Below are positions 1-64,000 of a DNA stretch of 64,000 nucleotides, piece after piece. The number at the start of each line of letters is the position of its first letter. Within the stretch, counting starts at the first letter, position 1. Both the position numbers and the translations under genes were made by a program. Below the pieces are notes generated by a model that was not told where the DNA came from, did not search any database, and saw only the letters and a list, made by a program, of their open reading frames with translations. The stretch covers positions 1 through 64,000 of the forward strand of contig SCRD01000020.1 of the NCBI GenBank assembly GCA_004298155.1. Reading direction: 5' to 3'. Origin of the DNA: Acidobacteriota bacterium (GTDB lineage: Bacteria; Acidobacteriota; Terriglobia; UBA7540).

Positions 1-257
1 ACTCCGTAATCGCTGATTTTCCCGCTCGAAATATCGTAGGTGACAAAGTGAATCTCCTCATCTTCATCTGCAGGAGCAGCCCGGTCGACCTCGGCCTGCA
101 TGGCTTCCGCCGCTGTGGGCCTGCCGATTGTTCGGGCCGCGGGCGCCTCGCAGAGGCCATTAATTCCGAGCTCCTTGACGTCATCCTCCTTAAAGGCGCG
201 AGCAACAGCCTTTCTATGACGGTGCTCATTGAAAGAAAACCTAACATCGTTAACCAT
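1..257 (-). CDS. Unidentified protein, N-terminal 85 codons (cut by window start)
   Basis: An uninterrupted minus-strand frame runs from an ATG at 257 off the left edge of the window. The translation begins MVNDVRFSFNEHRHRKA and continues with an acidic, alanine-rich stretch; it ends at the edge with ..VTYDISSGKISDYG. I do not recognise a family. The composition looks like genuine protein (charged N-terminus, hydrophobic beta-like segment IHFVTYDIS), and there is no stop in 85 codons. No clear ribosome binding site precedes the ATG, so the start is provisional. It lies beside decayed DNA and could itself be a remnant. Confidence 0.45.
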   Translation of the reverse strand, partial: MVNDVRFSFNEHRHRKAVARAFKEDDVKELGINGLCEAPAARTIGRPTAAEAMQAEVDRAAPADEDEEIHFVTYDISSGKISDYG

Positions 258-742
258 TGTATTGCCAAAAGTGTAAGTCCAGCCCAACACCGACTCCATA
301 CCACGGCTTGAACGAGTGGCATCATCGGTTGGAAAAAATGATGGCGCACGACTTCGATTTCTTCAATGACATACCTGGCAAACAGTGAACCGTTATCGGC
401 CAATTTGTTGCCCCGCCGGTCGATGTCACGGTTTGAACTGGTGGCTCCCTATTTATCGGAAATCCAGTTCAGCGCGGAATTGGGAACATTAGGTAATGGA
501 ATATATTTTTGAAGAACATAGGGAGCCACTGAACTCATTCTAGCGCCCCTTAGGAGGCCCTCGGCTCTGGCGGGGGATACTTAGCCGGGTGCTGCAAAAT
601 TCGATCTTCAGACCCTTAAATGCTTTTGACCGTGCACGAAGCTCGAGCGACTTGGATGGGGCACCAAATTTCTGAAAAACAGGAGAGCTGCGTGCGCGGC
701 GATTCTAAGTTGTAGAGCCCGGCGTTTTTTGTTGCAAACACC
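258..742. other. Non-coding stretch with a 12-bp inverted repeat
   Basis: No credible gene is seen. The notable structure is a perfect 12-bp inverted repeat, GTGGCTCCCTAT at 441-452 and ATAGGGAGCCAC at 518-529, enclosing 65 bp. Two related phrases, CACGGCTTGAACGAGTGGC near 303 and CACGGTTTGAACTGGTGGC near 427, look like diverged direct repeats. This may be debris of a small mobile element, but no transposon ends were matched. Confidence 0.35.
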
Positions 743-1795
743 GGAGAGCGGTTGCCCAACAATCATCCTCTGCGGGCGATCAAGCGGCATGCCGATGAGG
801 TGCTGAAAGGGGTGAGGCGCGCGCCCGACAACGCGCTCAGCGAAACGGAACAGCCCGGCATTCCGCCCGATGTGCTGCGGAATGTGCTGTCGCTCCAGGC
901 GCTGTATTCGGTTCCTTCCGAATAGCACCTGGGGGAGGCGATCAACTGGGGCCTGCTCTGCGATATCGAGGCGGACGCGGAGATGTGGGACGCAATGGCC
1001 TTTACGCACGACCGAGAGCACTCCGAGCCGTACGGCTTGGTGCAGAAATGTTTCAGACATGTGGTTGCCTCGGCGCTCCTTGCGCAGCACGCTTCGAAAG
1101 ATCACTCCATCATGGACGATACGTTGATCCAGCCCCGGACTTCGCTGAAAAGCTTTCGGCCTAAGGATGGGTCTAGGGATCTGGGTTCGGGCGACTGAGA
1201 CTTCAATCCTTCAGTGAACTTTCCCGGCGGGCGGCGCACGATCCAAAGGCATCGCTCGACCAACGATCCCAAAGTGACGACGGCCCGCAAGAGCGACAGC
1301 CAACTAGCACTGCTCTTGCACGGGGGTACTCTTTGATGCAAAACCGCCGAAGCCTTCGTGTGGATAGCACCGTGGCAGAAGCTAATGGCCACGGCGAGCG
1401 CGGTAGGGCCGAGAAATTATTATGGCGTTTTCGGCGCCGGCACGGCGTGAAATCAAAGACCGTGGGCGCGTACCGCTGCTGCCAGGCAAGTTCTTGCGCA
1501 CGCTGGAGGAAGATATCTCGATTACTCCAAAAGTGCTTATCACCGCCGAACGGGTGGTGGGCCAAGGACCTGCCGCCGAGATGCGGCGGCACATGCTGCA
1601 GCGGATAAAGACCAAGTGCTGTTCGCTCGTTCAGCGGGTGCGGAAAAGGTCGAGCAGTTGCTCGGATGGATAAAACAACCGGGCGGCTTGCGCAAAGTGC
1701 GGCACGTGGGCCGCTGGAGAATTCAGCAGGTGGCTCATCTGTAGGCGGCGGCCAACAACTTATTTCGCCTGGCCCACTTGGAAGCGGCGGCATAA
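743..1795 (+). pseudogene. Decayed IS5-type transposase
   Basis: Piecing frames together gives a recognisable IS5-group DDE transposase. Frame 2 from 743 reads ERLPNNHPLRAIKRHADEV, then the typical LQALYSVPSE segment, broken by a TAG at 923; it resumes through HLGEAINWGLLCDIE and the first catalytic aspartate region (IMDDTLIQ) until TGA at 1196. A further piece (MQNRRSLRVDSTVAEANGH) sits in another frame from 1333. The C-terminal block (KVEQLLGWIKQPGGLRKVRH) returns in frame 2 near 1640, is hit by TAG at 1742, and ends at the TAA at 1793. Several stops and at least two frameshifts make it non-functional. The segment between about 1430 and 1630 aligns poorly in my reading. No terminal inverted repeats or target duplication were identified. 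Confidence 0.8.
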
Positions 1796-2148
1796 CCGAA
1801 ATCGGGAAGCGGACGAAAGCTGCAACGGTAACATCGCGGTCCAAGAAGAGCGGCCTCCCCGTGAGCAAGGGTGCTTTACTCCGTTCAATCGCAACCGCAT
1901 TTCAAATTCCACTCGATTTACAGCATCCTGCCACAGCCACATACGAGCATTGATCCAAATCCCTCCTTCAGGTGACGCACCGCACAAGCCATTTTCGGAC
2001 TCCTCGATTTCGGGCGTGAGGCTGCACGATTGTGAATGCAATTTTTCTTATATCCGATGCCTCAATTCCGGTGGACAACGTGATAGTGCTGTATTTTCTT
2101 ATTGAAGATGAGCATGATAATGAATTCCAATAGCTTGGAAGGTTCTTC
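1796..2148. other. Intergenic, no gene seen
   Basis: Between the transposase remnant and the TetR promoter I see no ORF with family features and no strong hairpin. The only clear functional signals are the promoter and operator candidates that follow it. Confidence 0.5.
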
Positions 2149-2194
2149 TTGACTTCTTGTCTGATATGCACTACATTGTGAACGTCTAATCACA
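2149..2194 (+). promoter_or_regulatory. Putative promoter and operator of the TetR gene
   Basis: A -35-like TTGACT (2149-2154) and a -10-like TACATT (2172-2177) are separated by 17 bp. Directly downstream lies an inverted repeat TGTGA-8-TCACA (2177-2194), just before the repressor start at 2203. A palindrome at this place is typical of TetR autoregulation. The half-site GTGA is shared with the palindrome before the adaptor gene, which supports one repressor acting at both sites. Confidence 0.5.
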
Positions 2195-2202
2195 TAGAGG
2201 CA

Positions 2203-2805
2203 ATGATGGCTCTGGAAAAGCTTGATACCAGAATTCGAAAGGAACAGATCATCGAGGCTGCACTGGGACTGATTGCCTCACACGGCGTCCGTCGGCTGAG
2301 CATGACTGCGATCGCACGGCGCGTCGGGCTAGTGCCCTCCGCTCTCTATCGGCATTTTGGGAGCAAGCAGGAGATACTGGAGGCGGCGGTCCAGTTGGTC
2401 GGGCAGCGCGCAGGCGAGAACCTGAAGGCGGTTCGCAAACTTACACCGAACTCCCTGGATCGTATGGAGCTGCTTTTGGCCGGGATTATCAAGATGATAC
2501 GGGATCTACACGCCATGCCGCGCATTATATTTTCCGAGGGAATATCCACCGGCCACCCGGAAGCGAAGCGCCAGGCTTATGAACTTCTAAAGGGCGTTCT
2601 GAAAGGGATTGAGGAGATCATTCTCGAAGGGCAGGAGCAGGGCGAGATCCGCGCCGATCTTGACGCCAAGTCGCTCTCGGTGGTCTTCTGGGGAATGATT
2701 CCTGCAACGGTGATCCTGTGGCATTTGAGCGATGGCCAGTTCGACGTAACACGACACGCAGAGAAATCCTGGGAATTGTTTCGGGAAGGGATCCGGGCTA
2801 GTTGA
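2203..2805 (+). CDS. TetR-family transcriptional repressor of the efflux operon
   Basis: A 200-residue TetR-type repressor. Residues about 12-60 form the DNA-binding helix-turn-helix: IIEAALGLIASHGVRRLSM followed by TAIARRVGLVPSALYRHFGS, the classic TetR recognition motif. The rest is a helical ligand-binding domain of variable sequence. It lies first in a run of genes for a YbhGFSR-type ABC efflux system, matching CecR-type regulators that sit before such operons in enterobacteria. Palindromes before this gene (2177-2194) and before the adaptor (2822-2837) are the likely operators. ATG codons at 2203 and 2206 are both possible; AGAGG lies a few bases upstream. The inducing ligand is unknown. 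Confidence 0.88.
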   Translation: MMALEKLDTRIRKEQIIEAALGLIASHGVRRLSMTAIARRVGLVPSALYRHFGSKQEILEAAVQLVGQRAGENLKAVRKLTPNSLDRMELLLAGIIKMIRDLHAMPRIIFSEGISTGHPEAKRQAYELLKGVLKGIEEIILEGQEQGEIRADLDAKSLSVVFWGMIPATVILWHLSDGQFDVTRHAEKSWELFREGIRAS

Positions 2806-2837
2806 TTTTTTGGCATATAATGTGAATAATCATTCAC
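2802..2837 (+). promoter_or_regulatory. Putative efflux-operon promoter with TetR operator
   Basis: In the gap between repressor and adaptor, TTGATT (2802-2807) and AATAAT (2825-2830) are 17 bp apart; a consensus TATAAT at 2816-2821 is an alternative -10. Overlapping the start region is GTGAAT-AATC-ATTCAC (2822-2837), a near-perfect inverted repeat. This suggests the pump genes have their own repressor-controlled promoter rather than relying only on read-through from the repressor gene. Confidence 0.55.
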
Positions 2838-2852
2838 TTGCGGAGAGCAGAG

Positions 2853-4043
2853 ATGACGATTGAGAGTTTAAGAAAAAAGGCTGCCGGGCTTCGACCCTAC
2901 AGAAACCGGCTAGTTCTCCTAGCACTTGCCGTACTTGTGGCTGTGGCAGCCTTTGCATGGTTCCGGGCGTGGTCGCGAAGTACTGACAAACCGATTCGCG
3001 TCTCGGGCAACATCGAAGTCACCGATGCCGAGTTGAGCTTCAAAATTCCAGGCCGCGTGGATGCCCGCCTTGTGGACGAAGGGCAGATGGTAAAGTCGGG
3101 CGAGATCGTGGCATTGCTCGACAACCGGGAGCTCTCGCAGGAAGTGGCCCGCAACAAGGCTGCGGTTGAAGTGGAGCAGGCCGCGCTCGCCGCGCTCGAA
3201 GCCGGGTCACGCCCGGAAGAAATCGCGGAAGCACGGGCGGCAGCAAGCCAGGCCAAATCACGATTGCAAGAGCTGGAAGCCGGGTCGCGCCCTCAGGAGA
3301 TTGCAGCGGCCGAGGCGGCCTATCAGAGTGCCCGGGCGGATGCTAAACGCTTGGCAGACGACTTCGACCGTTACATTGGACTCTACAGAAAACAGCTAGT
3401 TTCCACACAGCAATATGATGCAGCCCGAACAGCATCCGAAATGGCCGGCGCGCGCGAGCGCCAGGCGAAAGAACAACTCGACCTTTTGGAAGAAGGCCCG
3501 CGCAAGGAAGAGATTGCCCAGGCCCGCGACGCATACGCGCAGGCCGGGCAGCGTTACACGCTGGTTAAAATCGGGCCACGCCGAGAAGATATCGAACAAG
3601 CGAGGGCGCGTCTGGACCAGGCGCGAGAGTCGCTGGCGCTCTCGGAAACGCGGCTCGGATACGCCACGCTGGTTTCCCCAATGTCAGGTATGGTCCTTTC
3701 AAAGAGCATCGAGCCGGGTGAGTACGTCTCCGGCGGTACGCCAATTGTGGCCGTGGCCGACCTTGTAAACGTCTGGCTGCGCGCCTATATGAACGAGACG
3801 GACTTGGGCCGCGTGAAGCTCGGGCAGCCGGTGAGTGTGACCACGGACACGTATCCCGGTAAGGTGTATGACGGTCGCATCTCATTCATCTCATCGCAGG
3901 CAGAGTTCACCCCCAAAAGCGTGCAGACAGAGAAGGTGCGGGTGAAATTGGTTTACCGCATCAAAGTGGACATCAAAAACCCTAACATGGAGCTAAAGCC
4001 CGGCATGCCAGCAGACGCAGAAATCCTGACGGGGGACAGATAA
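2853..4043 (+). CDS. HlyD-family periplasmic adaptor of ABC efflux pump (YbhG-like)
   Basis: A 396-residue membrane-fusion protein that links the inner-membrane ABC transporter to the outer-membrane channel. After a basic N-terminus comes one membrane anchor (about residues 18-38, LVLLALAVLVAVAAFAWF). A first biotinyl-lipoyl half follows (KIPGRVDARLVDEGQMVKSG), then a long coiled-coil hairpin built from four imperfect repeats such as EAGSRPEEIAEARA, EAGSRPQEIAAAEA, EEGPRKEEIAQARD and IGPRREDIEQARA. The second lipoyl half and beta-barrel domain close the protein (VSPMSGMVLSKSIEPGEYV). I chose ATG 2853 because GGAGA lies at suitable distance; an upstream TTG at 2838 is less likely. The stop overlaps the next start (TAATG), indicating translational coupling. 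Confidence 0.9.
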   Translation: MTIESLRKKAAGLRPYRNRLVLLALAVLVAVAAFAWFRAWSRSTDKPIRVSGNIEVTDAELSFKIPGRVDARLVDEGQMVKSGEIVALLDNRELSQEVARNKAAVEVEQAALAALEAGSRPEEIAEARAAASQAKSRLQELEAGSRPQEIAAAEAAYQSARADAKRLADDFDRYIGLYRKQLVSTQQYDAARTASEMAGARERQAKEQLDLLEEGPRKEEIAQARDAYAQAGQRYTLVKIGPRREDIEQARARLDQARESLALSETRLGYATLVSPMSGMVLSKSIEPGEYVSGGTPIVAVADLVNVWLRAYMNETDLGRVKLGQPVSVTTDTYPGKVYDGRISFISSQAEFTPKSVQTEKVRVKLVYRIKVDIKNPNMELKPGMPADAEILTGDR

Positions 4044-4978
4044 TGGAAGCCATCCGGACAGAATCCTTGACCAAAACTTTCGGCGGGCTGACGGCCGTGG
4101 ATGCCGTGACGCTCACGGTGGAAGAAGGAGAAATCTTCGGGCTCGTCGGACCGGACGGTGCGGGCAAATCCACTACCATGAGGCTGTTGAGTGCCATCAT
4201 GGACCCGACTTCAGGCAACGCGTGGGTAGCCGGCCATCATACGGTGCGAGAGGCCGAGGCGGTGAGCAACGATATCGGGTACATGAGCCAGCGGTTCGGC
4301 CTCTACCCGGATCTGACGGTTGCCGAGAACATCAACTTTTATGCTGACATCTACGGTGTGCCGCGCCGGAGACGCCAGGAAAAGATCGAACGACTTCTGG
4401 CTTTCAGCAACCTGACGCCTTTCAAAAAACGGCTGGCGGCAAATCTTTCCGGGGGGATGAAGCAGAAGCTGGGCCTGGCCTGTGCGCTGATCCACACGCC
4501 CAGGGTGCTCTTTCTCGACGAACCCACGAACGGCGTCGATCCTTCGTCGCGCCGTGATTTCTGGCGCATCCTTTACCAACTTCTTCGTGAGCGTGTCACG
4601 ATTTTTGTTTCCACCGCATATCTCGATGAGGCCGAGCGCGCCAATCGGGTTGCGCTCATGGATCATGGAAAACTTATCGCTGTGGGCACTCCGGACGAGG
4701 TGAAAAAGCTGATGCGCGGCGGCATTCTGGAGGTCCGTGCTTCAGATCCGCGTCGAGCCACAGCGATTCTTCGCGAACAACTGGGCACGGGGCTGGTCGA
4801 CCTGTTCGGGGACCGCGTCCACGTGGTCACCGCAGAGCCAGAAGCTTTTCGGCCACGGATTGAACAGGCGATGGCCGGCGCAGGACTGAAGATCGAAAGC
4901 CTTCGCCTGATCGAACCCTCACTTGAAGATGTTTTCGTTTCCGTACTGGCTCGAAAGAATGAAGAGCAGCAGCAATGA
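4043..4978 (+). CDS. ABC transporter ATP-binding protein with degenerate H-loop (YbhF N-half-like)
   Basis: A 311-residue nucleotide-binding subunit, presumed to energise the two ABC-2 permeases downstream. Visible motifs: Walker A GPDGAGKST (about residues 35-43), Q-loop YMSQRF, signature LSGGMKQKL, Walker B VLFLDEP with D-loop. The switch region reads VSTAYLDEAE where the usual histidine would be (compare VTTHYMDEAE in the neighbouring ATPase), so the H-loop His is replaced by Ala. In enterobacterial YbhF two such domains are fused in one chain; here they are separate genes overlapping by 4 bp. The asymmetry suggests one canonical and one impaired ATP site. The C-terminal 70 residues are an accessory domain of the DrrA/CcmA type. 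Confidence 0.9.
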   Translation: MEAIRTESLTKTFGGLTAVDAVTLTVEEGEIFGLVGPDGAGKSTTMRLLSAIMDPTSGNAWVAGHHTVREAEAVSNDIGYMSQRFGLYPDLTVAENINFYADIYGVPRRRRQEKIERLLAFSNLTPFKKRLAANLSGGMKQKLGLACALIHTPRVLFLDEPTNGVDPSSRRDFWRILYQLLRERVTIFVSTAYLDEAERANRVALMDHGKLIAVGTPDEVKKLMRGGILEVRASDPRRATAILREQLGTGLVDLFGDRVHVVTAEPEAFRPRIEQAMAGAGLKIESLRLIEPSLEDVFVSVLARKNEEQQQ

Positions 4979-5946
4979 ACCAGGCAAAAGCGCATAAGGC
5001 TGTCGTCGTGAAAAATCTCGAACGGCGTTTCGGCTCTTTTGTGGCCGTCAATCGGATCAGCTTGGAAGTTGCGGAGGGCGAAATTTTCGGATTTCTCGGA
5101 CCGAACGGCGCTGGCAAATCCACCACCATCCGAATCCTGTGCGGCATTCTGGCGCCGAGCGGCGGCAGTGGCACAGTTGCCGGGTATGACCTCTTGACGC
5201 AGCCGGAAGAAATCAAGAGCCGCATTGGCTACATGAGCCAGAAATTCTCTCTCTATGAAGACTTGACAGTCGAAGAGAACATCGATTTTTACAGCGGTAT
5301 CTATCGCATCCCGCCGAAAAAGAAAAAGGAACGCAAGACATGGGTGATCGAAATGGCAGGGCTCGCCGAGCACCGCCACACGCTCACTGGCAACCTCTCC
5401 GGCGGCTGGAAGCAGCGGCTGGCGCTGGGCTGCGCCACGATGCATGAGCCTGGCATCATTTTTCTTGATGAGCCGACATCTGGCGTCGATCCCAACAGCC
5501 GCCGGCAATTCTGGAACCTGATCTACAATCTCGCCGGCAGCGGCGTCACCATCTTTGTCACGACTCACTACATGGACGAAGCGGAATATTGTGATCGCAT
5601 TGCGCTGATATATCGCGGCGAGGTGATCGCCGAGGGCACACCGGAGGTGCTGAAAACACAATTCATGCAGGAGGAAGTGCTGGAAGTGGCCTGCGACCGT
5701 CCCCTGGACGCTATGGAGGAAATTCGAAAACTTGTCGGCATTAAAGAGGTGGCGCTTTTCGGCAAGTATCTCCACGCTGTAGCCGAAAGCCGGGACGTAG
5801 GGGGATTGGTGAAAGAGGCACTCGTCCGGAGCGGATTCAATGTGGAAAAGATCGAGAAGATAGTTCCTTCGATGGAGGATGTTTTCATCTCACTGATTGA
5901 GGCACGCGACCGGGCGGAGCGGCCCGTACAGGAGGTGAAGGGATGA
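4975..5946 (+). CDS. ABC transporter ATP-binding protein (canonical, YbhF C-half-like)
   Basis: The second nucleotide-binding subunit (323 aa) has a complete motif set: Walker A GPNGAGKSTT, Q-loop YMSQKF, signature LSGGWKQRL, Walker B IIFLDEPTSGVD, and an H-loop with histidine (VTTHYMDEAE). The C-terminus carries the same small accessory domain as the upstream ATPase (MEDVFISLIEARD). ATGA overlaps with the genes before (4975-4978) and after (5943-5946) show tight coupling and argue for a 1:1 ATPase heterodimer. Confidence 0.92.
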   Translation: MNQAKAHKAVVVKNLERRFGSFVAVNRISLEVAEGEIFGFLGPNGAGKSTTIRILCGILAPSGGSGTVAGYDLLTQPEEIKSRIGYMSQKFSLYEDLTVEENIDFYSGIYRIPPKKKKERKTWVIEMAGLAEHRHTLTGNLSGGWKQRLALGCATMHEPGIIFLDEPTSGVDPNSRRQFWNLIYNLAGSGVTIFVTTHYMDEAEYCDRIALIYRGEVIAEGTPEVLKTQFMQEEVLEVACDRPLDAMEEIRKLVGIKEVALFGKYLHAVAESRDVGGLVKEALVRSGFNVEKIEKIVPSMEDVFISLIEARDRAERPVQEVKG

Positions 5947-7076
5947 ATTATCTCCGCGCCTGGGCCGTAGCGCGAAAAGAATTCCTGCACGTGCTTCGCG
6001 ACCCGCGTAGTCTGGCGATGGCGATCGCCATGCCCATGCTGTTGCTGCTGCTTTTTGGATACGCGCTGACGCTCGACGTGGACAATGTCCCAATAGTTGT
6101 CTGGGACCAGAGCCAGACGCCCGCGAGTCGCGAGTTAATCAGCCGTTTCAGAGGATCTCGCTATTTTTCGATCAAGGGTTATGGCTGGAACTATCCGGGG
6201 CTGGAGCGGGAGATCGATTCCGGCAATGTGCTGGCAGCTCTGGTGGTACCAAGAGACTTTACGAACCAGATTCGGTCAGGCAGGCAGGCTTCGCTTCAGA
6301 TGATCGTGGACGGGAGCAATTCCAACACAGCGACGCTCGCTGTGGGCTACGCCGACTCTGTGACCCGGGCCTATTCGCAGGAATTGAGCCTGAAGGAGAT
6401 CCGGCGAGCCGGCGGCGCGGTGCAAGATACACCTGTCGATTTCCGCCCGCGTGTCTGGTTCAATCCGGAGCTCGAGTCACGGAATTACATTATCCCAGGG
6501 CTGATCGCCGTCATCATGATGGTGATTGCAGCGCTGCTGACGTCGCTGACCGTGGCACGTGAATGGGAACGCGGCACCATGGAGCAACTTATCTCGACGC
6601 CGGTGACAGGCCGCGAGCTGATCATGGGAAAACTCCTGCCCTACTTTTCAATCGGTCTGCTGGATGTGCTGCTTGCTGTACTGTTGGGCGACCTCCTGTT
6701 CCACGTGCCTTTGCGCGGTAGTGTGCTGCTGCTGTTTGTTTCTGCAGCGGTTTTCCTGGCGGGCAGCATGGCGCTCGGCGTCCTGATCAGCGTGATCGCT
6801 AAAAACCAACTGATGGCCAACCAGTTGGCGATGGTGGTTACGTTTTTGCCCTCTTTTCTACTTTCGGGATTTGTCTATCCGATCAGCAATATGCCGACTG
6901 TGATTCAGTGGATCACCAATCTTGTTCCGGCGCGGTACTTCATCACGCTGCTCAAGGCAATCTACCTGAAAGGAGTGGGGGTTCCCACTTTAGCGGGTGA
7001 GGGCCTTCTGCTGGTCGTCTACGCCGGCAGCACGATACTTCTGGCGGTGGGAATCTTCAAGAAGAAACTGGTGTAA
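5943..7076 (+). CDS. ABC-2 type permease (YbhS-like)
   Basis: A 377-residue ABC-2 permease. An N-terminal membrane helix (about 23-45, MAIAMPMLLLLLFGYALTL) is followed by a large periplasmic domain (about 46-175) and five C-terminal helices, the layout of the YhhJ/YbhS/YbhR family. Conserved family phrases include the R-E-W-E-R-G-T-M-E-Q-L element between helices 2 and 3 and the SGFVYPISNMP loop before the last helices. It is expected to pair with the next permease to form the transport channel. It overlaps the upstream ATPase gene by 4 bp. Substrate unknown; family members export hydrophobic drugs or lipids. Confidence 0.92.
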   Translation: MNYLRAWAVARKEFLHVLRDPRSLAMAIAMPMLLLLLFGYALTLDVDNVPIVVWDQSQTPASRELISRFRGSRYFSIKGYGWNYPGLEREIDSGNVLAALVVPRDFTNQIRSGRQASLQMIVDGSNSNTATLAVGYADSVTRAYSQELSLKEIRRAGGAVQDTPVDFRPRVWFNPELESRNYIIPGLIAVIMMVIAALLTSLTVAREWERGTMEQLISTPVTGRELIMGKLLPYFSIGLLDVLLAVLLGDLLFHVPLRGSVLLLFVSAAVFLAGSMALGVLISVIAKNQLMANQLAMVVTFLPSFLLSGFVYPISNMPTVIQWITNLVPARYFITLLKAIYLKGVGVPTLAGEGLLLVVYAGSTILLAVGIFKKKLV

Positions 7077-7078
7077 CC

Positions 7079-8209
7079 ATGCGGGAACGCATCAAGCACA
7101 TGCTCGTTAAGGAATTCATCGAGGTCTTCCGCGATCCACGCATGAAGATTTTGATATTCGTCGTTCCACTCCTGCAATTGATCGTCTTCAGTTACGCCGC
7201 AAACACCGACGTGCGGCACGTCGCCGCAGCGGTTTATGACCTTGATAACAGCGTGGCCAGCCGCGAGCTGGTGGGCCGATTCGTGAAATCCGGATATTTT
7301 GATGTTGTCGAATACATCTCGAGCGGCGCCCGGGAGCGCGAATTGCTCGACCGTGGCAAGGTGTTGGTGGTTCTGCGCCTGGATAAAGGCTTTGAGGGGG
7401 ATATTCTCGCCGGGCACTCAGCTCCATTCCAGATGATCATCGACGGAACAGACTCCAACACCGCGGGCATCGTACTCGGTTACAGCAACACGATTGTGCA
7501 CCAATTCTCGCAATCCGTCCTCGCAGAGCGCAATGCCCACCTGCCCGGCGATGTTCGCCAGCCGGGCGAAGTGACTCTCCAGACGCGGACCTGGTTCAAC
7601 GAAAACCTCGAGAGCCGCACCTTTTTCGTGCCCGGCGTGATTGCCCTGATGATCACGCTGCTGACGCTGCTTTTGACCAGTATGGCTGTTGTTCGCGAGA
7701 AGGAGATCGGCACGATGGAGCAGATCATGGTCACGCCCATCCGTCCGGTGGAATTCATTCTGGGAAAGACCGTGCCATTCGCCCTGATCAGTTTTGTGGA
7801 CCTCGCGCTCGTAGCGGTGGCAGGCGTCTTCTGGTTTGACATTCCCGTCCGCGGAAGTCTCGTGCTGCTTGTGTTTTCGATGTCGGTATATCTTCTAAGC
7901 ACGCTGAGCATCGGGCTCCTGATTTCAACTGTGAGCCAGACGCAGCAGCAGGCGATGATGAGCACCTTTTTCTTTTTCATGCCGGCCGTACTGCTTTCGG
8001 GTTTTATGTTCCCGATCGCCAATATGCCCGTCGTCGTCCAGTGGCTGACTTATTTAAATCCCATGCGGTACGCGATGGTGATCCTGTGGGGGATATTTCT
8101 GAAGGGCGTTGGTATAAACATCCTTTGGACGCAGATCGCAGCTCTGGCGGTCATAGGAGCAGCTACCCTTGTGCTGGCGTCGAAGCGCTTCCGAAAGACA
8201 CTGGCGTGA
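7079..8209 (+). CDS. ABC-2 type permease (YbhR-like)
   Basis: A 376-residue paralogue of the preceding permease, two bases after its stop. It repeats the same plan: helix near residues 21-40, periplasmic domain with the shared phrase FQMIIDGTDSNTA, then membrane helices with VVREKEIGTMEQIMVTPIRP and SGFMFPIANMPVVVQW. Together the two permeases and two ATPases make a complete heteromeric ABC exporter, with the HlyD adaptor and TolC-like channel encoded on either side. Confidence 0.92.
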   Translation: MRERIKHMLVKEFIEVFRDPRMKILIFVVPLLQLIVFSYAANTDVRHVAAAVYDLDNSVASRELVGRFVKSGYFDVVEYISSGARERELLDRGKVLVVLRLDKGFEGDILAGHSAPFQMIIDGTDSNTAGIVLGYSNTIVHQFSQSVLAERNAHLPGDVRQPGEVTLQTRTWFNENLESRTFFVPGVIALMITLLTLLLTSMAVVREKEIGTMEQIMVTPIRPVEFILGKTVPFALISFVDLALVAVAGVFWFDIPVRGSLVLLVFSMSVYLLSTLSIGLLISTVSQTQQQAMMSTFFFFMPAVLLSGFMFPIANMPVVVQWLTYLNPMRYAMVILWGIFLKGVGINILWTQIAALAVIGAATLVLASKRFRKTLA

Positions 8210-8276
8210 TTTGCACTCGGCACGCTGGCGTCCTGCGAATGACAAACGAGTTCAGCTGACCAAAGAGGAAAACCAA

Positions 8277-9608
8277 ATGATAACTATACAACGCATCATT
8301 TTAGCAGTCTTGTTGGCGCTCGTGCCCGCCGGGTCTCTGCGCGCGCAGCAGAAGCAGCCGCTGCCCCTGCACCTGACCCTTCAGGAAGCCGTGCGTATAG
8401 CTCTGCGGGAAAACCCCGAAGTGCAGATTGCCAACCTGGACGTGGTCGAAAGCCGGCACGACCGTTCCATCGTGCGCTCGGCATTGCTGCCCCAGGCAAG
8501 CATTGGTGTTTCTGAGGCTGCAACGCGACGTAACCTCGATGCATTTATTGGATTTCGTATTCCGGGCTTCCCGCAGCACATCGGACCGTTCCGGACTTTT
8601 CAGGCCGGACCGGCATTTTCCTTTCCAGTGTTCGACCTGACGCTTTGGCACCGGCTCGAGGCCTCAAGCCACAGGGTCACCGGAGCCAGCGCTCAGGAAT
8701 TGACCATCCGCGAACAAACCACCTTGCTGGTGGTATCGCAGTATCTCGGATGCCTGCGCGCGGCAGCGGACGTTCGGGCAGCGCAGTCACGCGTTCAGCT
8801 TGCGCAGGCGCTTTACGATCAGGCGGAAGAATTGCAGAAACAGGGGCTCAGCACCGCACTAGACACGCTGCGCTCCAGCGTCGAACTCCAGAACGAGAAG
8901 CAGAGGCTCATCGTGACCGAAACTCAGGGCAAGACCGCCCTTTACGGGCTGGCCCAATTGCTGGACCTTGACCCCCGTCAGACGGTTGAACTGGACGACG
9001 AAACAAGTTTTTTCGGCACGCCGAAAATTACTTTGCAGGAAAGCATGGAAAGCGCCTATGCCAACCGGCCAGAAATCAAGGCTCTGGTTGCCCAGGAGAA
9101 AGCGGCGCACCTTGAACAGCAGGCGGCAAAAGATGAACGCCTGCCTAAAGTGGAAGTGAACGGAGCCTGGGGTTACCAGGGAACATCACTGCCGGCTTCG
9201 ATTCCCGCTTATCAGTTCCAGGTTACGCTTGACGTTCCGCTGTTCACTGGGGGAAGGATTCGCGCCGAAAACGCAAAGGCCCAGATCGAATTGAAAAAAA
9301 TCGCCCGTCAGACTGACAGTGCGAGGAGCCGCATCGCGCTGGAAGTGAAGACCGCGATCGCGCAACTGGATGCGGCGCGGAATGAGGTGGCCGTTGCAAA
9401 CCTTGGATTGAAGCTTGCGAACGATGAAGTTGTGGATGCACGCGAGCGCTTCCAGTCAGGCGTCGCCAACAATATCGAAGTCACCACAGCGCAGGATGCC
9501 CTCTCGCGAGCCAGCGACAACCAGATCTCCGCACTCTATCGATACAATTTGGCGCGCGCCGACCTGGCCCATGCGACAGGACAAATCGAAAGATTTTACA
9601 CACACTGA
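8277..9608 (+). CDS. TolC-family outer membrane efflux channel
   Basis: A 443-residue outer-membrane factor. A signal peptide occupies about residues 1-23 (ILAVLLALVPAGSLRAQ). The mature chain has two internally repeated halves of long amphipathic helices, as in TolC: each begins with LTLQEAVRIALRENPEVQIA or ESMESAYANRPEIKALVAQE. The second half ends in VANNIEVTTAQDALSRASDN, a typical OEP motif. ATG 8277 is chosen because AGAGGAAAA lies just upstream and it opens the signal peptide; longer upstream starts would spoil it. It closes the efflux operon and completes the path across the outer membrane. Confidence 0.9.
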   Translation: MITIQRIILAVLLALVPAGSLRAQQKQPLPLHLTLQEAVRIALRENPEVQIANLDVVESRHDRSIVRSALLPQASIGVSEAATRRNLDAFIGFRIPGFPQHIGPFRTFQAGPAFSFPVFDLTLWHRLEASSHRVTGASAQELTIREQTTLLVVSQYLGCLRAAADVRAAQSRVQLAQALYDQAEELQKQGLSTALDTLRSSVELQNEKQRLIVTETQGKTALYGLAQLLDLDPRQTVELDDETSFFGTPKITLQESMESAYANRPEIKALVAQEKAAHLEQQAAKDERLPKVEVNGAWGYQGTSLPASIPAYQFQVTLDVPLFTGGRIRAENAKAQIELKKIARQTDSARSRIALEVKTAIAQLDAARNEVAVANLGLKLANDEVVDARERFQSGVANNIEVTTAQDALSRASDNQISALYRYNLARADLAHATGQIERFYTH

Positions 9609-9625
9609 GGCTGGTTTGGAATAAT

Positions 9626-10994
9626 AGGCCGATACATCAGGGGCTATCGTTCAGCAGAGCTTTAAGGGATAGCATCTCAGATGCGCTTGTCGAATTCCAA
9701 CACAACGCTCTGGAGGAGAATGCTGACCAAGCATCAGAAGATAAGTTCATAATTTCCGCAGAATGGCACGACATTTTTGAATCCGAACGGAAGGAATACG
9801 GGAAGCTACGCACACAACTCGAAGAGAAAGGGGACAAGCCCCAGGATTACCTAGACTTCAAGGATCAACTTCAGAAAGCAAAGGAAAATCTGACACAACT
9901 TGAGAACGAAGCCAAAGAGCTGGTAGATCTCAAGGCGCGACGGGAATCTAAGCTTGGTCTACTACGGGAGGTTTGGAAAGAGCAGACTCATCTTCGAAGA
10001 TCAAAAGCGGGAGAGTTGATGAACCAGCTCAAATCGAATGTCGGTTCGAAGCCGCTTGTCCAAATTAAAGTCGAGTACCAATCAAATCTACCTAGTTTGG
10101 TTACACTTTGGGCATCGAAAATCAGGGATCAAAGGCGCATCAGTCAAGACGATATCGAGACAGTTTTCATTAAGCTTAAATTCGAATTAGAGGGTGATAT
10201 GCCGATGCCAGAGGCAGCAATTGGATTCATGCGGTCAGCCGAGACGCTTTCACGTTTAATAAAATGGCTAAGTTTACGCAAAGCCGATGCGTTTATTGAA
10301 TTCTTCGATGAGAAAACCCTGCGCGAGTTCGAAACCATTTGAATTCGGGATGAAGTTACTTACACAATCTATCGAGAAGATGGCGCGTTGGTGGGACCCA
10401 TTGAGAATGTATCGGCTGGGCAGAAAGGGTTAGCATTCCTGCACCTATTGCTAGCTGCCGGGGATGAGCCGATCCTGGTCGATACGCCCGAAGAAGGCTT
10501 AGATAACGAGGTGTGTACACGGAGCTCGTCCCAGTATTCCGAAGAAAGAAAGTCGCCAAATTTTTGTAATTACGCACAATGCGAACATCCCTGTGAACGC
10601 TGATGCGGAGCTGATTGTATGCCTTGAACCGATCGGCACTGTTGACCGAAACAAATTGAGTGATTGGGTAGCCGAACTCAAGGGTAATGTGCAGGACGTA
10701 ATTATCGACCATCTGCTTGATCTTTTGGGGCCAAAGGACTGGGACCGTAAGTTGAGTGCATACCTAGCTAAAAAAGCCTGGGATGGTCATTCCATCGCCG
10801 CACTTGTTGAACGGATTGTCCTAGAGAGACGCGTTGAAGGGAGAATTCGGCGCTGGAGGGCAAATGGACAGCACGGATTTGAACCTTGCATGGGCGCGTT
10901 AGATAAGAAGGCTGTGAAAAAAGCTATTCAAGACATAATGGAAGGGTCAGAGTACGCCTTCCAACGACGCCGCGAGAAGTACGGGATCCTCTAA
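9626..10994 (+). pseudogene. Remnant of a large AAA/SMC-like ATPase (TrlF-like C-terminal half)
   Basis: One reading frame runs from about 9626 to a TGA at 10340, continues in the same frame past it, and then shifts twice (near 10510 and 10550) before an open end to 10994. Spliced, the protein has a charged coiled-coil part, then a VGPIENVSAGQKG signature-like element, a Walker B-like ILVDTPEEGLDNE, and a switch ITHNANIPVNADAE. That combination (PEE.LDN plus THNAN) is what I know from TrlF-family ATPases, which sit in defence-type regions. The C-terminal IQDIMEGSEYAFQRRREKYG also fits that family. The N-terminal half with Walker A is missing, so this is a dead fragment. The family name is my recognition, not a search result. 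It lies against tRNA-Thr, on the side of the tRNA 3' end. Confidence 0.65.
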
Positions 10995-11143
10995 AACTCC
11001 TTCACGTGAGGGCGCCTCTTGATGAAGCTGAGGAGGCACAACATTGCGTTGCTCCACTACGTTTTCACTGCAATCCGCCTTTTTGTGACCTTTCCGATAA
11101 AAACAGAATCCAACCTCATCATCTGATATCACAAGGGAAAGAG

Positions 11144-11219
<76 letters not shown>

Positions 11220-11951
11220 CAAACGAGTAAGTTTGCCGTGACCTCGGTGGCTGTGATTGCCTTCGATACCCCGTGCAGGCATTGCCCATGACTGGGCATT
11301 GTCAGGTAGTTGCCTTTCAAGAAACTTGAAGGACTTTCGCGTTTAACAGGTTGCCACAAACCTTTCGTTCCATCTACGCTGGAGCTAATTTACAAGAACC
11401 GATTAAACCAGCCTTCCTGCTTATCCTACCTGACAGACCGCAAAATGTTCAAGTGCTGGATCGAATCTGTTGCCGGGACGCGTTCAAAATTGGGCAGGCT
11501 CAGCCTTTTGATTTAATAACGTAGGTGACTGGTCAGCAATGTGCATTAAAAGCTCCGCGACTGGCTGGACTATCTAGTGAACCAAAGTTCGCAAGCCATT
11601 GTTTGTCTACTTGGTCTGCTTGGGATTACCAGCCATGAAAAATAGCTGTAGCGAAACAAAAATGCCCACCCGACAGCAGGGCCTTTGATCCCCCTGGATC
11701 TCCGGGTGAGCATTTTTGGTGAGAGGAGAATAGAACGGCGGACGCGCTCCGCCATCTAAACTCGGTTGGAGTGTAATTAAAAGCAGGCAGGCATGTCAAG
11801 CAATTTTTGGGAAAATATTTGCCTTATAAGTCCATCCTTTACAATAACTTATAAGCCTCATCATTTCGCCGAAAACCCTGAAAACTTTCCAGGACTCTGT
11901 CGTCAAGTAACGCGTCTGTGGCATAAGTCCCTATACTGGTTAGGGTTACTG
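11220..11951. other. Intergenic region with one strong hairpin, no gene
   Basis: About 730 bp without a convincing gene. Short frames exist but none has family features or a good start site. A small perfect hairpin TGCCCA-TGAC-TGGGCA is at 11283-11298, and a larger stem at 11658-11717 is listed separately. A six-base stem GGCGGA/TCCGCC sits at 11737-11753. Confidence 0.55.
11658..11717. terminator. Long A/T-flanked hairpin, possible bidirectional terminator
   Basis: A 15-nt arm AAAAATGCCCACCCG (11658-11672) pairs with CGGGTGAGCATTTTT (11703-11717) with one mismatch, around a 30-nt loop. The T-run at the plus-strand 3' side and the A-run at the other side would give terminator-like U-runs in both directions. 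No gene ends immediately beside it, so its role is uncertain; the long loop is unusual for a simple terminator. Confidence 0.5.
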
Positions 11952-13031
11952 CTATTTCAAGTTTAACCTGATAATTGAGTCTTCGTAGCCGCGGGCCCAA
12001 TCTGAATGCGGAAACCATCGGGCTGCCAAACGGCGGGAAGCGAAAAGGAGGAAGCCCGTTAGCACTGCCATGCCAACCAGCAGAACGACGAGAATAATGT
12101 TGCCAACAATCAGCTTGAACATTTGCACGGTCACTGGGACTCCTGGAGGTCGTTGGTCCCAGCTCACTTGTTCTTCAATGTTCAGCTTGCTCATCAGGCG
12201 TTGGGCGGCCTCTTTAGATTGCGCATTCTCAACCAGCAGGACGTAACTGCTTTCAAGTTTCCCGAAGACCGAACCGGATCCATTCTTCTGGTTAAGACCC
12301 AGTCTCTTTTGGAATTCAGCAAATCGCGCGCGCGCGATGGAATTAGTGGGATAGCTAATGAAGACCAGCGAAACCGGCTTGCTGTTGGTCCGGTAGTTGG
12401 CTGTTTGCAGCTCAGCCCCCATCTGGAATCCCACGAGGTCGGGGGGAATTGACGGAACAGCCCGTTGCATTGCCACAGGGCCCAGAACATATTTGTGGGT
12501 TCCCGATATAATCCCTTGGACAGGCAGTGAAGGCGGCAGTAGCGCCATTGAGTCGCTGGAAGGCGCTGCTCCCGCAATCGCCACCAGCGCAGAGCGGAAA
12601 TTCTCTTCCGGCATTTTGGCAGGCCGCATAACTCGGACAAAGAAAGTGCCGCGAGCTATCAGGGCCTGCCCGGGTCCAATGACTGATAGCTTCATCCCCG
12701 CTCCCGGCCTCATAGACTCGTTCTGATAGAAGGTCAGCAAACCGTATGCTGAGGAAGGATCGGGGGTTGTTTCAACCATGGCCTGGAGTGTCTGACTGGC
12801 TTTGCCGTAGGTGCGAATTTCCACCTTCGTGACGCCATACTCACGATCGACGAGCGGCTCTACCCCCCATTGGCGCACATCATTCAGGCTGACGTTCCGG
12901 CTCTCTCGCACCTGCCACTCCGGCAGGGAAGCCAGGTTCACTATTGTGGTGTGCTGAGCGCCTGCCAGGGGGCAACTCAATGCCAAAAAAGCCCAGAATA
13001 TTACGCTGAGGCGGGTGATTAACTTCATCAA
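11952..13031 (-). CDS. Exported, membrane-anchored DUF6599-type protein
   Basis: A 359-residue protein with an N-terminal signal peptide (about 1-25, LSVIFWAFLALSCPLAGAQ) and a single C-terminal membrane helix (about 308-332, LIVGNIILVVLLVGMAVLTGFLLF) followed by a short basic tail. The domain between resembles the DUF6599 proteins often found in Acidobacteria (phrases such as YGVTKVEIRTYGKASQTLQAMVE and YGLLTFYQNES). Function is not known; topology predicts a large domain outside the cytoplasm. It lies downstream of the amidase and transglycosylase genes on the same strand, 236 bp after the amidase, so a cell-envelope role is a reasonable guess. Confidence 0.65.
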   Translation of the reverse strand: MMKLITRLSVIFWAFLALSCPLAGAQHTTIVNLASLPEWQVRESRNVSLNDVRQWGVEPLVDREYGVTKVEIRTYGKASQTLQAMVETTPDPSSAYGLLTFYQNESMRPGAGMKLSVIGPGQALIARGTFFVRVMRPAKMPEENFRSALVAIAGAAPSSDSMALLPPSLPVQGIISGTHKYVLGPVAMQRAVPSIPPDLVGFQMGAELQTANYRTNSKPVSLVFISYPTNSIARARFAEFQKRLGLNQKNGSGSVFGKLESSYVLLVENAQSKEAAQRLMSKLNIEEQVSWDQRPPGVPVTVQMFKLIVGNIILVVLLVGMAVLTGFLLFASRRLAARWFPHSDWARGYEDSIIRLNLK

Positions 13032-13267
13032 CCCCTAGCATAGCAGAAATTGGTTTCAGCAGTAGGGCGGCTGGACGGCCGGTCTGTGGGATGCGTTCAG
13101 CGGTCAGTGGCATTGTTCTCCGCGTTGCAGGGATGGGCAAATGTCGCCGCCTGGAGGGGCAACGACAACTCTCCATGGGCACAACCGCGCTCATCACTCT
13201 TTTTCATGCTGGCCTTGATGCACCGCCATCTTTTGCGAGCCTCTCCATAAGTTTTGTGGCAATCAAA

Positions 13268-15571
13268 TTACCGCGTGCTTTGGGCTACGCGGACGCTTCC
13301 CAGATTGCTGGTGTAATTCTCGATGCCGTTGAAAAGGGCTTTGGCAATCTGCTCTCGATAAGAAGAGCTCTTCAGCAGGCGCTCGGAATGCGGATTTGAA
13401 AGGAAGGAGATTTCCGTAAGTATCGATGGCATGTTGGCGCCAATGAGGACAACAAAAGGAGCCTTCCGTACGCCGCGGTTGTGAAGACCGCGTGAGGCCC
13501 TGGACATGCGTTTGTAGAGCACGGTCTGGATGTTGCGGGCAAGCTCCTGGGATTCTTCGATCTTGTTGTTCAAAGCAATTTTCTGGATCAGGTTTTGCAA
13601 CTGGTGGACGGATTCCTGCGAAGTTGCGTTTTCACGCGCGGCCAGGCGAAGGGCTTCGGGGTCGCTCGTAAAGTTCAGGAAGTAGGTTTCTATGCCCCGC
13701 ACGTGGTGGTCACTGCTGGCGTTGGCGTGGATTGAAATAAACAGGTCCGCACCGTCTTCGTTGGCGATGGCCGTTCTTTCCTCGAGCGGGATAAACTTGT
13801 CTGTGCTGCGCGTCATAAAGACTTCGCTATTGGTCTCGGCCTCAAGCAGCTTGCGCAGCCGAAGGCCGATATCGAGCACAAGGTCCTTCTCTTCCAGTCC
13901 CGAGGGGCCGATGGTACCCGTGTCGAAACCTCCGTGGCCCGGGTCGATCACAATGCGCGCAACCTTCAACCCCAGCGCCCGTGTAAGCGTTTGCGAGCCG
14001 TTTATCGTGGGAGAAGCCGGTTTGGTGGAGAATGGCGCATCATCGCGCCCGGGATCGGTGGACGCAGCTTCCATCCTCTTTTTTGCAGCGGCCGAACTGC
14101 GGGCAGCCAAGGCAGCTTCAGACTTTCTGCCCGCGACGTTGCTGTTATCGCGGCTGGCTTCAGTATTCAATTCTGCTTCCGGCTGGACAGGGCCATCTGA
14201 GGCAGTTCCGGCCTTTGGCCGCGGAGGAGCTTGCCGGCGGGTCGTGGAGGCAGCGTCCTTTTCCGGTTTTGCAATCTTCTCTGCTTGAGCCGCGGAAGGG
14301 GCGGTTCCGTTGGTTGGCTTCACAGCCTGCGGCGCCTGGCGATCGGGCGCAGGTTTGGGCGCCAGTTTCGTGGCTCCTTCGGGTCCGGGCTTTGGCGTGG
14401 AGACCGCCTTCTCCATCACGGCCTGCTGGTCGTCGAACTCAATGGCGCTCCCGGTCTTTGGCGGGGCAGGGAATGCAACCTTTCGGGCAGCTTCGACTTC
14501 CGGCTTGTGGTTTGAGGCTGGCGCTTCCATCACAGCGGGAGTTTTCTTTTCCACCCGCGCCTGTGCCACGCGGCCTGGTTCCGTGGCGGCAGTGGGGCCG
14601 GATTTCGCAGATTCCGGGCCGTTCTCCGCCATCTCGGGTGACGTTCCGTGAACGTCAATGATCAGCCGGAAAGGGTTCGGCACCGGGAACGCGGAAAAGT
14701 TGTTGATGTTCTTGACGTCCAGCACCACGCGGGTGACGTCCGGTTTGAACTGACCCACCCGGATATCGCGCAGAAAAGTTCCGTTGATGGGAACATTTTT
14801 CTTCATCAGGTCGTGGCTCAGGCGGGTGTTTGGCAGGTCAAAGACAATGCGGTCCGGATGCGACAGTCGAATCGTAGTGTATTGGAATGGACCCCGCGCT
14901 TCGATAACTACCCGGGTGTAATTTGGCCCAACCCAGTTGTGGATATCAGTTACTTCAGCCGGCGCGCCGGAGGCATCATTGCCGCCAATGCTGGAGGTTT
15001 CAGTGCCGCCGGAGCTGTTGTCCGGGCTGGTGTTGGCGTTACTAGCGGAATCCTCTCTCTTTTGCGCAGCCTGCGCATCGGCAATTTCCTTCAGCTTTTG
15101 CTTCGCCTCACCGGAGTTGGAGGAATTGGGATATTTCTCAAGGAACGACCGGTAGGCGGCGGCCGCCTGCCCGGGATCGTTGAGGCTTTCGAGGTAGACA
15201 CTTCCTGTGGCCAGCGCTGATTCGCGCGCCATGCTGGTGCCCGGGTATTGCGCTGCCGTGTATTGGTAGGACTTGATGGCGGAATTGAAGTATGCGGGGT
15301 TGCGAAGCTGGCGCCCCATTTCCAGGTAGAGGTCGCCTATCGTTTGCGCCGCCACGGGGGCCTTGACGTAAGCAAAATCGTAAATATAAACGTTCCGGTA
15401 TTCACGAATGACGCGCTCGTATTCCGCCGCCGTGCGCTTGCCAGCGGGTGTGGCCTTGAGCTTCTGCTGGAGTTCCACGGCCCGCCCGTAGGCTTTTCTT
15501 GCAAGGTCAGTACGGCGAGTAATGGCAAAGCCGGGCGCAACCGCAAGAACAACCCAGGCTGCCGCCAGCAC
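13268..15571 (-). CDS. AMIN-domain N-acetylmuramoyl-L-alanine amidase
   Basis: A 767-residue periplasmic amidase that would cleave the bond between muramic acid and the stem peptide, probably at division. Order: hydrophobic N-terminus (signal), a TPR-like helical region (about 20-160), an AMIN domain (about 200-300; VTDIHNWVGPNYTRVVIEAR, IDVHGTSPEMAEN), a long Pro/Ala/Lys-rich linker (about 300-535), and a C-terminal Amidase_3 domain (about 540-760). Zinc ligands are visible in VIDPGHGGFDTG, the second-ligand glutamate in LEEKDLVLDIG, and the ISIHANAS motif; a catalytic glutamate fits ILTEISFLSN. The start is a GTG at 15571; no good Shine-Dalgarno precedes it and an upstream non-ATG start is possible. 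The linker is much longer than in E. coli AmiC. Confidence 0.88.
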   Translation of the reverse strand: MLAAAWVVLAVAPGFAITRRTDLARKAYGRAVELQQKLKATPAGKRTAAEYERVIREYRNVYIYDFAYVKAPVAAQTIGDLYLEMGRQLRNPAYFNSAIKSYQYTAAQYPGTSMARESALATGSVYLESLNDPGQAAAAYRSFLEKYPNSSNSGEAKQKLKEIADAQAAQKREDSASNANTSPDNSSGGTETSSIGGNDASGAPAEVTDIHNWVGPNYTRVVIEARGPFQYTTIRLSHPDRIVFDLPNTRLSHDLMKKNVPINGTFLRDIRVGQFKPDVTRVVLDVKNINNFSAFPVPNPFRLIIDVHGTSPEMAENGPESAKSGPTAATEPGRVAQARVEKKTPAVMEAPASNHKPEVEAARKVAFPAPPKTGSAIEFDDQQAVMEKAVSTPKPGPEGATKLAPKPAPDRQAPQAVKPTNGTAPSAAQAEKIAKPEKDAASTTRRQAPPRPKAGTASDGPVQPEAELNTEASRDNSNVAGRKSEAALAARSSAAAKKRMEAASTDPGRDDAPFSTKPASPTINGSQTLTRALGLKVARIVIDPGHGGFDTGTIGPSGLEEKDLVLDIGLRLRKLLEAETNSEVFMTRSTDKFIPLEERTAIANEDGADLFISIHANASSDHHVRGIETYFLNFTSDPEALRLAARENATSQESVHQLQNLIQKIALNNKIEESQELARNIQTVLYKRMSRASRGLHNRGVRKAPFVVLIGANMPSILTEISFLSNPHSERLLKSSSYREQIAKALFNGIENYTSNLGSVRVAQSTR

Positions 15572-15696
15572 GGCAAGCCTGCATTGAAACCGTTGCCCGG
15601 TCCCTCTTTGCAGCTCCCTTTCTCTAGCTTCCGTTGTCTCCCCCTTGGATGGCTGAGTTCGTCCTGGCGCCCCTTCGGGCGGCGCAAGCCATCCGT

Positions 15697-16380
15697 TTAC
15701 TCCGCATTGGTAAAGTGGATGACCCCTTGCGAATCCACATAACGGACGATAGGCATAACCCGCGCGGCCGGCGTTGCTGCTGCCTCAGAGCCTGTGCTCT
15801 TCGAGCTGTAAATGCGCGTTATCGCCCGCACGTAATGCTCAGTTTCAGGGATGGCCGGTATGCCGCCGGAGCGGATCACACGCTCCTCCCCCGCATTATA
15901 GGCGGCCAGCGAGAGCGGCAAATTGCCCCTGAAAAGGTGCAGAAGATATTTCAGGTAGCTGACTCCTCCCTGAATGTTCTGCCCGGGATCGAAAGGATTC
16001 TGCACGCCAAATCGCTGCGCCGTTGCCGGAATCAACTGCATCAGCCCCATGGCGCCTTTAGAAGAAACAGCTGAAGGATCGTAGTTGGATTCAACCCGGA
16101 TCATGGCGTGGACCAGTTTAGGGTCCACCTGATAATGGCTGGAGACGCGATCAATGAGGGAGTCAATTCCAGCGGGGCTGGCGAGTAGAGATCTCTCCTG
16201 CGAGAAATCGGGTCCAGTGCTTTCAGATGTTCCGTTGACGAAAACGATCTGGCCATTCTGGCCGGTGACGGTGGCAATTTGTCCTGCCTCGAGGCAAGGC
16301 AAACCCCGCAGGAAACCAGCGAGGAATAAACCGCAGGTTATAGCAACGGCAGGCGTTTTGGACCTTAACCAGATTCGCAT
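15697..16380 (-). CDS. Exported lytic transglycosylase (SLT family)
   Basis: A 227-residue peptidoglycan lytic transglycosylase. A signal peptide follows the chosen ATG at 16380 (AVAITCGLFLAGFLRGLPC), with GGAGG about 10 bases upstream; an earlier ATG at 16422 would add 14 residues. The SLT domain carries the catalytic glutamate in MIRVESNYDPSAVSSKGAMG, the GLMQLIPATAQRFGV motif and the NLPLSLAAYNAGEERV motif. Short segments before and after it (GQNGQIVFVNG; RYVDSQGVIHFTNAE) look like DUF4124-type strands. It precedes the AMIN amidase on the same strand, so the two cell-wall hydrolases may be co-expressed. Confidence 0.88.
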   Translation of the reverse strand: MRIWLRSKTPAVAITCGLFLAGFLRGLPCLEAGQIATVTGQNGQIVFVNGTSESTGPDFSQERSLLASPAGIDSLIDRVSSHYQVDPKLVHAMIRVESNYDPSAVSSKGAMGLMQLIPATAQRFGVQNPFDPGQNIQGGVSYLKYLLHLFRGNLPLSLAAYNAGEERVIRSGGIPAIPETEHYVRAITRIYSSKSTGSEAAATPAARVMPIVRYVDSQGVIHFTNAE

Positions 16381-16679
16381 AGAGATCCAGCCTCCACTCA
16401 ATCGTGGAAGAACGGAACTCATCCCCCCGCTATCCGGCTTGAACCAGCCCGGGTTTTTGCTCGCCCTTCATCTTGCGGGGACGGCCTGGCACTCCACCCG
16501 ACACACTGACGGGCAGAACCGTCCAAAACGATTGAATTATAACGTGTTTTTGCCATGTCAACAAGAAAAAACAGGACTTTCCGCGTTTTCTTCAGGAGCT
16601 ACCTCTGCCGCAACCCTTTTCCAAAATCCAGGCTGCAACCGGTTTTCAAGAGGGTGGAACCTGTACCGGAAGGGCTACA

Positions 16680-16958
16680 TTGAAGATGATATTTCTCCGG
16701 TTCGTTTTTTTGACGCTCTAATGTTTTCAACGAGATCGGTAGCTTCGTTTCCGGTTCGTTTTTTCAGCAGCTACGTGTTTTCAACAACTTCTCCGCTTCG
16801 TTTTCCGGTTCGTTCCGGTTCGTTTTTAGGCCCGATCCTTTGTTTTCAACAACCTCTCCGGTTCGTTTTTCAAAAAACGAATTTTTTTGTCCCATTTGTC
16901 CCAAAACCAGCCGCCCACAAGCTCTGTAAAGACTACTATGCTAGGCCACTCTTGTCAA
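16680..16958 (-). repeat. Dispersed repeat element, copy A, with internal repeat units and promoter
   Basis: Part of a 658-bp gene-free gap between alaS and the transglycosylase gene. Read on the minus strand it starts with TTGACA (16953-16958), a 17-bp spacer and TAGTCT (16930-16935). It then contains a hairpin TTCGTTTTTTGAAAAACGAA after an A-run, and repeating units of 50-60 nt built on AAAAACGAACCGGA followed by GTTGTTGAAAACA (about three full units and a partial one). A second copy at 43200-43456 has the same order of units at roughly 90% identity over about 150 bp. No protein frame is conserved. Copy A ends about 300 bp before the transglycosylase start, so it could be a long 5' leader or a separate RNA. 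Confidence 0.8.
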
Positions 16959-17038
16959 GAAAATTCAGCCTCGCCTGCTGAAGCGGACCCTGCATCCTGC
17001 CGGGTAACTCTGGACCCGAGAGTCTAAACACCAAACTT

Positions 17039-19854
<2,816 letters not shown>

Positions 19855-19873
<19 letters not shown>

Positions 19874-20060
19874 AACAGCCTTTACCACAGAGATCACAGA
19901 GGACACGGAGGGCAGCTTCTCAGTGATCTCGGTGCCCTCTGTGGTGAATGCTCCTCAGAATCTCGTTTGACCGCATAACAGCCTTTACCACAGAGATCAC
20001 AGAGGACACGGAGGACAGCTTCTCAATGATCTCGGTGCCCTCTGTGGTGAATGCTCCTCA
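19855..20060. repeat. 103-bp tandem duplication over the alaS start region
   Basis: Copy 1 (19855-19957) and copy 2 (19958-20060) differ at about two positions. Each contains the first 19 nt of alaS (minus strand) and a block reading ACCACAGAG..CACAGAGGACACGGAG..CCCTCTGTGGT, with terminal ACCACAGAG/CTCTGTGGT inverted ends that can form a hairpin. Blocks of the ACCACAGAGNNCACAGAGG kind commonly accompany GxxExxY genes, and such a gene begins exactly here: its stop codon (20058-20060) is the last three bases of copy 2. Confidence 0.9.
19920..19976 (-). other. Decoy upstream ORF copied from alaS start (18 aa)
   Basis: Copy 2 of the tandem duplication carries an ATG at 19976 followed by codons identical to the alaS start (MRSNEI), then LRSIHHRGHRDH and a TGA at 19920. 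It ends 47 bp before the true alaS ATG. If the transcript begins upstream, ribosomes could initiate here with the same context as alaS and terminate early. Whether it is translated is not known. Confidence 0.5.
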
Positions 20061-20450
20061 GAACTTGCCGTTCACGAACCGCCGAATCCCATCTTTGAGC
20101 GTGCAGACGTTGAAGTTAATCAGCAGACCCACATTGCACCCGGACAGCTTCAGATACGAAATCATCTGGGCTTCGTGTATGGGTGCCAATCTCTCAACGG
20201 ATTTGATCTCGACCACCACAGTGCCTGCAACGAGCAGATCGATTCTGTAACCACATTCCAGCTTAACATCACGATATACGAGTGGGAGCGGCCGTTGCGT
20301 TTCAACGGCCAGATTGCGGCTCGTCAGTTCAAACGCGAGACAAGCCTCGTAGGCCGATTCCAGCAGCCCAGGTCCGAGGGTACGGTGAACCTCAATGGCC
20401 GCGCCAATGATGGTCTGTGTTATGGCATTGAGCCTCTCTCGCTCGGTCAC
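20058..20450 (-). CDS. GxxExxY family protein
   Basis: A complete 130-residue member of the GxxExxY family, named for the motif seen here as GPGLLESAYEACL (residues about 27-39). Other family features: ITQTIIGAAIEVHRTLG near the start, the PLVYRDVKLECGYRIDLLV strand pattern and VVEIKSVERLAPIHEAQMISYL, which resemble a PD-(D/E)xK nuclease fold (D..EIK). The cellular role of these proteins is unsettled. It sits between recX and alaS, where it interrupts an otherwise housekeeping run, and its stop codon lies inside an ACCACAGAG-type repeat. Both facts suggest that gene and repeat moved in together. Confidence 0.88.
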   Translation of the reverse strand: MTERERLNAITQTIIGAAIEVHRTLGPGLLESAYEACLAFELTSRNLAVETQRPLPLVYRDVKLECGYRIDLLVAGTVVVEIKSVERLAPIHEAQMISYLKLSGCNVGLLINFNVCTLKDGIRRFVNGKF

Positions 20451-20475
20451 AGGGGATTGTCACTCCGCGCTATGG

Positions 20476-21009
20476 TCAATCTTTCCGTTCCTGTTCCTCT
20501 AAATCGGCTGATCGCATGTCTTCGCTGTCACAGCGAAGTTCAGGACGCGACCGGATCGTTTTCATAATATCATCCGCACGGAAGCCGCGGCGGATAAGGC
20601 CCTGGCAGAGGGAAGCGAGTCTGGCGCGGGTCATGGGCTTGCGGAGAGTCCGGATTTTCTTGTCAACGGCGCGTTCCAGCAGCTCGCGTTCGCTGACCGA
20701 GGCGAAGGCGTTATCCACCGCGCCGTCGATTACGCGGTAATCCACCAGCTTGCTTTTCAGTTCGCGGCGGACTCGGTGCCGGCCGAAGTTGCGCACCCGG
20801 GCGAGCGAAGAGGCGTATGCCTCGGCAAACTTTGAGTCGTCAAGATATCCGAGCTGGCGCAGCCGCGCCAGAACGTCAGGAATGTCGGCTGAATCCCGAA
20901 ACTTTCTTTCGAGAGCGCGGCGAAGTTCGGCGACCGAATAAGAGCGCCGTGAAAGCATGGCCACGGCGGCTTCAAAGGGAGTTTTTTGAGGGGAGGTCTT
21001 ACCTCGCAA
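20476..21009 (-). CDS. recX: Regulatory protein RecX
   Basis: A 177-residue helical RecX protein, which modulates RecA filaments. Repeated three-helix units are visible: AVAMLSRRSYSVAELRRALE, VLARLRQLGYLDDSKFAEAY, and RVRRELKSKLVDYRVIDGAV. The length fits the family. Its start overlaps the 3' end of pilT by 11 bp. No recA gene lies in the window. Confidence 0.9.
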   Translation of the reverse strand: MRGKTSPQKTPFEAAVAMLSRRSYSVAELRRALERKFRDSADIPDVLARLRQLGYLDDSKFAEAYASSLARVRNFGRHRVRRELKSKLVDYRVIDGAVDNAFASVSERELLERAVDKKIRTLRKPMTRARLASLCQGLIRRGFRADDIMKTIRSRPELRCDSEDMRSADLEEQERKD

Positions 21010-22132
21010 AGCGATCCACCTGGCTTGCTCTCTCCATTTCGTCTCGTGCGGCGTCCGTTGTGGACCGAATTCCCTGGATGCGCAGCTTGAATTCGTCTGC
21101 GTTGGACGCGTACAGCAGCGCTTCCTCGAGCGAGATCAGTCCCTTAGTGTACAGGTCGTAGATGGACTGGTCAAAGGTCTGCATGCCGTATTGCGAGACG
21201 CCTGAAGCAATCGCTTCGCGAATCAGGCGGGTCTTTTCGGGATTGATAATGCAATCGCGGATGTATTCCGTGGTGATCATGATTTCGGCGGCGGGAACGC
21301 GGCCAATGCCGTCGGATTTGCGGACCAGCCGCTGGGAAACAATGGCCCGCAGGGTGCTGGCCAGCAGCAGGCGGACCTGTTTCTGTTCGGGCGGGGGGAA
21401 AACGGTGATGATGCGCTGGATGGTTTCCGTGGCGTCCAGCGTGTGCAGCGTGGAGAGCACCATGTGGCCGGTTTCCGCGGCCAGCAGAGCTGTATGAATG
21501 GTTTCAAGGTCGCGCATCTCGCCCACCAGGATCACGTCCGGGTCCTGGCGAAGGGCGGCGCGCAGCGCGATGCCAAAGCCGGAAGTGTCCACCTCCACCT
21601 CGCGCTGGTTCACAAATCCTTTCTTGTCGCGGTGCAGAAATTCGATGGGGTCTTCGATGGTAATGATGTGGTCGGTGCGCGTTGAGTTAATGCGGTCAAC
21701 GATGGCGGCCAGCGTGGTGGTTTTGCCGCTGCCGGTGGTTCCTGTCACCAGAATCAGGCCGCGACTTTCCTGGCAGATTTTGTCCAACACCCGCGGCAGT
21801 GAAAGCTCCTCGAGAGTGCGGATCCTGGTGGGAATCACGCGCAGCACCATGCCGACGTTGCCGCGCTGCTGGAACAGGTTGACGCGGAACCGGCCCAGGC
21901 CCGCCACACCGTAAGCCATGTCGAGCTCGGTGTTTTCCTTGAATTTCTGTTTCTGGCGGTTGGTCATCATGCTGAAAGCCATGTTCACCATGTCTTCAGC
22001 GGAGATGCGGGAATATTGGGTGAGCGCCTGGAGCTCTCCATCCACGCGGACGTAGGGATAGTTGCCCACCTTCAGATGAAGGTCAGAGGCCTTGCTTTCG
22101 CACGCCGTTCGCAGCAGCTCGTCAACCGTCAC
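20999..22132 (-). CDS. pilT: Type IV pilus retraction ATPase PilT
   Basis: A 377-residue hexameric ATPase that depolymerises type IV pili for twitching motility. The N-terminal PAS-like domain (TACESKASDLHLKVGNYPYV) precedes the RecA-like core: Walker A TGTTGSGKTTT, Asp box ITIEDPIEFLH, Walker B DPDVILVGEMRD, His box TGHMVLSTLHT. The AIRNLIRE-like C-terminal motif reads TRLIREAIASG. The start is GTG at 22132; the frame stays open further upstream without an ATG, and homologues often have about ten more N-terminal residues (DEINLAELTV is encoded just upstream), so the true start may be slightly earlier. The end overlaps recX. Confidence 0.94.
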   Translation of the reverse strand: MTVDELLRTACESKASDLHLKVGNYPYVRVDGELQALTQYSRISAEDMVNMAFSMMTNRQKQKFKENTELDMAYGVAGLGRFRVNLFQQRGNVGMVLRVIPTRIRTLEELSLPRVLDKICQESRGLILVTGTTGSGKTTTLAAIVDRINSTRTDHIITIEDPIEFLHRDKKGFVNQREVEVDTSGFGIALRAALRQDPDVILVGEMRDLETIHTALLAAETGHMVLSTLHTLDATETIQRIITVFPPPEQKQVRLLLASTLRAIVSQRLVRKSDGIGRVPAAEIMITTEYIRDCIINPEKTRLIREAIASGVSQYGMQTFDQSIYDLYTKGLISLEEALLYASNADEFKLRIQGIRSTTDAARDEMERASQVDRFAR

Positions 22133-22355
22133 AGTAAGTTCCGCCAGATTGATTTCATCGGCCGGCGCAGCGGCCCGCCACTTTCGCCAGGCGGCGCGAA
22201 GATGAACTGTGGGCCACGATGCCGGCAGGATTAGTTATCGGCTTGTGACGGATGGCGCTTGAGGCTCGATCAGCGGCATTCCAGGTCCCGGAAATGCAGC
22301 CTTGCAGCGAACAAAACACCGCAAGTTTCGCCTGTTGACGGGATGGGCGGCGCAA

Positions 22356-24596
22356 TTACTTCAGGGGAACGGGTTCAGTGAAACCTCCGTCGCCCGCGGA
22401 ATCCCACACAGCGAAGCGCACCCACTTCTTGCCGGTGGCGTCGAACGGCACGCGGAAGCGGTGGCTGCCGAAAGGTGGCATGTCCGTTCCAGGGATGATC
22501 TTCCGGTGCACCGTGCTGCCGTCGCTCCAGACGAGTTCGGCGAATTCCAGCGGGAAAGTCCATTCCACGTCTGCTGTGTAAAAACTGTGCGCGCCCGTGC
22601 CTTCAATCCCCCAGTTGTGGAACAGCACTTCTCCGCTGGTCACGAAATAGTTGCCGTTGTGGAGGGCGTTTACCACAGGTGTCCAGCCCTGGTCGAAAGC
22701 CGGCACATGGTCAAGCCTGACATAATTCACCGCCAGTTGCGGGTACGTCTCGTCGCCGGGATATTTCTGGTAAGTGTCGCCCTCGGCGATCATGAATTTC
22801 GGCCTGGGCGCCCAGTTGCTCATGTCATCCATCGTGCCCAGGCAGCGCTCCGGGCAAAGCCTCTCTTCAGAAAGGTCAACCGGCAGCGACTCAAAGGAAG
22901 CACCGATGAAGCGGTCACTCAGGAAATAATCCCGGGTATGGATAGCGTCAGGATAGCCTGCCGAACCTTTGGTGCGAGGATGCGCCTGCCATACCAGGCC
23001 GTCCTCATCCTTCAGCAGTTGCATGATGTCAGCCGTCGACGCCGCGTGGTAGGCCTTGCCGTACGGCGCCTGGTCTTGCTCAAAAGATTGTCCTGCCAGC
23101 CGCGCCTTCGCGTGTGACCAGTAAACCGGGTGCGGAAGCAGCATCATGTAGTGGCCGCCGAGCCAGGCGTTGGGCTCTTCGCCTGGTATCAGCAGGAAAT
23201 TGCGGTCGCTCATCCGCTCGCAGCTTTCGAAATAGACTTTCTGGTCCTTGAAGCGCAACGGGCCGGGATCGCCAGCGTGAGCATCGCCGTGGAAATCAGC
23301 GAGGATAACAATGTTGATGCCCAGCGCGCGAAAAACCTGCAGGAATGGCGGGCGATAATCGATGGTTCCCTGGTCGTCGAGCATGTCGATCAGGTGAAAA
23401 TGAAAATGGCTCACCAGCACCTTGAAGCCGGGCACGGGTTTGAAAACGTCGCCGTGCGTGTAAGCCATCACATGGTGCTGGGTGGCGCGGCCGCTCTCCG
23501 GGCTCAGATAAAAGTAGACAGCCATTCGCTGCCAGGTACCCGGCGGCGCATTGTAGAGAGCGAAGTTGCCCGTCTGGTGCCACGCCTCGTCCGAGCTGCG
23601 CGCCCACGTTGTCTGGTGCAGGCCGTAGGGCGCGTAGCCAATGGTGTGGTCAGGCTGGCGCGTGCCAATGGCAAAAGTGGCCGCGCTGTCTTTGCGATAA
23701 TAAATGTAGCCGGGGTCAACCTCGTTCTCGCGGGCAAAGAAAAATTTATGCGGCGGAGGAAAGAAGGCGAGTGAGCCCCCGCCGGTTTCAACCACTCCCA
23801 GGCGGTTGCGCGCCCGCACCTCCACCGATTGCTGGTTCGGCGCGCCGCCGAAATCATACTCCTGCCAAGCCCGCGCAGGGTCGCGCCAGATGAGCCGTGT
23901 GTTTTCGCCCGTGCGAAAGCCTTTCAAACCGCTCGAATACTTGTACGCGACGGACGGCTCATCGGTACGCGCGATCATTTCCTGCCGCAGCAGGTTCGAA
24001 CCGCGATAAACGGTGTATTGCAGGCGGCCTTTGAAGATGCCCGCATCGGCGCCCGGAAAGCTGATTTCAAGGCGCGCGCCTTCGGTCTTCACTTCACAGC
24101 CGGTCGAGTGGAAGCTGGCCCATGCGCGCCGGATTTCATCGGGACTGCGCGGCAGGTTCACCGACGCGTCGCCGCCTTCGGTTTCAGGCACGTTGAGTGG
24201 CGCGTCCCAGAAGGTGTTCCATTTCTGCCTGTCAATCATGCCCTGTGTTACGTTGCCGTAGGCTGCTTTCAGGGCGGAGACCTGGGTCCTGTCAATGCGG
24301 CGCTTGCCACTGGTTACGTGAAACTCCGGCTGCAGGTCGCGCCCAAGAACGACCCAGTCGAGGCCTGGCTTGCGCGCTGCAAGCTCGCGCAGCGTGGGCA
24401 CGCCGTTACGCAGGGCAAACTGGACGTGCAGTGTTTCACCGCGCTCCCCCTGCCAGTCGACTTCCAGCGCGTTTTCGCGGGCTTTCGCTTTCAGCCCGTC
24501 AATCGGCTTGTAACTTTGAAGGTTGCACCGGAGCGTCTGCCCGGCCACGGCTACAGGCAGCAATGCGATAGAAAGAATGACCCCGCAAATTCTCAC
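22356..24596 (-). CDS. Large exported protein with CehA/PHP-like C-terminal region
   Basis: A 746-residue secreted protein. I start at GTG 24596, preceded by GGAGGG at good spacing and followed by a signal peptide (GVILSIALLPVAVAGQ); a longer frame to 24893 lacks that logic. The N-terminal 350 residues are beta-rich and unassigned (PRSPDEIRRAWASFHSTGCE, GRLQYTVYRGSNLLRQEM). The C-terminal part resembles metal-dependent PHP/CehA hydrolases: VSHFHFHLIDMLDDQG, NIVILADFHGDAH, LLIPGEEPNAWLGGHYMMLL, VWQAHPRTKGS, with histidine/aspartate/glutamate spacing suited to metals. Catalysis is not proven. It stands between pilT and ilvE with no evident operon partner. Confidence 0.6.
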   Translation of the reverse strand: MRICGVILSIALLPVAVAGQTLRCNLQSYKPIDGLKAKARENALEVDWQGERGETLHVQFALRNGVPTLRELAARKPGLDWVVLGRDLQPEFHVTSGKRRIDRTQVSALKAAYGNVTQGMIDRQKWNTFWDAPLNVPETEGGDASVNLPRSPDEIRRAWASFHSTGCEVKTEGARLEISFPGADAGIFKGRLQYTVYRGSNLLRQEMIARTDEPSVAYKYSSGLKGFRTGENTRLIWRDPARAWQEYDFGGAPNQQSVEVRARNRLGVVETGGGSLAFFPPPHKFFFARENEVDPGYIYYRKDSAATFAIGTRQPDHTIGYAPYGLHQTTWARSSDEAWHQTGNFALYNAPPGTWQRMAVYFYLSPESGRATQHHVMAYTHGDVFKPVPGFKVLVSHFHFHLIDMLDDQGTIDYRPPFLQVFRALGINIVILADFHGDAHAGDPGPLRFKDQKVYFESCERMSDRNFLLIPGEEPNAWLGGHYMMLLPHPVYWSHAKARLAGQSFEQDQAPYGKAYHAASTADIMQLLKDEDGLVWQAHPRTKGSAGYPDAIHTRDYFLSDRFIGASFESLPVDLSEERLCPERCLGTMDDMSNWAPRPKFMIAEGDTYQKYPGDETYPQLAVNYVRLDHVPAFDQGWTPVVNALHNGNYFVTSGEVLFHNWGIEGTGAHSFYTADVEWTFPLEFAELVWSDGSTVHRKIIPGTDMPPFGSHRFRVPFDATGKKWVRFAVWDSAGDGGFTEPVPLK

Positions 24597-24865
24597 TTCG
24601 CCCTCCAGAAACGTCAGTCCGTTGGGTAAGACTATACGCCCGGAATAGAGAGGCGGGGCAATGAAGTTTTTGGATAGGGATGATACCCGGGAAAATCCAT
24701 CAGAAATTGGAGACAGAAGGGATTGCGCAAAGCGTCTCCGTGCTCTCTTTGATGAGCTTCGTCGGACCACAGAAGACACACAGCAATAGAGGCGCTCGAA
24801 TACCTCGGCCGCGCTCAAGTCACACCCCAGAGGCAAATCTCTTTGAGGCAGGGACTGTGCCGGGC

Positions 24866-25807
24866 TTACTTTGCCGCCACAGGCTGGTGGCAATAGGTCA
24901 ACCAGCCAAACCTGTCTTCTGAGCGGCCTTCGACGATGTCGAGGTAGCGTTCCTGCAGCCGGCGGGTGACGGGGCCGGGCTGGCCCTTGCCCACCACAAT
25001 GCGGTCTACGGAGCGGACGGGAGTGACCTCCGCTGCCGTTCCGGTAAAGAAGACTTCATCCGCGATGTAGAGGATTTCGCGCGCCAGTACCTGCTCCACC
25101 AAAGGGATCCCGGCTTCTTCGGCGAGCTGAATGATCGAAGCTCGCGTGATGCCTGGCAGCACCGACGACCCCAGCGGCGGGGTAAAGATCTTTCCGTTCC
25201 GTACGACAAAGATGTTTTCGCCGCTGCCTTCGCTGATGTTGCCCGCGTGGTCCAGCGCGATGCCTTCCACGTAGCCGTTGGTGATGGCTTCCATCTTGAT
25301 AAGCTGCGCGTTCATGTAATTGGCGGCGGCCTTGGCCATCGCCGGGAGCGTATTGGGCGCGATGCGGTTCCAGGAACTGACGCAGACGTCCACGCCCTGT
25401 TTCAACGCCTCATCGCCCAGGTACTTGCCCCATTTCCAGGCCAGCAGATAAACCTCTACCGGGTTCTTCAGAGGGCTCACTCCCAGGCTGTCGTAGCCGC
25501 GGAAAATCAGCGGGCGGATGTAGCACGATTTTACGTTGTTCACGCGGACCAGTTCAATCATGGCCTGCTGAAGCTGCTCGCGGGTAAAACCGGGCTCCGT
25601 GCGATAAATTTTGGAGGAATCGAGCAGGCGGCCGACGTGAGCATCGAGATGAAGAATGGCCGCGCCCTGCGGCGTCTCATAAGTGCGAATACCCTCAAAC
25701 AGGCAGGAACCGTAGCTGACCACGTGCGAGGCTACATGGATAGTGGCCTCGTTCCAGGAGATAAACTTGCCGTTGTGCCAGACCTTTTCATAAAAGTCCA
25801 ATGCCAT
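24866..25807 (-). CDS. ilvE: Branched-chain amino acid aminotransferase
   Basis: A 313-residue fold-type IV PLP aminotransferase for the last step of Val, Leu and Ile synthesis. Visible motifs: WNEATIHVASHVVSYGSCLF and FEGIRTYET at the N-terminus, the arginine of YIRPLIFRGYDSLG, the PLP lysine in AMAKAAANYMN, and YVEGIALDHAGNISEGSGEN with GITRASIIQLAEEAGI binding the cofactor phosphate. ATG 25807 is preferred to one 18 bases upstream because AAGGAGAA lies at proper distance. No leader-peptide attenuator was seen. Confidence 0.93.
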   Translation of the reverse strand: MALDFYEKVWHNGKFISWNEATIHVASHVVSYGSCLFEGIRTYETPQGAAILHLDAHVGRLLDSSKIYRTEPGFTREQLQQAMIELVRVNNVKSCYIRPLIFRGYDSLGVSPLKNPVEVYLLAWKWGKYLGDEALKQGVDVCVSSWNRIAPNTLPAMAKAAANYMNAQLIKMEAITNGYVEGIALDHAGNISEGSGENIFVVRNGKIFTPPLGSSVLPGITRASIIQLAEEAGIPLVEQVLAREILYIADEVFFTGTAAEVTPVRSVDRIVVGKGQPGPVTRRLQERYLDIVEGRSEDRFGWLTYCHQPVAAK

Positions 25808-26205
25808 AAACAGTTCTCCTTCCACCGCGGCCGGTCCGCAGGCGATGTTTCCTTGATCCTGTCCTGGGCGCCAAGGTAATCGGTCTCATTATATCACGGA
25901 CCCTGGCGCAATTTGGGCCTCGGTGGGCACGGTATGGGGCCCGCGCACGTCTCGAAGATAGCCCTGCTGATGGCTGCCCGTCCGGTCGCCGTCATAACCC
26001 TGCGATCGTGACACAAGGTGGCCCTAACCCCTCTGTTCGTCGCTGAATAGCGAGATCGGTTGAGCCGCCACATGCCCCGAGTCCATAGCTTCTTGCTGAT
26101 CTGCACGACGCCACAAGCTGCAGCCGGGCTTGACGGAGTGTCATACAATAACGTGGCCACCAAAATGCGCGGCTGGAGGAAATCAGGCTCAGGGGGAGGC
26201 GACAA
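25808..26205. other. Divergent intergenic region, nothing identified
   Basis: About 400 bp between the divergent ilvE and NIPSNAP genes. It must hold both promoters, but I see no convincing boxes, hairpins or small genes. Confidence 0.5.
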
Positions 26206-27009
26206 ATGAAAAGGCGGGATTCTCTGGCATCATCGCTGGTGGATTCGGCGTCGGCGGGGATGGTCTATGGCGAGGCTGCGGGCGAAGGGCAGGGAATGGC
26301 TTCGGCGGGGGCGCAGGGTCGCGAGTTCTATGAGCTGCGGCTTTACCAGTTCTATCGCGGGCCGGGCGCGCAGGCGACCAGCGACTACCTGAAGGACGCC
26401 GCAATCCCAGCGCTGAACCGCGCAGGCATCAGACCGGTGGGCGTGTTTGAAATGCTCGTGGGGCCGGAAAGCCCGTCGCTTTACGTGCTGATTCCGCACC
26501 CGTCGGCCATCTCTGTGCTGACGGCGTGGGAGCGCGTGCGCGCGGACAGCGAATATCAGGAGCGAGGCGCCGCCTTTCTAAACGCTCCGGCCTCGAACCC
26601 GCCCTTTGTGCGCGTCGAGAGTGAGTTTATGGTGGCGTTTGAAACGCATCCGCGAATAACACCCCCCGCCCAGGGACCACGGGTCTTTGAGCTGCGAACG
26701 TACGAAAACGCAACCAAAAAAGCCAACCTGACCAAGATCAAAATGTTTAACACAGGTGAAATCGATATCTTTAAGAAGGTGGGGTTCCATCCAGTATTTT
26801 TCGGTGAAAAGCTGATTGGCCAGCGCTGGCCGAACCTGACTTATATGCTGGCATCAGAAAGTGTGGAGGACCGCAACAAGCACTGGGCGGCGTTCGGGGC
26901 GGACCCGGATTGGAAGAGATTGCGGGCGACGCCTGGCTACTCGGACGATGAAATCGTTTCAAACATCACCAACGTGCTGCTGCGGCCGGCAGCGTATTCG
27001 CAGGTGTGA
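26206..27009 (+). CDS. NIPSNAP-family protein, exported (paralogue 1)
   Basis: A 267-residue protein with two dimeric alpha-beta barrel halves of the NIPSNAP type: YELRLYQFYRGPGAQATSDY in the first, FELRTYENATKKANLTKIKM in the second. The N-terminus MKRRDSLASSL looks like a Tat-type RR motif, but the following stretch (VDSASAGMVYGEAAGEG) is weakly hydrophobic, so export is less certain than for the neighbour. It is about half identical to the next gene and shares its ends (FHPVFFGEKLIG, AAYSQV). Function of bacterial NIPSNAP proteins is poorly defined. GGGGGCGAC precedes the ATG. Confidence 0.8.
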   Translation: MKRRDSLASSLVDSASAGMVYGEAAGEGQGMASAGAQGREFYELRLYQFYRGPGAQATSDYLKDAAIPALNRAGIRPVGVFEMLVGPESPSLYVLIPHPSAISVLTAWERVRADSEYQERGAAFLNAPASNPPFVRVESEFMVAFETHPRITPPAQGPRVFELRTYENATKKANLTKIKMFNTGEIDIFKKVGFHPVFFGEKLIGQRWPNLTYMLASESVEDRNKHWAAFGADPDWKRLRATPGYSDDEIVSNITNVLLRPAAYSQV

Positions 27010-27170
27010 AAGGCCACAGAGGTTGGATGCGGGGCGGCGCGGCTGCTGCGCACTTTGGCCATGAGCAGGATTTTTTGCAGAGGACAGCAACTCTCTACTC
27101 TGGCCGTAAAAACATTGCATCCCAGCCAAACTGGTTATCACGGAATTTCAATTTCCCATGGAGGTTGTTC

Positions 27171-27953
27171 ATGAAACGTCGTGACTTTTTTGCATCGACC
27201 CTTGCGGCGTCCGCAGGGCTGGCATCAGCGCACGCGGTCGGCGCTGAGGAAAACAAAGCACCGTGTGATTACTACGAGCTCAGGTTCTACCAGCTTACCA
27301 ATGGCTCCAAGGTGAAGCTGATGCACGATCACCTGCACGAGGCGGCAATCCCGGCGCTCAACCGGATTGGCATCAGTCCGGTCGGGGTGTTCAATACGGT
27401 GGTAGGGCCTATCAGCCCGTCCCTGTATGTTCTGCTGCCGCACCGTTCGCTGGAGTCCGTTGCGACTCTCGAAGGCCGCCTGCGCGCCGATGCCGAATTC
27501 GTAAAGAATGGCGCGGAGTTCCTGAACGCTCCGGCATCGGACCCTGCATACATCCGCTATGAAAGCTCATTGATGAAGGCGTTTGACTGTCACCCGCGGA
27601 TCACCGCTCCGCCCAAGGGCAGACGCATCTTTGAGCTTCGCACTTACGAAAGCTCCAGCAAGAATTACAATCTGAACAAAGTTGAGATGTTTTGCAGCGG
27701 CGAAGTGGAGATCTTTATCCGTAGCGGATTTCATCCCGTTTTCTTTGGTGAAAAGCTGATCGGCGGAAGAATGCCAAACCTTACATACATGCTGTCGATT
27801 GGCAGCATCGAAGAGCGCGAAAAAGCGTGGCAGGCATTTAGCGCGGACCCGCAATGGAAAGCGCTGACAGCATCGCCAAAATTTTCTTCCGGGCCGAACG
27901 TGGTGAACATCACGAACTCTATCCTTGCTCCGGCGCCCTATTCGCAAGTATGA
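27171..27953 (+). CDS. NIPSNAP-family protein with Tat-type signal (paralogue 2)
   Basis: A 260-residue paralogue of the upstream gene, 161 bp after it. The N-terminus MKRRDFFASTLAASAGLASA is a good twin-arginine signal with AHAVGA before the mature part. Two NIPSNAP halves follow (YELRFYQLTNGSKVKLMHDH; FELRTYESSSKNYNLNKVEM). ATG 27171 is chosen because GGAGG sits six bases upstream and it opens the signal; the frame extends to 27006 without reason. The pair is a local gene duplication. It probably acts in the periplasm; substrate unknown. Confidence 0.85.
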   Translation: MKRRDFFASTLAASAGLASAHAVGAEENKAPCDYYELRFYQLTNGSKVKLMHDHLHEAAIPALNRIGISPVGVFNTVVGPISPSLYVLLPHRSLESVATLEGRLRADAEFVKNGAEFLNAPASDPAYIRYESSLMKAFDCHPRITAPPKGRRIFELRTYESSSKNYNLNKVEMFCSGEVEIFIRSGFHPVFFGEKLIGGRMPNLTYMLSIGSIEEREKAWQAFSADPQWKALTASPKFSSGPNVVNITNSILAPAPYSQV

Positions 27954-28084
27954 TGCGCTTCGGCTCGAAGTGAAAGTTTCGATAGACGATTGCCTGCTTT
28001 GTGGCAGAATTAAGAATTCAAGGCTTGACGACGCCCCGGCGCCAAAGCACAGTAACTTGAATGCGTGGAGAGAAAGGAAACTTT

Positions 28085-28780
28085 ATGAAATATCTTCTCG
28101 CTGGGTTGTTGGTGATTTCAGTTTACATTCCGGCATATGCACAGGGCCACGAAGACCAGAGGCTGCACCGGTCGGCAGAAATTCTTCAAGAGATCATGAA
28201 AACGCCCGAGAAAGGAATTCCGCAAGACCTTCTGGACAAAGCGGTTTGTGTTGCCATCGTGCCATCTTATAAGAAGGCTGCATTCGGATTCGGTGGCAGC
28301 GGCGGCAGAGGATCACTGGTCTGCAGGCGCAATGGTGACGGGCCATGGAGCGGTCCTTCGATGTTCACCATGGGCGGTGGAAGCTTCGGACTTCAGATTG
28401 GCGTTTCGGCGACGGACATCGTCCTGATCGTGATGAGCGCCAAGGGGGCCGAAAAATTGATGGGCGACAAGACCCAACTCGGTGCAGACGCCTCAGTTGC
28501 CGGCGGCCCTGTGGGCCGGACGTCGCAGGCGGCCACGGATTTGCAGATGCACGCTGAAATTCTCACCTATTCAAGGGCCCGCGGCTTGTTTGCTGGGATC
28601 TCACTACAAGGGGCTTTCATGAAAACAGACGGCGAGGCCAACGAGCGGCTTTACGGTCGCAAACTGGAGCCGAAGGAGATATGCCTGCAAGGCGCGGGCG
28701 GAATTCCTGCTCCGGCCCGTGAGCTCGATGCTGAGCTGACCAGGCTCTCACCGCGCGGCGGACAGAGGCTGACCCACTAA
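28085..28780 (+). CDS. SYLF-domain (Ysc84-like) lipid-binding protein, exported
   Basis: A 231-residue secreted protein with a signal peptide (KYLLAGLLVISVYIPAYAQG) and a SYLF domain over most of its length: RSAEILQEIMKTPEKGIPQD, CVAIVPSYKKAAFGFGGSGG, GSFGLQIGVSATDIVLIVMS, RARGLFAGISLQGAFMKTDG. SYLF domains bind phosphoinositides in eukaryotes; the bacterial versions are periplasmic or lipoprotein-like and poorly studied. ATG 28085 has AAAGGAAA upstream. It is a single gene, followed by a convergent aldolase gene. Confidence 0.85.
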   Translation: MKYLLAGLLVISVYIPAYAQGHEDQRLHRSAEILQEIMKTPEKGIPQDLLDKAVCVAIVPSYKKAAFGFGGSGGRGSLVCRRNGDGPWSGPSMFTMGGGSFGLQIGVSATDIVLIVMSAKGAEKLMGDKTQLGADASVAGGPVGRTSQAATDLQMHAEILTYSRARGLFAGISLQGAFMKTDGEANERLYGRKLEPKEICLQGAGGIPAPARELDAELTRLSPRGGQRLTH

Positions 28781-28870
28781 CCTTCTCTTGGAGGCCAGCC
28801 CAATGAAACCGGGTCCCATCATTTCTGGCTGAGCACATCTTAGCCATCATCCACTTCTTCCTCGAAAAGG

Positions 28871-28900
28871 AAAAGGGCGGGAACAAAGTCCCGCCCTTCT
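28871..28900 (-). terminator. Rho-independent terminator of the aldolase gene
   Basis: Stem GGGCGGGA (28875-28882) and TCCCGCCC (28889-28896), loop ACAAAG. Read on the minus strand the stem is followed by TTTTCC, suiting the end of the aldolase gene at 28926; on the plus strand TTCT gives weak termination for the SYLF gene. Confidence 0.8.
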
Positions 28901-28925
28901 GGACCCTGCATTCGGAGAGCTGCGC

Positions 28926-29903
28926 CTACTTGATTTCACCTGCGTAAATGCCAATAACAGTTTGAAGGAACTTCACTGCCTGCTCTCTGGGACGCTGGAA
29001 AGAGTTGCGGCCGATAATGGAGCCGAAACCCCCGCCGTCCCGAATGGCGCGGGCTTCGTCAAACACATTCTCGTCGGCTACCTTTGCTCCTCCGGAAAAG
29101 ATGACAATCCGGCGACCTGCAAAGGAGGACTGCACAACGTGGCGCACGCGGTCTGTCATGGTGCTGATGGGCACCTTGGCGCTCTCGTAAACCTTCCGTG
29201 CGGCATCCTGCTCGATTTGATCGCTGGGCAGCTTCACTTTAATCAGGTGAGCGCCCAGTTGCGCGGCAATCTGGGCGGCATAGGCGACAACGTCGATAGC
29301 TGTTTCGCCAGCCTTGCTGATGTCTGACCCGCGCGGATAGCCCCACACGACAACCGCCAGCCCGTTGCTCTTAGCCTCTTGCGCAAGTTCGCGCAGTTCC
29401 TCGTACATGATCCGCGACGCCGCCGACCCGGGATAAATCGTGAAGCCGATGGCCACACAGCCCAGGCGCAAAGCATCCTGAACGCTGCCGGTCACCGACG
29501 AGAGCGGGTCCTTCTCGTCATGCAGGGTGTCGTGGTTATTGAGTTTCAGGATGAGGGGAATTTCTCCTGCGTGACGTCCAGCGGCTGCTTCCAGAAATCC
29601 CAGTGGCGCGGCATAGGCGTTGCACCCGGCCTCGAGTGCAAGTTCAAAATGATAATTGGGATCGTAGCTGGCAGGATTTACCGCGAAACTGCGCGCTGGC
29701 CCGTGTTCAAAGCCTTGGTCCACGGGCAAAATTACCAGTTTGCCCGTTCCAGCCAGGCGGCCGCTGTTCAACAGTCGAGCTATGTTCGTTTTTGTTCCCG
29801 GGGAATCGCTTTCATACCAGCTCAGTATTTCCCGCACACGCTCTGTCATCCGGCCGGTTTGATTCTGTCGCCCCACCCGTGGGACGGCTTCTGTGGTTGC
29901 CAT
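28926..29903 (-). CDS. Fructose-bisphosphate aldolase class I (DhnA/FbaB type)
   Basis: A 325-residue Schiff-base aldolase of the DeoC/FbaB group, acting in glycolysis or gluconeogenesis. Typical signatures: VILPVDQGFEHGP near residue 60, FELALEAGCNAYAAPLGFLE, LILKLNNHDTL, and the catalytic lysine in LGAHLIKVKLPSDQI. IFSGGAKVADENVFDEA and GFGSIIGRNSFQRP form the phosphate site. ATG 29903 follows GGAGG at seven bases; a longer start at 29936 is not supported. Substrate assignment is by family. Confidence 0.88.
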   Translation of the reverse strand: MATTEAVPRVGRQNQTGRMTERVREILSWYESDSPGTKTNIARLLNSGRLAGTGKLVILPVDQGFEHGPARSFAVNPASYDPNYHFELALEAGCNAYAAPLGFLEAAAGRHAGEIPLILKLNNHDTLHDEKDPLSSVTGSVQDALRLGCVAIGFTIYPGSAASRIMYEELRELAQEAKSNGLAVVVWGYPRGSDISKAGETAIDVVAYAAQIAAQLGAHLIKVKLPSDQIEQDAARKVYESAKVPISTMTDRVRHVVQSSFAGRRIVIFSGGAKVADENVFDEARAIRDGGGFGSIIGRNSFQRPREQAVKFLQTVIGIYAGEIK

Positions 29904-30111
29904 ACTCTGCCTCCAAGATTGATGGTCTTGTAACATTTCAGATTACAGGCCGGATGACAGTGCTGGCAAGTAAAAACTAAGTTGCTTTGATCTGCTGTAG
30001 AGTGCTTCCTTTCGGAAATGCCGGGCGGTCAGCGGCATCTATGCTGCTTGTCCTGTGCTATATTGAGACCGCCTTACAATGGTTTAATTCGTTATTAGAA
30101 GGGGGATAGTT

Positions 30112-31536
30112 ATGAGTCAGCGTTCTGAAGTCAGCCGCCGTGAATTTTTGAAGTCGGGAGCCAGGACGAGTGCAGGTTTAGCGGCGTTAGGAGGCATTGG
30201 CCTGGTTGGGGCGACGGGGAAAGTTCTGGGAGCCAATGAGCGCGTCCGGGTTGCCGTCTGTGGTGTCCGGGGGCGAGGATGGGACCACGTAAGAGGATAC
30301 TCGAAGCTCCCCAACGTGCAGATTGCGGCCCTTTGCGATGTAGATGAGAACGTAGGCCGCAAGCGGATTGCGGATATGGAGAAAATGGGGCTTGCTAAGC
30401 CTGAATTCTATTATGACGTGCGGAAACTGCTGGAAGACAAGTCGATCGACGCGATTTCGATTGCCACTCCGGACCACTGGCATTCGCTGATGGCTATCTG
30501 GGGTTGTGAAGCTGGCAAGGACGTTTATTGTGAAAAGCCCTGTTGCCACAACTGGTGGGAAGGCAAACAACTGGTGACGGCAGCGAACCGTTACAACCGG
30601 ATTGTGCAGCATGGAACACAGAGCCGTTCGATGCAAGGTGTCATCGATGCGGTGCAGAAACTTCGCGACGGACTGATTGGCGATGTCTATCTGGCCCGCG
30701 GACTTTGTTACAAGTGGCGGCCTACCATTGGGCACACTCCGAACGAGGCAACACCCTCTGGCGTTCATTATGATCTGTGGCTGGGGCCTGCTCCTGAAGA
30801 GCCTTTCACCAAAAACCACTTCCACTACAACTGGCACTGGTTCTGGAACTACGGAAGCGGCGACCTGGGCAACCAGGGCATCCACCAGCTTGACATTGCC
30901 CGCTGGGGACTGGGCGTCAAGTTCCCTAACAGGGTCACTGCCGTGGGTGGGAAATTCATGTTCAAAGACGACCAGGAGACTCCCAACGTGCTGAACTCAT
31001 CCTTCCAGTACGATATGCCGGACGGCAGCCGCAAAATGCTCGAATTCGAAGTGAGAGGTTGGATTACCAATCACGAAGCAGGCATCGGGGAAGGCCGAGG
31101 GTCGCATGGGGTCCCGGCGGCCGGACTGCAGGCCCAGGCGCGCACGCTGGGTCCGGCGTCTTCGCCTCAGAATACCATTGGCGATATTTTTTACGGCTCC
31201 AAGGGGTACATGGCGATCGACGGGTCAGAAGGTTACAAGACGTGGCTTGGTCCGGGGCATGAGCCTGGCCCGCAGGGTTCCGGAGGCGGCGACCATTTCC
31301 TGAATTTTGTTAATGCCGTCCGGTCACGGAACAAGGCATCGCTCACTGCGCCTATTGAAGAGGGCTATATTTCCGCAACGTTGATTTATTTGGCTAACGC
31401 CTCTTACATGCTGGGCAAAACCATCGAATTTGATCCGGATGCCATGCAGGTGGTGAATGACGATGAAGCCAACCGCCTGCTGAGGAGCGCAGATCGCGGC
31501 TACAGGAGACCGTTCTATATTCCAGAGAACGTGTAG
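30112..31536 (+). CDS. Gfo/Idh/MocA-family oxidoreductase with Tat signal
   Basis: A 474-residue NAD(P)-dependent oxidoreductase. A twin-arginine signal (SRREFLKSGARTSAGLAALG) precedes the Rossmann domain, which starts RVRVAVCGVRGRGWDHVRGY. The family motif EKP appears in DVYCEKPCCHN, and the C-terminal substrate domain includes NWHWFWNYGSGDLGNQGIHQ with the usual DIARWGLGV helix. Such exported family members, common in Acidobacteria and Planctomycetes, probably work on sugars in the periplasm. AAGGGGGAT lies upstream of the ATG. The next gene, a Tat-exported TIM-barrel protein, is a likely partner. Confidence 0.88.
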   Translation: MSQRSEVSRREFLKSGARTSAGLAALGGIGLVGATGKVLGANERVRVAVCGVRGRGWDHVRGYSKLPNVQIAALCDVDENVGRKRIADMEKMGLAKPEFYYDVRKLLEDKSIDAISIATPDHWHSLMAIWGCEAGKDVYCEKPCCHNWWEGKQLVTAANRYNRIVQHGTQSRSMQGVIDAVQKLRDGLIGDVYLARGLCYKWRPTIGHTPNEATPSGVHYDLWLGPAPEEPFTKNHFHYNWHWFWNYGSGDLGNQGIHQLDIARWGLGVKFPNRVTAVGGKFMFKDDQETPNVLNSSFQYDMPDGSRKMLEFEVRGWITNHEAGIGEGRGSHGVPAAGLQAQARTLGPASSPQNTIGDIFYGSKGYMAIDGSEGYKTWLGPGHEPGPQGSGGGDHFLNFVNAVRSRNKASLTAPIEEGYISATLIYLANASYMLGKTIEFDPDAMQVVNDDEANRLLRSADRGYRRPFYIPENV

Positions 31537-31713
31537 CGACATGGTCGGCAATGAGCCGCCGGAATTCTGGAGGGGTAAGATCCGGACGCCGGAGCAAGTG
31601 CCCGTTGCGGCGCTGGCTCCTGCCCTTCCTGAACGGCCGCTCCAGGCCATTGCGGGCCAGCATTCGGACAGGATGGAGCCTCTCAGGGCCCCCACATTGA
31701 AGAGGAGGGTGAC

Positions 31714-32571
31714 GTGGATATGACACGCCGGGAATTTCTGATGGCGGCCGGCGCGGCCGGAATCTCCATACCTGCACTGGCCAGCGTGGAAGGCATAAAG
31801 ATTGGGGTTTGCGCTTCGACACAGGAACTGGACCAGGTGGTCAGCTACGGATTCGACTACATTGAGCCTGCGGCGGCTTCTGTGGCGGAGATGAGCGAGG
31901 CTGGCTTTCAGGCCTTCAAGACCAAGCTGATGGCCTCGCCCATCCGTTGCGAGTGCTACAACGGTTTTATCCGCCAGAAGGACCTGCGAGTGGTGGGTGA
32001 CGAAGTTAACTGGGACGCTCTGACGGATTATCTAAACAAATCGCTGGCGCGTTGCCGTGAACTTGGCGGATCTATTGTCGTCTGGGGCAGCGCGGGGTCA
32101 AGAAACGTTCCGCCCGGTTATTCACGCGACAAGGCTTGGGGCCAGATCAGGAATTTTCTGGGGAAGGCGGGCGAAATTGCGCGCCGTCACCAGATGATGA
32201 TCGCCATCGAACCCTTGCGCCATCAGGAGAGCAACATTATTAATACCGGAGCAGAAGCCCTGCAACTGGTCCATGGGGTCAACCATCCCAATATCAAGAT
32301 GATCATTGATTATTACCACCTGCGCGTGGAGAACGAAAACCCGGACATTGTGTGGAAAGCACGAAAAGAGATTGTACACTTCCACTTTGCCAATCCTAAC
32401 GGGCGGCTGTGGCCGAAGAGTCCTGCTGAGGACCCCGAATATGGCGAGTTCTTCAAGCTGGTGAAAAAGATCGGCTTCCACGGTGGAATCTCCGTTGAGG
32501 GCCGGGGATCGCTGGCTCAAGACGCCACGGCCAGTCTGGCCTTTTTCCGGCAGGAAATCACCGCCGCATGA
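31714..32571 (+). CDS. Tat-exported TIM-barrel sugar isomerase/epimerase-like protein
   Basis: A 285-residue AP-endonuclease-2-type TIM barrel. A Tat signal opens it (TRREFLMAAGAAGISIPALA). Barrel strands include IKIGVCASTQELDQVVSYGF, SIVVWGSAGSRNVPPG, MMIAIEPLRHQESNI and IKMIIDYYHLRVENE; glutamate and histidine residues there (AIEPL, DYYH, VHFHFANPNG, SVEGRG) match the metal site of the xylose-isomerase-like family. GTG 31714 and ATG 31720 are both possible behind GAGGAGGG. It follows the Gfo/Idh gene by 177 bp, consistent with a shared pathway. Substrate not determined. Confidence 0.82.
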   Translation: MDMTRREFLMAAGAAGISIPALASVEGIKIGVCASTQELDQVVSYGFDYIEPAAASVAEMSEAGFQAFKTKLMASPIRCECYNGFIRQKDLRVVGDEVNWDALTDYLNKSLARCRELGGSIVVWGSAGSRNVPPGYSRDKAWGQIRNFLGKAGEIARRHQMMIAIEPLRHQESNIINTGAEALQLVHGVNHPNIKMIIDYYHLRVENENPDIVWKARKEIVHFHFANPNGRLWPKSPAEDPEYGEFFKLVKKIGFHGGISVEGRGSLAQDATASLAFFRQEITAA

Positions 32572-32699
32572 GCCCTTCGGCCCGGAATTTCCTCCCGGGC
32601 CATGTGTCTTGACTTCGCGTCGCGCCGGGCTTACGATTTCATCATCAGGAAAACGCCCTGCCATCGAATTTCCGGGAACAAGAGCTCCTGGAGGTAAAT

Positions 32700-33143
32700 A
32701 TGAGTCTTCTAAAGATTGCTCACGTACCTCCCGCAAAGATTGAGGCGGGACAGTCAGTTCTTGAGGCGGTCCGGATAATGGCGAGAGAAGGGGTTGGGGC
32801 TGTTTCTGTTATCGAAAGGGGCGAGCGTGCTGAGCTGTGCGGCGTTTTTACTGAGCGTGACGTGATGCTGCGCGTTGTGCTCCAGAAGCTCGATCCGGAA
32901 CACACAAAAGTGCGCGATGTGATGACGGCCCCGGTTGCGACCATTCTCGAAGAGCTGAGCGCCGAAGAAGCATTCAACCAGATGGTTGACCGACATATGC
33001 GCCACTTGGCGATTGTTTCAGAGGACGGGGATCTCCTCGGAATGCTGTCCATCCGTAATCTGCTTGAACATCTCGTAGAGGACCTTCGCCGCGAACTTAA
33101 TTCCCTTGACCAGTACATCTCAAATGACGGCCCGGGTGGATGA
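32700..33143 (+). CDS. CBS-domain pair protein
   Basis: A 147-residue stand-alone Bateman module: first CBS about residues 8-65 (VLEAVRIMAREGVGAVSVIE, GVFTERDVMLRVVL), second about 75-135 (DVMTAPVATILEELSAEEAF, HLAIVSEDGDLLGMLSIRNL). Such proteins sense adenine nucleotides or regulate partner enzymes. The start has CTGGAGGTAAAT upstream. No catalytic domain is attached; the ClC channel nearby on the other strand has its own CBS domains. Confidence 0.9.
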   Translation: MSLLKIAHVPPAKIEAGQSVLEAVRIMAREGVGAVSVIERGERAELCGVFTERDVMLRVVLQKLDPEHTKVRDVMTAPVATILEELSAEEAFNQMVDRHMRHLAIVSEDGDLLGMLSIRNLLEHLVEDLRRELNSLDQYISNDGPGG

Positions 33144-33317
33144 CCGGACCCAATACCAAGTGCATCAGCTTCACACGGTTCAATTCAGATGATCGAGAAC
33201 CATGGCCTGTGAAGCCCTTCCCTCCATGCAGCTAATCTGCCCTTCTGGTTTGACTCCCACGGCGTGAAGACTGCGAGGTAGATTCGCGGCGCGCGAAGAC
33301 CTGTTCTCGAGGACGCA

Positions 33318-35171
33318 TTACGGCCGGCTGCCTTCAGGGTGAAGATCGGCCTCAGGGACGGAAGGTCCGCCGCTCTCTTTGCCATGCTCCTCATCATTCG
33401 AGGCCCCATAGGCAGCCAGGATATCGGCAATAGAGACGATCCCCTGCAGGTTATTAAAATCGGCCCTGTGGATGACGGGTAGAATTGGCCACTCCCCGAT
33501 CTGCTGAAGGGCAGCATCGAGTGGCTGGTCGGGATGAAGCCGGGGTAGCGGGGGATTAGACACCGCCCTTGCAAGCGGCGAAGCTCCTTTTCCTTCCTTG
33601 ACCAGGCGGCGCAATTCTTCCTTTGTCACGCTTGTCCAGTCGCCGTTTCTGTGAGTCACTAGGAAAAATTCCAGCGCCGTGGCACTCACCCGTCTTGACG
33701 CATCGGCCACCGTGTCTTCAGCGCGCAAGACAATTTCCGCAGGCGGGCGCATGGCATCCTCTACATGCAGTGTTGAACGCTCGCGCTGCTCTTCCATGGA
33801 AGGCAGGTCGGTGCCGTCCTGGCGAGAAATCAGATCGAACAGAGGCACCGGCTGGTACCGGAGCGAGATCAGGTAGGCGATGGTGTTCGAAATCATCACG
33901 GGTAGAATGAGGGAGTAGTTTCCGCTCAATTCCAGCACCATGAACACTGAAGTCATGGGAACACGCATAAAACCAGCAAAGAGTACTCCCATTCCCACAA
34001 GTGCAAAGCCACCGACAGTTCCTCCCAGGTGCGGAAAGAGAATTTGCTCAACTCCGCCCACAGCACCACCGATCATGGCCCCGATAAACAGCGTTGGCGC
34101 GAACATGCCGCCGGGCGTGCCGCTTGAAAATGAAAGGCTCGTGGCAATGATTTTAAAAATCGCCAGGAGCGCCAGCAACTTCCAGGTGAACTGGTCATGC
34201 AATGCCTGGTCAATGATGTCGTAACCGGCTCCCATTACTTGCGGCATCCAGATTCCTGCCACTCCAATCAGCAGTCCGGCCGCTGCCGGCTGGATGTAAT
34301 GGGTCCACTTAGGCATGGCTTTCGAGCGCATCCGGAGAAAGGAGACGAGGCGGACGAACGCCAGAGAGGCAAATCCCCCAACTATGCCGAGGATAGCATA
34401 GGCGAGCAACTCGCCTGGATGCATGAGGTGGAAGGGTGGAACTCGAAACAACGGAGCTTCGCCGAGGAACAAGTGCAGTACCGTGACGCTGGATACAGCG
34501 GAAAGCACGATCGCGCCCAGGACCCCAGCACTCCACTTCCCAATCACTTCCTCGATGACAAAAAGGACGGCTGAAATAGGTGCGTTGAAGGCGGCCGCCA
34601 GTCCTGCAGCGGCGCCGACGGGAGCAATCAGCCGCACTTTTTCGCGTGAGAGATGAAGACGTCTTCCCAGTGCCGATGCGATGCCAGCGCCCATCTGGAG
34701 AGAAGGGTCTTCAGGCCCCAGTGACTGCCCGCTCCCGATTGCGAGAGCACAGGTCACGAACTTGCCGATCACTGTGCTGAACGGAATATAGCCGTCATAT
34801 ATGTAGACGGCGGCTTTTGTCTGGTTGACGCCGCTGCCTCGGACGCCCGGAAATACAAAGATGACCAGGGCCGCAACGGCCAGCCCCGCCAATGGCGGAA
34901 CCAGAAGGACAAGGAACGGGCCTGGGGCCAGGCTGGATCCCAAAAGTTTGATCCGCGTCCAGTCGATGGAAATCTGGAAACATACGACTGCGAGCCCGGA
35001 GAAAAGCCCAATGATTACCGCCAGAATTAGAAAGAGGCCTTCTTCATGCAAAAAGAGCCGCGGCAGCCGCAATTTCACTAACCGGTCGCGTAATCTTTCC
35101 CCATATCGATGAAGGAGCTGGGCGGCGCGGGGTTCAGCAATATCAGGATTGGTCACTGCGGGATCGATCAC
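33318..35171 (-). CDS. ClC-family chloride channel/transporter with C-terminal CBS domains
   Basis: A 617-residue protein with about ten hydrophobic helices and a cytoplasmic CBS pair (about 485-600). ClC selectivity motifs are seen as GSGQSLGPEDPSLQMG (the family G-x-E-x-P with the gating glutamate kept, but an aspartate after it where glycine is usual), GAAAGLAAAFNAPISAVLFV and SSGTPGGMFAPTLFIG. I use GTG 35171, whose GTGA overlaps the stop of the upstream TPR gene; the frame extends further but inside that gene. Translational coupling with the TPR protein is likely. Whether it is a channel or a proton antiporter cannot be told. Confidence 0.88.
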   Translation of the reverse strand: MIDPAVTNPDIAEPRAAQLLHRYGERLRDRLVKLRLPRLFLHEEGLFLILAVIIGLFSGLAVVCFQISIDWTRIKLLGSSLAPGPFLVLLVPPLAGLAVAALVIFVFPGVRGSGVNQTKAAVYIYDGYIPFSTVIGKFVTCALAIGSGQSLGPEDPSLQMGAGIASALGRRLHLSREKVRLIAPVGAAAGLAAAFNAPISAVLFVIEEVIGKWSAGVLGAIVLSAVSSVTVLHLFLGEAPLFRVPPFHLMHPGELLAYAILGIVGGFASLAFVRLVSFLRMRSKAMPKWTHYIQPAAAGLLIGVAGIWMPQVMGAGYDIIDQALHDQFTWKLLALLAIFKIIATSLSFSSGTPGGMFAPTLFIGAMIGGAVGGVEQILFPHLGGTVGGFALVGMGVLFAGFMRVPMTSVFMVLELSGNYSLILPVMISNTIAYLISLRYQPVPLFDLISRQDGTDLPSMEEQRERSTLHVEDAMRPPAEIVLRAEDTVADASRRVSATALEFFLVTHRNGDWTSVTKEELRRLVKEGKGASPLARAVSNPPLPRLHPDQPLDAALQQIGEWPILPVIHRADFNNLQGIVSIADILAAYGASNDEEHGKESGGPSVPEADLHPEGSRP

Positions 35172-36397
35172 CGTTCTGTAGCACCTCGTGTATGAGAGAT
35201 CATCAGCAATGCCTGGTCCGGCGGGGGAGGAACTCCGCAGGCCTGCTGGGCTGTTTCCTCCATTTGCATCACCAGATCCATCACGTTGGGGATAAGATCC
35301 GGGTTGGCGCGAAGAATTTTCCGGCTGACTTTCGGCTGCATCCTTTTCACACTGGAATAAACGCTCGCGAATGGGCCGGTCGACTGTTGAATCTGCAGAT
35401 TCACTCCCCGGCTCTGAGCGCATTGCTTCAGGTGGGATAGTGCCCGTTGAAAGTTCTCAATCGTTCGCCGTCCGCGTTCTTTCTGGGTCAGTCTGCGCTG
35501 GAAAGGATCGAGATCGATAATTAACCTGCTCATTTCAAACTTCATGGCTGCTTCCTGGTTCCTGGGGTTCAGTTCGATGGCCCTGCGGAAATAACGCCGG
35601 GCTTGTGTGAAGTCGGCAAGCTGATATGAAGCCTCTCCCGCTCCAGCCCATGCCCCCTCCAACTTGGGATCGAGTTTCAATGCCTGTTGAAATTCATTCA
35701 GCGCCCGCCGGTAATCCTCCACCTGGACAAACATGAGTCCGACCTGCGTGTGGAGACTGGCGTCGGGTGGCAAGTCTGCCTGGAGAGCGATGAGTTCGGA
35801 TTCCGCGGCATTTCTTTCGCCTTCCGCCAGCAGGAACTTGGATAATTCAAGTCGCACGTCACGCCTGTTGCCCTCGGGATTGAATTCCCAGACGCCGAAA
35901 ACCGCATTCTGGTAGTAGCGGATTGCTTCTGGGATATTGTGTGCATCACCCGACAGCCGGGCAAGTTCGAGATTTACTGCTCCGTCCCCCGGCTGGCGCA
36001 CCCAAAGCGTCTGAAGATAAGCCTTGGCCTCCACCAGGTTGTTGGCCTTGACCAGCGCCTCGGCCAGGCGCTTCTGGTATAACGTGTTGTCGCGCGCGTA
36101 AACGAGAGCGGTGTGGAAATCATCCACTGCTTCCTCAGGACGATTCGCCTGGAGGGCTGCTTCTCCCTTCAGATACCATCTGCCGCCAAGAGCCTGTTGC
36201 GAGGCGTGATATCTCTTGACCGTGAATCCGGTGACCCCGAAGAAAATTGCCAGTAGCACCATGCTGAGCAGGACCAGAGTTTCCCGCTCCAGCGACCAGA
36301 GAAACCCCTGCGGGCGCGTGCAGACTGGACAACCCGCCTGGCCGGCAGGAATCAGTTGCCCACATCTTGGGCAAAGGCGATCACCCTCTGGAGGCAT
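35168..36397 (-). CDS. Zinc-ribbon, membrane-anchored TPR protein
   Basis: A 409-residue protein starting at ATG 36397 (a GGAGAAG lies about 12 bases upstream). An N-terminal zinc ribbon (CPRCGQLIPAGQAGCPVC) is followed by one membrane helix (about 35-57, TLVLLSMVLLAIFFGVTGFT). The rest holds at least five TPR units, e.g. ALQANRPEEAVDDFHTALVY, DYRRALNEFQQALKLDPKLE and DFTQARRYFRRAIELNPRNQ. It probably scaffolds other proteins outside the membrane. It is coupled to the ClC gene by a 4-bp overlap, an association I cannot explain from known families. Confidence 0.8.
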   Translation of the reverse strand: MPPEGDRLCPRCGQLIPAGQAGCPVCTRPQGFLWSLERETLVLLSMVLLAIFFGVTGFTVKRYHASQQALGGRWYLKGEAALQANRPEEAVDDFHTALVYARDNTLYQKRLAEALVKANNLVEAKAYLQTLWVRQPGDGAVNLELARLSGDAHNIPEAIRYYQNAVFGVWEFNPEGNRRDVRLELSKFLLAEGERNAAESELIALQADLPPDASLHTQVGLMFVQVEDYRRALNEFQQALKLDPKLEGAWAGAGEASYQLADFTQARRYFRRAIELNPRNQEAAMKFEMSRLIIDLDPFQRRLTQKERGRRTIENFQRALSHLKQCAQSRGVNLQIQQSTGPFASVYSSVKRMQPKVSRKILRANPDLIPNVMDLVMQMEETAQQACGVPPPPDQALLMISHTRGATER

Positions 36398-36913
36398 AAG
36401 GTTTGCTCTTCTCCTGCTGCACCTTAACTTGCCGGGCGTCTGGCGCAGTTGCGGTCCCTTTGGGTGGAGTTCTGCAGAAAAACCGGGAAATCGGGGAACA
36501 TTCCGCCGTGGCAATCAACTCGGTATCCGTCTGGCACTCAAATTCCCCCCCTGTCCAACAAGAGCCGCAGGTTGCTCTCCGCTGCGGGACTTTCAGCATG
36601 AAGTCATTGTACCAAGTTATCAACGCTTAAATGAGCCGTTTTCCCGCCGTGCGGGTGCGTTCTCCAGATCCTCCAATGGAAAACTTGCGGGGTGGCGTCG
36701 CATGGGCGCTTGAGCGTTCCACTCTTCCCGTTCAAGAGGGAAGGATAATGCAGTTGCTGGTTTCCAGGTTCGCCTGCGTGGAAGAACTGCAGCCCATCCC
36801 ATTACACCAATTCGCCTAAAGCTCAACAGAGTTCCTTCCGATACCCACTGTGCGGGGCAGGGCACATGGTCAGTGAGTTCCGGTCTGTTCCCATTGGATC
36901 TACGGAGGAAGCG
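36398..36913. other. Divergent intergenic region, no gene identified
   Basis: About 515 bp between the TPR gene and the PAS gene. A pairing GCAGTT...AACTGC with inner CTGG/CCAG stem occurs near 36750-36795. Some phrases here resemble tRNA arms but no cloverleaf can be drawn. No convincing ORF. Confidence 0.45.
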
Positions 36914-37609
36914 ATGGCTTTGCTTCATAACGCTGCGCAGCCCCTGCGGCAGACGGGCCGCTTGGGATTTCCCGGACGGGCGGAGACGACCCTTCGAGAC
37001 CTTTCACACATATCGCTGTTGGTGTTTGCGGCTGTTGCCGTGGCAGCGGGCGTAGTGGCCGTGACTTCGTTGTCGTCGGAATTTGGAGCCGGCATCTTCT
37101 GGTCATTCATCGCTGTGGTCGTTCTGTTTCCAATAGCCTGCGGGTTGCTCTTAAAGGAAGTCAGGCGCGTTAGAAAGCGCGAGAGTCAAGTTAGATGTCA
37201 GCAGACTGCAATGGGGTTGCTGAGAAGCGCCAAGGGTTTTAGAGACATTTCGCCTGCTGGGTTATTGATTGTTTCTTCTGACATGCGCATTCAGTTTGCC
37301 AACCAGAAATTCCTGGACAGCATGCTCCGGCGGCCGGAGGAGGTCTCCGGGCGAGAGGTGCGGGAGGCACTCTCAGGCGGGGGTCTTGAAGAACAGGCCC
37401 TAACCTTGCTTCGCCGGCCTGGTCCCGCGGCGAGTTGTTGTTTCGACACTGTCATCCACGCAGGCTCGGGTGCGATGCGCCCAGTGCACATCACCCTGAC
37501 GAGGATCGCCCCGCAACAGGGAGAAGGCAGCGTCCTCGTCATTATTGAAGACCTTCTTCCTGAGCGTTCTTCCCAGCTGGGTGAGCCGGTGGAAGGCTTT
37601 ATATTTTGA
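36914..37609 (+). CDS. Membrane protein with two helices and a PAS domain, no output domain
   Basis: A 231-residue protein. Two adjacent membrane helices (about 33-55 and 60-80: LLVFAAVAVAAGVVAVTSLS, FIAVVVLFPIACGLLLKEV) are followed by a linker helix and one PAS-like domain (about 115-215; SPAGLLIVSSDMRIQFANQK, VSGREVREALSGG). No kinase, cyclase or DNA-binding domain follows; the frame ends in a regular stop. ATG 36914 is chosen for the GGAGGAAGCG just upstream; a start at 36866 has no such site. It may be a sensor acting through a partner. Confidence 0.7.
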   Translation: MALLHNAAQPLRQTGRLGFPGRAETTLRDLSHISLLVFAAVAVAAGVVAVTSLSSEFGAGIFWSFIAVVVLFPIACGLLLKEVRRVRKRESQVRCQQTAMGLLRSAKGFRDISPAGLLIVSSDMRIQFANQKFLDSMLRRPEEVSGREVREALSGGGLEEQALTLLRRPGPAASCCFDTVIHAGSGAMRPVHITLTRIAPQQGEGSVLVIIEDLLPERSSQLGEPVEGFIF

Positions 37610-37825
37610 CGGGCCCTTCTCTGTGGATAGTCCTCCGTTTCTGTGGACGCAGGGTGCATCCACTACACCTTCCGGAAGGGTCATTCACGCCTGCACAACG
37701 GACTCCGTGGGGGGGGCCTCTTCCCGCGCCGGATTCAGCAAGACGGTTTTTGCCTTCTACGGCTGACATGTGAAGGCCGGTCCGCACTGGTTTGATCGGT
37801 ATCCCATTTAACGGCGGAGGTATCA

Positions 37826-38206
37826 ATGATGAGGCATTCATGTCTAACGGGCGCGTTGGCGCTGGTCCTGTTTTCGACTCCAGCGTGGGCCGTCAAAAAG
37901 CCCCATCGGCTGAATTTGACGAAGCTCGACGCGGCCGTCTACCTTGCTACGGAGTTCGACGCTGCCACAACCTACCATCTGCTTCAGAACTGCGGCAGCG
38001 GGTGTTACGAGGCGAACCCCATGGTTCGTCCCTTTGCCCGCAACCCCGGAATCTTTGTTGTGCTGGGCGCGAGCGCATACTCGGTCAACTACATTGCTCA
38101 CAGGCTGGATGATCGAGGTCATCACCGATGGGCAGTAACCTTTCGGATTTTTGCCATTGGGGTACACGCCGGCGCCGGGACACGAGCTCTAACGCTGGAT
38201 CGTTAA
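37826..38206 (+). CDS. Small exported membrane protein of unknown function
   Basis: A 126-residue protein with a signal peptide (LTGALALVLFSTPAWAV) and one or two further hydrophobic segments (NPGIFVVLGASAYSVNYIAH, RIFAIGVHAGAGT). The phrase YHLLQNCGSGCYEANPMVRP with two cysteines recalls DUF5658-like acidobacterial membrane proteins (D-A-x-T followed by E-x-N-P), but I cannot assign it firmly. GGCGGAGGTATCA lies before ATG 37826/37829. Confidence 0.6.
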   Translation: MMRHSCLTGALALVLFSTPAWAVKKPHRLNLTKLDAAVYLATEFDAATTYHLLQNCGSGCYEANPMVRPFARNPGIFVVLGASAYSVNYIAHRLDDRGHHRWAVTFRIFAIGVHAGAGTRALTLDR

Positions 38207-38362
38207 TTTGCAAGGCCAAACCTTTCATCTAAGAAGGTGCGCATTCTTCCCGCGCGAGGGATTTTAGAAGCTCTCGCGGGAACACTTTGCTGCACTGGCT
38301 GCCGCAATTTTCGCCTGATAACGGAAGCCATCCCGCTGCCCTTCTTTTGCGGTAGAATGGGC

Positions 38363-39112
38363 ATGAGTTCACCCATGCCACAAGAGCACAACGCTATGGC
38401 GCCGAGGTATGGCATGCCAGCAGCGGCCATTGGCTTCCGTCCGGAGTTCCTGGACTTCCAGCGCGGGATCCACGTCGGCAACCTGGAAGATACGGAACGG
38501 ATCACCCGCATCCTGAAGCTTGGCATTGAATCCCGCTACCGGCAGCCATTTGTGACGGAGCGCTGGGGGCGCGGTGTTTACTGGCAATGGATTGGATATT
38601 TGCCCAGAGCCAACCGCGAAGCCAAGCCGCTTTCGAATCGCGGCAGTTTCGGTTGTTCGAAGTTCTTCCTTTCCGTTGACACGGATGAAGGACTTTTCAA
38701 GTGCTGCATGCAGGTGGAGCGGGGTTTTCTGAAGGCCCCACGTGATTTTCCCGCCTGCAAGCTCGAGCGCGACTGGGACTGGCACAGGCTGATGGGCGCG
38801 CTCAAGCCTGGCGGCCGCATGGACAAAGAATTGAGGCGGCTGGTGATGCGGGAGGGTTTTAGGGTCCGCGCGGGTAGCTGGGGAGAAGGACCCGTTTATC
38901 TTTCGAAGCCGAATTTCACCGGAGTTGCCGGAATCGTGCAGGCTCTGAAGAATGCGCCTGCGAAGGAGTGGGCGGGCTTCCAGCTTTTCTATGCAATGGA
39001 TGAGAAAGAAGTGCACGGTTCGACTGGAGTCGACCTCGTAGAATCGATGATGGCCGTGTTTGAAGAGGTCACGCCGATGATGAACCTCTGCATGCAGATT
39101 GAGCTGGCATGA
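38363..39112 (+). CDS. Hypothetical protein, about 249 aa
   Basis: An open frame with good protein composition and rich in aromatic residues (TERWGRGVYWQWIGYLPRAN, CKLERDWDWHRLMGALKPGG, EWAGFQLFYAMDEKEV). I do not recognise the family. Start is unclear: ATG codons at 38357, 38363 and 38375 are all possible and none has a strong ribosome site; the frame also extends to 38237. No signal peptide or membrane helix is evident, so it is probably cytoplasmic. Confidence 0.6.
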   Translation: MSSPMPQEHNAMAPRYGMPAAAIGFRPEFLDFQRGIHVGNLEDTERITRILKLGIESRYRQPFVTERWGRGVYWQWIGYLPRANREAKPLSNRGSFGCSKFFLSVDTDEGLFKCCMQVERGFLKAPRDFPACKLERDWDWHRLMGALKPGGRMDKELRRLVMREGFRVRAGSWGEGPVYLSKPNFTGVAGIVQALKNAPAKEWAGFQLFYAMDEKEVHGSTGVDLVESMMAVFEEVTPMMNLCMQIELA

Positions 39113-39206
39113 TAACGGAGAATTATGGGCGCGAAACCGGCAGACCTTTTCCGCCGCGAATGGTCCGGGCCGTCGAGCCCGCCCCAACGAGTGAGGAGCG
39201 TCACAA

Positions 39207-39860
39207 ATGCCTAAGATGACCAAGCGAACGTCTGTCCTCATGGGAATGATGCTTGCCATGGCGCTGGCAGCCTTCGGCCAGCAGGGTCGCTATTCAAATC
39301 CGCCTCTGGCCAGCACGGCAGCCGAGAAGCGGATACTGGCGGAAATGGACCGCATGGTGAAAAACAGCGAGACGTATCTCAGCGTTCCAAGGGAGGACGG
39401 TGAGGCGCTGTGGGTGCTGACGGAGGCGGCCGGTGCAAAGCGCGTGGCGGAAATCGGCACGTCCACAGGTTATTCGGGGCTCTGGTTCTGCATGGCCCTC
39501 ACGGCGACGGGTGGGCGCCTGACAACTTTTGAGATTGATCATCATCGCGCGGCCGAGGCGCTCCAGCATTTCAAAGAAGCCGGCGTTGCGGACCGTGTCA
39601 CGCTGATTGAAGGCGACGCCCACCAGAACGTGAAGAAGCTTCAGGGGCCGATTGACGTGGTCTTCATCGACGCAGACAAGGGCGGATATGTTGACTACTT
39701 GCAGAAGGTTTTGCCGCTGGTCCGGCCCGGCGGATTGGTTCTTGCCCATAACATTGACATGGCGCCCGATTACGTTCGCGCCGTCACCACAAATCCCGAT
39801 CTGCAAACCATTTTCTACATGCAGGGCGCAGGGCTCGGAGTAACTCTGAAGAAGCGCTGA
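39207..39860 (+). CDS. O-methyltransferase (class I, CCoAOMT-like) with signal peptide
   Basis: A 217-residue SAM-dependent O-methyltransferase. The core shows motif I VAEIGTSTGYSGLWFCMAL, the acidic strand end LTTFEIDHHRA, RVTLIEGDAHQNV and IDVVFIDADKGGYVDYL with the metal-site DADK pattern, and GGLVLAHNIDMAPD. Before it is MTKRTSVLMGMMLAMALAAF-GQQ, a plausible signal peptide. SAM enzymes are normally cytoplasmic, so export would be odd; it could also be a membrane anchor. The acceptor is unknown. Confidence 0.82.
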   Translation: MPKMTKRTSVLMGMMLAMALAAFGQQGRYSNPPLASTAAEKRILAEMDRMVKNSETYLSVPREDGEALWVLTEAAGAKRVAEIGTSTGYSGLWFCMALTATGGRLTTFEIDHHRAAEALQHFKEAGVADRVTLIEGDAHQNVKKLQGPIDVVFIDADKGGYVDYLQKVLPLVRPGGLVLAHNIDMAPDYVRAVTTNPDLQTIFYMQGAGLGVTLKKR

Positions 39861-39906
39861 CGCCAGCGAACCCAAGGGTACGCCGCCGGGTTGGTCCACC
39901 GGCGGG

Positions 39907-40395
39907 TCAGTTTTCTGATCCACGCGGCGGGCTGTGTGGCTGCCACTCCGCGTGGCGAATGGCATCCACTTTGGGCGAGCATGACCGGCACTCCTCGACA
40001 TGTTTCACCGCCGAATCAAGTCCCCATCCGAGACACCAGTGAAGATAAGCAATGGCAACCGTCGGAGACCGGTTGACGCCCGCCGTGCAGTGAAGGTAGA
40101 CCGTATGCCCTTTTTCGAGCAGGCGGCGCAGGGCAGCGACACATTCCGGCAGCCTTTGCTGAAGGTGTGACTCGTCAAAATCCCGGACCGGGACGCGGCA
40201 AAACTCGAGGCCCTCCGCCTCATAAAGGGTTTCCGGACTGTCAGCGACGAACCTGCCCGCCCGGATGTCTTCATCCGTCTGCAGGTTCAGCACGGCGGTC
40301 ACGCCTTCATGCCGCCGCATCAACTCGACTTCGTGCGCGGATTCAAGGAGCCCGCCGACGAGAAGGCGCGGCTGGATCCGATCGTAATCGAGCAT
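39907..40395 (-). CDS. Dual-specificity protein phosphatase
   Basis: A 162-residue cysteine-based phosphatase. The P-loop signature is HCTAGVNRSPTVAIA (HCxxGxxRS), with a general-acid aspartate probable in VPVRDFDESH about 35 residues before. The fold start IQPRLLVGGLLESAHEVELM matches the DSP family. The protein would remove phosphate from Tyr or Ser/Thr residues, or another phosphoester. It ends the run after lon on the same strand, separated by 65 bp. No cognate kinase is in the window. Confidence 0.88.
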   Translation of the reverse strand: MLDYDRIQPRLLVGGLLESAHEVELMRRHEGVTAVLNLQTDEDIRAGRFVADSPETLYEAEGLEFCRVPVRDFDESHLQQRLPECVAALRRLLEKGHTVYLHCTAGVNRSPTVAIAYLHWCLGWGLDSAVKHVEECRSCSPKVDAIRHAEWQPHSPPRGSEN

Positions 40396-40460
40396 GTCTC
40401 TATTCTTCTCCGGGTAAGGATGCTCCTGGGAGAAAAAGCTGGCCGTCTTGAGAAGGTCCT

Positions 40461-42854
40461 TTACCCTGAAGTGCTGGTGGACGCGGGAACCTGCGCCGGG
40501 ACGGGGTCCTTCTCCAGCGCCAGGTTAATGGCTTCGCGCATCGTCTTCACGTAACGCAGTTTAACGCCTTCCAGCATGTTGTCCTGCAGGTCTTCTTTAA
40601 CATTGGGTTCATTTTCTGCAGGCAGCAGCACTTCGGTGACGCCGGCGCGTCTTGCAGCCAGCACTTTTTCCTTGATGCCGCCGACAGGCAGTACCTGTCC
40701 GCTGAGGGTGATTTCACCCGTCATGGCCAGGCGCGGGCGAATGGGACGATGCGTCAGAGCAGAAACCAGCGCCGACGCCATGGTGATGCCCGCGGAAGGG
40801 CCGTCTTTCGGAATGGCTCCGGCGGGAACGTGGATGTGAATGTCCTGGCTCTGGAAGAAGTCCGGATCGACGCCGTAGTCATCCGCGTGCGCGCGGACCC
40901 AGGCCAGGGCTGCCTGCATGGATTCCTGCATTACTTTGCCCACGTGGCCGGTCATGGCGAAATTCTTGCCCCCCTTCATTGAAGTGACTTCGACAAAGAG
41001 GATGTCGCCCCCCGTGGGCGTCCAGGCCAACCCCACCGCCACGCCCGGCTGGCGAGTGCGCTCAATCAGTTCCGTTTCGATGCGGAATTTCTGGACGCCG
41101 AGAAAATCTCCGAGGATTTCAGGCGTAACGATCAATTTTTCCGGGTGCCCTTCGGCAATCTTGCGAGCTTGTTTACGGCAGACGGTGGCAATCTCGCGCT
41201 CCAGGTTGCGGACGCCAGCCTCGCGCGTGTAATGGCGGCTGATGGCTGAAATGGCTTCGCGGGTAAATTCGATCTGTTCACCCAGCTTGATGCCGTGCTC
41301 CTCAGTCTGCTTGGGAATCAGGTGCCGGATGGCAATTTCGATTTTTTCTTCCTCCGTATAACCCTGGAGTTCCAAGAGCTCCATCCGGTCGAGCAGCGGA
41401 GGAGGAATTGTGTCCAGCACATTGGCCGTGCAAATAAACAGCACCTTTGAAAGGTCAAACTGCACGTCGAGATAGTTGTCGCGGAAGTGCGAGTTCTGTT
41501 CCGGGTCGAGGACTTCCAGCAGGGCGGAAGAGGGATCGCCGCGGAAGTCGCGCCCGATCTTGTCCACTTCGTCCAGCATGAAGACTGGATCTCGCGTTTC
41601 GGCGCGGCGGATGCCCTGCATGATCTGGCCGGGAAGCGCGCCGATATAGGTCCGGCGGTGTCCGCGGATCTCCGCTTCGTCATGAATTCCGCCAAGCGAC
41701 ATGCGAATAAACTTCCTGTCGAGCGCCTTGGCAATCGACTTGCCAAGCGACGTCTTGCCTACTCCGGGCGGCCCCACAAAGCAGAGCAGAGGCCCCTTCA
41801 TCTCGGGCTTGAGTTGCAGGACGGACAGGTAATCAAGGATCCTTTCCTTGATTTTTTCCAGATCGTAATGGTCGGTCTCCAGCACCGTCTTGGCCTTGTT
41901 GACATCCACTTTCAGTTCGCTGACTTTCTTCCACGGCAGCACCACCAGCCAGTCAAGGTAAGTGCGCGTGACGTGATAGTCTGCAGCCGCGGGCGACATC
42001 TTAGACAGGCGGTTCAGCTCGCGCAGCGCCTCCTTGCGGGCCTCTTCCGTCATGCCCGCAGCTTCGATTTTCCTGCGCAACTCCTCAATTTCCTGGTGCT
42101 CGTCGGCCTCGCCCAGCTCTTTCTGGATGGCTTTCATCTGCTCGCGCAGGTAATATTCGCGCTGGCTCTGCGTCACCTGGTCCTGCACGTCAGACTGAAT
42201 CTTGGAGCGGAGCTGCAACACCTCAACTTCGCGGGCCAGCAGATGGTTCAAGCGGTCCAGCCGCGCTTTAAGGTCCAGGCTCTCCAGCAATTCCTGTTTT
42301 TCAGTGCTCGAGAGCGAGGGGAGATTGGCGGCGATAAAATCTGCCAGGCGGCCGGGATCATCGATGTTCATCACCACGGTTTGCAGATCGTCGGAAAGCG
42401 TGGGAGAAAGCTGCACGGCCTGCTGGAAGAGCGTAGAAACACTTCGCACCAGCGCATCAAAGTCGGCTTTCTTGTCGTCAGGAACAACGTCCGGAAGTGC
42501 TTTGACCTTTGCCCGGATGTACGGCTCCATCTGGAGGACTTCTTCCAGTGCAATCCGTTGCAGCCCTTCGACGAAGATAAAAAGACTCTGCGTGGGAAGC
42601 TTGATGATTTTGTGGACAAATGCCACCGTGCCGATCTGATAGAGATCGGTGGGCTGAGGCGAGTCCACGCGCGGGTCCCGCTGTGCGATCACCCCGATGA
42701 ACTTTTCGCCTTCGGGCAGAGAATTGATCAGTTCCAGCGAGCTTTCCCGGCCCACTGTCAGCGGCAGAATGGCATTTGGAAACAGGACAGTGTCCCGAAC
42801 CGGCAAAATGGCCAGATTTTCAAAATCGGCGGTCTTCTTGATTTTTTCGTTCAT
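40461..42854 (-). CDS. lon: ATP-dependent protease Lon
   Basis: A 797-residue LonA protease. N-terminal substrate domain ([20 protein letters not shown]), coiled coil ([20 protein letters not shown]), AAA+ core with Walker [15 protein letters not shown] and Walker [13 protein letters not shown], and the serine-lysine protease domain with the catalytic serine in [14 protein letters not shown] and lysine in [14 protein letters not shown]. It degrades damaged and regulatory proteins. ATG 42854 starts [18 protein letters not shown] repeat element with a promoter on this strand lies about 350 bp upstream (43200-43456). Confidence 0.96.
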
Positions 42855-43199
42855 CTTCAGACATCCCCGTGCACACGAAATTGGGCGCTGCTCTTAATTC
42901 CGCGTTTGCATTCTATCAAAAGCGTCTCGGTTGCCAACATTTTATCACGCGGGAATTCAGTAGAGGGATCACAAGACCCGGCGCCCGAAGAATCGATTGA
43001 AGGACGCCAGCGAAAACCTCTTGTTGTTTGCAGAGCCCCTTTAATCTTTTGATGCTGCCCTCGGGGAAAAGGTTCACGGGGCGGGTGCGCGTTTGTGCAG
43101 GTTTGGGATCCCGGCAGAGCTCAGGTTGTGCAGAGAACCTGGAATGGCGGATTAGGGGCTAGATTCCTGATGCGATTAGCCTCCGGCCCGTCTTTCTGG
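42855..43199. other. lon upstream region, nothing identified
   Basis: About 345 bp between the lon start and repeat element copy B. I find no gene and no clear heat-shock inverted repeat. If transcription starts at the element, this is part of a long lon leader. Confidence 0.45.
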
Positions 43200-43456
43200 C
43201 TTTCCTTTATTTTCAACATCATGGACAGCTTCGTTTCCGGTTCGTTTTTCCCGCGGCTACGTGTTTTCAACGACTTCTCCGCTTCGTTTTCAGGTTCGTT
43301 CCGGTTCGTTTTTCAGGCCCGATCCTGTGTTTTCAATAACTTCTCCGGTTCGTTTTTCAAAAAACGAATTTTTTTGTCCCATTCGTCTCATTAGTCCCAC
43401 AAATTACTGCTCTCAGGCACTGAAAGGAGACTACCATACTAGCCCACTCAAGTCAA
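43200..43456 (-). repeat. Dispersed repeat element, copy B, with internal repeat units and promoter
   Basis: The second copy of the element at 16680-16958, in the same orientation. On the minus strand it opens with TTGACT (43451-43456), a 17-bp spacer and TAGTCT (43428-43433). Then come the hairpin TTCGTTTTTTGAAAAACGAA and three units with AAAAACGAACCGGA plus GTTGTTGAAAACA-like parts (variants GTTATTGAAAACA and GTCGTTGAAAACA). Differences from copy A are scattered single bases and small indels; the promoter boxes and the units are kept. It lies upstream of lon. The 470 bp beyond it, up to superoxide dismutase, hold no gene I can support. Confidence 0.8.
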
Positions 43457-43927
43457 GCAGAATCGTGCGTGAGACTATAGCCGAGGCTGGTCGGCTTTCA
43501 ATTGGCACAGATCGCAAACCGCGCCATCGAGCATCTGTCGCCAGCGTTTTACGAGACGTCATTCTGAGGTCCGATGTATTGCATTAGAGTGAAGAATCTG
43601 CCCCCGGAATGACCAGGGAAGGCCCGGTTTTAGCAAGTCGAAGATCGGCCGCCCGCGAGATTGTTTGGCGGGATGCACCGGCTGCGACCTCTCAATGGAA
43701 GTGTGATACACTGGTGCCACCGATGAAAAACGGGGCGAAGCAGATCCGGAAATCTGACATTCCTCTTTGAGCCAGGAGCCCCGCCGCCCAGCTGAGCATG
43801 TCCACATGGGACTGCGCCGGGCTAACCGAGCGGTGATTCCGCTTTGCCGTGCCTCGAAAGATGAGCGCACGCGTCAGGCAGCCCTGGTTATAAAGAAGGG
43901 CTGCAAAATCAGATTCAGGAGGTTTAT
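43457..43927. other. Intergenic before superoxide dismutase, no gene seen
   Basis: About 470 bp between element copy B and the dismutase gene. Short frames occur on both strands but none is convincing, and no riboswitch or strong hairpin was recognised. Confidence 0.45.
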
Positions 43928-44578
43928 ATGGGATCTACACCGAGCACAGCTAAAGGAGGCGCAATGCCGTTTACTCTTCCCGCTCTTACCTATGCAACCG
44001 ATGCACTGGAACCTTATATCGACAAAATGACAATGGAAATCCACCATGGCAAACACCACGGCGGGTACGTCAACAACCTGAACAAGGCGATCGAATCCGT
44101 GTCCGAACTGGCTGGCAAAACGGTCGAGGAACTTCTGGCCAACAACTGCTCGCTGGTGCCGGAAAATATTCGAACTGCCGTCCGCAACAACGGGGGCGGC
44201 CACGCCAACCATTCCATGTTCTGGACCATCATGGGCCCGAAGAAGGGCGGCCAGCCCAGCGGCAACCTGGCGGAAGCCATCAAGAGCGCTTTTGGCGGGT
44301 TCGATCAGTTCAAGGAAAAATTCGGCGCTGCCGCCACCACGCGGTTTGGTTCGGGATGGGCGTGGCTGGTGAAAACGAGCGCGGGCAAGCTGGACATCTA
44401 TTCAACGGCCAACCAGGACAGCCCTCTCATGGAGGGGAAATTCCCGGTGATGGGGCTTGACGTGTGGGAGCATGCCTACTACCTGAAGTACCAGAACCGC
44501 CGGCCTGAGTACATTCAAAACTGGTGGAACGTGGTGGACTGGGCAGCCGTCGAAAAGCGGTTTGCAACCGGAAAGTAA
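43928..44578 (+). CDS. Fe/Mn superoxide dismutase
   Basis: A 216-residue dismutase that converts superoxide to peroxide. Metal ligands are seen in [12 protein letters not shown] (first His), [10 protein letters not shown] (second His) and [14 protein letters not shown] (Asp and His). Two starts are equally equipped: ATG 43928 with AGGAGG six bases before, giving [17 protein letters not shown], and ATG 43964 with AAAGGAGGCGC before, giving the usual [12 protein letters not shown]. Both may be used. Whether iron or manganese is preferred cannot be told with certainty. Confidence 0.95.
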
Positions 44579-44597
44579 TCCAGCATCCAGCGGGGCG

Positions 44598-44627
44598 GGT
44601 TACGGGGCAGAGGCCCTGTAACCTTTT
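44598..44627 (+). terminator. Terminator after superoxide dismutase
   Basis: GGTTACGGGGC (44598-44608), loop AGAG, GCCCTGTAACC (44613-44623), then TTTT. An 11-bp stem with one G-T pair, 20 bp after the dismutase stop. Confidence 0.75.
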
Positions 44628-44675
44628 GGCCCATTCAGATCGTCCAAAACAATTTGACAGTCGCTGCTCGTCACC

Positions 44676-45155
44676 ATGGCCAGGATTAGCGAAATCCACG
44701 TGAACGGGAAGCGCCACGCAATTGACGCTGACGCGGAGGCCACTCTGCTGAGCGTGCTGCGTGACGGCCTGGACCTTACCGGAACCAAGTTTGGATGTGG
44801 AGAAGGCCAGTGCCGCGCCTGCACCGTGCTGCTGGACGGAAAGCCCATCCACTCCTGCCTCACCCCGGTGGGCGACGCCGCCGGAAAACAGATCACCACC
44901 ATCGAAGGGCTGGCAAAAGACGGCAACCTTCACCCCGTACAGCAGGCGTTTCTTGATGCCGAAGCCTTCCAGTGCGGTTACTGCACTTCCGGCATGATCA
45001 TGACTGCGGTGGCGCTGCTTGGCCAGCATCCCGACCCCGGCGAAAAAACCATTCGAGAATTTATGCAGGGCAATATCTGCCGTTGCGGCGCCTATCCGCG
45101 GATTGTTGAGGCAATCCGACGTGCCGCGGCGGCCATGAAGAAGTCTCACGCATGA
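44676..45155 (+). CDS. Molybdenum hydroxylase small subunit, two [2Fe-2S] clusters (IorA/CoxS-like)
   Basis: A 159-residue iron-sulfur subunit. The plant-type cluster motif is GCGEGQCRACTVLLDG with the last cysteine in IHSCLT. The second domain has FQCGYCTSGMIMTAVALL and GNICRCGAYPRIVEA, the usual four cysteines near the molybdenum site. It passes electrons from the molybdopterin subunit encoded directly downstream (4-bp ATGA overlap). It has no signal peptide; export would be as a folded complex on the partner's Tat signal. No FAD subunit gene is present. Confidence 0.92.
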   Translation: MARISEIHVNGKRHAIDADAEATLLSVLRDGLDLTGTKFGCGEGQCRACTVLLDGKPIHSCLTPVGDAAGKQITTIEGLAKDGNLHPVQQAFLDAEAFQCGYCTSGMIMTAVALLGQHPDPGEKTIREFMQGNICRCGAYPRIVEAIRRAAAAMKKSHA

Positions 45156-47302
45156 GCGGACGGGACATTCCGAAAATCGCCATCGAGCCCGAACGTTACG
45201 AGCTTCAGGAGCCGCCGCTCCATCACTTTGAGCCTGGCCGCCGCGACTTCTTCAAGCTCGTGGGTGGCGGCGTCACCATCTTTCTGCTGCTGCCCAAAGG
45301 CCTGGCGCAGGAATCGGGCCGCAGAGGCTCCGGGCTTAATGAGTCGTTGCCGGAGAACATCGGCGCCTGGCTGCACATTGGCGAAAACGGAGCGGTGACG
45401 GTTTATACCGGCAAGGCCGAGATGGGGCAGAATATTCGCACGTCGCTGACCCAGGCCGTGGCGGAAGAATTGCACGTGAAGGTGGGGGCCATCAGCCTGG
45501 TGATGGGTGATACCGATCTCACACCCTTTGATATGGGAACTTTCGGCAGCCGCACCACTCCCACCATGAACAGGCAGCTTCGCCGCGTGGCCAGCGTGGC
45601 ACGCGAGGTTCTGGTTGGCCTGGCCGCAAGGCAATGGAACGTTCCGGCTTCACTATTGGTTGCCAGGGACGGCGAAGTTCGGGAAAGCTCCGGCGGCCGG
45701 TCTGTTTCCTATGCCGAGCTTGCCCAGGGGCAGACGCTGGCCCGGGCGATTGTAGAAAACGATCCTCTGACGCCGGCAAGCGAGTGGACGGTGGCCGGGA
45801 CTTCCGTCTCCAAGATCAATGGCCGCGCGTTCGTGACGGGAGAGCATCAGTACGCTTCTGACATCCGCCGGCCCGGCATGATGTTCGGCAAAATTGTGCG
45901 CCCCTCAGCCTATGGAGCGACGCTCGAATCACTCGATGCGTCCAAAGCGCAGGCGATGCCCGGCGTCACTGTGGTGCAGGACGGCGATTTTGTGGGGGTT
46001 GTTGCGCCAAGCGAATTCGAAGCCGGGCGCGCCGCGGCGGCCATCCACGCAACATGGAAGGCTTCTCCGCAATCTTCCAGCGCGGAACTGTTTGAATACT
46101 TGAAGTCGCATGCTGAGCCGAACGGCCGCGGAGAATACGAATCCGGATCGATGCAGGGCGGACTGGCCGCTGCCAAACACCGGCTGAAAGCCACATACAC
46201 AATTGCCTACATTCAGCATGCTCCTCTCGAACCGCGCGCGGCCGTCGCGGAATGGGAAAACGGCAAGCTGACCGCATGGACCGGGTCGCAACGGCCGTTC
46301 GGCGTTCAAGAGCAACTGGAAGAAGCGTTCCACCTCTCAAAAGACAAATGCCGCGTGATTGTTCCCGATACGGGCGGGGCTTACGGCGGCAAACATACCG
46401 GTGAAGCGGCGATTGAGGCGGCGCGGCTGGCGCGCGCGGCTGGTAAACCGGTCAAGCTTGTGTGGACGCGCGAGGAAGAATTCACGTGGGCGTACTTCCG
46501 CCCTTCCGGCGTGATCGAAATATCCAGTGGCGTTGACGGGCAAGGTCTTCTGACCGCCTGGGAGTTTCACAACTATAATTCCGGCGCCGCAGCCATCCGG
46601 ACGCCATACGACGTTGCCAACCAGCATATCCAGTTTCATCCGGTAGATGCGCCATTGCGGCAGGGTTCCTACCGGTCGCTTGCGGCAGCCGCCAACCACT
46701 TTGCGCGCGAGTCACATATGGATGACCTGGCGCACCTGGCAAAAATGGACCCGCTGGAATTCCGGTTGAAAAACCTGAAGAACCAGCGGCTGAAATTTGC
46801 CTTCACGGCGGCAACGGACGCCTTTGGCTGGAAGACACGCAAGGCCCCAAAGGGGCACGGTTTTGGAATGGGCGGCGGGGTTGAAAAGGGCGGCTACGTC
46901 GCAACCTGCGCCGAAGTCGCCGTGGACCGGTCAAGCGGCCAGGTCCGCGTGGTCCGCGTGACCAGCGCGTTCGATTGCGGGGCCGTGGTGAATCCCGACG
47001 GCCTGCGGAATCAGATTGAGGGTGCCAACGTGATGGGCCTGGGCGGCGCTCTGTTTGAGGCTATTGAATTCAAAGACGGCCGCGTCACCAACGGAACGTT
47101 CACCCAGTACCGCGTTCCCAGGTTCAGTGACGTACCTGAAATTCAACCCGTGCTTATCGACCGCAAGGATCAGCCCTCCGCCGGCGCCGGCGAGACGCCC
47201 ATCTGCGGGCTTGCCCCGGCCATCGGCAATGCCATCTTTCATGCTACCGGCAGGCGCATCCGCTCAATGCCCATGGTCCCGAACGGGCTGAAGAAAACAT
47301 AG
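45152..47302 (+). CDS. Molybdopterin-binding hydroxylase large subunit (IorB-like) with Tat signal
   Basis: A 716-residue xanthine-oxidase-family large subunit of the isoquinoline 1-oxidoreductase beta type. The Tat motif is in GRRDFFKLVGGGVTIFLLLP (about residues 27-46). Features: FGSRTTPTMNRQLRRVA, PDTGGAYGGKHTGEAAIEAA, and the catalytic glutamate in SAGAGETPICGLAPAIGNA. It would oxidise an N-heterocycle or aldehyde in the periplasm and give electrons to a cytochrome. At 716 residues it is near family length. MoaA, for its cofactor, lies 6 kb downstream with a candidate cofactor riboswitch. Confidence 0.9.
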   Translation: MSGRDIPKIAIEPERYELQEPPLHHFEPGRRDFFKLVGGGVTIFLLLPKGLAQESGRRGSGLNESLPENIGAWLHIGENGAVTVYTGKAEMGQNIRTSLTQAVAEELHVKVGAISLVMGDTDLTPFDMGTFGSRTTPTMNRQLRRVASVAREVLVGLAARQWNVPASLLVARDGEVRESSGGRSVSYAELAQGQTLARAIVENDPLTPASEWTVAGTSVSKINGRAFVTGEHQYASDIRRPGMMFGKIVRPSAYGATLESLDASKAQAMPGVTVVQDGDFVGVVAPSEFEAGRAAAAIHATWKASPQSSSAELFEYLKSHAEPNGRGEYESGSMQGGLAAAKHRLKATYTIAYIQHAPLEPRAAVAEWENGKLTAWTGSQRPFGVQEQLEEAFHLSKDKCRVIVPDTGGAYGGKHTGEAAIEAARLARAAGKPVKLVWTREEEFTWAYFRPSGVIEISSGVDGQGLLTAWEFHNYNSGAAAIRTPYDVANQHIQFHPVDAPLRQGSYRSLAAAANHFARESHMDDLAHLAKMDPLEFRLKNLKNQRLKFAFTAATDAFGWKTRKAPKGHGFGMGGGVEKGGYVATCAEVAVDRSSGQVRVVRVTSAFDCGAVVNPDGLRNQIEGANVMGLGGALFEAIEFKDGRVTNGTFTQYRVPRFSDVPEIQPVLIDRKDQPSAGAGETPICGLAPAIGNAIFHATGRRIRSMPMVPNGLKKT

Positions 47303-47362
47303 CATCGCCCGTCCGGAACGCCCAGCAATGGCCCAGCACCGGGTGATGGTGGACGCTTTTAC

Positions 47363-47926
47363 CTATTTGTCGCCGGCTTGCGCCACGAGTTCCACATCAA
47401 TCGTGATCTTGACTTCCTCGCCCACCATGACGCCGCCGGTTTCGAGCGCCTGGTTCCATGTCAAGCCAAAATCTTTGCGGTTGATCTTTGTGGTTGCCGA
47501 AGCGCCGATGCGGGTGTTGCCCCAGGGGTCCTTCGTTGGCGGCGTCGGTCCCTCGACATCCAGCGTGACTTCACGTGTCACGCCATGGATCGTCAGGTCG
47601 CCCTTCAACTTCAATCCGCCCGGGCTTTTGGCGACGCGTTTGGACTTAAAGGTGATCGTGGGATGTTTTGCCACATCGAAAAAGTCGGGACTCTTCAAAT
47701 GGTTGTCGCGGTCGGGTTCCCGCGTGTTGATGGTGTTCACGTCGATGGAAGCTTCCACGGAAACGCCTTCAGGATTATCCTTGTCAAGCCGGACCACTCC
47801 GCTGACCCGTGTGAATTCGCCTTTGACGTTCGAAATCATCAGATGGCGCACGGAGAATTGCGCGTTCGAATGCGCCGGATCGATATTCCATGTGACGATT
47901 GCCGGCGATTGCTGAGTCTGTGCCAT
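47363..47926 (-). CDS. YceI-family lipocalin-like protein
   Basis: A 187-residue beta-barrel protein of the YceI family, which binds isoprenoid chains. Typical phrases: WNIDPAHSNAQFSVRHLMIS, GVSVEASIDVNTINTREPDR, DFFDVAKHPTITFKSKRVAK, LTIHGVTREVTLDVEG. No signal peptide is present, as in the cytoplasmic subgroup. CAGGAGGTGCAAT precedes the ATG. The gene follows the MarR regulator by 70 bp on the same strand, and a partial operator-like palindrome lies between them (47958-47970). Confidence 0.92.
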   Translation of the reverse strand: MAQTQQSPAIVTWNIDPAHSNAQFSVRHLMISNVKGEFTRVSGVVRLDKDNPEGVSVEASIDVNTINTREPDRDNHLKSPDFFDVAKHPTITFKSKRVAKSPGGLKLKGDLTIHGVTREVTLDVEGPTPPTKDPWGNTRIGASATTKINRKDFGLTWNQALETGGVMVGEEVKITIDVELVAQAGDK

Positions 47927-47952
47927 ATTGCACCTCCTGGAAGATCAGATGT

Positions 47953-47975
47953 GTTACAACGATAGTCGTTACAAC
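47953..47975. promoter_or_regulatory. Putative second MarR site before the yceI-like gene
   Basis: The palindrome AACGATAGTCGTT (47958-47970) is flanked by two direct copies of GTTACAAC (47953-47960 and 47968-47975). The core CGTTA/AACG is shared with the perfect palindrome at the marR promoter, so the same regulator may bind here. Confidence 0.45.
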
Positions 47976-47996
47976 AAATAATCGGAATTTAAAAAA

Positions 47997-48467
47997 TCAT
48001 TCGCCGGGTGACCTGGCTTTTTCCAGCAGGGCCGATAGCTGCCTGAGCTCCCCCTGCGCCATGTGCTTGAAAAGGCTGCGGCCCAGCTCATTTACCGGCT
48101 TGTCCAGCGTGCCCAGGAGCTTCAGCCCCTCAGCGGTGATTCGCGCCGTGACGACCCGCCGATCGCGGGCATCCCGCGAGCGCGTAATCAGATTTCTCTT
48201 TTCCAGGCGGTCCAGCAGGCGGGTGATGTCGGGATCGTGCGTCACCATTCGCTCAGCCGCCTCGCCGCAGGTGAGTCCCTGCCGGCCGGCGCCGCGCAGG
48301 ATACGCAGGATGTTGTACTGGGTTGCGGAAAGGCCGGAAGCCCGGAGCAGTTGTTCAACCCGCTGGGAGACGGCATCGCCCGTCCTCATCAGATTGAGGT
48401 GAACCTCCTCTTCAACGCTTGAAAACGGCGCCTTCTGCTTGATCTCGGCCTGCAGTTTCTTCGTCAC
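47997..48467 (-). CDS. MarR-family transcriptional regulator
   Basis: A 156-residue winged-helix regulator. The helix-turn-helix lies in LSATQYNILRILRGAGRQGL..GEAAERMVTHDPDITRLLDR and the wing in LITRSRDARDRRVVTARIT, all typical of MarR. The start is GTG 48467. Its promoter holds a perfect 20-bp palindrome, so autorepression is expected. The YceI-type gene directly downstream is the likely target; members of this family often respond to phenolics or oxidants. Confidence 0.92.
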   Translation of the reverse strand: MTKKLQAEIKQKAPFSSVEEEVHLNLMRTGDAVSQRVEQLLRASGLSATQYNILRILRGAGRQGLTCGEAAERMVTHDPDITRLLDRLEKRNLITRSRDARDRRVVTARITAEGLKLLGTLDKPVNELGRSLFKHMAQGELRQLSALLEKARSPGE

Positions 48468-48860
48468 GTTTTCAACATATTCGTTATAACGAATATTGTC
48501 AAGAGGAAATGTTGCGGGGCCGTGGGGAGGCCCATCCTTTCAGTTAAGCGGCGTGGGTTCGGCGCAGTTCGTTGGGCGGTAAAGCCGAGTATTCGGGTGA
48601 TGAAGTAAACCAGAGTGGGATGGGCCATTCGAACGCGGCGCCCGAGCATTCCGGCAATGAGCCGGACGCTCTCGTTAAAGGAAAAGACTTCGGGCCCGGC
48701 GGCATCAACGGTGACTCTTTCCTGCCTGCGGGCGGCGTCCATCGCAATCTGTGCGAGATCTTCGACGAACACGGCCCGCAGCCAGCAGATTGCGGGAAAT
48801 GTATTTGCCGGAATATCCCGTGGCGCCAGTAACAACGTCCAGTTCGCTCATGGATTTCAT
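48464..48860 (-). pseudogene. NAD(P)-binding epimerase/NmrA-like gene with internal deletion
   Basis: An N-terminal part starting at ATG 48860 or 48851 reads MSELDVVTGATGYSGKYISR-NLLAAG, a clear Rossmann start. It then joins out of frame to a C-terminal part reading AVFVEDLAQIAMDAARRQERV, DAAGPEVFSFNESVRLIAGM and MAHPTLVYFITRILGF, which in intact proteins lies over 100 residues later. The middle of the gene is missing and the two pieces are in different frames, so it is a deletion pseudogene. Its start lies just after the queG stop on the same strand. Confidence 0.75.
48474..48502 (-). promoter_or_regulatory. marR promoter with perfect 20-bp operator palindrome
   Basis: On the minus strand TTGACA (48497-48502) and TATGTT (48474-48479) are separated by 17 bp. 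The palindrome ATATTCGTTATAACGAATAT (48477-48496) fills the whole spacer and overlaps the -10 box. A regulator bound there would block RNA polymerase directly. The GTG start follows 6 bp after the -10, so the transcript is probably leaderless or nearly so, or another promoter is also used. Confidence 0.75.
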
Positions 48861-48864
48861 CCCT

Positions 48865-50118
48865 CTAATCTTTCGCAAGTTGGCCGAGCGCCCACTGGGC
48901 ATGCTCGCGGACAACAGCATCTTCGTGTCGCGCGAGTTCTTCAAGCTTCGGGATAAACCGGCGGTTCGCGGAGTTGCCCATCACGACACATAAATTGCGC
49001 AGCCAGCCGGTGTATTTCGGCCGCTTGATGGGCGAATGCGCGAAGACCCTGGGGAAATCCTCGGCGCTGACTTGCGCGAGCACCTCGATTGGAGGATTGA
49101 ACAGCGAGAACGCCAAAGGCGGTGGCTGGCCGGCACCTCCATCGCTTTTTGCATCGTCGTTGCCAGGCGAGGCTGAAAGGGTGATTTCCCTAGGCTGAAA
49201 TTCTGGTAGAGATGTGGTGGCCGCGCCGGTATGGCCTGAGCCCTTCCGGGCATTCTGGCGATTCGCCGCTGGCGGCTGGCTGCTTTCCGGGCCATTCTGA
49301 CTCCTGGCTGCTGGCTCGTGTTTCCTGTTCCAGGGACAAACGTCCTGGCAGATATCGCAGCCAAAGAGATTAGAACCGATCTTCTCCCGGTATTGTTCCG
49401 GGACGGAGCCTTTCAATTCGATATTCAGATAGGCGATGCAACGGGAAGCATCCATCACGTAAGGTTTGGTCAGCGCTCCGGTTGGGCAGGCGTCTAGGCA
49501 GCGCGTGCAGGAGCCGCAACGGTCGGGCGCGGGCAGGTCCGGTTCAATTGCCAGGCTGATGAGCACTACACCCAAGAAAAACCAGGAACCCTTTGCCGGG
49601 TTGATCAGGCAGGTGTTCTTGCCCGTCCATCCAATGCCTGAATAGCGCGCGAAAGCCCGCTCGACGATGGGCCCTGTGTCCACGTAGACGCGTGTTTCCA
49701 CGCCGGGCTCAAGATGTTCTATAGCCCTTCTTAACGCCTCCAGCCTGACGCGCATGATCTCGTGGTAATCCTGCCCCCAGGCGTACCGGGATATCCAGGC
49801 GCGAGGCACCCGAGCCTCAGCGGATGGCCCGGACGCAGACTTCAATTCATTTGCGGCGGAAAGCTCGGAGGATTCGGTTGAGTATGGTAAGGGCGCATTA
49901 TAGATGAGTCCAACACAGAGTACGGATTGAACAGAGTGCAAAACGAGCCGCGGGTCATGGCGCTTGGGATTCTCAAGATAGTGCATTTCGCCGCCGTAGC
50001 CCTGTTCAACCCATTTGCGCGCGCGTTCAAGATCTTGCCATACACCCACCGGTGCAATGCCAGCCAGATCAAATCCAAGTTCAAGGGCCTTCTGTTTCAA
50101 GAGAATTTTGAGCGACAT
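48865..50118 (-). CDS. queG: Epoxyqueuosine reductase QueG with extra linker
   Basis: A 417-residue cobalamin and iron-sulfur enzyme for the last step of queuosine synthesis in tRNA. Conserved parts: SRYAWGQDYHEIMRVRLEAL, VDTGPIVERAFARYSGIGWT-GKN, then two [4Fe-4S] motifs, CGSCTRCLDACPTGAL and FGCDICQDVCPWN. The C-terminal HEAT-like part (RPKYTGWLRNLCVVMGN, HEDAVVREHAQWALGQL) is present. Between the clusters and that part lies a Ser/Pro/Gly-rich stretch of about 70 residues (near 280-345) not usual in the family. ATG 50118 begins MSLKILLKQKALELGFD. Confidence 0.92.
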   Translation of the reverse strand: MSLKILLKQKALELGFDLAGIAPVGVWQDLERARKWVEQGYGGEMHYLENPKRHDPRLVLHSVQSVLCVGLIYNAPLPYSTESSELSAANELKSASGPSAEARVPRAWISRYAWGQDYHEIMRVRLEALRRAIEHLEPGVETRVYVDTGPIVERAFARYSGIGWTGKNTCLINPAKGSWFFLGVVLISLAIEPDLPAPDRCGSCTRCLDACPTGALTKPYVMDASRCIAYLNIELKGSVPEQYREKIGSNLFGCDICQDVCPWNRKHEPAARSQNGPESSQPPAANRQNARKGSGHTGAATTSLPEFQPREITLSASPGNDDAKSDGGAGQPPPLAFSLFNPPIEVLAQVSAEDFPRVFAHSPIKRPKYTGWLRNLCVVMGNSANRRFIPKLEELARHEDAVVREHAQWALGQLAKD

Positions 50119-50677
50119 TTCTCATTCATCATAGCGCAGCCAGCCCAGGGCCGAAGAGGCGGCGCAAAAGCCTGAAATGCACGACTTAACCCTCAATCCC
50201 TTTCCCAACCTCGAGTGAACCTGGGGGAGGCAGTTCAATCCATCTTCAATTCTGCGCCAACATATTGAATTTCAAGGAGATTGCAGGTTTCCGTTCAGGT
50301 TTCATTTATGACCATCCAACCTCATAATGCTGCATTTCGGCACAAATTGCTTAGCGGAGCTGCAGAGGTTTCTTAGAATTCAGCGTGTAAAGCTCATTAT
50401 CGGTGATTGCAGGATCGAATTGCTGGTTACCTGAGAACAGGGACCACAAAGCAATCAGGTTTTATGTCAGCGCCTTGAAGGTCCTGGGTTGCGATCAAGT
50501 CTGGATGAAGGATGCACTTGGATAGGCTTTTAAGGAGCTGCGGATGTTTCTCGGGGGTTGTTTTCGGCTGAAGGCGTAAAGCTTGCGGCTGAAAGGCCTC
50601 GCTTAACGTAAGAAGAAAGTACCACCCCTCCCAAAGGTGTGGCGGGTGGCTATTTCAATAAAGAGGAGTGCTGCATT
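50119..50677. other. Long upstream region of the radical SAM gene, no gene seen
   Basis: About 560 bp between divergent queG and the radical SAM gene. No ORF with family features. A CCACCC/GGGTGG stem near 50622-50650 lies just before the gene and may affect its translation. No known riboswitch was recognised. This is long for this compact region. Confidence 0.45.
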
Positions 50678-52759
50678 ATGCCGCGTATTCGAGGTCAGCG
50701 AGCCATGAAGTATATCGACCGGACGGTTACCGCAACCGCCGGCGCCTTATTTGATGGAATTCAGTTCTTCAACAAATTTAAACCGGCTCCGTCTTTCACG
50801 CCCAAGTGGTCTGACAAGCCGATGCTGAAATCCTGGCAGAAGACCAAGCCGAAGCTGGGCTGGCCACGAGAAACCGATTCGCTTTGTCCCGGCTGCGTGA
50901 AGGAAGCTCGTGCAGCCATCATCTCAGGGAAGAAGGATTGGAAAGACCTGCTTAACACAAAAGTGGGTGAGATCAAGGCGCAGATCATCGAGCGCAACGG
51001 CCAGGTCTGGATGGTGAAAGATTGCCCCATCCACGGCCACTTTGAAGACATCATGGCGCTCGACGTCAACTTCCTGAAGTGGATTGAGCAGAACTTTCCC
51101 GGGCGTGACATCCGGGCGCACAATGATAAGGACCTGCACAACCACGGATCCAGCACCATCCGCCATGGCCGCGGCTCCGTGCTGACCGTTGACCTGACCA
51201 ACCGCTGCAACATGATGTGCGATCCGTGCTTCATGGACGCCAACCAGGTTGGTTTTGTCCATGAGCTGAGCTGGGAAGACATTAAGGAAATTCTCGATAA
51301 CGCCACCAAGATTAAGCCACGGCGGCAGATGTCCGTGCAGTTTTCGGGCGGTGAGCCGACCATGTCGCCATACTTCATCGACGCGGTGCGCTATGCGCGG
51401 AAAATTGGGTTCAACAGCGTGCAGGCGGCGACGAATGGCATCGAGTTTGCCAAGAGCAAGGAATTCTGCAAGCAGGCGTTTGAAGCCGGTTTGCGCTACG
51501 CGTATCTCCAGTTTGACGGCATTGGCAACGACGCGAACAACCACCGCAAGGTAGGCAACCTGTTTGATGTCAAGCTGAAAGCCATTGACAACATGCACGA
51601 TGCGGGGATTGAAATTGTTCTGGTGACCACCCTGGTGAACAACGTGAACAACGACCAGGTAGGCCCCATCATCAACTTTGCCCGCGAGAACCCCAAGAAG
51701 ATCGCGTTTATCTCTTTTCAGCCTGTCTCCTTCACCGGACGCGATGAGGACATAACTCCTGAGCGGCGGGCCCGCCAGCGCTACACGCTGTCCCACATGG
51801 TGGCCGATGTCAAGAAGCAAGTTGGCATTACCGAACCTACTCGCGACTGGTTTCCACTCTCTCTGATGGGAGCCTTCGCTGATTTTGCCGACATGGTCCA
51901 TGGTCCGGATGCGCAGTGGGGTCAAGTTAGCTGTGGGTGCCACCCCAACTGCGGCGTAGGAACTGCTCTGATGATCAACAAGGAGAACAAGGAATGGGCG
52001 CCGGTGCCGCAGATCCTTAACATTCCGGGCCTGGTAAAAGACATGCAGAAAATCACCGACGCCGGCCGCGGCAAGTGGTTTTCAAACTTCATGATGGGTC
52101 TGGCGCTGCTGAAGAATTACAGGCCCTTTGGCGCGCCGCCAAGCCTGGCGCTGATCGATATCCTGAAGAAGTTTGACAAGTCGTTCGCACTGACCGGCGA
52201 AAAGCGAGCTGACAAGGTTTACGGCGCGTCAAGCCCCGACCGCACACTCGATGACACGTTGAAGCGCCGCTCGGACCCCTGGAACTTTCTGTTCATCGCC
52301 GGAATGTGGTTCCAGGACCTCTTCAACTATGACTTTCGCCGCACCGAAATGTGCATCATCCCGTATGCTACGCAGCAGGGCGAAATTTCCTTCTGCGCCT
52401 ACAATACCGGAATCGGATGGCGGAATATCATCGAGAACATGCACAAGAATGCCACGGTTGGCGAGTGGTACAAGACCCACGGCAAGCACGAAATCTACGC
52501 CGCGGGAAAGAAGGTCAACCTGACTGAGTACGATCACTCTTTGGCCATCAACGCCGAGGACGCCGCCAGGGTTCGGGAGCGCGACCACGATGTCCCGATG
52601 ACGGCGGCCGAGGAAGAGCGCGCGCGTCGCAAGGCCGAATGGGAAGCCAAGCAGGCCCGGGCGTACTACGAGGAGATGGTCCTCAAAAAGCCCAAGGTCG
52701 AACTGGTGCAGATCGGCAGTGCCAGCCAAACCGCGGACACCGAAAAGGTCCCAGTTTAG
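50678..52759 (+). CDS. Radical SAM protein, bacterial tetraether lipid synthase (Tes) homologue
   Basis: A 693-residue radical SAM enzyme. Cysteine motifs in order: CPGC (C70, C73), DCPIHG (C116), the radical SAM cluster CNMMCDPC (C177, C181, C184), CGCHPNC (C419, C421, C425), and a last domain with EMCIIPY (C559) and FCAYN (C573) within NYDFRRTEMCIIPYATQQGE. The N-terminal zinc-like part with WMVKDCPIHGHFEDIM and the C-terminal F-x-D-x-x-NYD..R.E.C pattern match what I know of tetraether synthases, which join lipid tails by C-C bonds. Acidobacteria make membrane-spanning iso-diabolic acid lipids, so this is a candidate for that step. ATG 50678 is chosen (AGAGGAG upstream); ATG 50705 is possible. 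The C-terminal tail after about 630 is charged and low in complexity. A terminator follows. Confidence 0.78.
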   Translation: MPRIRGQRAMKYIDRTVTATAGALFDGIQFFNKFKPAPSFTPKWSDKPMLKSWQKTKPKLGWPRETDSLCPGCVKEARAAIISGKKDWKDLLNTKVGEIKAQIIERNGQVWMVKDCPIHGHFEDIMALDVNFLKWIEQNFPGRDIRAHNDKDLHNHGSSTIRHGRGSVLTVDLTNRCNMMCDPCFMDANQVGFVHELSWEDIKEILDNATKIKPRRQMSVQFSGGEPTMSPYFIDAVRYARKIGFNSVQAATNGIEFAKSKEFCKQAFEAGLRYAYLQFDGIGNDANNHRKVGNLFDVKLKAIDNMHDAGIEIVLVTTLVNNVNNDQVGPIINFARENPKKIAFISFQPVSFTGRDEDITPERRARQRYTLSHMVADVKKQVGITEPTRDWFPLSLMGAFADFADMVHGPDAQWGQVSCGCHPNCGVGTALMINKENKEWAPVPQILNIPGLVKDMQKITDAGRGKWFSNFMMGLALLKNYRPFGAPPSLALIDILKKFDKSFALTGEKRADKVYGASSPDRTLDDTLKRRSDPWNFLFIAGMWFQDLFNYDFRRTEMCIIPYATQQGEISFCAYNTGIGWRNIIENMHKNATVGEWYKTHGKHEIYAAGKKVNLTEYDHSLAINAEDAARVRERDHDVPMTAAEEERARRKAEWEAKQARAYYEEMVLKKPKVELVQIGSASQTADTEKVPV

Positions 52760-52785
52760 TTTTTCCGTGGGGAGTTGAGGTCAGG

Positions 52786-52824
52786 AAGGCCGCCTGTTGG
52801 GAAGTTGGCAGGCGGCCTTTTTGT
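52786..52824 (+). terminator. Terminator after the radical SAM gene
   Basis: GGCCGCCTG (52788-52796) pairs with CAGGCGGCC (52809-52817), loop of 12, then TTTTTGTTT. A strong rho-independent terminator, so the gene is a single transcription unit separate from moaA. Confidence 0.92.
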
Positions 52825-52904
52825 TTGGTCCACGCGCACCCTGACCAGGACTTTATTTTATCGTTTGCCCCACCCCCTGTCTTGTCCCCGCTGCCAACTT
52901 GCGG

Positions 52905-53060
52905 TAGCATAGAAATGTTCTCCGAGCCTCCGGGAGCTAAAGAGCATCCAACAATCCAAGCCCCGATGGCCGGCAGGGTGTGCGGAGAAATCCGGGCGCC
53001 TCCCGTGTTTGGAAAGGGGAACAGGCCTACGCCGAACACGGGTGGGCATTTTTGTTTTTG
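52905..53060 (+). ncRNA. Candidate molybdenum-cofactor (Moco) riboswitch before moaA
   Basis: The 5' leader of moaA holds a structured stretch. TTCTCCG (52918-52924) pairs with CGGAGAA (52983-52989), enclosing GCCTCCGGGAGC and GATGGCCGGCAGGGTGTG. A second stem, CCCGTGTT (53002-53009) with AACACGGG (53035-53042), encloses GGAAAGGGGAACAGGCCTACG, which resembles the conserved core I remember for Moco RNAs. It is followed by GGGCATTTTTGTTTTTG, so the second stem could act as a terminator. Position before a cofactor-synthesis gene supports the call. I have not aligned it to the Rfam model. Confidence 0.68.
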
Positions 53061-53127
53061 TAGGCTAGGGAAGGTCCGCCCGAAATCTTCGTCAACGCCC
53101 GCAAGTATTCGTTACCGGCGGTAATCT

Positions 53128-54114
53128 ATGCTCAAGGACAGTTACGGCCGCGACATCCACGACCTGAGAATCTCCGTGACGGACCGCTGTAACTTCCGAT
53201 GCGTTTACTGCAAGTCGGCCGACCCAAAAAACTATTTTCCCCACAAGAACCTGCTCGACTGGGATGAGTTCCTGCGCCTGGCGCGCATTATGGCCGGGCT
53301 TGGCATCAGGAAAATCCGGGTGACCGGGGGTGAGCCGCTATTGCGCTCCGGCATCGTGGATTTCCTCTCGCAACTTAGCCAGGTTGACGGCATCCAGGAC
53401 CTCGCGCTGACGACCAATGGATATCTCCTGGCCGAGATGGCCTCAGACCTGGCGCGGGCGGGAGTGCGCCGTGTGAACGTGAGCATGGATTCCTCCCATC
53501 CGGAACGGTTTGCGGCTATTACGCGCACCCCAGGGTCCTATGAGCGCGTGCTGAAAGGCGTAGACGCTGCCCTCGAAGCGGGACTGAATCCGGTGAAAGT
53601 GAATGTAGTGCTGGTCCGTGGATTCAACGAGAGCGAGATAGTGGGTTTCGCGGAGCTTGCCAGGACAAAGAACCTGATTGTCCGGTTCATCGAATTCATG
53701 CCACTCGATGCCGACCACGCGTGGGACCGTTCGCTGGTGGTGACGGCGCGTGAGATTTTTGAGACAATCCATCCCGTATTTCCTCTGGCCGAAGTGCCAC
53801 GCCACGAAGCGAGCGAGACAGCCCTGCGCTATCGGTTCAAGGATGGGAAAGGGGAAATCGGCGTTGTCGCCCCCGTTTCAATTCCATTTTGCGGCCAGTG
53901 CAGCCGCATCCGCCTGACGGCTGACGGCAAGCTGAGAACGTGCCTGTTTTCGCTGGAGGAATATGACCTGGGAGGCCTGCTGCGCAACGGCGCTCCAGAC
54001 TCCGCGATCGAGGAATATATCCGATCCGTCGTTTATCGAAAAGAGCCGGGCCATCGAATCAACGAGCCGGGCTTTGTTCAGCCGTCGAGGACGATGGTTT
54101 ACATTGGAGGATAA
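53128..54114 (+). CDS. moaA: GTP 3',8-cyclase MoaA
   Basis: A 328-residue radical SAM enzyme for the first step of molybdenum cofactor synthesis. The N-terminal cluster motif is DRCNFRCVYC (CxxxCxxC); GGEPLLRSG is the SAM-binding GGEP motif. The C-terminal cluster is in FCGQCSRIRLTADGKLRTC, and the chain ends MVYIGG with the terminal GG that activates the cyclase. It stands alone without other moa genes. The candidate riboswitch upstream suggests feedback by the cofactor. The user of the cofactor may be the hydroxylase at 44676-47302. Confidence 0.94.
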   Translation: MLKDSYGRDIHDLRISVTDRCNFRCVYCKSADPKNYFPHKNLLDWDEFLRLARIMAGLGIRKIRVTGGEPLLRSGIVDFLSQLSQVDGIQDLALTTNGYLLAEMASDLARAGVRRVNVSMDSSHPERFAAITRTPGSYERVLKGVDAALEAGLNPVKVNVVLVRGFNESEIVGFAELARTKNLIVRFIEFMPLDADHAWDRSLVVTAREIFETIHPVFPLAEVPRHEASETALRYRFKDGKGEIGVVAPVSIPFCGQCSRIRLTADGKLRTCLFSLEEYDLGGLLRNGAPDSAIEEYIRSVVYRKEPGHRINEPGFVQPSRTMVYIGG

Positions 54115-54202
54115 GTGCTGCAGTGGGCCCGCGCTACGCTTTTAGGGCGCACGTTCACTCACGGGTTACAGGGTGATAAAATATGATTCGGGCGGGTTTT
54201 AT

Positions 54203-55297
54203 ATGGCGACAAGCACTTTAAGTTTATTACCGGAAAATTACGTTGAACTGTCTGAGCAGGAATTAGAGGACCGCATCGCGCAGGCCAAGGCGGCCCTGGG
54301 CCCGCGGGTGGTCATTCTCGGACATCATTATCAGCGGGACGAGGTCGTCAAATACGCGGATTACCTCGGCGATTCACTCAAGCTTTCACGCCTGGCTGCC
54401 AGCCGCAAGGAAGCTGAATATATTGTGTTTTGCGGGGTCCACTTCATGGCGGAAAGCGCGGACATCCTGCGCAACGAGCACCAGGTGGTGATTCTTCCTG
54501 ATCTGAAGGCGGGCTGCTCAATGGCAGACATGGCGGACCTGGAGCAGGTGGAGGTCTGCTGGGAAGCCGTTACCAGCGAAACGGAAGGCAAAGTTGTTCC
54601 CGTTACCTACATCAATTCCACGGCGGCCATCAAGGAGTTTGTGGGCCGTCACGGTGGCGCAGTCTGCACGTCATCCAATGCGCTGAAGGTGATGACATGG
54701 GCCTTCGAACGCGGGGAGAAGGGCCTTTTTATCCCCGATGAGCACCTGGGAAGAAACACCGCTTATCGCATGGGTATCCCCCTCGATGAGATGGCGGTGT
54801 GGGACCCGCATGAAGAAATGGGTGGGCTGACGGTTGACGAGATCCGGCATGCTCGTGTGATTCTGTGGAAAGGCCATTGTTCGGTCCACCAGCGCTTTCT
54901 GCCTCAGCACGTGGACGGCGCGCGGAAAGATTATCCGGGCATCCGGGTTATTGTCCATCCGGAATGCCGTTGGGACGTTTGCGAGATGGCTGATGAAGTT
55001 GGCTCGACGGAATTCATCATCAGGAAAATTGGGGAAGGCGGGCCGGGAAGCAAGTTTGCAGTCGGAACGGAGATCCACCTGGTGAAGCGGCTGGCGCAGG
55101 AACATCCCGACCGGTTTGTGGTCTCGTTGGACGATTGCGGGTGCCTGTGCAGTACTATGTATCGTATATCGCCGCAGCACCTGTGCTGGGTGCTTGAGAG
55201 CCTCGTCGCCGGACAGGTGGTGAGCCAGGTCCGGGTGGATGAAGAAACGCGCCGCTGGGCGCATCTGGCCCTCGACCGGATGCTGGAAATTGTGTAG
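54203..55297 (+). CDS. nadA: Quinolinate synthase
   Basis: A 364-residue [4Fe-4S] enzyme that condenses iminoaspartate with dihydroxyacetone phosphate in NAD synthesis. Visible: VILGHHYQRDEVVKYADYLG, CGVHFMAESADIL, LPDLKAGCSMADM (first cluster Cys), VHPECRWDVCEMAD (second), and DDCGCLCSTMYRISP (third). The length is typical of the longer group. ATG 54203 opens MATSTLSLLPENYVELSEQE; an upstream ATG at 54173 is possible but without a ribosome site. nadB and nadC are not in the window. Confidence 0.94.
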   Translation: MATSTLSLLPENYVELSEQELEDRIAQAKAALGPRVVILGHHYQRDEVVKYADYLGDSLKLSRLAASRKEAEYIVFCGVHFMAESADILRNEHQVVILPDLKAGCSMADMADLEQVEVCWEAVTSETEGKVVPVTYINSTAAIKEFVGRHGGAVCTSSNALKVMTWAFERGEKGLFIPDEHLGRNTAYRMGIPLDEMAVWDPHEEMGGLTVDEIRHARVILWKGHCSVHQRFLPQHVDGARKDYPGIRVIVHPECRWDVCEMADEVGSTEFIIRKIGEGGPGSKFAVGTEIHLVKRLAQEHPDRFVVSLDDCGCLCSTMYRISPQHLCWVLESLVAGQVVSQVRVDEETRRWAHLALDRMLEIV

Positions 55298-55382
55298 TGA
55301 TGCCGTGGGTGTGAAGTCTGCGGAGAAAAAAAGAGTAGACAAAAAAGGGGCCGCCGCCGATTCTAACGGTGAGCGTGCGAAT

Positions 55383-57286
<1,904 letters not shown>

Positions 57287-57343
57287 TTCCGGAGGATCAT
57301 TTCCCCCCAAGATAAGTAGCGGACCAGCGTGGCGGTGCAAGGA

Positions 57344-58219
57344 TTACCATCCGCGCAAATAGAGCGCCATGACAAAGACGGATACCGCAAGACAGTAAAT
57401 TCCAAACCAATACCAGCGTCCTTGCTCCAGCCAATGGGAAAGCCATTTAAGGGCCAGCAGCCCGGCTATGAAAGCGCACACCATTCCCAGGAGGCTGGGT
57501 GCCAGGGCCGAGGCCAGGTTGAGATGTATTCCTGCGAGAGCGTCGGCGCGCAACAGCCGGTGAAATTCGCGGGCAACCGCCAAGGGTGTTATAGCCACCA
57601 CAATGGCGAAGCTGAATGATTCCACCTGTCTGCGACCCCCGCCGGCCAGCAGGCCGCCTGAGATGGTGGATCCGGAGCGGGAAAATCCCCGAAAAGGTAT
57701 GGCGACACCCTGCAGGATCCCCATGATGATGGCCTGCGGCCAACTAACTTCGCGCGGACGTTCTCCCGCCTGGTTGAGGGGGTTGCGCGCCTCACGCAAA
57801 CCGGCCCAGAGGATCAGGAGGCCGGCGGCAGCGAGTGCCGGAGAAATCCAGTTAAGCTTATTGAACAGGGTTTCGATCTCGGCGGCATGCGTACCTTGTT
57901 TCAACACTTGCCCAACCAGCACCATCAGTGGGAACGCTATGATGCCGCTCAGGAAACAGGCCACGAAAACCATGCTCACAAACCGCCAAAAAGCTGCCCA
58001 GGATGAAAAGAAGGTGTCCACCCACTGTCGCCAGAAATAAATGATTACGGCGAACATGGTGCCCGTATGCAGCATCACCAACAGCAGGGCGTTGGCCGGA
58101 GTGGACATGTTTTCATGGAGCAGTTTGGCGACGACAATCACGTGGGCCGAACTGGAAATTGGAAGGAGTTCCGCCAGCCCCTGGACTGCGGAGAGAATCA
58201 CCACGTAAACCCAGTGCAT
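57344..58219 (-). CDS. uppP: Undecaprenyl-diphosphatase UppP
   Basis: A 291-residue polytopic membrane phosphatase that recycles the lipid carrier for cell wall synthesis and gives bacitracin resistance. The catalytic motifs are AVQGLAELLPISSSAHVIV (E and H) and RGFSRSGSTISGGLLAG (arginine/serine). About eight hydrophobic helices can be counted. In the first motif GLAELLP replaces the more usual GLTEFLP. ATG 58219 opens MHWVYVVILSAVQ. It is convergent with thiC. Confidence 0.93.
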   Translation of the reverse strand: MHWVYVVILSAVQGLAELLPISSSAHVIVVAKLLHENMSTPANALLLVMLHTGTMFAVIIYFWRQWVDTFFSSWAAFWRFVSMVFVACFLSGIIAFPLMVLVGQVLKQGTHAAEIETLFNKLNWISPALAAAGLLILWAGLREARNPLNQAGERPREVSWPQAIIMGILQGVAIPFRGFSRSGSTISGGLLAGGGRRQVESFSFAIVVAITPLAVAREFHRLLRADALAGIHLNLASALAPSLLGMVCAFIAGLLALKWLSHWLEQGRWYWFGIYCLAVSVFVMALYLRGW

Positions 58220-58258
58220 GGATGTGTGTCCTTCCCGGTGGACGCTTTGAAGGAGTTC

Positions 58259-58999
58259 TCAGGCCTGTTCCCCAGCCAGTGAGCCTGCCTTGCGGGCGTT
58301 TCCAATTGTCCGGACCTGGTGGGCCCGTCTGTCCCTGAATCTTTGGCGGCAGGTGAATACATACGCAGGCGGCAGGTTGCGCCAGACGGTGCGGCACTGG
58401 ATGGAGCCAAAATACTCGCGCAGGAACGGCAGAGAAGAATGTCGCAGGGCTTTTCCGTTCTCCCAACGCATGCCATGCACGTACTGGTACTGAGTGTAGA
58501 CGCTTCTTTCGTCCATGAAAGGAGCGAGGGCCTCTTGCAGAATACGCTGGCGGTGGTCTGGCATAAACCTGAGCGAGAGGGAAGAGATCACGGCGTCAAT
58601 TCGTATCAAACCACGCTGGCGCAATTCATCTCCAAGATTTTCTGCCGGCGTGTTCAGCAGCACCAGGCGGGGGTCGGAAAAACGCTTCTCCATATGGCTG
58701 ATGAATTCCGGATTGATTTCAAACGCCAGGAGAGTGGCCCGCGCAGGAAGAGCTTCCAGGAGGACCCGTGTGATGGCGCCGGTGCCTGCTCCAAGTTCGA
58801 CCACGGTCCTCGCTTCGTTGATGGACAGGCCTTCCAGCATAGCGCGGGCCAGGTGGCGCGAACTCGGAGCGACAGATGCGATATTCTGAAAATCGCTTGC
58901 GGCTTCCAGAGCAAACGTCTTGAAGCTTTGGACTCCCTTCATTGCTTCAGCAAGTGAACTCTTGTATGCCGCGATATTCTTTATCAAGATTTCAATCAT
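58259..58999 (-). CDS. SAM-dependent methyltransferase (phospholipid N-methyltransferase-like)
   Basis: A 246-residue class I methyltransferase. Motif I is VVELGAGTGAITRVLLEALP, preceded by VAPSSRHLARAMLEG; then LLAFEINPEFISHMEKRF and IDAVISSLSLRFMPDHRQRI. The arrangement (P-S-S-x-x-L-A then E-x-G-x-G-T-G) is that of PmtA-like phospholipid methyltransferases and their relatives of the rRNA dimethylase fold. ATG 58999 is chosen because it fits the family start; the frame runs to 59392 without a good start. It lies 40 bp upstream of uppP, same strand, suggesting a lipid-related pair. Confidence 0.8.
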   Translation of the reverse strand: MIEILIKNIAAYKSSLAEAMKGVQSFKTFALEAASDFQNIASVAPSSRHLARAMLEGLSINEARTVVELGAGTGAITRVLLEALPARATLLAFEINPEFISHMEKRFSDPRLVLLNTPAENLGDELRQRGLIRIDAVISSLSLRFMPDHRQRILQEALAPFMDERSVYTQYQYVHGMRWENGKALRHSSLPFLREYFGSIQCRTVWRNLPPAYVFTCRQRFRDRRAHQVRTIGNARKAGSLAGEQA

Positions 59000-59302
59000 C
59001 TTCAGCTCTTCTCTGTTCAACCTTCTCCATGTTTTCGCCAGATGACGGCGTTCCTGCTCCCAGGCTGAAACATGATACCACCTGATGGGTTGATCTTGGC
59101 AACCCGGCTCCAGAAATCTTCCGCTCACACACGGCTGGTGGTTATAATCGGCATTCTGCCCAGGGCGTGTGAGATGGGCCGGGGGAATATCCCATTCCAC
59201 TATACGCGGGTGTGACGGCCGCAACCGGGACCGGGCGTTAGAGGTGCAGAAGCCACCCTGCCCTAAGACATCATTTACATATACGTTTGTCGAAAGGTGC
59301 AT

Positions 59303-60019
59303 ATGACGGATAACACAGCCGAAATTAAAGTTCGCAACGAATTTAACCAGTGGGCAGCAGCCGGCCGCGGTGAGGAGATGGAGGACCATCACCTTCCCAT
59401 CACTGAGCCTGTGCTGCAGTTGATGGACCTGAAGCCGGATGACCGTTTATTGGATGTTGGCTGCGGCAGCGGATGGCTCTGCCGCCGGATTGCTCGGCTG
59501 GTTCCAGAAGGCCAGGTTGTGGGCATTGATATTTCTCCAGAGATGGTCCGGCGCGCCCTTGCCACCATTGGCGGATACGCCAATCTCAATTTCATGGAAG
59601 GTACTGCCGATAGAGTCCCGTGTGAAAGCGAATCCTTCAGTAAGATCATTTCGGTTGAGTCTGCATATTACTGGCCGGATCCTGCAGCATGCTTGAGGGA
59701 CATGTTTCGGGTCCTTGCCAAAGGCGGTAACGCTTGGATTCTCATCAATTATTACCTCGAGAATCAGTACGCGCACCAGTGGGGCCCGATCGTCAACATC
59801 CCCACGCACCTGCTTTCAGCCGACCAATGGATGGCCCTCTACTGCGACGCGGGATTTGTAGATGTTCAGTTTCGGCAGATTCCTGATCCAACACCTGTTG
59901 CTGACACCTATACGGGCCGATGGTTTCGAGACGCCGAGCAGATGAGGAAGTTCCATCAGGTCGGAGCTCTTCTGGTCTATGGAACGAAGCCGAAAACGCC
60001 AATTGCCGGGAGGTCGTAA
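59303..60019 (+). CDS. Class I SAM-dependent methyltransferase (UbiE-like)
   Basis: A 238-residue methyltransferase. Motif I LLDVGCGSGWLCRRIARLVP, acidic strand VVGIDISPEMVRRAL, then FSKIISVESAYYWPDPAACL and LRDMFRVLAKGGNAWIL, as in the UbiE/Coq5-like group. Substrate not known. ATG 59303 with AAAGGTGC upstream is used; GTG 59297 is an alternative. It overlaps or abuts the next gene. Confidence 0.85.
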   Translation: MTDNTAEIKVRNEFNQWAAAGRGEEMEDHHLPITEPVLQLMDLKPDDRLLDVGCGSGWLCRRIARLVPEGQVVGIDISPEMVRRALATIGGYANLNFMEGTADRVPCESESFSKIISVESAYYWPDPAACLRDMFRVLAKGGNAWILINYYLENQYAHQWGPIVNIPTHLLSADQWMALYCDAGFVDVQFRQIPDPTPVADTYTGRWFRDAEQMRKFHQVGALLVYGTKPKTPIAGRS

Positions 60020-60029
60020 AGGCAGGAAC

Positions 60030-61850
60030 GTGGGCCGCTCGGTCACCCTTGCATGGGCCGGCAGTCGGAGTTTTCCATTGTTCGATAAATTGAGCCAGCG
60101 GATCGTAAGGCATCGCCTTCTCGCGGGCGCGATTCTGACAGTTGCCACGTTTGCTGTTTTCTCGGGCTCACTGGCCAATGGCTTTGTCTACGACGACAAT
60201 CCACAAATCCTTCAGAACGCATTCATCCTGAATTCCAGCCTCTGGAAACAGATCTTTACCGGCTCGGTCTGGTCGTTTCTAGGCGGCAAGACAAATTTCT
60301 ACCGCCCGCTGCAGTTTGCCTGTTACTGGATTCTGTACCGTATTGCTGGGCCGAACCCGGCGGCGTTTCACCTTCTGAATCTGCTGGCCTATGCCGGTTC
60401 GGCGTGGCTGGTTTATCGATTGGCACGACAGCTTATCAACTTGGAAGTCGTTGCAGTCGCCGGTGCTATGCTCTGGGCGGTGCACCCCGTCCACGTGGAG
60501 GCCGTAGCCTGGATTTCTGCACTGCCTGACGTTGGCTTTACATTTTTGACCCTGCTGGCGCTTCTGTGTTTTGTGCATGCTGAGCAGGGCTGCCGGAAAC
60601 GCCGCCCGTATCATCTGCTCGCAGCGCTCTCCTACTTCGTCGCCCTGTTTTTTAAGGAAATGGCGCTTGGCCTCCCGCTCCTGCTGCTGGCTTACTGGTT
60701 CTTCCTGGGCAAATCGGAAAGCTGGGCTCGGCGCGCGCTTCGCTGGCTGCCCTATTTGGCATCAACGGTCGTTTATTTGGGTGTGCGGCACCTGGCACTG
60801 GGTTATTTCACACAGGGCAGGCATTTCTGGAATTTTTCACCGCGCGTTGCTGAGGCGGCTTTTGGATTGCTGGGGCAAAACACAAGAATTTTGTTCTGGC
60901 CCACTCACTTGAGCGTCTTTCGGATGTTTTACCTGGGACCGAGCTTGCATTCACCCTGGCCCTGGATCTCTTTGCTGTGCCTGGGCGGAACTTTCTGGCT
61001 GCGAAAGCGGGAGCCCTTGCTTGCCTTCCTGATCGCCTGGTGGCCGGTAACGCTACTGCCGGTGCTGGACATTCGCCAGCTCAGCTTTCCCCTGTTGGCA
61101 GACCGTTTTCTTTACTTCCCATCGGTCGGTCCATGTCTGGCTGTCGCCTATTTCCTGCTCGGTTGGCTTCCGCGGCGGGCGCCGCAGAAAATCGTGGTTT
61201 GGGCTTCAGGGTGTGTCCTGGGCCTGGCGATGGCCTTTTGCGCTGGCGAGACTTTGCATGCCATTCCCCGCTGGCGTGACAACAATACGCTCATCCATTA
61301 CTCGCTGATCCAATCACCCGATTCACCATTGCTGCACATGGCCCGGGGGGTCGTGCTCGAATACGAGCACGGCGACTTAAAGGGCGCGCTGAAAGAATAT
61401 GACAGCGCCAGACGATTGAATCAGAGGAGTTCGTGGCCATTGAATCTGGACCACGATTACTACCTCGCCGTAGGGCGGATTGCCATGCGAACAGGAAAAA
61501 GGGAGGATGCTATCGAGGATTTCACGAAGGCACAGAACGCCGCGCCCGACAGTTCGCAGCCCAGTGACGCGCTGGGTGCTGTTTATTTTCCGCTGGGCGA
61601 TTATGCCACGGCCGCAAAATACTTTGAACGGTCAGTGCGGGTGAACCCTCAGGATGTCACAGCCCGCTTCTATCTGGGCACATGCTGGATGAAGCTCGGC
61701 GAATATCTACGCGCCGCCGCCGAATTCCATGCCGCCCGCAAGATTGTGCCGGACTACTGGCAGGCTTACCAGGCTGAAGCTCGCGCGCTTGAAGCGGCTG
61801 GAGAGTCCGCTGCTGCCCGGCAGGTTCGCAATGAAATCAAGGGAATGTAG
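60030..61850 (+). CDS. Polytopic glycosyltransferase-like protein with C-terminal TPRs (TMTC-like)
   Basis: A 606-residue protein. About ten or eleven membrane helices (first about 30-48) follow a short cytoplasmic start. The first outer loop has LANGFVYDDNPQILQN, the D-D motif of GT-C O-mannosyltransferase-like enzymes, and later YRPLQFACYWILYR and WAVHPVHVEAVAWISALPD. After about residue 425 there are TPR units (AIEDFTKAQNAAPDSSQPSD, YATAAKYFERSVRVNPQDV). The layout resembles TMTC-type O-mannosyltransferases. Start is uncertain: GTG 60030 with AAGGCAGGA upstream is favoured; an ATG at 59979 overlaps the previous gene by 41 bp. Donor and acceptor are unknown. Confidence 0.8.
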   Translation: MGRSVTLAWAGSRSFPLFDKLSQRIVRHRLLAGAILTVATFAVFSGSLANGFVYDDNPQILQNAFILNSSLWKQIFTGSVWSFLGGKTNFYRPLQFACYWILYRIAGPNPAAFHLLNLLAYAGSAWLVYRLARQLINLEVVAVAGAMLWAVHPVHVEAVAWISALPDVGFTFLTLLALLCFVHAEQGCRKRRPYHLLAALSYFVALFFKEMALGLPLLLLAYWFFLGKSESWARRALRWLPYLASTVVYLGVRHLALGYFTQGRHFWNFSPRVAEAAFGLLGQNTRILFWPTHLSVFRMFYLGPSLHSPWPWISLLCLGGTFWLRKREPLLAFLIAWWPVTLLPVLDIRQLSFPLLADRFLYFPSVGPCLAVAYFLLGWLPRRAPQKIVVWASGCVLGLAMAFCAGETLHAIPRWRDNNTLIHYSLIQSPDSPLLHMARGVVLEYEHGDLKGALKEYDSARRLNQRSSWPLNLDHDYYLAVGRIAMRTGKREDAIEDFTKAQNAAPDSSQPSDALGAVYFPLGDYATAAKYFERSVRVNPQDVTARFYLGTCWMKLGEYLRAAAEFHAARKIVPDYWQAYQAEARALEAAGESAAARQVRNEIKGM

Positions 61851-62088
61851 CATCAGTTTGGATAGTGGAGCAAGCCTCTCCTCTGGCAGTATAATGAGGG
61901 CCGAATTCCGGGGGCCCAGGATATGAGTGTGCGACGGGACTGGCTGAAAAGACCGGCCTTTGGAAGAAAACGCAAGTTATAGTACTCTTGGCGGATCGGG
62001 CACAATCTACCGCAGCTTTTTCTGAAGATAATTCGACAATAAGATTAGGTACCGAGAAACTTTCTGAATTGTAGAGGACGGGGGAACC

Positions 62089-62394
62089 ATGGCCGAATTT
62101 GTGAAAGTGGCGAAGTTGTCCGAACTGGATCCCGGAATTGCAAAAGCTGTCGAGGTCAATGGCAAATCGATTGCCCTTTTTAACGTGAACGGAACGGTGT
62201 TTGCTACGGATAACACCTGCCTTCACCAGGGCGGGCCACTGGGAGAAGGCATGCTGGAGGGCGACGTGGTGACGTGCCCCTGGCACATGTGGCAGTATAA
62301 CGTTTGCACAGGTCAAAACCTGGAAGACAGCATGCTGAAGCTGGAAACTTATCCCGTCCAGGTGGAGGGTGACGACATCAAGGTGGCCGTCTAG
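62089..62394 (+). CDS. Rieske-type [2Fe-2S] ferredoxin
   Basis: A 101-residue soluble Rieske protein of the NirD/aromatic-dioxygenase ferredoxin group. Cluster ligands are in TCLHQGGPLGEG (C-x-H) and CPWHMWQYNVCTG (C-x-x-H). GGGGGAACC precedes the ATG. No oxygenase is adjacent; the next gene on the strand is a cyclase-family hydrolase. It may serve an oxygenase elsewhere. Confidence 0.93.
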   Translation: MAEFVKVAKLSELDPGIAKAVEVNGKSIALFNVNGTVFATDNTCLHQGGPLGEGMLEGDVVTCPWHMWQYNVCTGQNLEDSMLKLETYPVQVEGDDIKVAV

Positions 62395-62447
62395 GATGGT
62401 TCCCGGCTGTCAAATGGCAGGATGTTGCTAACCCGTTCGCCAGCAAT

Positions 62448-63179
62448 ATGGGTGACAGTAAAATGAGACTGGTTGATCTGACCCATACGTTGGACGGAGA
62501 CTCTCCATACTGGCCGGAAGATAAACCTGGAAGCCCCTTCCATACAATTGTCGCCACCACATACCCGAAAGACGGAAATTTCACGCGCAACTTCAGCATG
62601 CCAGAGCATCTTGGCACCCACATGGATGCTCCCGTCCACTTTGACCCTGAAGGTGAGGCCGTCGATCGCATCTCTGTCGAAAGGTTTTTCGCACCCGCTG
62701 TCGTAATCGATGTAAGTTCCGCAGCGACGCCAAATCCAGACTATCGGGTGACCGCTGAGGACATCAAGACCTGGGCTGAACGGAACGGAGTGTTTCCGCA
62801 TGGCGCAGTCGTATTTTTTCGGACCGGCTGGGCTGCCCGTTGGCCATCGCAGGAGCAATATATGAACGCCGACCTGCAAGGTCTTCTGCACTTTCCCGGA
62901 TTGTCGCTGGAGGCGGCCCGATATCTCCTGGACCATGTGCAGCCGGTTGGAATTGGTATCGACACGGCCAGCGTGGATTATGGCCCCTCGACCGATTTTC
63001 CGGTCCACAATCTCCTCATGCCGGCTGGAATTTATCACCTGGAGAGCGTGGCCAACCTCGACCAGTTGCCCGCGACCGGGTTCAGGGTTGTCGCCTTGCC
63101 TCTCAAGCTTGGGGGCGGCTCAGGGGCTCCGGTGCGGGTGGTCGCAGTGGTTCTCACGGAATCTGAAACTCATCACTGA
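62448..63179 (+). CDS. Cyclase-family hydrolase (kynurenine formamidase-like)
   Basis: A 243-residue metal-dependent hydrolase of the cyclase family. The zinc motif is HLGTHMDAPVHFD (H-x-G-T-H-x-D-x-P-x-H), preceded by DLTHTLDGDSPYWPED. Later GAVVFFRTGWAARW and GIGIDTASVDYGPSTDFPVH match the family. ATG 62448 or 62463 could be the start; the second gives the usual MRLVDLTHTL. Substrate may be an N-formyl or similar compound. It is 54 bp after the Rieske gene and 5 bp before mutM. Confidence 0.88.
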   Translation: MGDSKMRLVDLTHTLDGDSPYWPEDKPGSPFHTIVATTYPKDGNFTRNFSMPEHLGTHMDAPVHFDPEGEAVDRISVERFFAPAVVIDVSSAATPNPDYRVTAEDIKTWAERNGVFPHGAVVFFRTGWAARWPSQEQYMNADLQGLLHFPGLSLEAARYLLDHVQPVGIGIDTASVDYGPSTDFPVHNLLMPAGIYHLESVANLDQLPATGFRVVALPLKLGGGSGAPVRVVAVVLTESETHH

Positions 63180-63184
63180 AACTT

Positions 63185-64000
63185 ATGCCTGAACTCCCGG
63201 AAGTTGAAACGGTTCTGCGTGGCCTCCGCAAGCGAGCCCTGCGCCGGCGCGTTATCCAGGTTAAGGTCCTGTACAAGGGCATAATCGCCGGTGATGTGGA
63301 AGACTTCATTTCGAGCATCGAAGGGAGAACCATAGTTGCCGCCCGGCGGAAAGGCAAAGTACTGGTTGTGGAGTTTGCGGGTTCCAGCACAACTGGAATG
63401 AACTACCTCATCCTCCGGCTGGGGATGACGGGACAAGTGACCATCCAGGCGGCTGACGCACCGCTCGAGCCTCACACGCACGTCCGGATGCTTTTCGAGG
63501 GCGGAACGGAAGAGTTGCGTTATCGCGATGTCCGCCGCTTTGGCCGGCTGCGCTGTTCGACACGCGAGGAACTCGACGCGCTGCTTAAGGGTCTCGGCCC
63601 GGACGCGCAACAAGCGACGGAAAAGGAATTCATGGAGGCCATGCGTGGGCGGCGCGGGGCCATCAAGAGCTGGCTGTTGAACCAACGGGGCGTTTCCGGC
63701 CTGGGAAATATTTATGCCGACGAGGCATTATTTGAAGCTGGCATTCATCCACTGGCCCAGCCTGACCATGTATCTCCGGCCTCCAGGCGCCGTCTATACC
63801 GCGCAGTGCAAAAAGTCCTCAAGCGTGCCGTCGATCTTCAGGGAACCACTTTTCGCGATTACATTGACATCGAAGGCAGGGCGGGAAATTACCTTCAACG
63901 GCTGCGCGTTTACCAGAAAACCGGCAAGCCCTGCCCGCGCTGCGGAACATCCATCCAGCGCATCGTGATTGCAGGACGCAGCAGCCACTTTTGCCCCCGA
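63185..64000 (+). CDS. mutM: Formamidopyrimidine-DNA glycosylase, cut by window end
   Basis: The first 272 codons of Fpg/MutM, which excises oxidised purines. MPELPEVETVLRGLRKRAL has the catalytic N-terminal proline and glutamate. The lesion site part LRLGMTGQVTI, the helix-two-turn-helix (NQRGVSGLGNIYADEALFEA), and the C-terminal zinc finger CPRCGTSIQRIVIAGRSSHF-CPR follow. The fourth zinc cysteine lies beyond the window edge. The frame is open to the end. Confidence 0.95.
   Translation, partial: MPELPEVETVLRGLRKRALRRRVIQVKVLYKGIIAGDVEDFISSIEGRTIVAARRKGKVLVVEFAGSSTTGMNYLILRLGMTGQVTIQAADAPLEPHTHVRMLFEGGTEELRYRDVRRFGRLRCSTREELDALLKGLGPDAQQATEKEFMEAMRGRRGAIKSWLLNQRGVSGLGNIYADEALFEAGIHPLAQPDHVSPASRRRLYRAVQKVLKRAVDLQGTTFRDYIDIEGRAGNYLQRLRVYQKTGKPCPRCGTSIQRIVIAGRSSHFCPR

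What the first reader, a model, noticed from the sequence alone, without database searches (positions are those of the whole stretch)
16680..16958. Dispersed non-coding element with internal 50-60 bp repeat units (copy A)
Two distant copies (other at 43200-43456) share unit order, a hairpin with A/T-rich arms, and no conserved reading frame. Units combine AAAAACGAACCGGA with GTTGTTGAAAACA. It is neither a tRNA, CRISPR, IS nor a riboswitch that I recognise. Same orientation and similar distance to the next gene suggest a function, such as an RNA leader or small RNA family.
Basis: seen in the sequence. Interest (0 to 1): 0.75.

Follow-up and report, generated by a model that had tools for sequence, protein, structure and literature searches.

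The report
Promoter-bearing remnants of unnamed gene family
The repeat is one of about 40 scattered, promoter-carrying, non-coding copies in this soil acidobacterium of what was originally the 3' end of an unstudied, multi-copy gene family; it is real and evolves oddly, but the evidence points to a MITE-like gene remnant rather than a new regulatory RNA, although a role for its RNA is not excluded.

Summary
Copies A and B are two of about 39 in the genome. Nearly every complete copy has a strong sigma70 promoter (TTGAC-N17/18-TAGYCT) in front (window copies: minus strand), 2-3 units of AACGAA(C/G)C-N5/6-GTTRTTGAAAAYA, and often a GGCTAG/CTAGCC end. The motif occurs in about half of the genomes of one Acidobacteriota family (up to 75 per genome, reversed-motif control 0) and is intergenic. 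No conserved RNA structure was found. About a third of copies point at the 3' end of the next gene, so this is not a dedicated leader. Origin: in four genera the same array sits at or just after the stop codon of an unnamed multi-copy gene (NAxxSTGPRTxxGK...NALKHG proteins; no Pfam, NCBIfam, PHROG, PADLOC or PDB match). Some copies are internal-deletion derivatives of that gene. In other families the motif is still in-frame C-terminal coding sequence, NEP/NEA (6 of 6). Sites are shared between sister species, but element sequence follows the genome, not the site. Best reading: ORF-less, promoter-bearing derivatives of this gene family; RNA function untested.

The parts
16953..16958 (-). copy A, -35 box TTGACA
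   Evidence: sequence; TTGAC-N17/18-TAGYCT in nearly all complete copies; the 16S rRNA promoter of this genome reads TTGACA-N17-TAGACT
16930..16935 (-). copy A, -10 box TAGTCT; predicted transcription start near 16922
   Evidence: sequence, 17-nt spacing; inference for the start
16862..16888 (-). copy A, A-tract/T-tract hairpin before unit 1 (corresponds to the last codons of the intact gene in L252)
   Evidence: sequence; (stop codon of the ORF lies in this stretch in copy L056)
16841..16867 (-). copy A, unit 1: AACGAACC-N6-GTTGTTGAAAACA
16776..16803 (-). copy A, unit 2: AACGAAGC-N6-GTTGTTGAAAACA (65 nt from unit 1)
16722..16749 (-). copy A, unit 3: AACGAAGC-N-CGTTGAAAACA (54 nt from unit 2)
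16673..16678 (-). copy A, 3' motif GTAGCC
   Evidence: 3' GGCTAG/CTAGCC/GTAGCC/GGCTAC in 46/74 copies vs 11/222 control windows
43451..43456 (-). copy B, -35 box TTGACT
   Evidence: conserved at the same site in two sister species
43428..43433 (-). copy B, -10 box TAGTCT
43208..43354 (-). copy B, three units (motifs at 43328-43340, 43262-43274, 43208-43220)
43158..43163 (-). copy B, 3' motif CTAGCC(CC), conserved upstream of lon in three species
15697..16422 (-). gene downstream of copy A (lytic transglycosylase SLT; ORF as listed, true start may be further in), preceded by a conserved promoter-like stretch at about 16536-16561
40461..42854 (-). gene downstream of copy B (Lon protease)

Best explanation
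The element is an ORF-less derivative of an uncharacterised, multi-copy acidobacterial gene family (called 'STGP' here after its NAxxSTGPRTxxGK...NALKHG signature). The family's unit is gene body followed by a 3' array of AACGAA(C/G)C...GTTRTTGAAAACA units; the unit motif most likely began as the C-terminal coding tail (NEP/NEA...LLKT). In the window's genus the array has lost coding constraint, and about 40 copies per genome keep a strong promoter plus the array without the gene body. Shown: the array at the 3' end of intact genes in several genera, internal-deletion intermediates, in-phase NEP/NEA coding of the first half of the motif in other families, promoters in front of the arrays, purely intergenic placement, and sites shared between sister species with genome-specific element sequence. 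Inferred: that copies arise by duplication or gene conversion of the deleted form (MITE-like, possibly helped in trans by the STGP protein), and that each produces an unstructured non-coding RNA of roughly 250-350 nt whose effect on the host is minor or incidental.
For: Array at or just after the stop of intact STGP ORFs: G000 L056 (motifs +19 and +85 nt after the stop), G001, G002, G016, G026 and G031. In 30 best-hit loci 15 have a TTGAAAAYA-type motif near or after the stop. In 20 further gene or fragment loci 9 have it on the sense strand vs 1 on the antisense strand. Deletion derivatives: L054 and L061 share 662 bp at 94.7% and keep about the first 14 and last 16 codons of the L056 gene plus the array; L068 keeps the C-terminal end. 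G034 L192 is an N-terminal fragment followed by the array. In families f3/f5/f6/f7 AACGAA[CG]C is enriched at the 3' end of these ORFs, 1.25/kb vs 0.05/kb, and in phase as NEP/NEA in 6 of 6 in-ORF cases. 32 of 39 family genomes have STGP matches, up to 36, many of them N-terminal fragments; family f5 often has 12 or more. No coding constraint in the genus's arrays. 22 of 39 sites are shared with the sister species. Flank orthologs rank first in 17/22, array core in 0/22.
Against: The two window copies keep no recognisable STGP coding remnant, only the array and the short stretch in front of it. Intact STGP genes in the genus lack the TTGAC promoter within 350 nt of the open frame, so the promoter in copies A and B was gained or comes from another lineage of the gene. 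No long terminal inverted repeats and no clear target-site duplications were found, so mobility is not demonstrated. In f1 genera outside the window's genus the motif inside ORFs is in mixed phases. Long-term persistence at the same sites and a promoter in nearly every copy could mean the copies are kept for a function.
Confidence: 0.66

Rival explanations
1. A dedicated, multi-copy small-RNA (or RNA-sponge) family: each locus is an independent sRNA gene with a strong promoter whose unstructured repeats titrate an RNA-binding protein or another RNA.
For: Promoter in nearly all complete copies. In other genera, promoter upstream on the sense strand in 29/78 loci vs 1-5 in three control positions. 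Repeats conserved at nucleotide level over a whole family without coding constraint in the window's genus. Sites persist between species.
Against: No conserved structure or covariation. The same array is the 3' end of protein-coding genes. Copy numbers vary from 0 to 75 between relatives. The GGA in the genus's units, a CsrA-type site, is absent in other genera.
Confidence: 0.17
2. A cis-acting 5' leader or promoter module that controls the downstream genes as a regulon.
For: Excess of co-directional downstream genes: 26 vs 11 and 47 vs 26. Both window copies face a co-directional gene (SLT, lon). The site upstream of lon is kept in three species.
Against: About a third of copies are convergent with the next gene. 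Downstream genes share no obvious function (GuaB, GlyA, Lon, PyrC, RuvC, FolP, MnmG and others, most names read by eye from the sequences). Distances are long (median 316 nt). The gene after copy A has its own conserved promoter-like sequence.
Confidence: 0.08
3. A DNA-level element: binding or curvature sites for a nucleoid protein or for the STGP protein (chromosome organisation, REP/BIME-like), transcription being incidental.
For: Unit spacing changes in steps of about 11 bp (54/55, 65/66, 76/77). A-tracts are roughly phased with the units (sequence). Always intergenic.
Against: The 11-nt steps are equally explained by slippage of the 11-nt AACGAACCGGA repeat. Motif orientation is fixed relative to the promoter wherever one is found, which a DNA site does not need.
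Confidence: 0.09

Closest known systems
MITEs / internally deleted non-autonomous IS derivatives
   Same: Short, intergenic, dispersed, ORF-less derivatives of a gene-bearing unit, with visible deletion intermediates
   Different: No long terminal inverted repeats or target-site duplications found; the parental protein is not a known transposase; copies carry their own strong promoter and sit at conserved sites
Pneumococcal BOX elements (PMC3049150)
   Same: Intergenic, modular, variable number of internal units, many copies per genome, sometimes transcribed, ORFs created by the module
   Different: BOX is predicted to fold into stem-loops and is over-represented between convergent genes; here no conserved structure, a slight excess upstream of genes, and an origin traceable to the 3' end of a gene family
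REP/REPIN elements (own knowledge)
   Same: Dispersed intergenic repeats; REPIN-like hairpins even sit directly upstream of several copies in this genome
   Different: The element itself has no REP palindrome
Multi-copy small RNAs / CsrB-type sponge RNAs (own knowledge)
   Same: Several short repeated motifs behind a promoter on a presumably non-coding RNA
   Different: No hairpin-presented binding motif; the GGA is not conserved between genera

Membership tests
3' module of STGP genes (proposed origin) | array located at the 3' end of STGP ORFs in more than one genus | tested here: met
3' module of STGP genes (proposed origin) | intermediates with the gene body deleted | tested here: met
   L054, L061, L068, G034 L192
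3' module of STGP genes (proposed origin) | motif in phase with the ORF (NEP/NEA) where it is still coding | tested here: met
   6 of 6 in other families; mixed phases in f1 outside the genus
3' module of STGP genes (proposed origin) | STGP coding remnant inside the two window copies themselves | tested here: not met
   only the last-codon/A-tract region matches, weakly
MITE | no ORF, derived from a gene-bearing unit | tested here: met
MITE | terminal inverted repeats | tested here: not met
   best inverted match between flanks of four intact gene loci is 10 nt ungapped, or a weak gapped one
MITE | target-site duplication | tested here: inconclusive
   none seen at duplicate boundaries; no clean empty site compared
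MITE | known transposase recognising the ends | tested here: not met
   STGP protein: no significant Pfam, NCBIfam, PHROG, PADLOC or PDB sequence match
BOX-type repeat | strong conserved RNA stem-loop | tested here: not met
   RNAalifold about -5.5 and -5.2 kcal/mol only, -1.9 for both species together; single-copy MFE z -0.05 to -1.4
Riboswitch / cis leader | always upstream of a co-directional gene | tested here: not met
   26 vs 11 and 47 vs 26
Riboswitch / known structured RNA | Rfam match or covarying structure | tested here: not met
Small RNA family | own promoter | tested here: met
   (sequence match only)
Small RNA family | discrete transcript / regulatory effect | not testable with these tools
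   no expression data

The most novel reading that the evidence does not exclude
STGP units are a previously undescribed class of mobile or conversion-prone genetic element in Acidobacteriota: an orphan all-helical protein recognises its own repeat array (as DNA or as the RNA's 3' end) and spreads or homogenises promoter-array copies at fixed chromosomal sites, which would explain sites shared between species with genome-specific element sequence.
Probability: 0.2. Interest if true: 0.8.

Novelty: new variant of a known kind. Interest (0 to 1): 0.5.

Why it matters
It links a conspicuous non-coding repeat to an abundant but unannotated protein family (a dozen or more matches per genome in many acidobacterial genomes). 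It gives a testable model of how a gene's 3' end became a dispersed promoter-carrying repeat. If the STGP protein acts on its array, this would be a new type of bacterial interspersed element; if not, it explains a class of repeats and contig breaks in these genomes.

Tried and rejected
(1) Conserved RNA fold of the whole element and a hairpin per unit: weak or no better than shuffles; pair statistics show no stem pattern; long stems exist in single genera (G016, G006) but do not generalise. (2) boxA/Nus antitermination motif: the rRNA boxA-like sequence here is GCTCTTTGACAA, unlike GTTRTTGAAAACA. (3) CsrA sponge: the GGA is absent from the motif in other genera. (4) Phage, plasmid or viral origin: no match. 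(5) Present-day coding of the array in this genus: rejected by substitution pattern, although stop codons are rare in two frames, which is an effect of the motif itself. (6) Structure of the STGP protein: all-helical model (pLDDT 79.7, pTM 0.50), but Foldseek has no hit below E 0.1 and the best VIA-align Z of 7.8 is within the helical-bundle background, so no function can be read. (7) Motif outside the class: background level. (8) Papers on acidobacterial dispersed RNAs or concerted evolution of bacterial ncRNAs: nothing relevant found.

Full report
WHAT IS THERE. The window is G000:C20:1-64000 of a 5.2-Mb acidobacterial genome (other holders of the motif are Acidobacteriota MAGs, one labelled gp13). 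The reported element (A, 16680-16958) and its partner (B, 43181-43456) are confirmed. A DNA search of the genome finds 43 matches, about 39 distinct copies, in both orientations, with E-values down to 1e-86 for copies other than A itself. In RNA sense (the window's minus strand) nearly every complete copy starts with a promoter, gcgAATTTGCTTGACa-N17/18-TAGYCT, followed by a leader of variable length, an A-tract/T-tract stretch, two to three units of AACGAA(C/G)C-N5/6-GTTRTTGAAAAYA spaced mostly 54/55 or 65/66 nt, and often a GGCTAG/CTAGCC/GTAGCC/GGCTAC motif. The genome's 16S rRNA promoter reads TTGACA-N17-TAGACT (by eye), so the element promoter is of the strong housekeeping type.

DISTRIBUTION. 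The motif AACGAA-N6-10-TTRYTGAAAAYA is in 24 of 299 genomes of the class, 21 of them in the window's family (up to 75 sites per genome); the same pattern read backwards gives zero everywhere. Outside the class a looser motif is at background. All 78 loci examined outside this genome and G001 are intergenic by a rough gene call. A TTGAC-N15-20-TANNNT promoter lies within 330 nt upstream on the sense strand in 29/78, against 5, 1 and 2 in the three control placements. The downstream gene is co-directional in 26 vs 11 (this genome) and 47 vs 26 (other genomes): a mild bias, not a rule.

STRUCTURE. No conserved secondary structure was found: alifold energies are weak, single-copy folds are near random, and stem tests per unit are negative; there is no Rfam match.

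EVOLUTION. In the sister species G001 (about 41 matches) 22 of 39 sites carry a copy next to the same flanking genes; the site upstream of lon carries one in all three species of the genus, the G001 copy having lost units 2 and 3. Yet within the element orthologs are no more alike than random pairs: orthologs rank first in 0/22 for the array core and 2/16 for the promoter, but 17/22 for the flank 150-400 nt downstream, and copies cluster by genome with genome-specific signatures. Saturation alone does not explain the genome-specific signatures, so duplication or gene conversion within genomes is inferred.

ORIGIN. Comparing copies within the genome exposed the parent. Copy L056 is preceded by an intact 310-codon ORF (VEKTND...NAQKSTGPRSEAGKRRAALNALKYG...) whose stop codon lies in the element's A/T stretch; L054 and L061 have the same upstream region and the first codons fused to the last codons, the body being deleted. 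The same gene family, followed by the same array at or just after the stop codon, is found in G001, G002, G016, G026 and G031. Of 30 best-hit loci 15 have a motif of this type near or after the stop, and of 20 further loci 9 on the sense strand vs 1 on the antisense strand. The gene family is multi-copy and fragmented (32 of 39 family genomes; up to 36 matches, many N-terminal only) and occurs in large numbers in another family of the class. In families f3/f5/f6/f7 AACGAA[CG]C is about 25 times enriched at the 3' end of these ORFs and, when inside the ORF, always in phase as NEP/NEA (6/6). In the window's genus the array has no coding constraint. The unit motif is therefore best read as the former C-terminal coding tail (NEP/NEA..LLKT), multiplied and set free as a non-coding 3' module.

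WHAT IT DOES. Shown: promoter sequence, array, sites, origin. Inferred: an unstructured transcript of about 250-350 nt; dispersal or homogenisation as ORF-less copies, possibly helped by the STGP protein. The protein has no significant match in Pfam, NCBIfam, PHROGs, PADLOC or PDB sequences; the model is all-helical with confident parts but no informative structural match. I commit to 'promoter-bearing, ORF-less derivatives of the STGP gene family, MITE-like in behaviour, effect on the host minor or incidental' at 0.66, with an sRNA family (0.17), a DNA-site role (0.09) and a cis leader (0.08) as rivals.

RELATION TO KNOWN THINGS. It works most like a MITE or BOX-type interspersed repeat but fails their defining tests (no long inverted repeats found, no strong fold; PMC3049150, for BOX and MITE criteria), so it is not filed as a member of either.

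Noticed in passing
L252:1501-2430 (G000:C12:404945-405874) and relatives L254-L257: Uncharacterised protein family NAxxSTGPRTxxGKxRxxxNALKHG, multi-copy in many class genomes, absent from Pfam/NCBIfam/PHROGs; a candidate for family definition.
   Followed up: partly
L034, L041, L045, L047, L053, L057 about 160 nt upstream of the hit: REPIN-like pair of inverted hairpins starting with GTAG (GTAGCCACGGTCAG...CTGACCGTGG / CCACGGACAG...TGTCCGTGGCTACC) directly upstream of the element promoter in several copies.
   Followed up: partly
L252, L254-L257, upstream of the ORF: A conserved 5' non-coding module (TTAACCYATTGAT...AAAATTTATCGTCCCATNCGTCCCANACGTC) precedes intact STGP genes in three genera; its reverse complement resembles the GGGACAAATGAGACGAATGGGAC leader of the ORF-less copies.
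   Followed up: partly
G000:C13 (from 1), C15 (from 3), C18 end, C22 end; G001 C27, C52, C58 starts: Several contig ends lie inside this element, i.e. it breaks assemblies.
   Followed up: no
window 52908-53035 (+): Molybdenum/tungsten cofactor riboswitch (RF01055, 70 bits).
   Followed up: no
G000:C13:42890-48500 (L198, L199): The only 16S rRNA gene found appears not to be followed directly by 23S, suggesting unlinked rRNA genes; not checked further.
   Followed up: no
G016 loci L096, L175, L195, L216, L217: In one genus units carry a long stem (GAAGCC-A-CTAGGTT ... AACCTAG-C-GGCTTC, perfect in L195) around the ATTGAAAACA loop, absent elsewhere.
   Followed up: partly

Follow-up and report, generated by a model that had tools for sequence, protein, structure and literature searches.

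The window, a stretch of 64,000 nucleotides from an Acidobacteriota contig, carries on its forward strand an open reading frame that starts with the ATG at position 50678 and whose stop codon ends at 52759. The 693-residue product is referred to below as P0001. The gene is divergent from queG (48865-50118, minus strand; TIGR00276, 330.6 bits) and is followed on its own strand by moaA (53128-54114; TIGR02666, 374.4 bits). The downstream genes moaA, nadA and thiC, all on the same strand (window 53128-57286), encode three Fe-S or radical SAM cofactor-synthesis enzymes as judged by their NCBIfam names. Coordinates of all features are collected in Table 1.

The initial annotation had described a single transcription unit with a 5' region of some 560 bp and had taken the length of that region as a sign of separate control. 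The gap is indeed 559 bp long, but it lies upstream of the divergent queG as well and so need not be a leader, which leaves the case for separate control weak. An Rfam scan of the gap gave nothing credible, the single match having an E-value of 0.95 and lying far under the gathering score. A sigma-70 scan of 50000-53200 returned two matches versus 1.5 expected, none of them inside the gap. A GGCAC..TTGC stretch upstream of the gene was considered as a sigma-54 promoter and dropped, its spacing being wrong for the sigma-54 consensus and the stretch not being conserved in the related locus L077. Positions 50258-50355 of the intergenic region, approximately 320-420 bp ahead of the ATG, are similar in the same-genus loci L077, L078 and, in part, L080; the conserved stretch could belong either to queG or to the P0001 gene. 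That the gene is a single transcription unit, as first proposed, is plausible. The hairpin that precedes moaA has a z-score of -4.2, was equalled by none of 200 shuffles and has a T-rich 3' arm and tail; a terminator consensus scan did not report it.

Table 1. Features of the P0001 gene and its flanks (window coordinates; residue numbers are those of P0001 unless GDGT-MAS is named)
Feature	Position	Strand	Basis
Tes-family radical SAM gene, N-terminal-cluster-less type, 693 aa (P0001)	50678..52759	+	ORF, PDB phmmer, NCBIfam, AlphaFold2 match
Shine-Dalgarno-like AGAGGAG	~50662..50668	+	Read directly from sequence
559-bp intergenic region common to the Tes-type gene and divergent queG	50119..50677	.	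Rfam: no family
N-terminal helix, residues 7-32, ahead of the GDGT-MAS-matching part	50696..50773	+	Predicted secondary structure
Rubredoxin-like site, C70 and C73 (C9 and C12 of GDGT-MAS)	50885..50896	+	Alignment, ligand census
Rubredoxin-like site, C116 and H119 (C33 and H36 of GDGT-MAS)	51023..51034	+	Alignment, ligand census
Residues 150-163, region of the GDGT-MAS N-terminal cluster ligands (C73, C77, C80, His), all missing	51125..51166	+	Alignment, census
Radical SAM cluster motif, C177, C181, C184	51206..51229	+	Alignment, ligand census
CGCHPNC: C425 (C338 of GDGT-MAS, C-terminal cluster) preceded by extra C419 and C421	51932..51954	+	Alignment, census
M543 (labile Met439 of GDGT-MAS)	52304..52306	+	Alignment, ligand census
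C559 (C455, C-terminal cluster) to Y563 (Tyr459)	52352..52366	+	Alignment, ligand census
C573 (C470, C-terminal cluster)	52394..52396	+	Alignment, ligand census
Intrinsic-terminator-like hairpin between the Tes-type gene and moaA	52782..52823	+	-30.2 kcal/mol

P0001 had been likened from its cysteine layout to tetraether synthase (Tes), a radical SAM enzyme. A phmmer search of the PDB placed Methanocaldococcus jannaschii GDGT-MAS at the top with an E-value of 1.5e-62, followed by MoaA at 9e-8. The Pfam domains Radical_SAM and Zn_ribbon_HMPTM (PF23545) both passed their cut-offs; the latter has matches in three of 14 named control genomes, those of M. jannaschii, S. acidocaldarius and M. acetivorans. 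Profile comparison agreed in part: Tes (NF045702) was the best NCBIfam model, but its score of 318.7 bits is below the equivalog cut-off of 450 bits, and other members of the clade described below score 306-325 bits. The TrsS model (NF045646) matched residues 98-383 with 224 bits, short of its cut-off of 490. An AlphaFold2 model built from 61 aligned sequences had a pLDDT of 82 and a pTM of 0.86, with residues 164-189, which surround the radical SAM motif, modeled at low confidence. The predicted fold resembles that of the archaeal enzyme (7TOM), with a Z-score of 38.1 and a root mean square deviation of 3.0 over 467 of 498 residues (30% identity); the next family by structure, MoaA, reached a Z-score of 18.1. 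Foldseek concurred on the GDGT-MAS fold (4.3e-30). Absence of a family from the structure-match lists was not counted as evidence.

GDGT-MAS is described as holding two auxiliary [4Fe-4S] clusters and one mononuclear rubredoxin-type iron besides the CX3CX2C radical SAM motif (PMC9433317). The same source assigns C9, C12, C33 and H36 to the rubredoxin site and C73, C77, C80 and a His to the N-terminal cluster, names Met439 as a labile ligand of the C-terminal cluster, and reports that Tyr459 is conserved across 1,000 archaeal homologues. The cysteine motifs recorded at first sight are all present in P0001: CPGC (C70-C73), CPIHG (116-120), CxxxCxxC (C177/C181/C184), CGCHPNC (419-425) and NYDFRRTEMCIIPYA (550-564). 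Chance does not explain them: at each metal-ligand column the residue is conserved in 139 or all of 140 distinct relatives. These relatives come from a census of open reading frames of at least 400 residues, classed by their higher score to P0001 or to L060, an acidobacterial Tes of canonical type; after removal of identical cores the P0001 type numbered 140 proteins and the canonical type 36. A smaller earlier census, with 68 and 6 proteins respectively, gave the same picture.

Within the P0001 type the rubredoxin ligands C70, C73, C116 and H119 are kept in 139 or 140 proteins, and the radical SAM cysteines in all 140. The same complete conservation holds for C425, M543, C559 and Y563 and for Q348, S351 and R355 of the SAM-side loop, and C573 is present in 139; the roles of these chemistry-linked residues in the C-terminal cluster and the SAM-side loop are taken from PMC9433317. 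From this conservation C425, C559 and C573 would be the three C-terminal-cluster ligands, Met439 being the ligand that PMC9433317 names. Conservation of the Met and the Tyr says less about function than it might seem to, since the GDGT-MAS variants M439A, Y459F and Y459L are reported to remain active (PMC9433317).

The full set of GDGT-MAS auxiliary metal sites, as expected from the initial annotation, is not retained. Cysteine occurs at the C73, C77 and C80 positions of the N-terminal cluster in 0/140 proteins of the P0001 type, whereas the canonical type keeps all three and the His in 36/36. A count made independently of alignment agrees, with exactly one CxxxCxxC motif in each of the 140 and two in each of the 36 and in MJ0619. 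Judged from the ligand columns, the rubredoxin site and the C-terminal cluster are the only auxiliary sites for which P0001 keeps ligands. A CxCxxxC motif, formed by the extra C419 and C421 with C425, is found in 139/140 proteins of the P0001 type versus 1/36 of the canonical type. Among the canonical proteins the C421 column is Cys in 24/36 and the C419 column in 5/36, with both present only in L202.

A quick tree of 53 rows thinned from the 140, with MoaA included, placed the P0001 type on one side of a fully supported branch. This tree warned of long branches, and a careful tree was therefore made with MoaA and the trait columns left out, from 10 rows thinned from the 140 P0001-type proteins and 19 thinned from the 36 canonical ones. 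In it the P0001 type forms one clade with support of 100/100. The next fully supported split has canonical-type proteins on both sides, with L202, L203, L204 and L217 nearest to the P0001 clade. The tree, which is unrooted, is compatible with the N-terminal cluster having been lost on the stem leading to the P0001 clade. The canonical-type proteins nearest in the tree (L202 to L206 and L217) have the first or both of the extra cysteines and retain the N-terminal cluster; thus the cysteines may predate the loss of the cluster. The extra cysteines may have come first and the cluster loss later, perhaps linked to oxygen-exposed life. Taken together, sequence, predicted fold and tree support membership of P0001 in the Tes/GDGT-MAS family in the broad sense. 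As read from its sequence it is not a canonical Tes, lying under the NCBIfam cut-off and having lost the ligands of the N-terminal auxiliary [4Fe-4S] cluster.

The P0001 type is widespread in the phylum. It was found at E ≤ 1e-150 in 143 of 297 sampled genomes, 154 being without it at that threshold, and the canonical type at E ≤ 1e-110 in 34/297. In the window's class the P0001 type is present in 32/32 other sampled genomes and the canonical type in 3/32, so the P0001 type is the better suspect for tail coupling there. Within the window's family, 37/39 genomes have it at ≥68% identity, in some cases as fragments; the two exceptions are G016 and G026. Acidobacterial titles account for 78 of the best 80 named loci and include gp1 Angelobacter, gp2, Bryobacterales, Pyrinomonadaceae, Chloracidobacterium, gp5, gp18 and subdivision 13. 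The other two, L124 and L158, are titled Betaproteobacteria and Gemmatimonadetes and carry a gene that is 74-76% identical; they are probably misnamed or misbinned contigs. A tblastn search against plasmids found three haloarchaeal radical SAM proteins, which matched half of the query at 26-28% identity. Among the named carriers are SD1, SD3 and SD4 lineages, and iso-diabolic acid is reported in SD1, 3, 4 and 6 (PMC13274423); this overlap between carriers and producing subdivisions is suggestive only. Several other families hold a second paralogue (L063 to L068) of the same N-cluster-less type, approximately 50-57% identical to P0001. With paralogues at this distance, not all members of the clade need have the same function.

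No lipid gene recurs beside the P0001-type gene in 104 loci. The commonest neighbor is a queG-like gene on the opposite strand, in 16 of 104 loci, as called by a simple ORF picker that makes antisense errors in GC-rich DNA; for the most part the gene sits among unrelated genes. In two genomes of one genus of the window's family, G034 and G033, a Ger/PlsA-like gene lies 0.7 and 1.2 kb, respectively, from the P0001-type gene. Its products, of 1194 residues (G034) and 1181 residues (G033), have two BcrAD_BadFG (PF01869) stretches and DUF2229, and the validated glycerol ester reductase Ger is described with two such activation domains (PMC13274423). The pairing is rare: three loci among 105 of at least 8 kb, all from these two genomes. 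In a comparison of 2,000 bases, the start of the G033 contig showed no difference from Acidobacteria subdivision 13 bacterium RH2 MAG17b. The same contig holds an elb-like set comprising a DAG kinase, an NAD epimerase, a Lar_N-like frame (named by its likeness to L229), a HAD protein, a PlsY-type acyltransferase and a 1011-residue ACP/AMP-ligase/acyltransferase protein. Canonical Tes genes are also found close by, on the same strand as the P0001-type gene at distances of ~0.5 kb (G303), 3.6 kb (G159) and 5.9 kb (G111), in all three same-class genomes that hold both types.

The genome of the window has an elb-like ether-lipid gene set of its own on contig C7 (L229:5181-16145). It consists of a CDP-alcohol phosphatidyltransferase, an acyl reductase (531 aa), an ACP/AMP-ligase (931 aa), a PlsY-type acyltransferase, a HAD protein, Lar_N, an NAD epimerase and a DAG kinase; its likening to M. 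xanthus elbB to elbE follows the domains described in PMC9131029 and not a sequence comparison. Ger/PlsA was sought in the same genome and rejected: the three PF01869 matches lie in frames of 353, 369 and 520 residues, too short for Ger, and a DUF2229 search of this genome gave no match. At E ≤ 1e-100, 23/297 genomes of the phylum encode a protein closely related to the elb-like ligase. Among the 39 genomes of the window's family the ligase occurs in 24 and canonical Tes in 8, never together: canonical Tes is found in 0/24 ligase carriers versus 8/15 of the others (Fisher 1e-4), or 0/13 versus 4/5 by genus (0.0016), both tests being uncorrected for relatedness. The two may represent alternative ether-lipid routes. 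S. usitatus is described with two Tes homologues and no ElbD (PMC10087280).

Our preferred explanation, which we hold to be probable, is that P0001 is a membrane-spanning-lipid synthase of the Tes/GDGT-MAS family that joins two iso-C15 (phospho)lipid tails into iso-diabolic acid chains; activity and substrate are inferred. P0001 remains, as first proposed, a strong candidate for the tail-to-tail coupling of lipids, with the activity itself assigned by analogy with GDGT-MAS. In its favor are the family, the predicted fold, the retained ligands, the distribution and the adjacency to Ger-like and canonical Tes genes. Against it count the Tes score under the cut-off, the absent N-terminal cluster ligands, the 154 genomes without the type, the rarity of the Ger-like linkage, the lack of a recurrent lipid neighbor and the second paralogue in some genomes.

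GDGT-MAS is reported to couple two sp3 carbons with two SAM molecules, the first radical being stored at a C-terminal-cluster sulfur (PMC9433317). By analogy, the radical SAM cluster of P0001 would generate a 5'-deoxyadenosyl radical, which would abstract a hydrogen atom from one isopropyl-ended tail at its terminal methyl group. The resulting carbon radical would be parked on one of the sulfurs in the C-terminal [4Fe-4S] cluster (C425, C559 and C573, with labile M543, by alignment). A second SAM would then activate the other tail to attack the parked carbon and form the C-C bond. End-to-end joining in this manner would yield 13,16-dimethyl-octacosanedioyl (iso-diabolic acid) chains. The iso-C15 tail, whose end is said to resemble the phytanyl end structurally (PMC8941075), is the likely substrate in Acidobacteriota, in ester or ether lipids. 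Iron-sulfur occupancy of P0001, and its working without the N-terminal cluster, are presumed in this scheme. It is possible, and we suggest tentatively, that the distinct clade as a whole is the general iso-diabolic acid synthase of Acidobacteriota, joining two unactivated sp3 carbons with no N-terminal [4Fe-4S] cluster and with an extra Cys pair beside the C-terminal one.

P0001 might be the acidobacterial version of Mss, known from Bacillota and Thermotogota, and no separate kind. Mss, to which P0001 is likened by description, has models that are said to share the Tes catalytic architecture (PMC13274423), and Mss homologues are reported in 11/97 acidobacterial MAGs from the Black Sea (PMC11868695). 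However, Thermotoga maritima makes diabolic acids (PMC8788747), and its genome, among our controls, has no match to the HMPTM zinc ribbon; we consider the equation with Mss unlikely. It is a question of naming more than of function and is compatible with our preferred explanation. A narrower assignment is that of a brGDGT-specific synthase that couples preformed iso-C15 diethers like archaeal Tes rather than ester-bound tails. A diether route with Tes homologues is proposed for Solibacter usitatus (PMC10087280), and the genome of the window has its elb-like ether-lipid set. Nevertheless, coupling seems commoner than the ether route when the presence of the type throughout the class is set against that of the elb-like ligase in the phylum, and Mss is reportedly unselective for ester or ether (PMC13274423). 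Restriction to diethers is on this evidence distinctly improbable.

A different radical reaction, such as methylation or cross-linking of membrane lipids, or a reaction on a pterin as first annotated for MJ0619, appears very doubtful. The InterPro family name is Methyltransferase_Class_D, the earliest role proposed for MJ0619 was methanopterin methylation (PMC9433317), and a change of reaction can accompany ligand loss. The pterin role, on the other hand, is described as uncorroborated and the GDGT-MAS pocket as hydrophobic (PMC9433317), and in the P0001 type the C-terminal cluster that stores the radical, along with M543 and Y563, is fixed.

The iso-diabolic acid synthase assignment matters in that brGDGTs and iso-diabolic acid underlie widely used soil and lake palaeothermometers; in the literature examined we met no experimental proof of an acidobacterial tail-coupling enzyme. 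Acidobacterial Tes homologues as candidates for brGDGT synthesis were already published by 2022 (PMC8941075; also PMC10087280). The former reports 456 bacterial homologues, including one from Edaphobacter aggregans (32% identity, 4e-61) that by its numbers looks like the P0001 type, and the latter proposes one or both Solibacter homologues as brGDGT makers. A Tes clade devoid of the N-terminal cluster was not mentioned in the main texts, chiefly from open-access journals, that our search covered. The role of the remaining GDGT-MAS metallocofactors is stated to be unknown (PMC9433317), and the clade offers a natural deletion of one of them.

Comparison with the known systems places P0001 closest to GDGT-MAS, the archaeal Tes (MJ0619; PDB 7TOL and 7TOM), which couples isopropyl tail ends. 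The two share the fold, the rubredoxin-like site, the radical SAM motif, the C-terminal cluster cysteines, the labile Met and the nearby Tyr. P0001 differs in having no N-terminal [4Fe-4S] ligands, in the extra C419/C421, in a rubredoxin loop of 43 residues rather than 21 between the C12 and C33 positions, and in a longer stretch ahead of the labile Met. It also adds a C-terminal extension and an N-terminal helix beyond the matched part; the start of the helix has the highest hydrophobic moment in the protein, and the 7tom match begins at residue 62. The canonical-type acidobacterial Tes proteins belong to the same family and phylum, are 32-37% identical to P0001 and are sometimes encoded less than 6 kb from a gene of its type, but they pass the Tes cut-off (563.6 bits for L060) and keep both CxxxCxxC motifs. 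TrsS is alike in the radical SAM part, its match ending ahead of the C-terminal cluster region. Mss of Bacillota and Thermotogota is similar by description, in its proposed reaction on fatty-acyl tails and its reported Tes-like architecture (PMC13274423).
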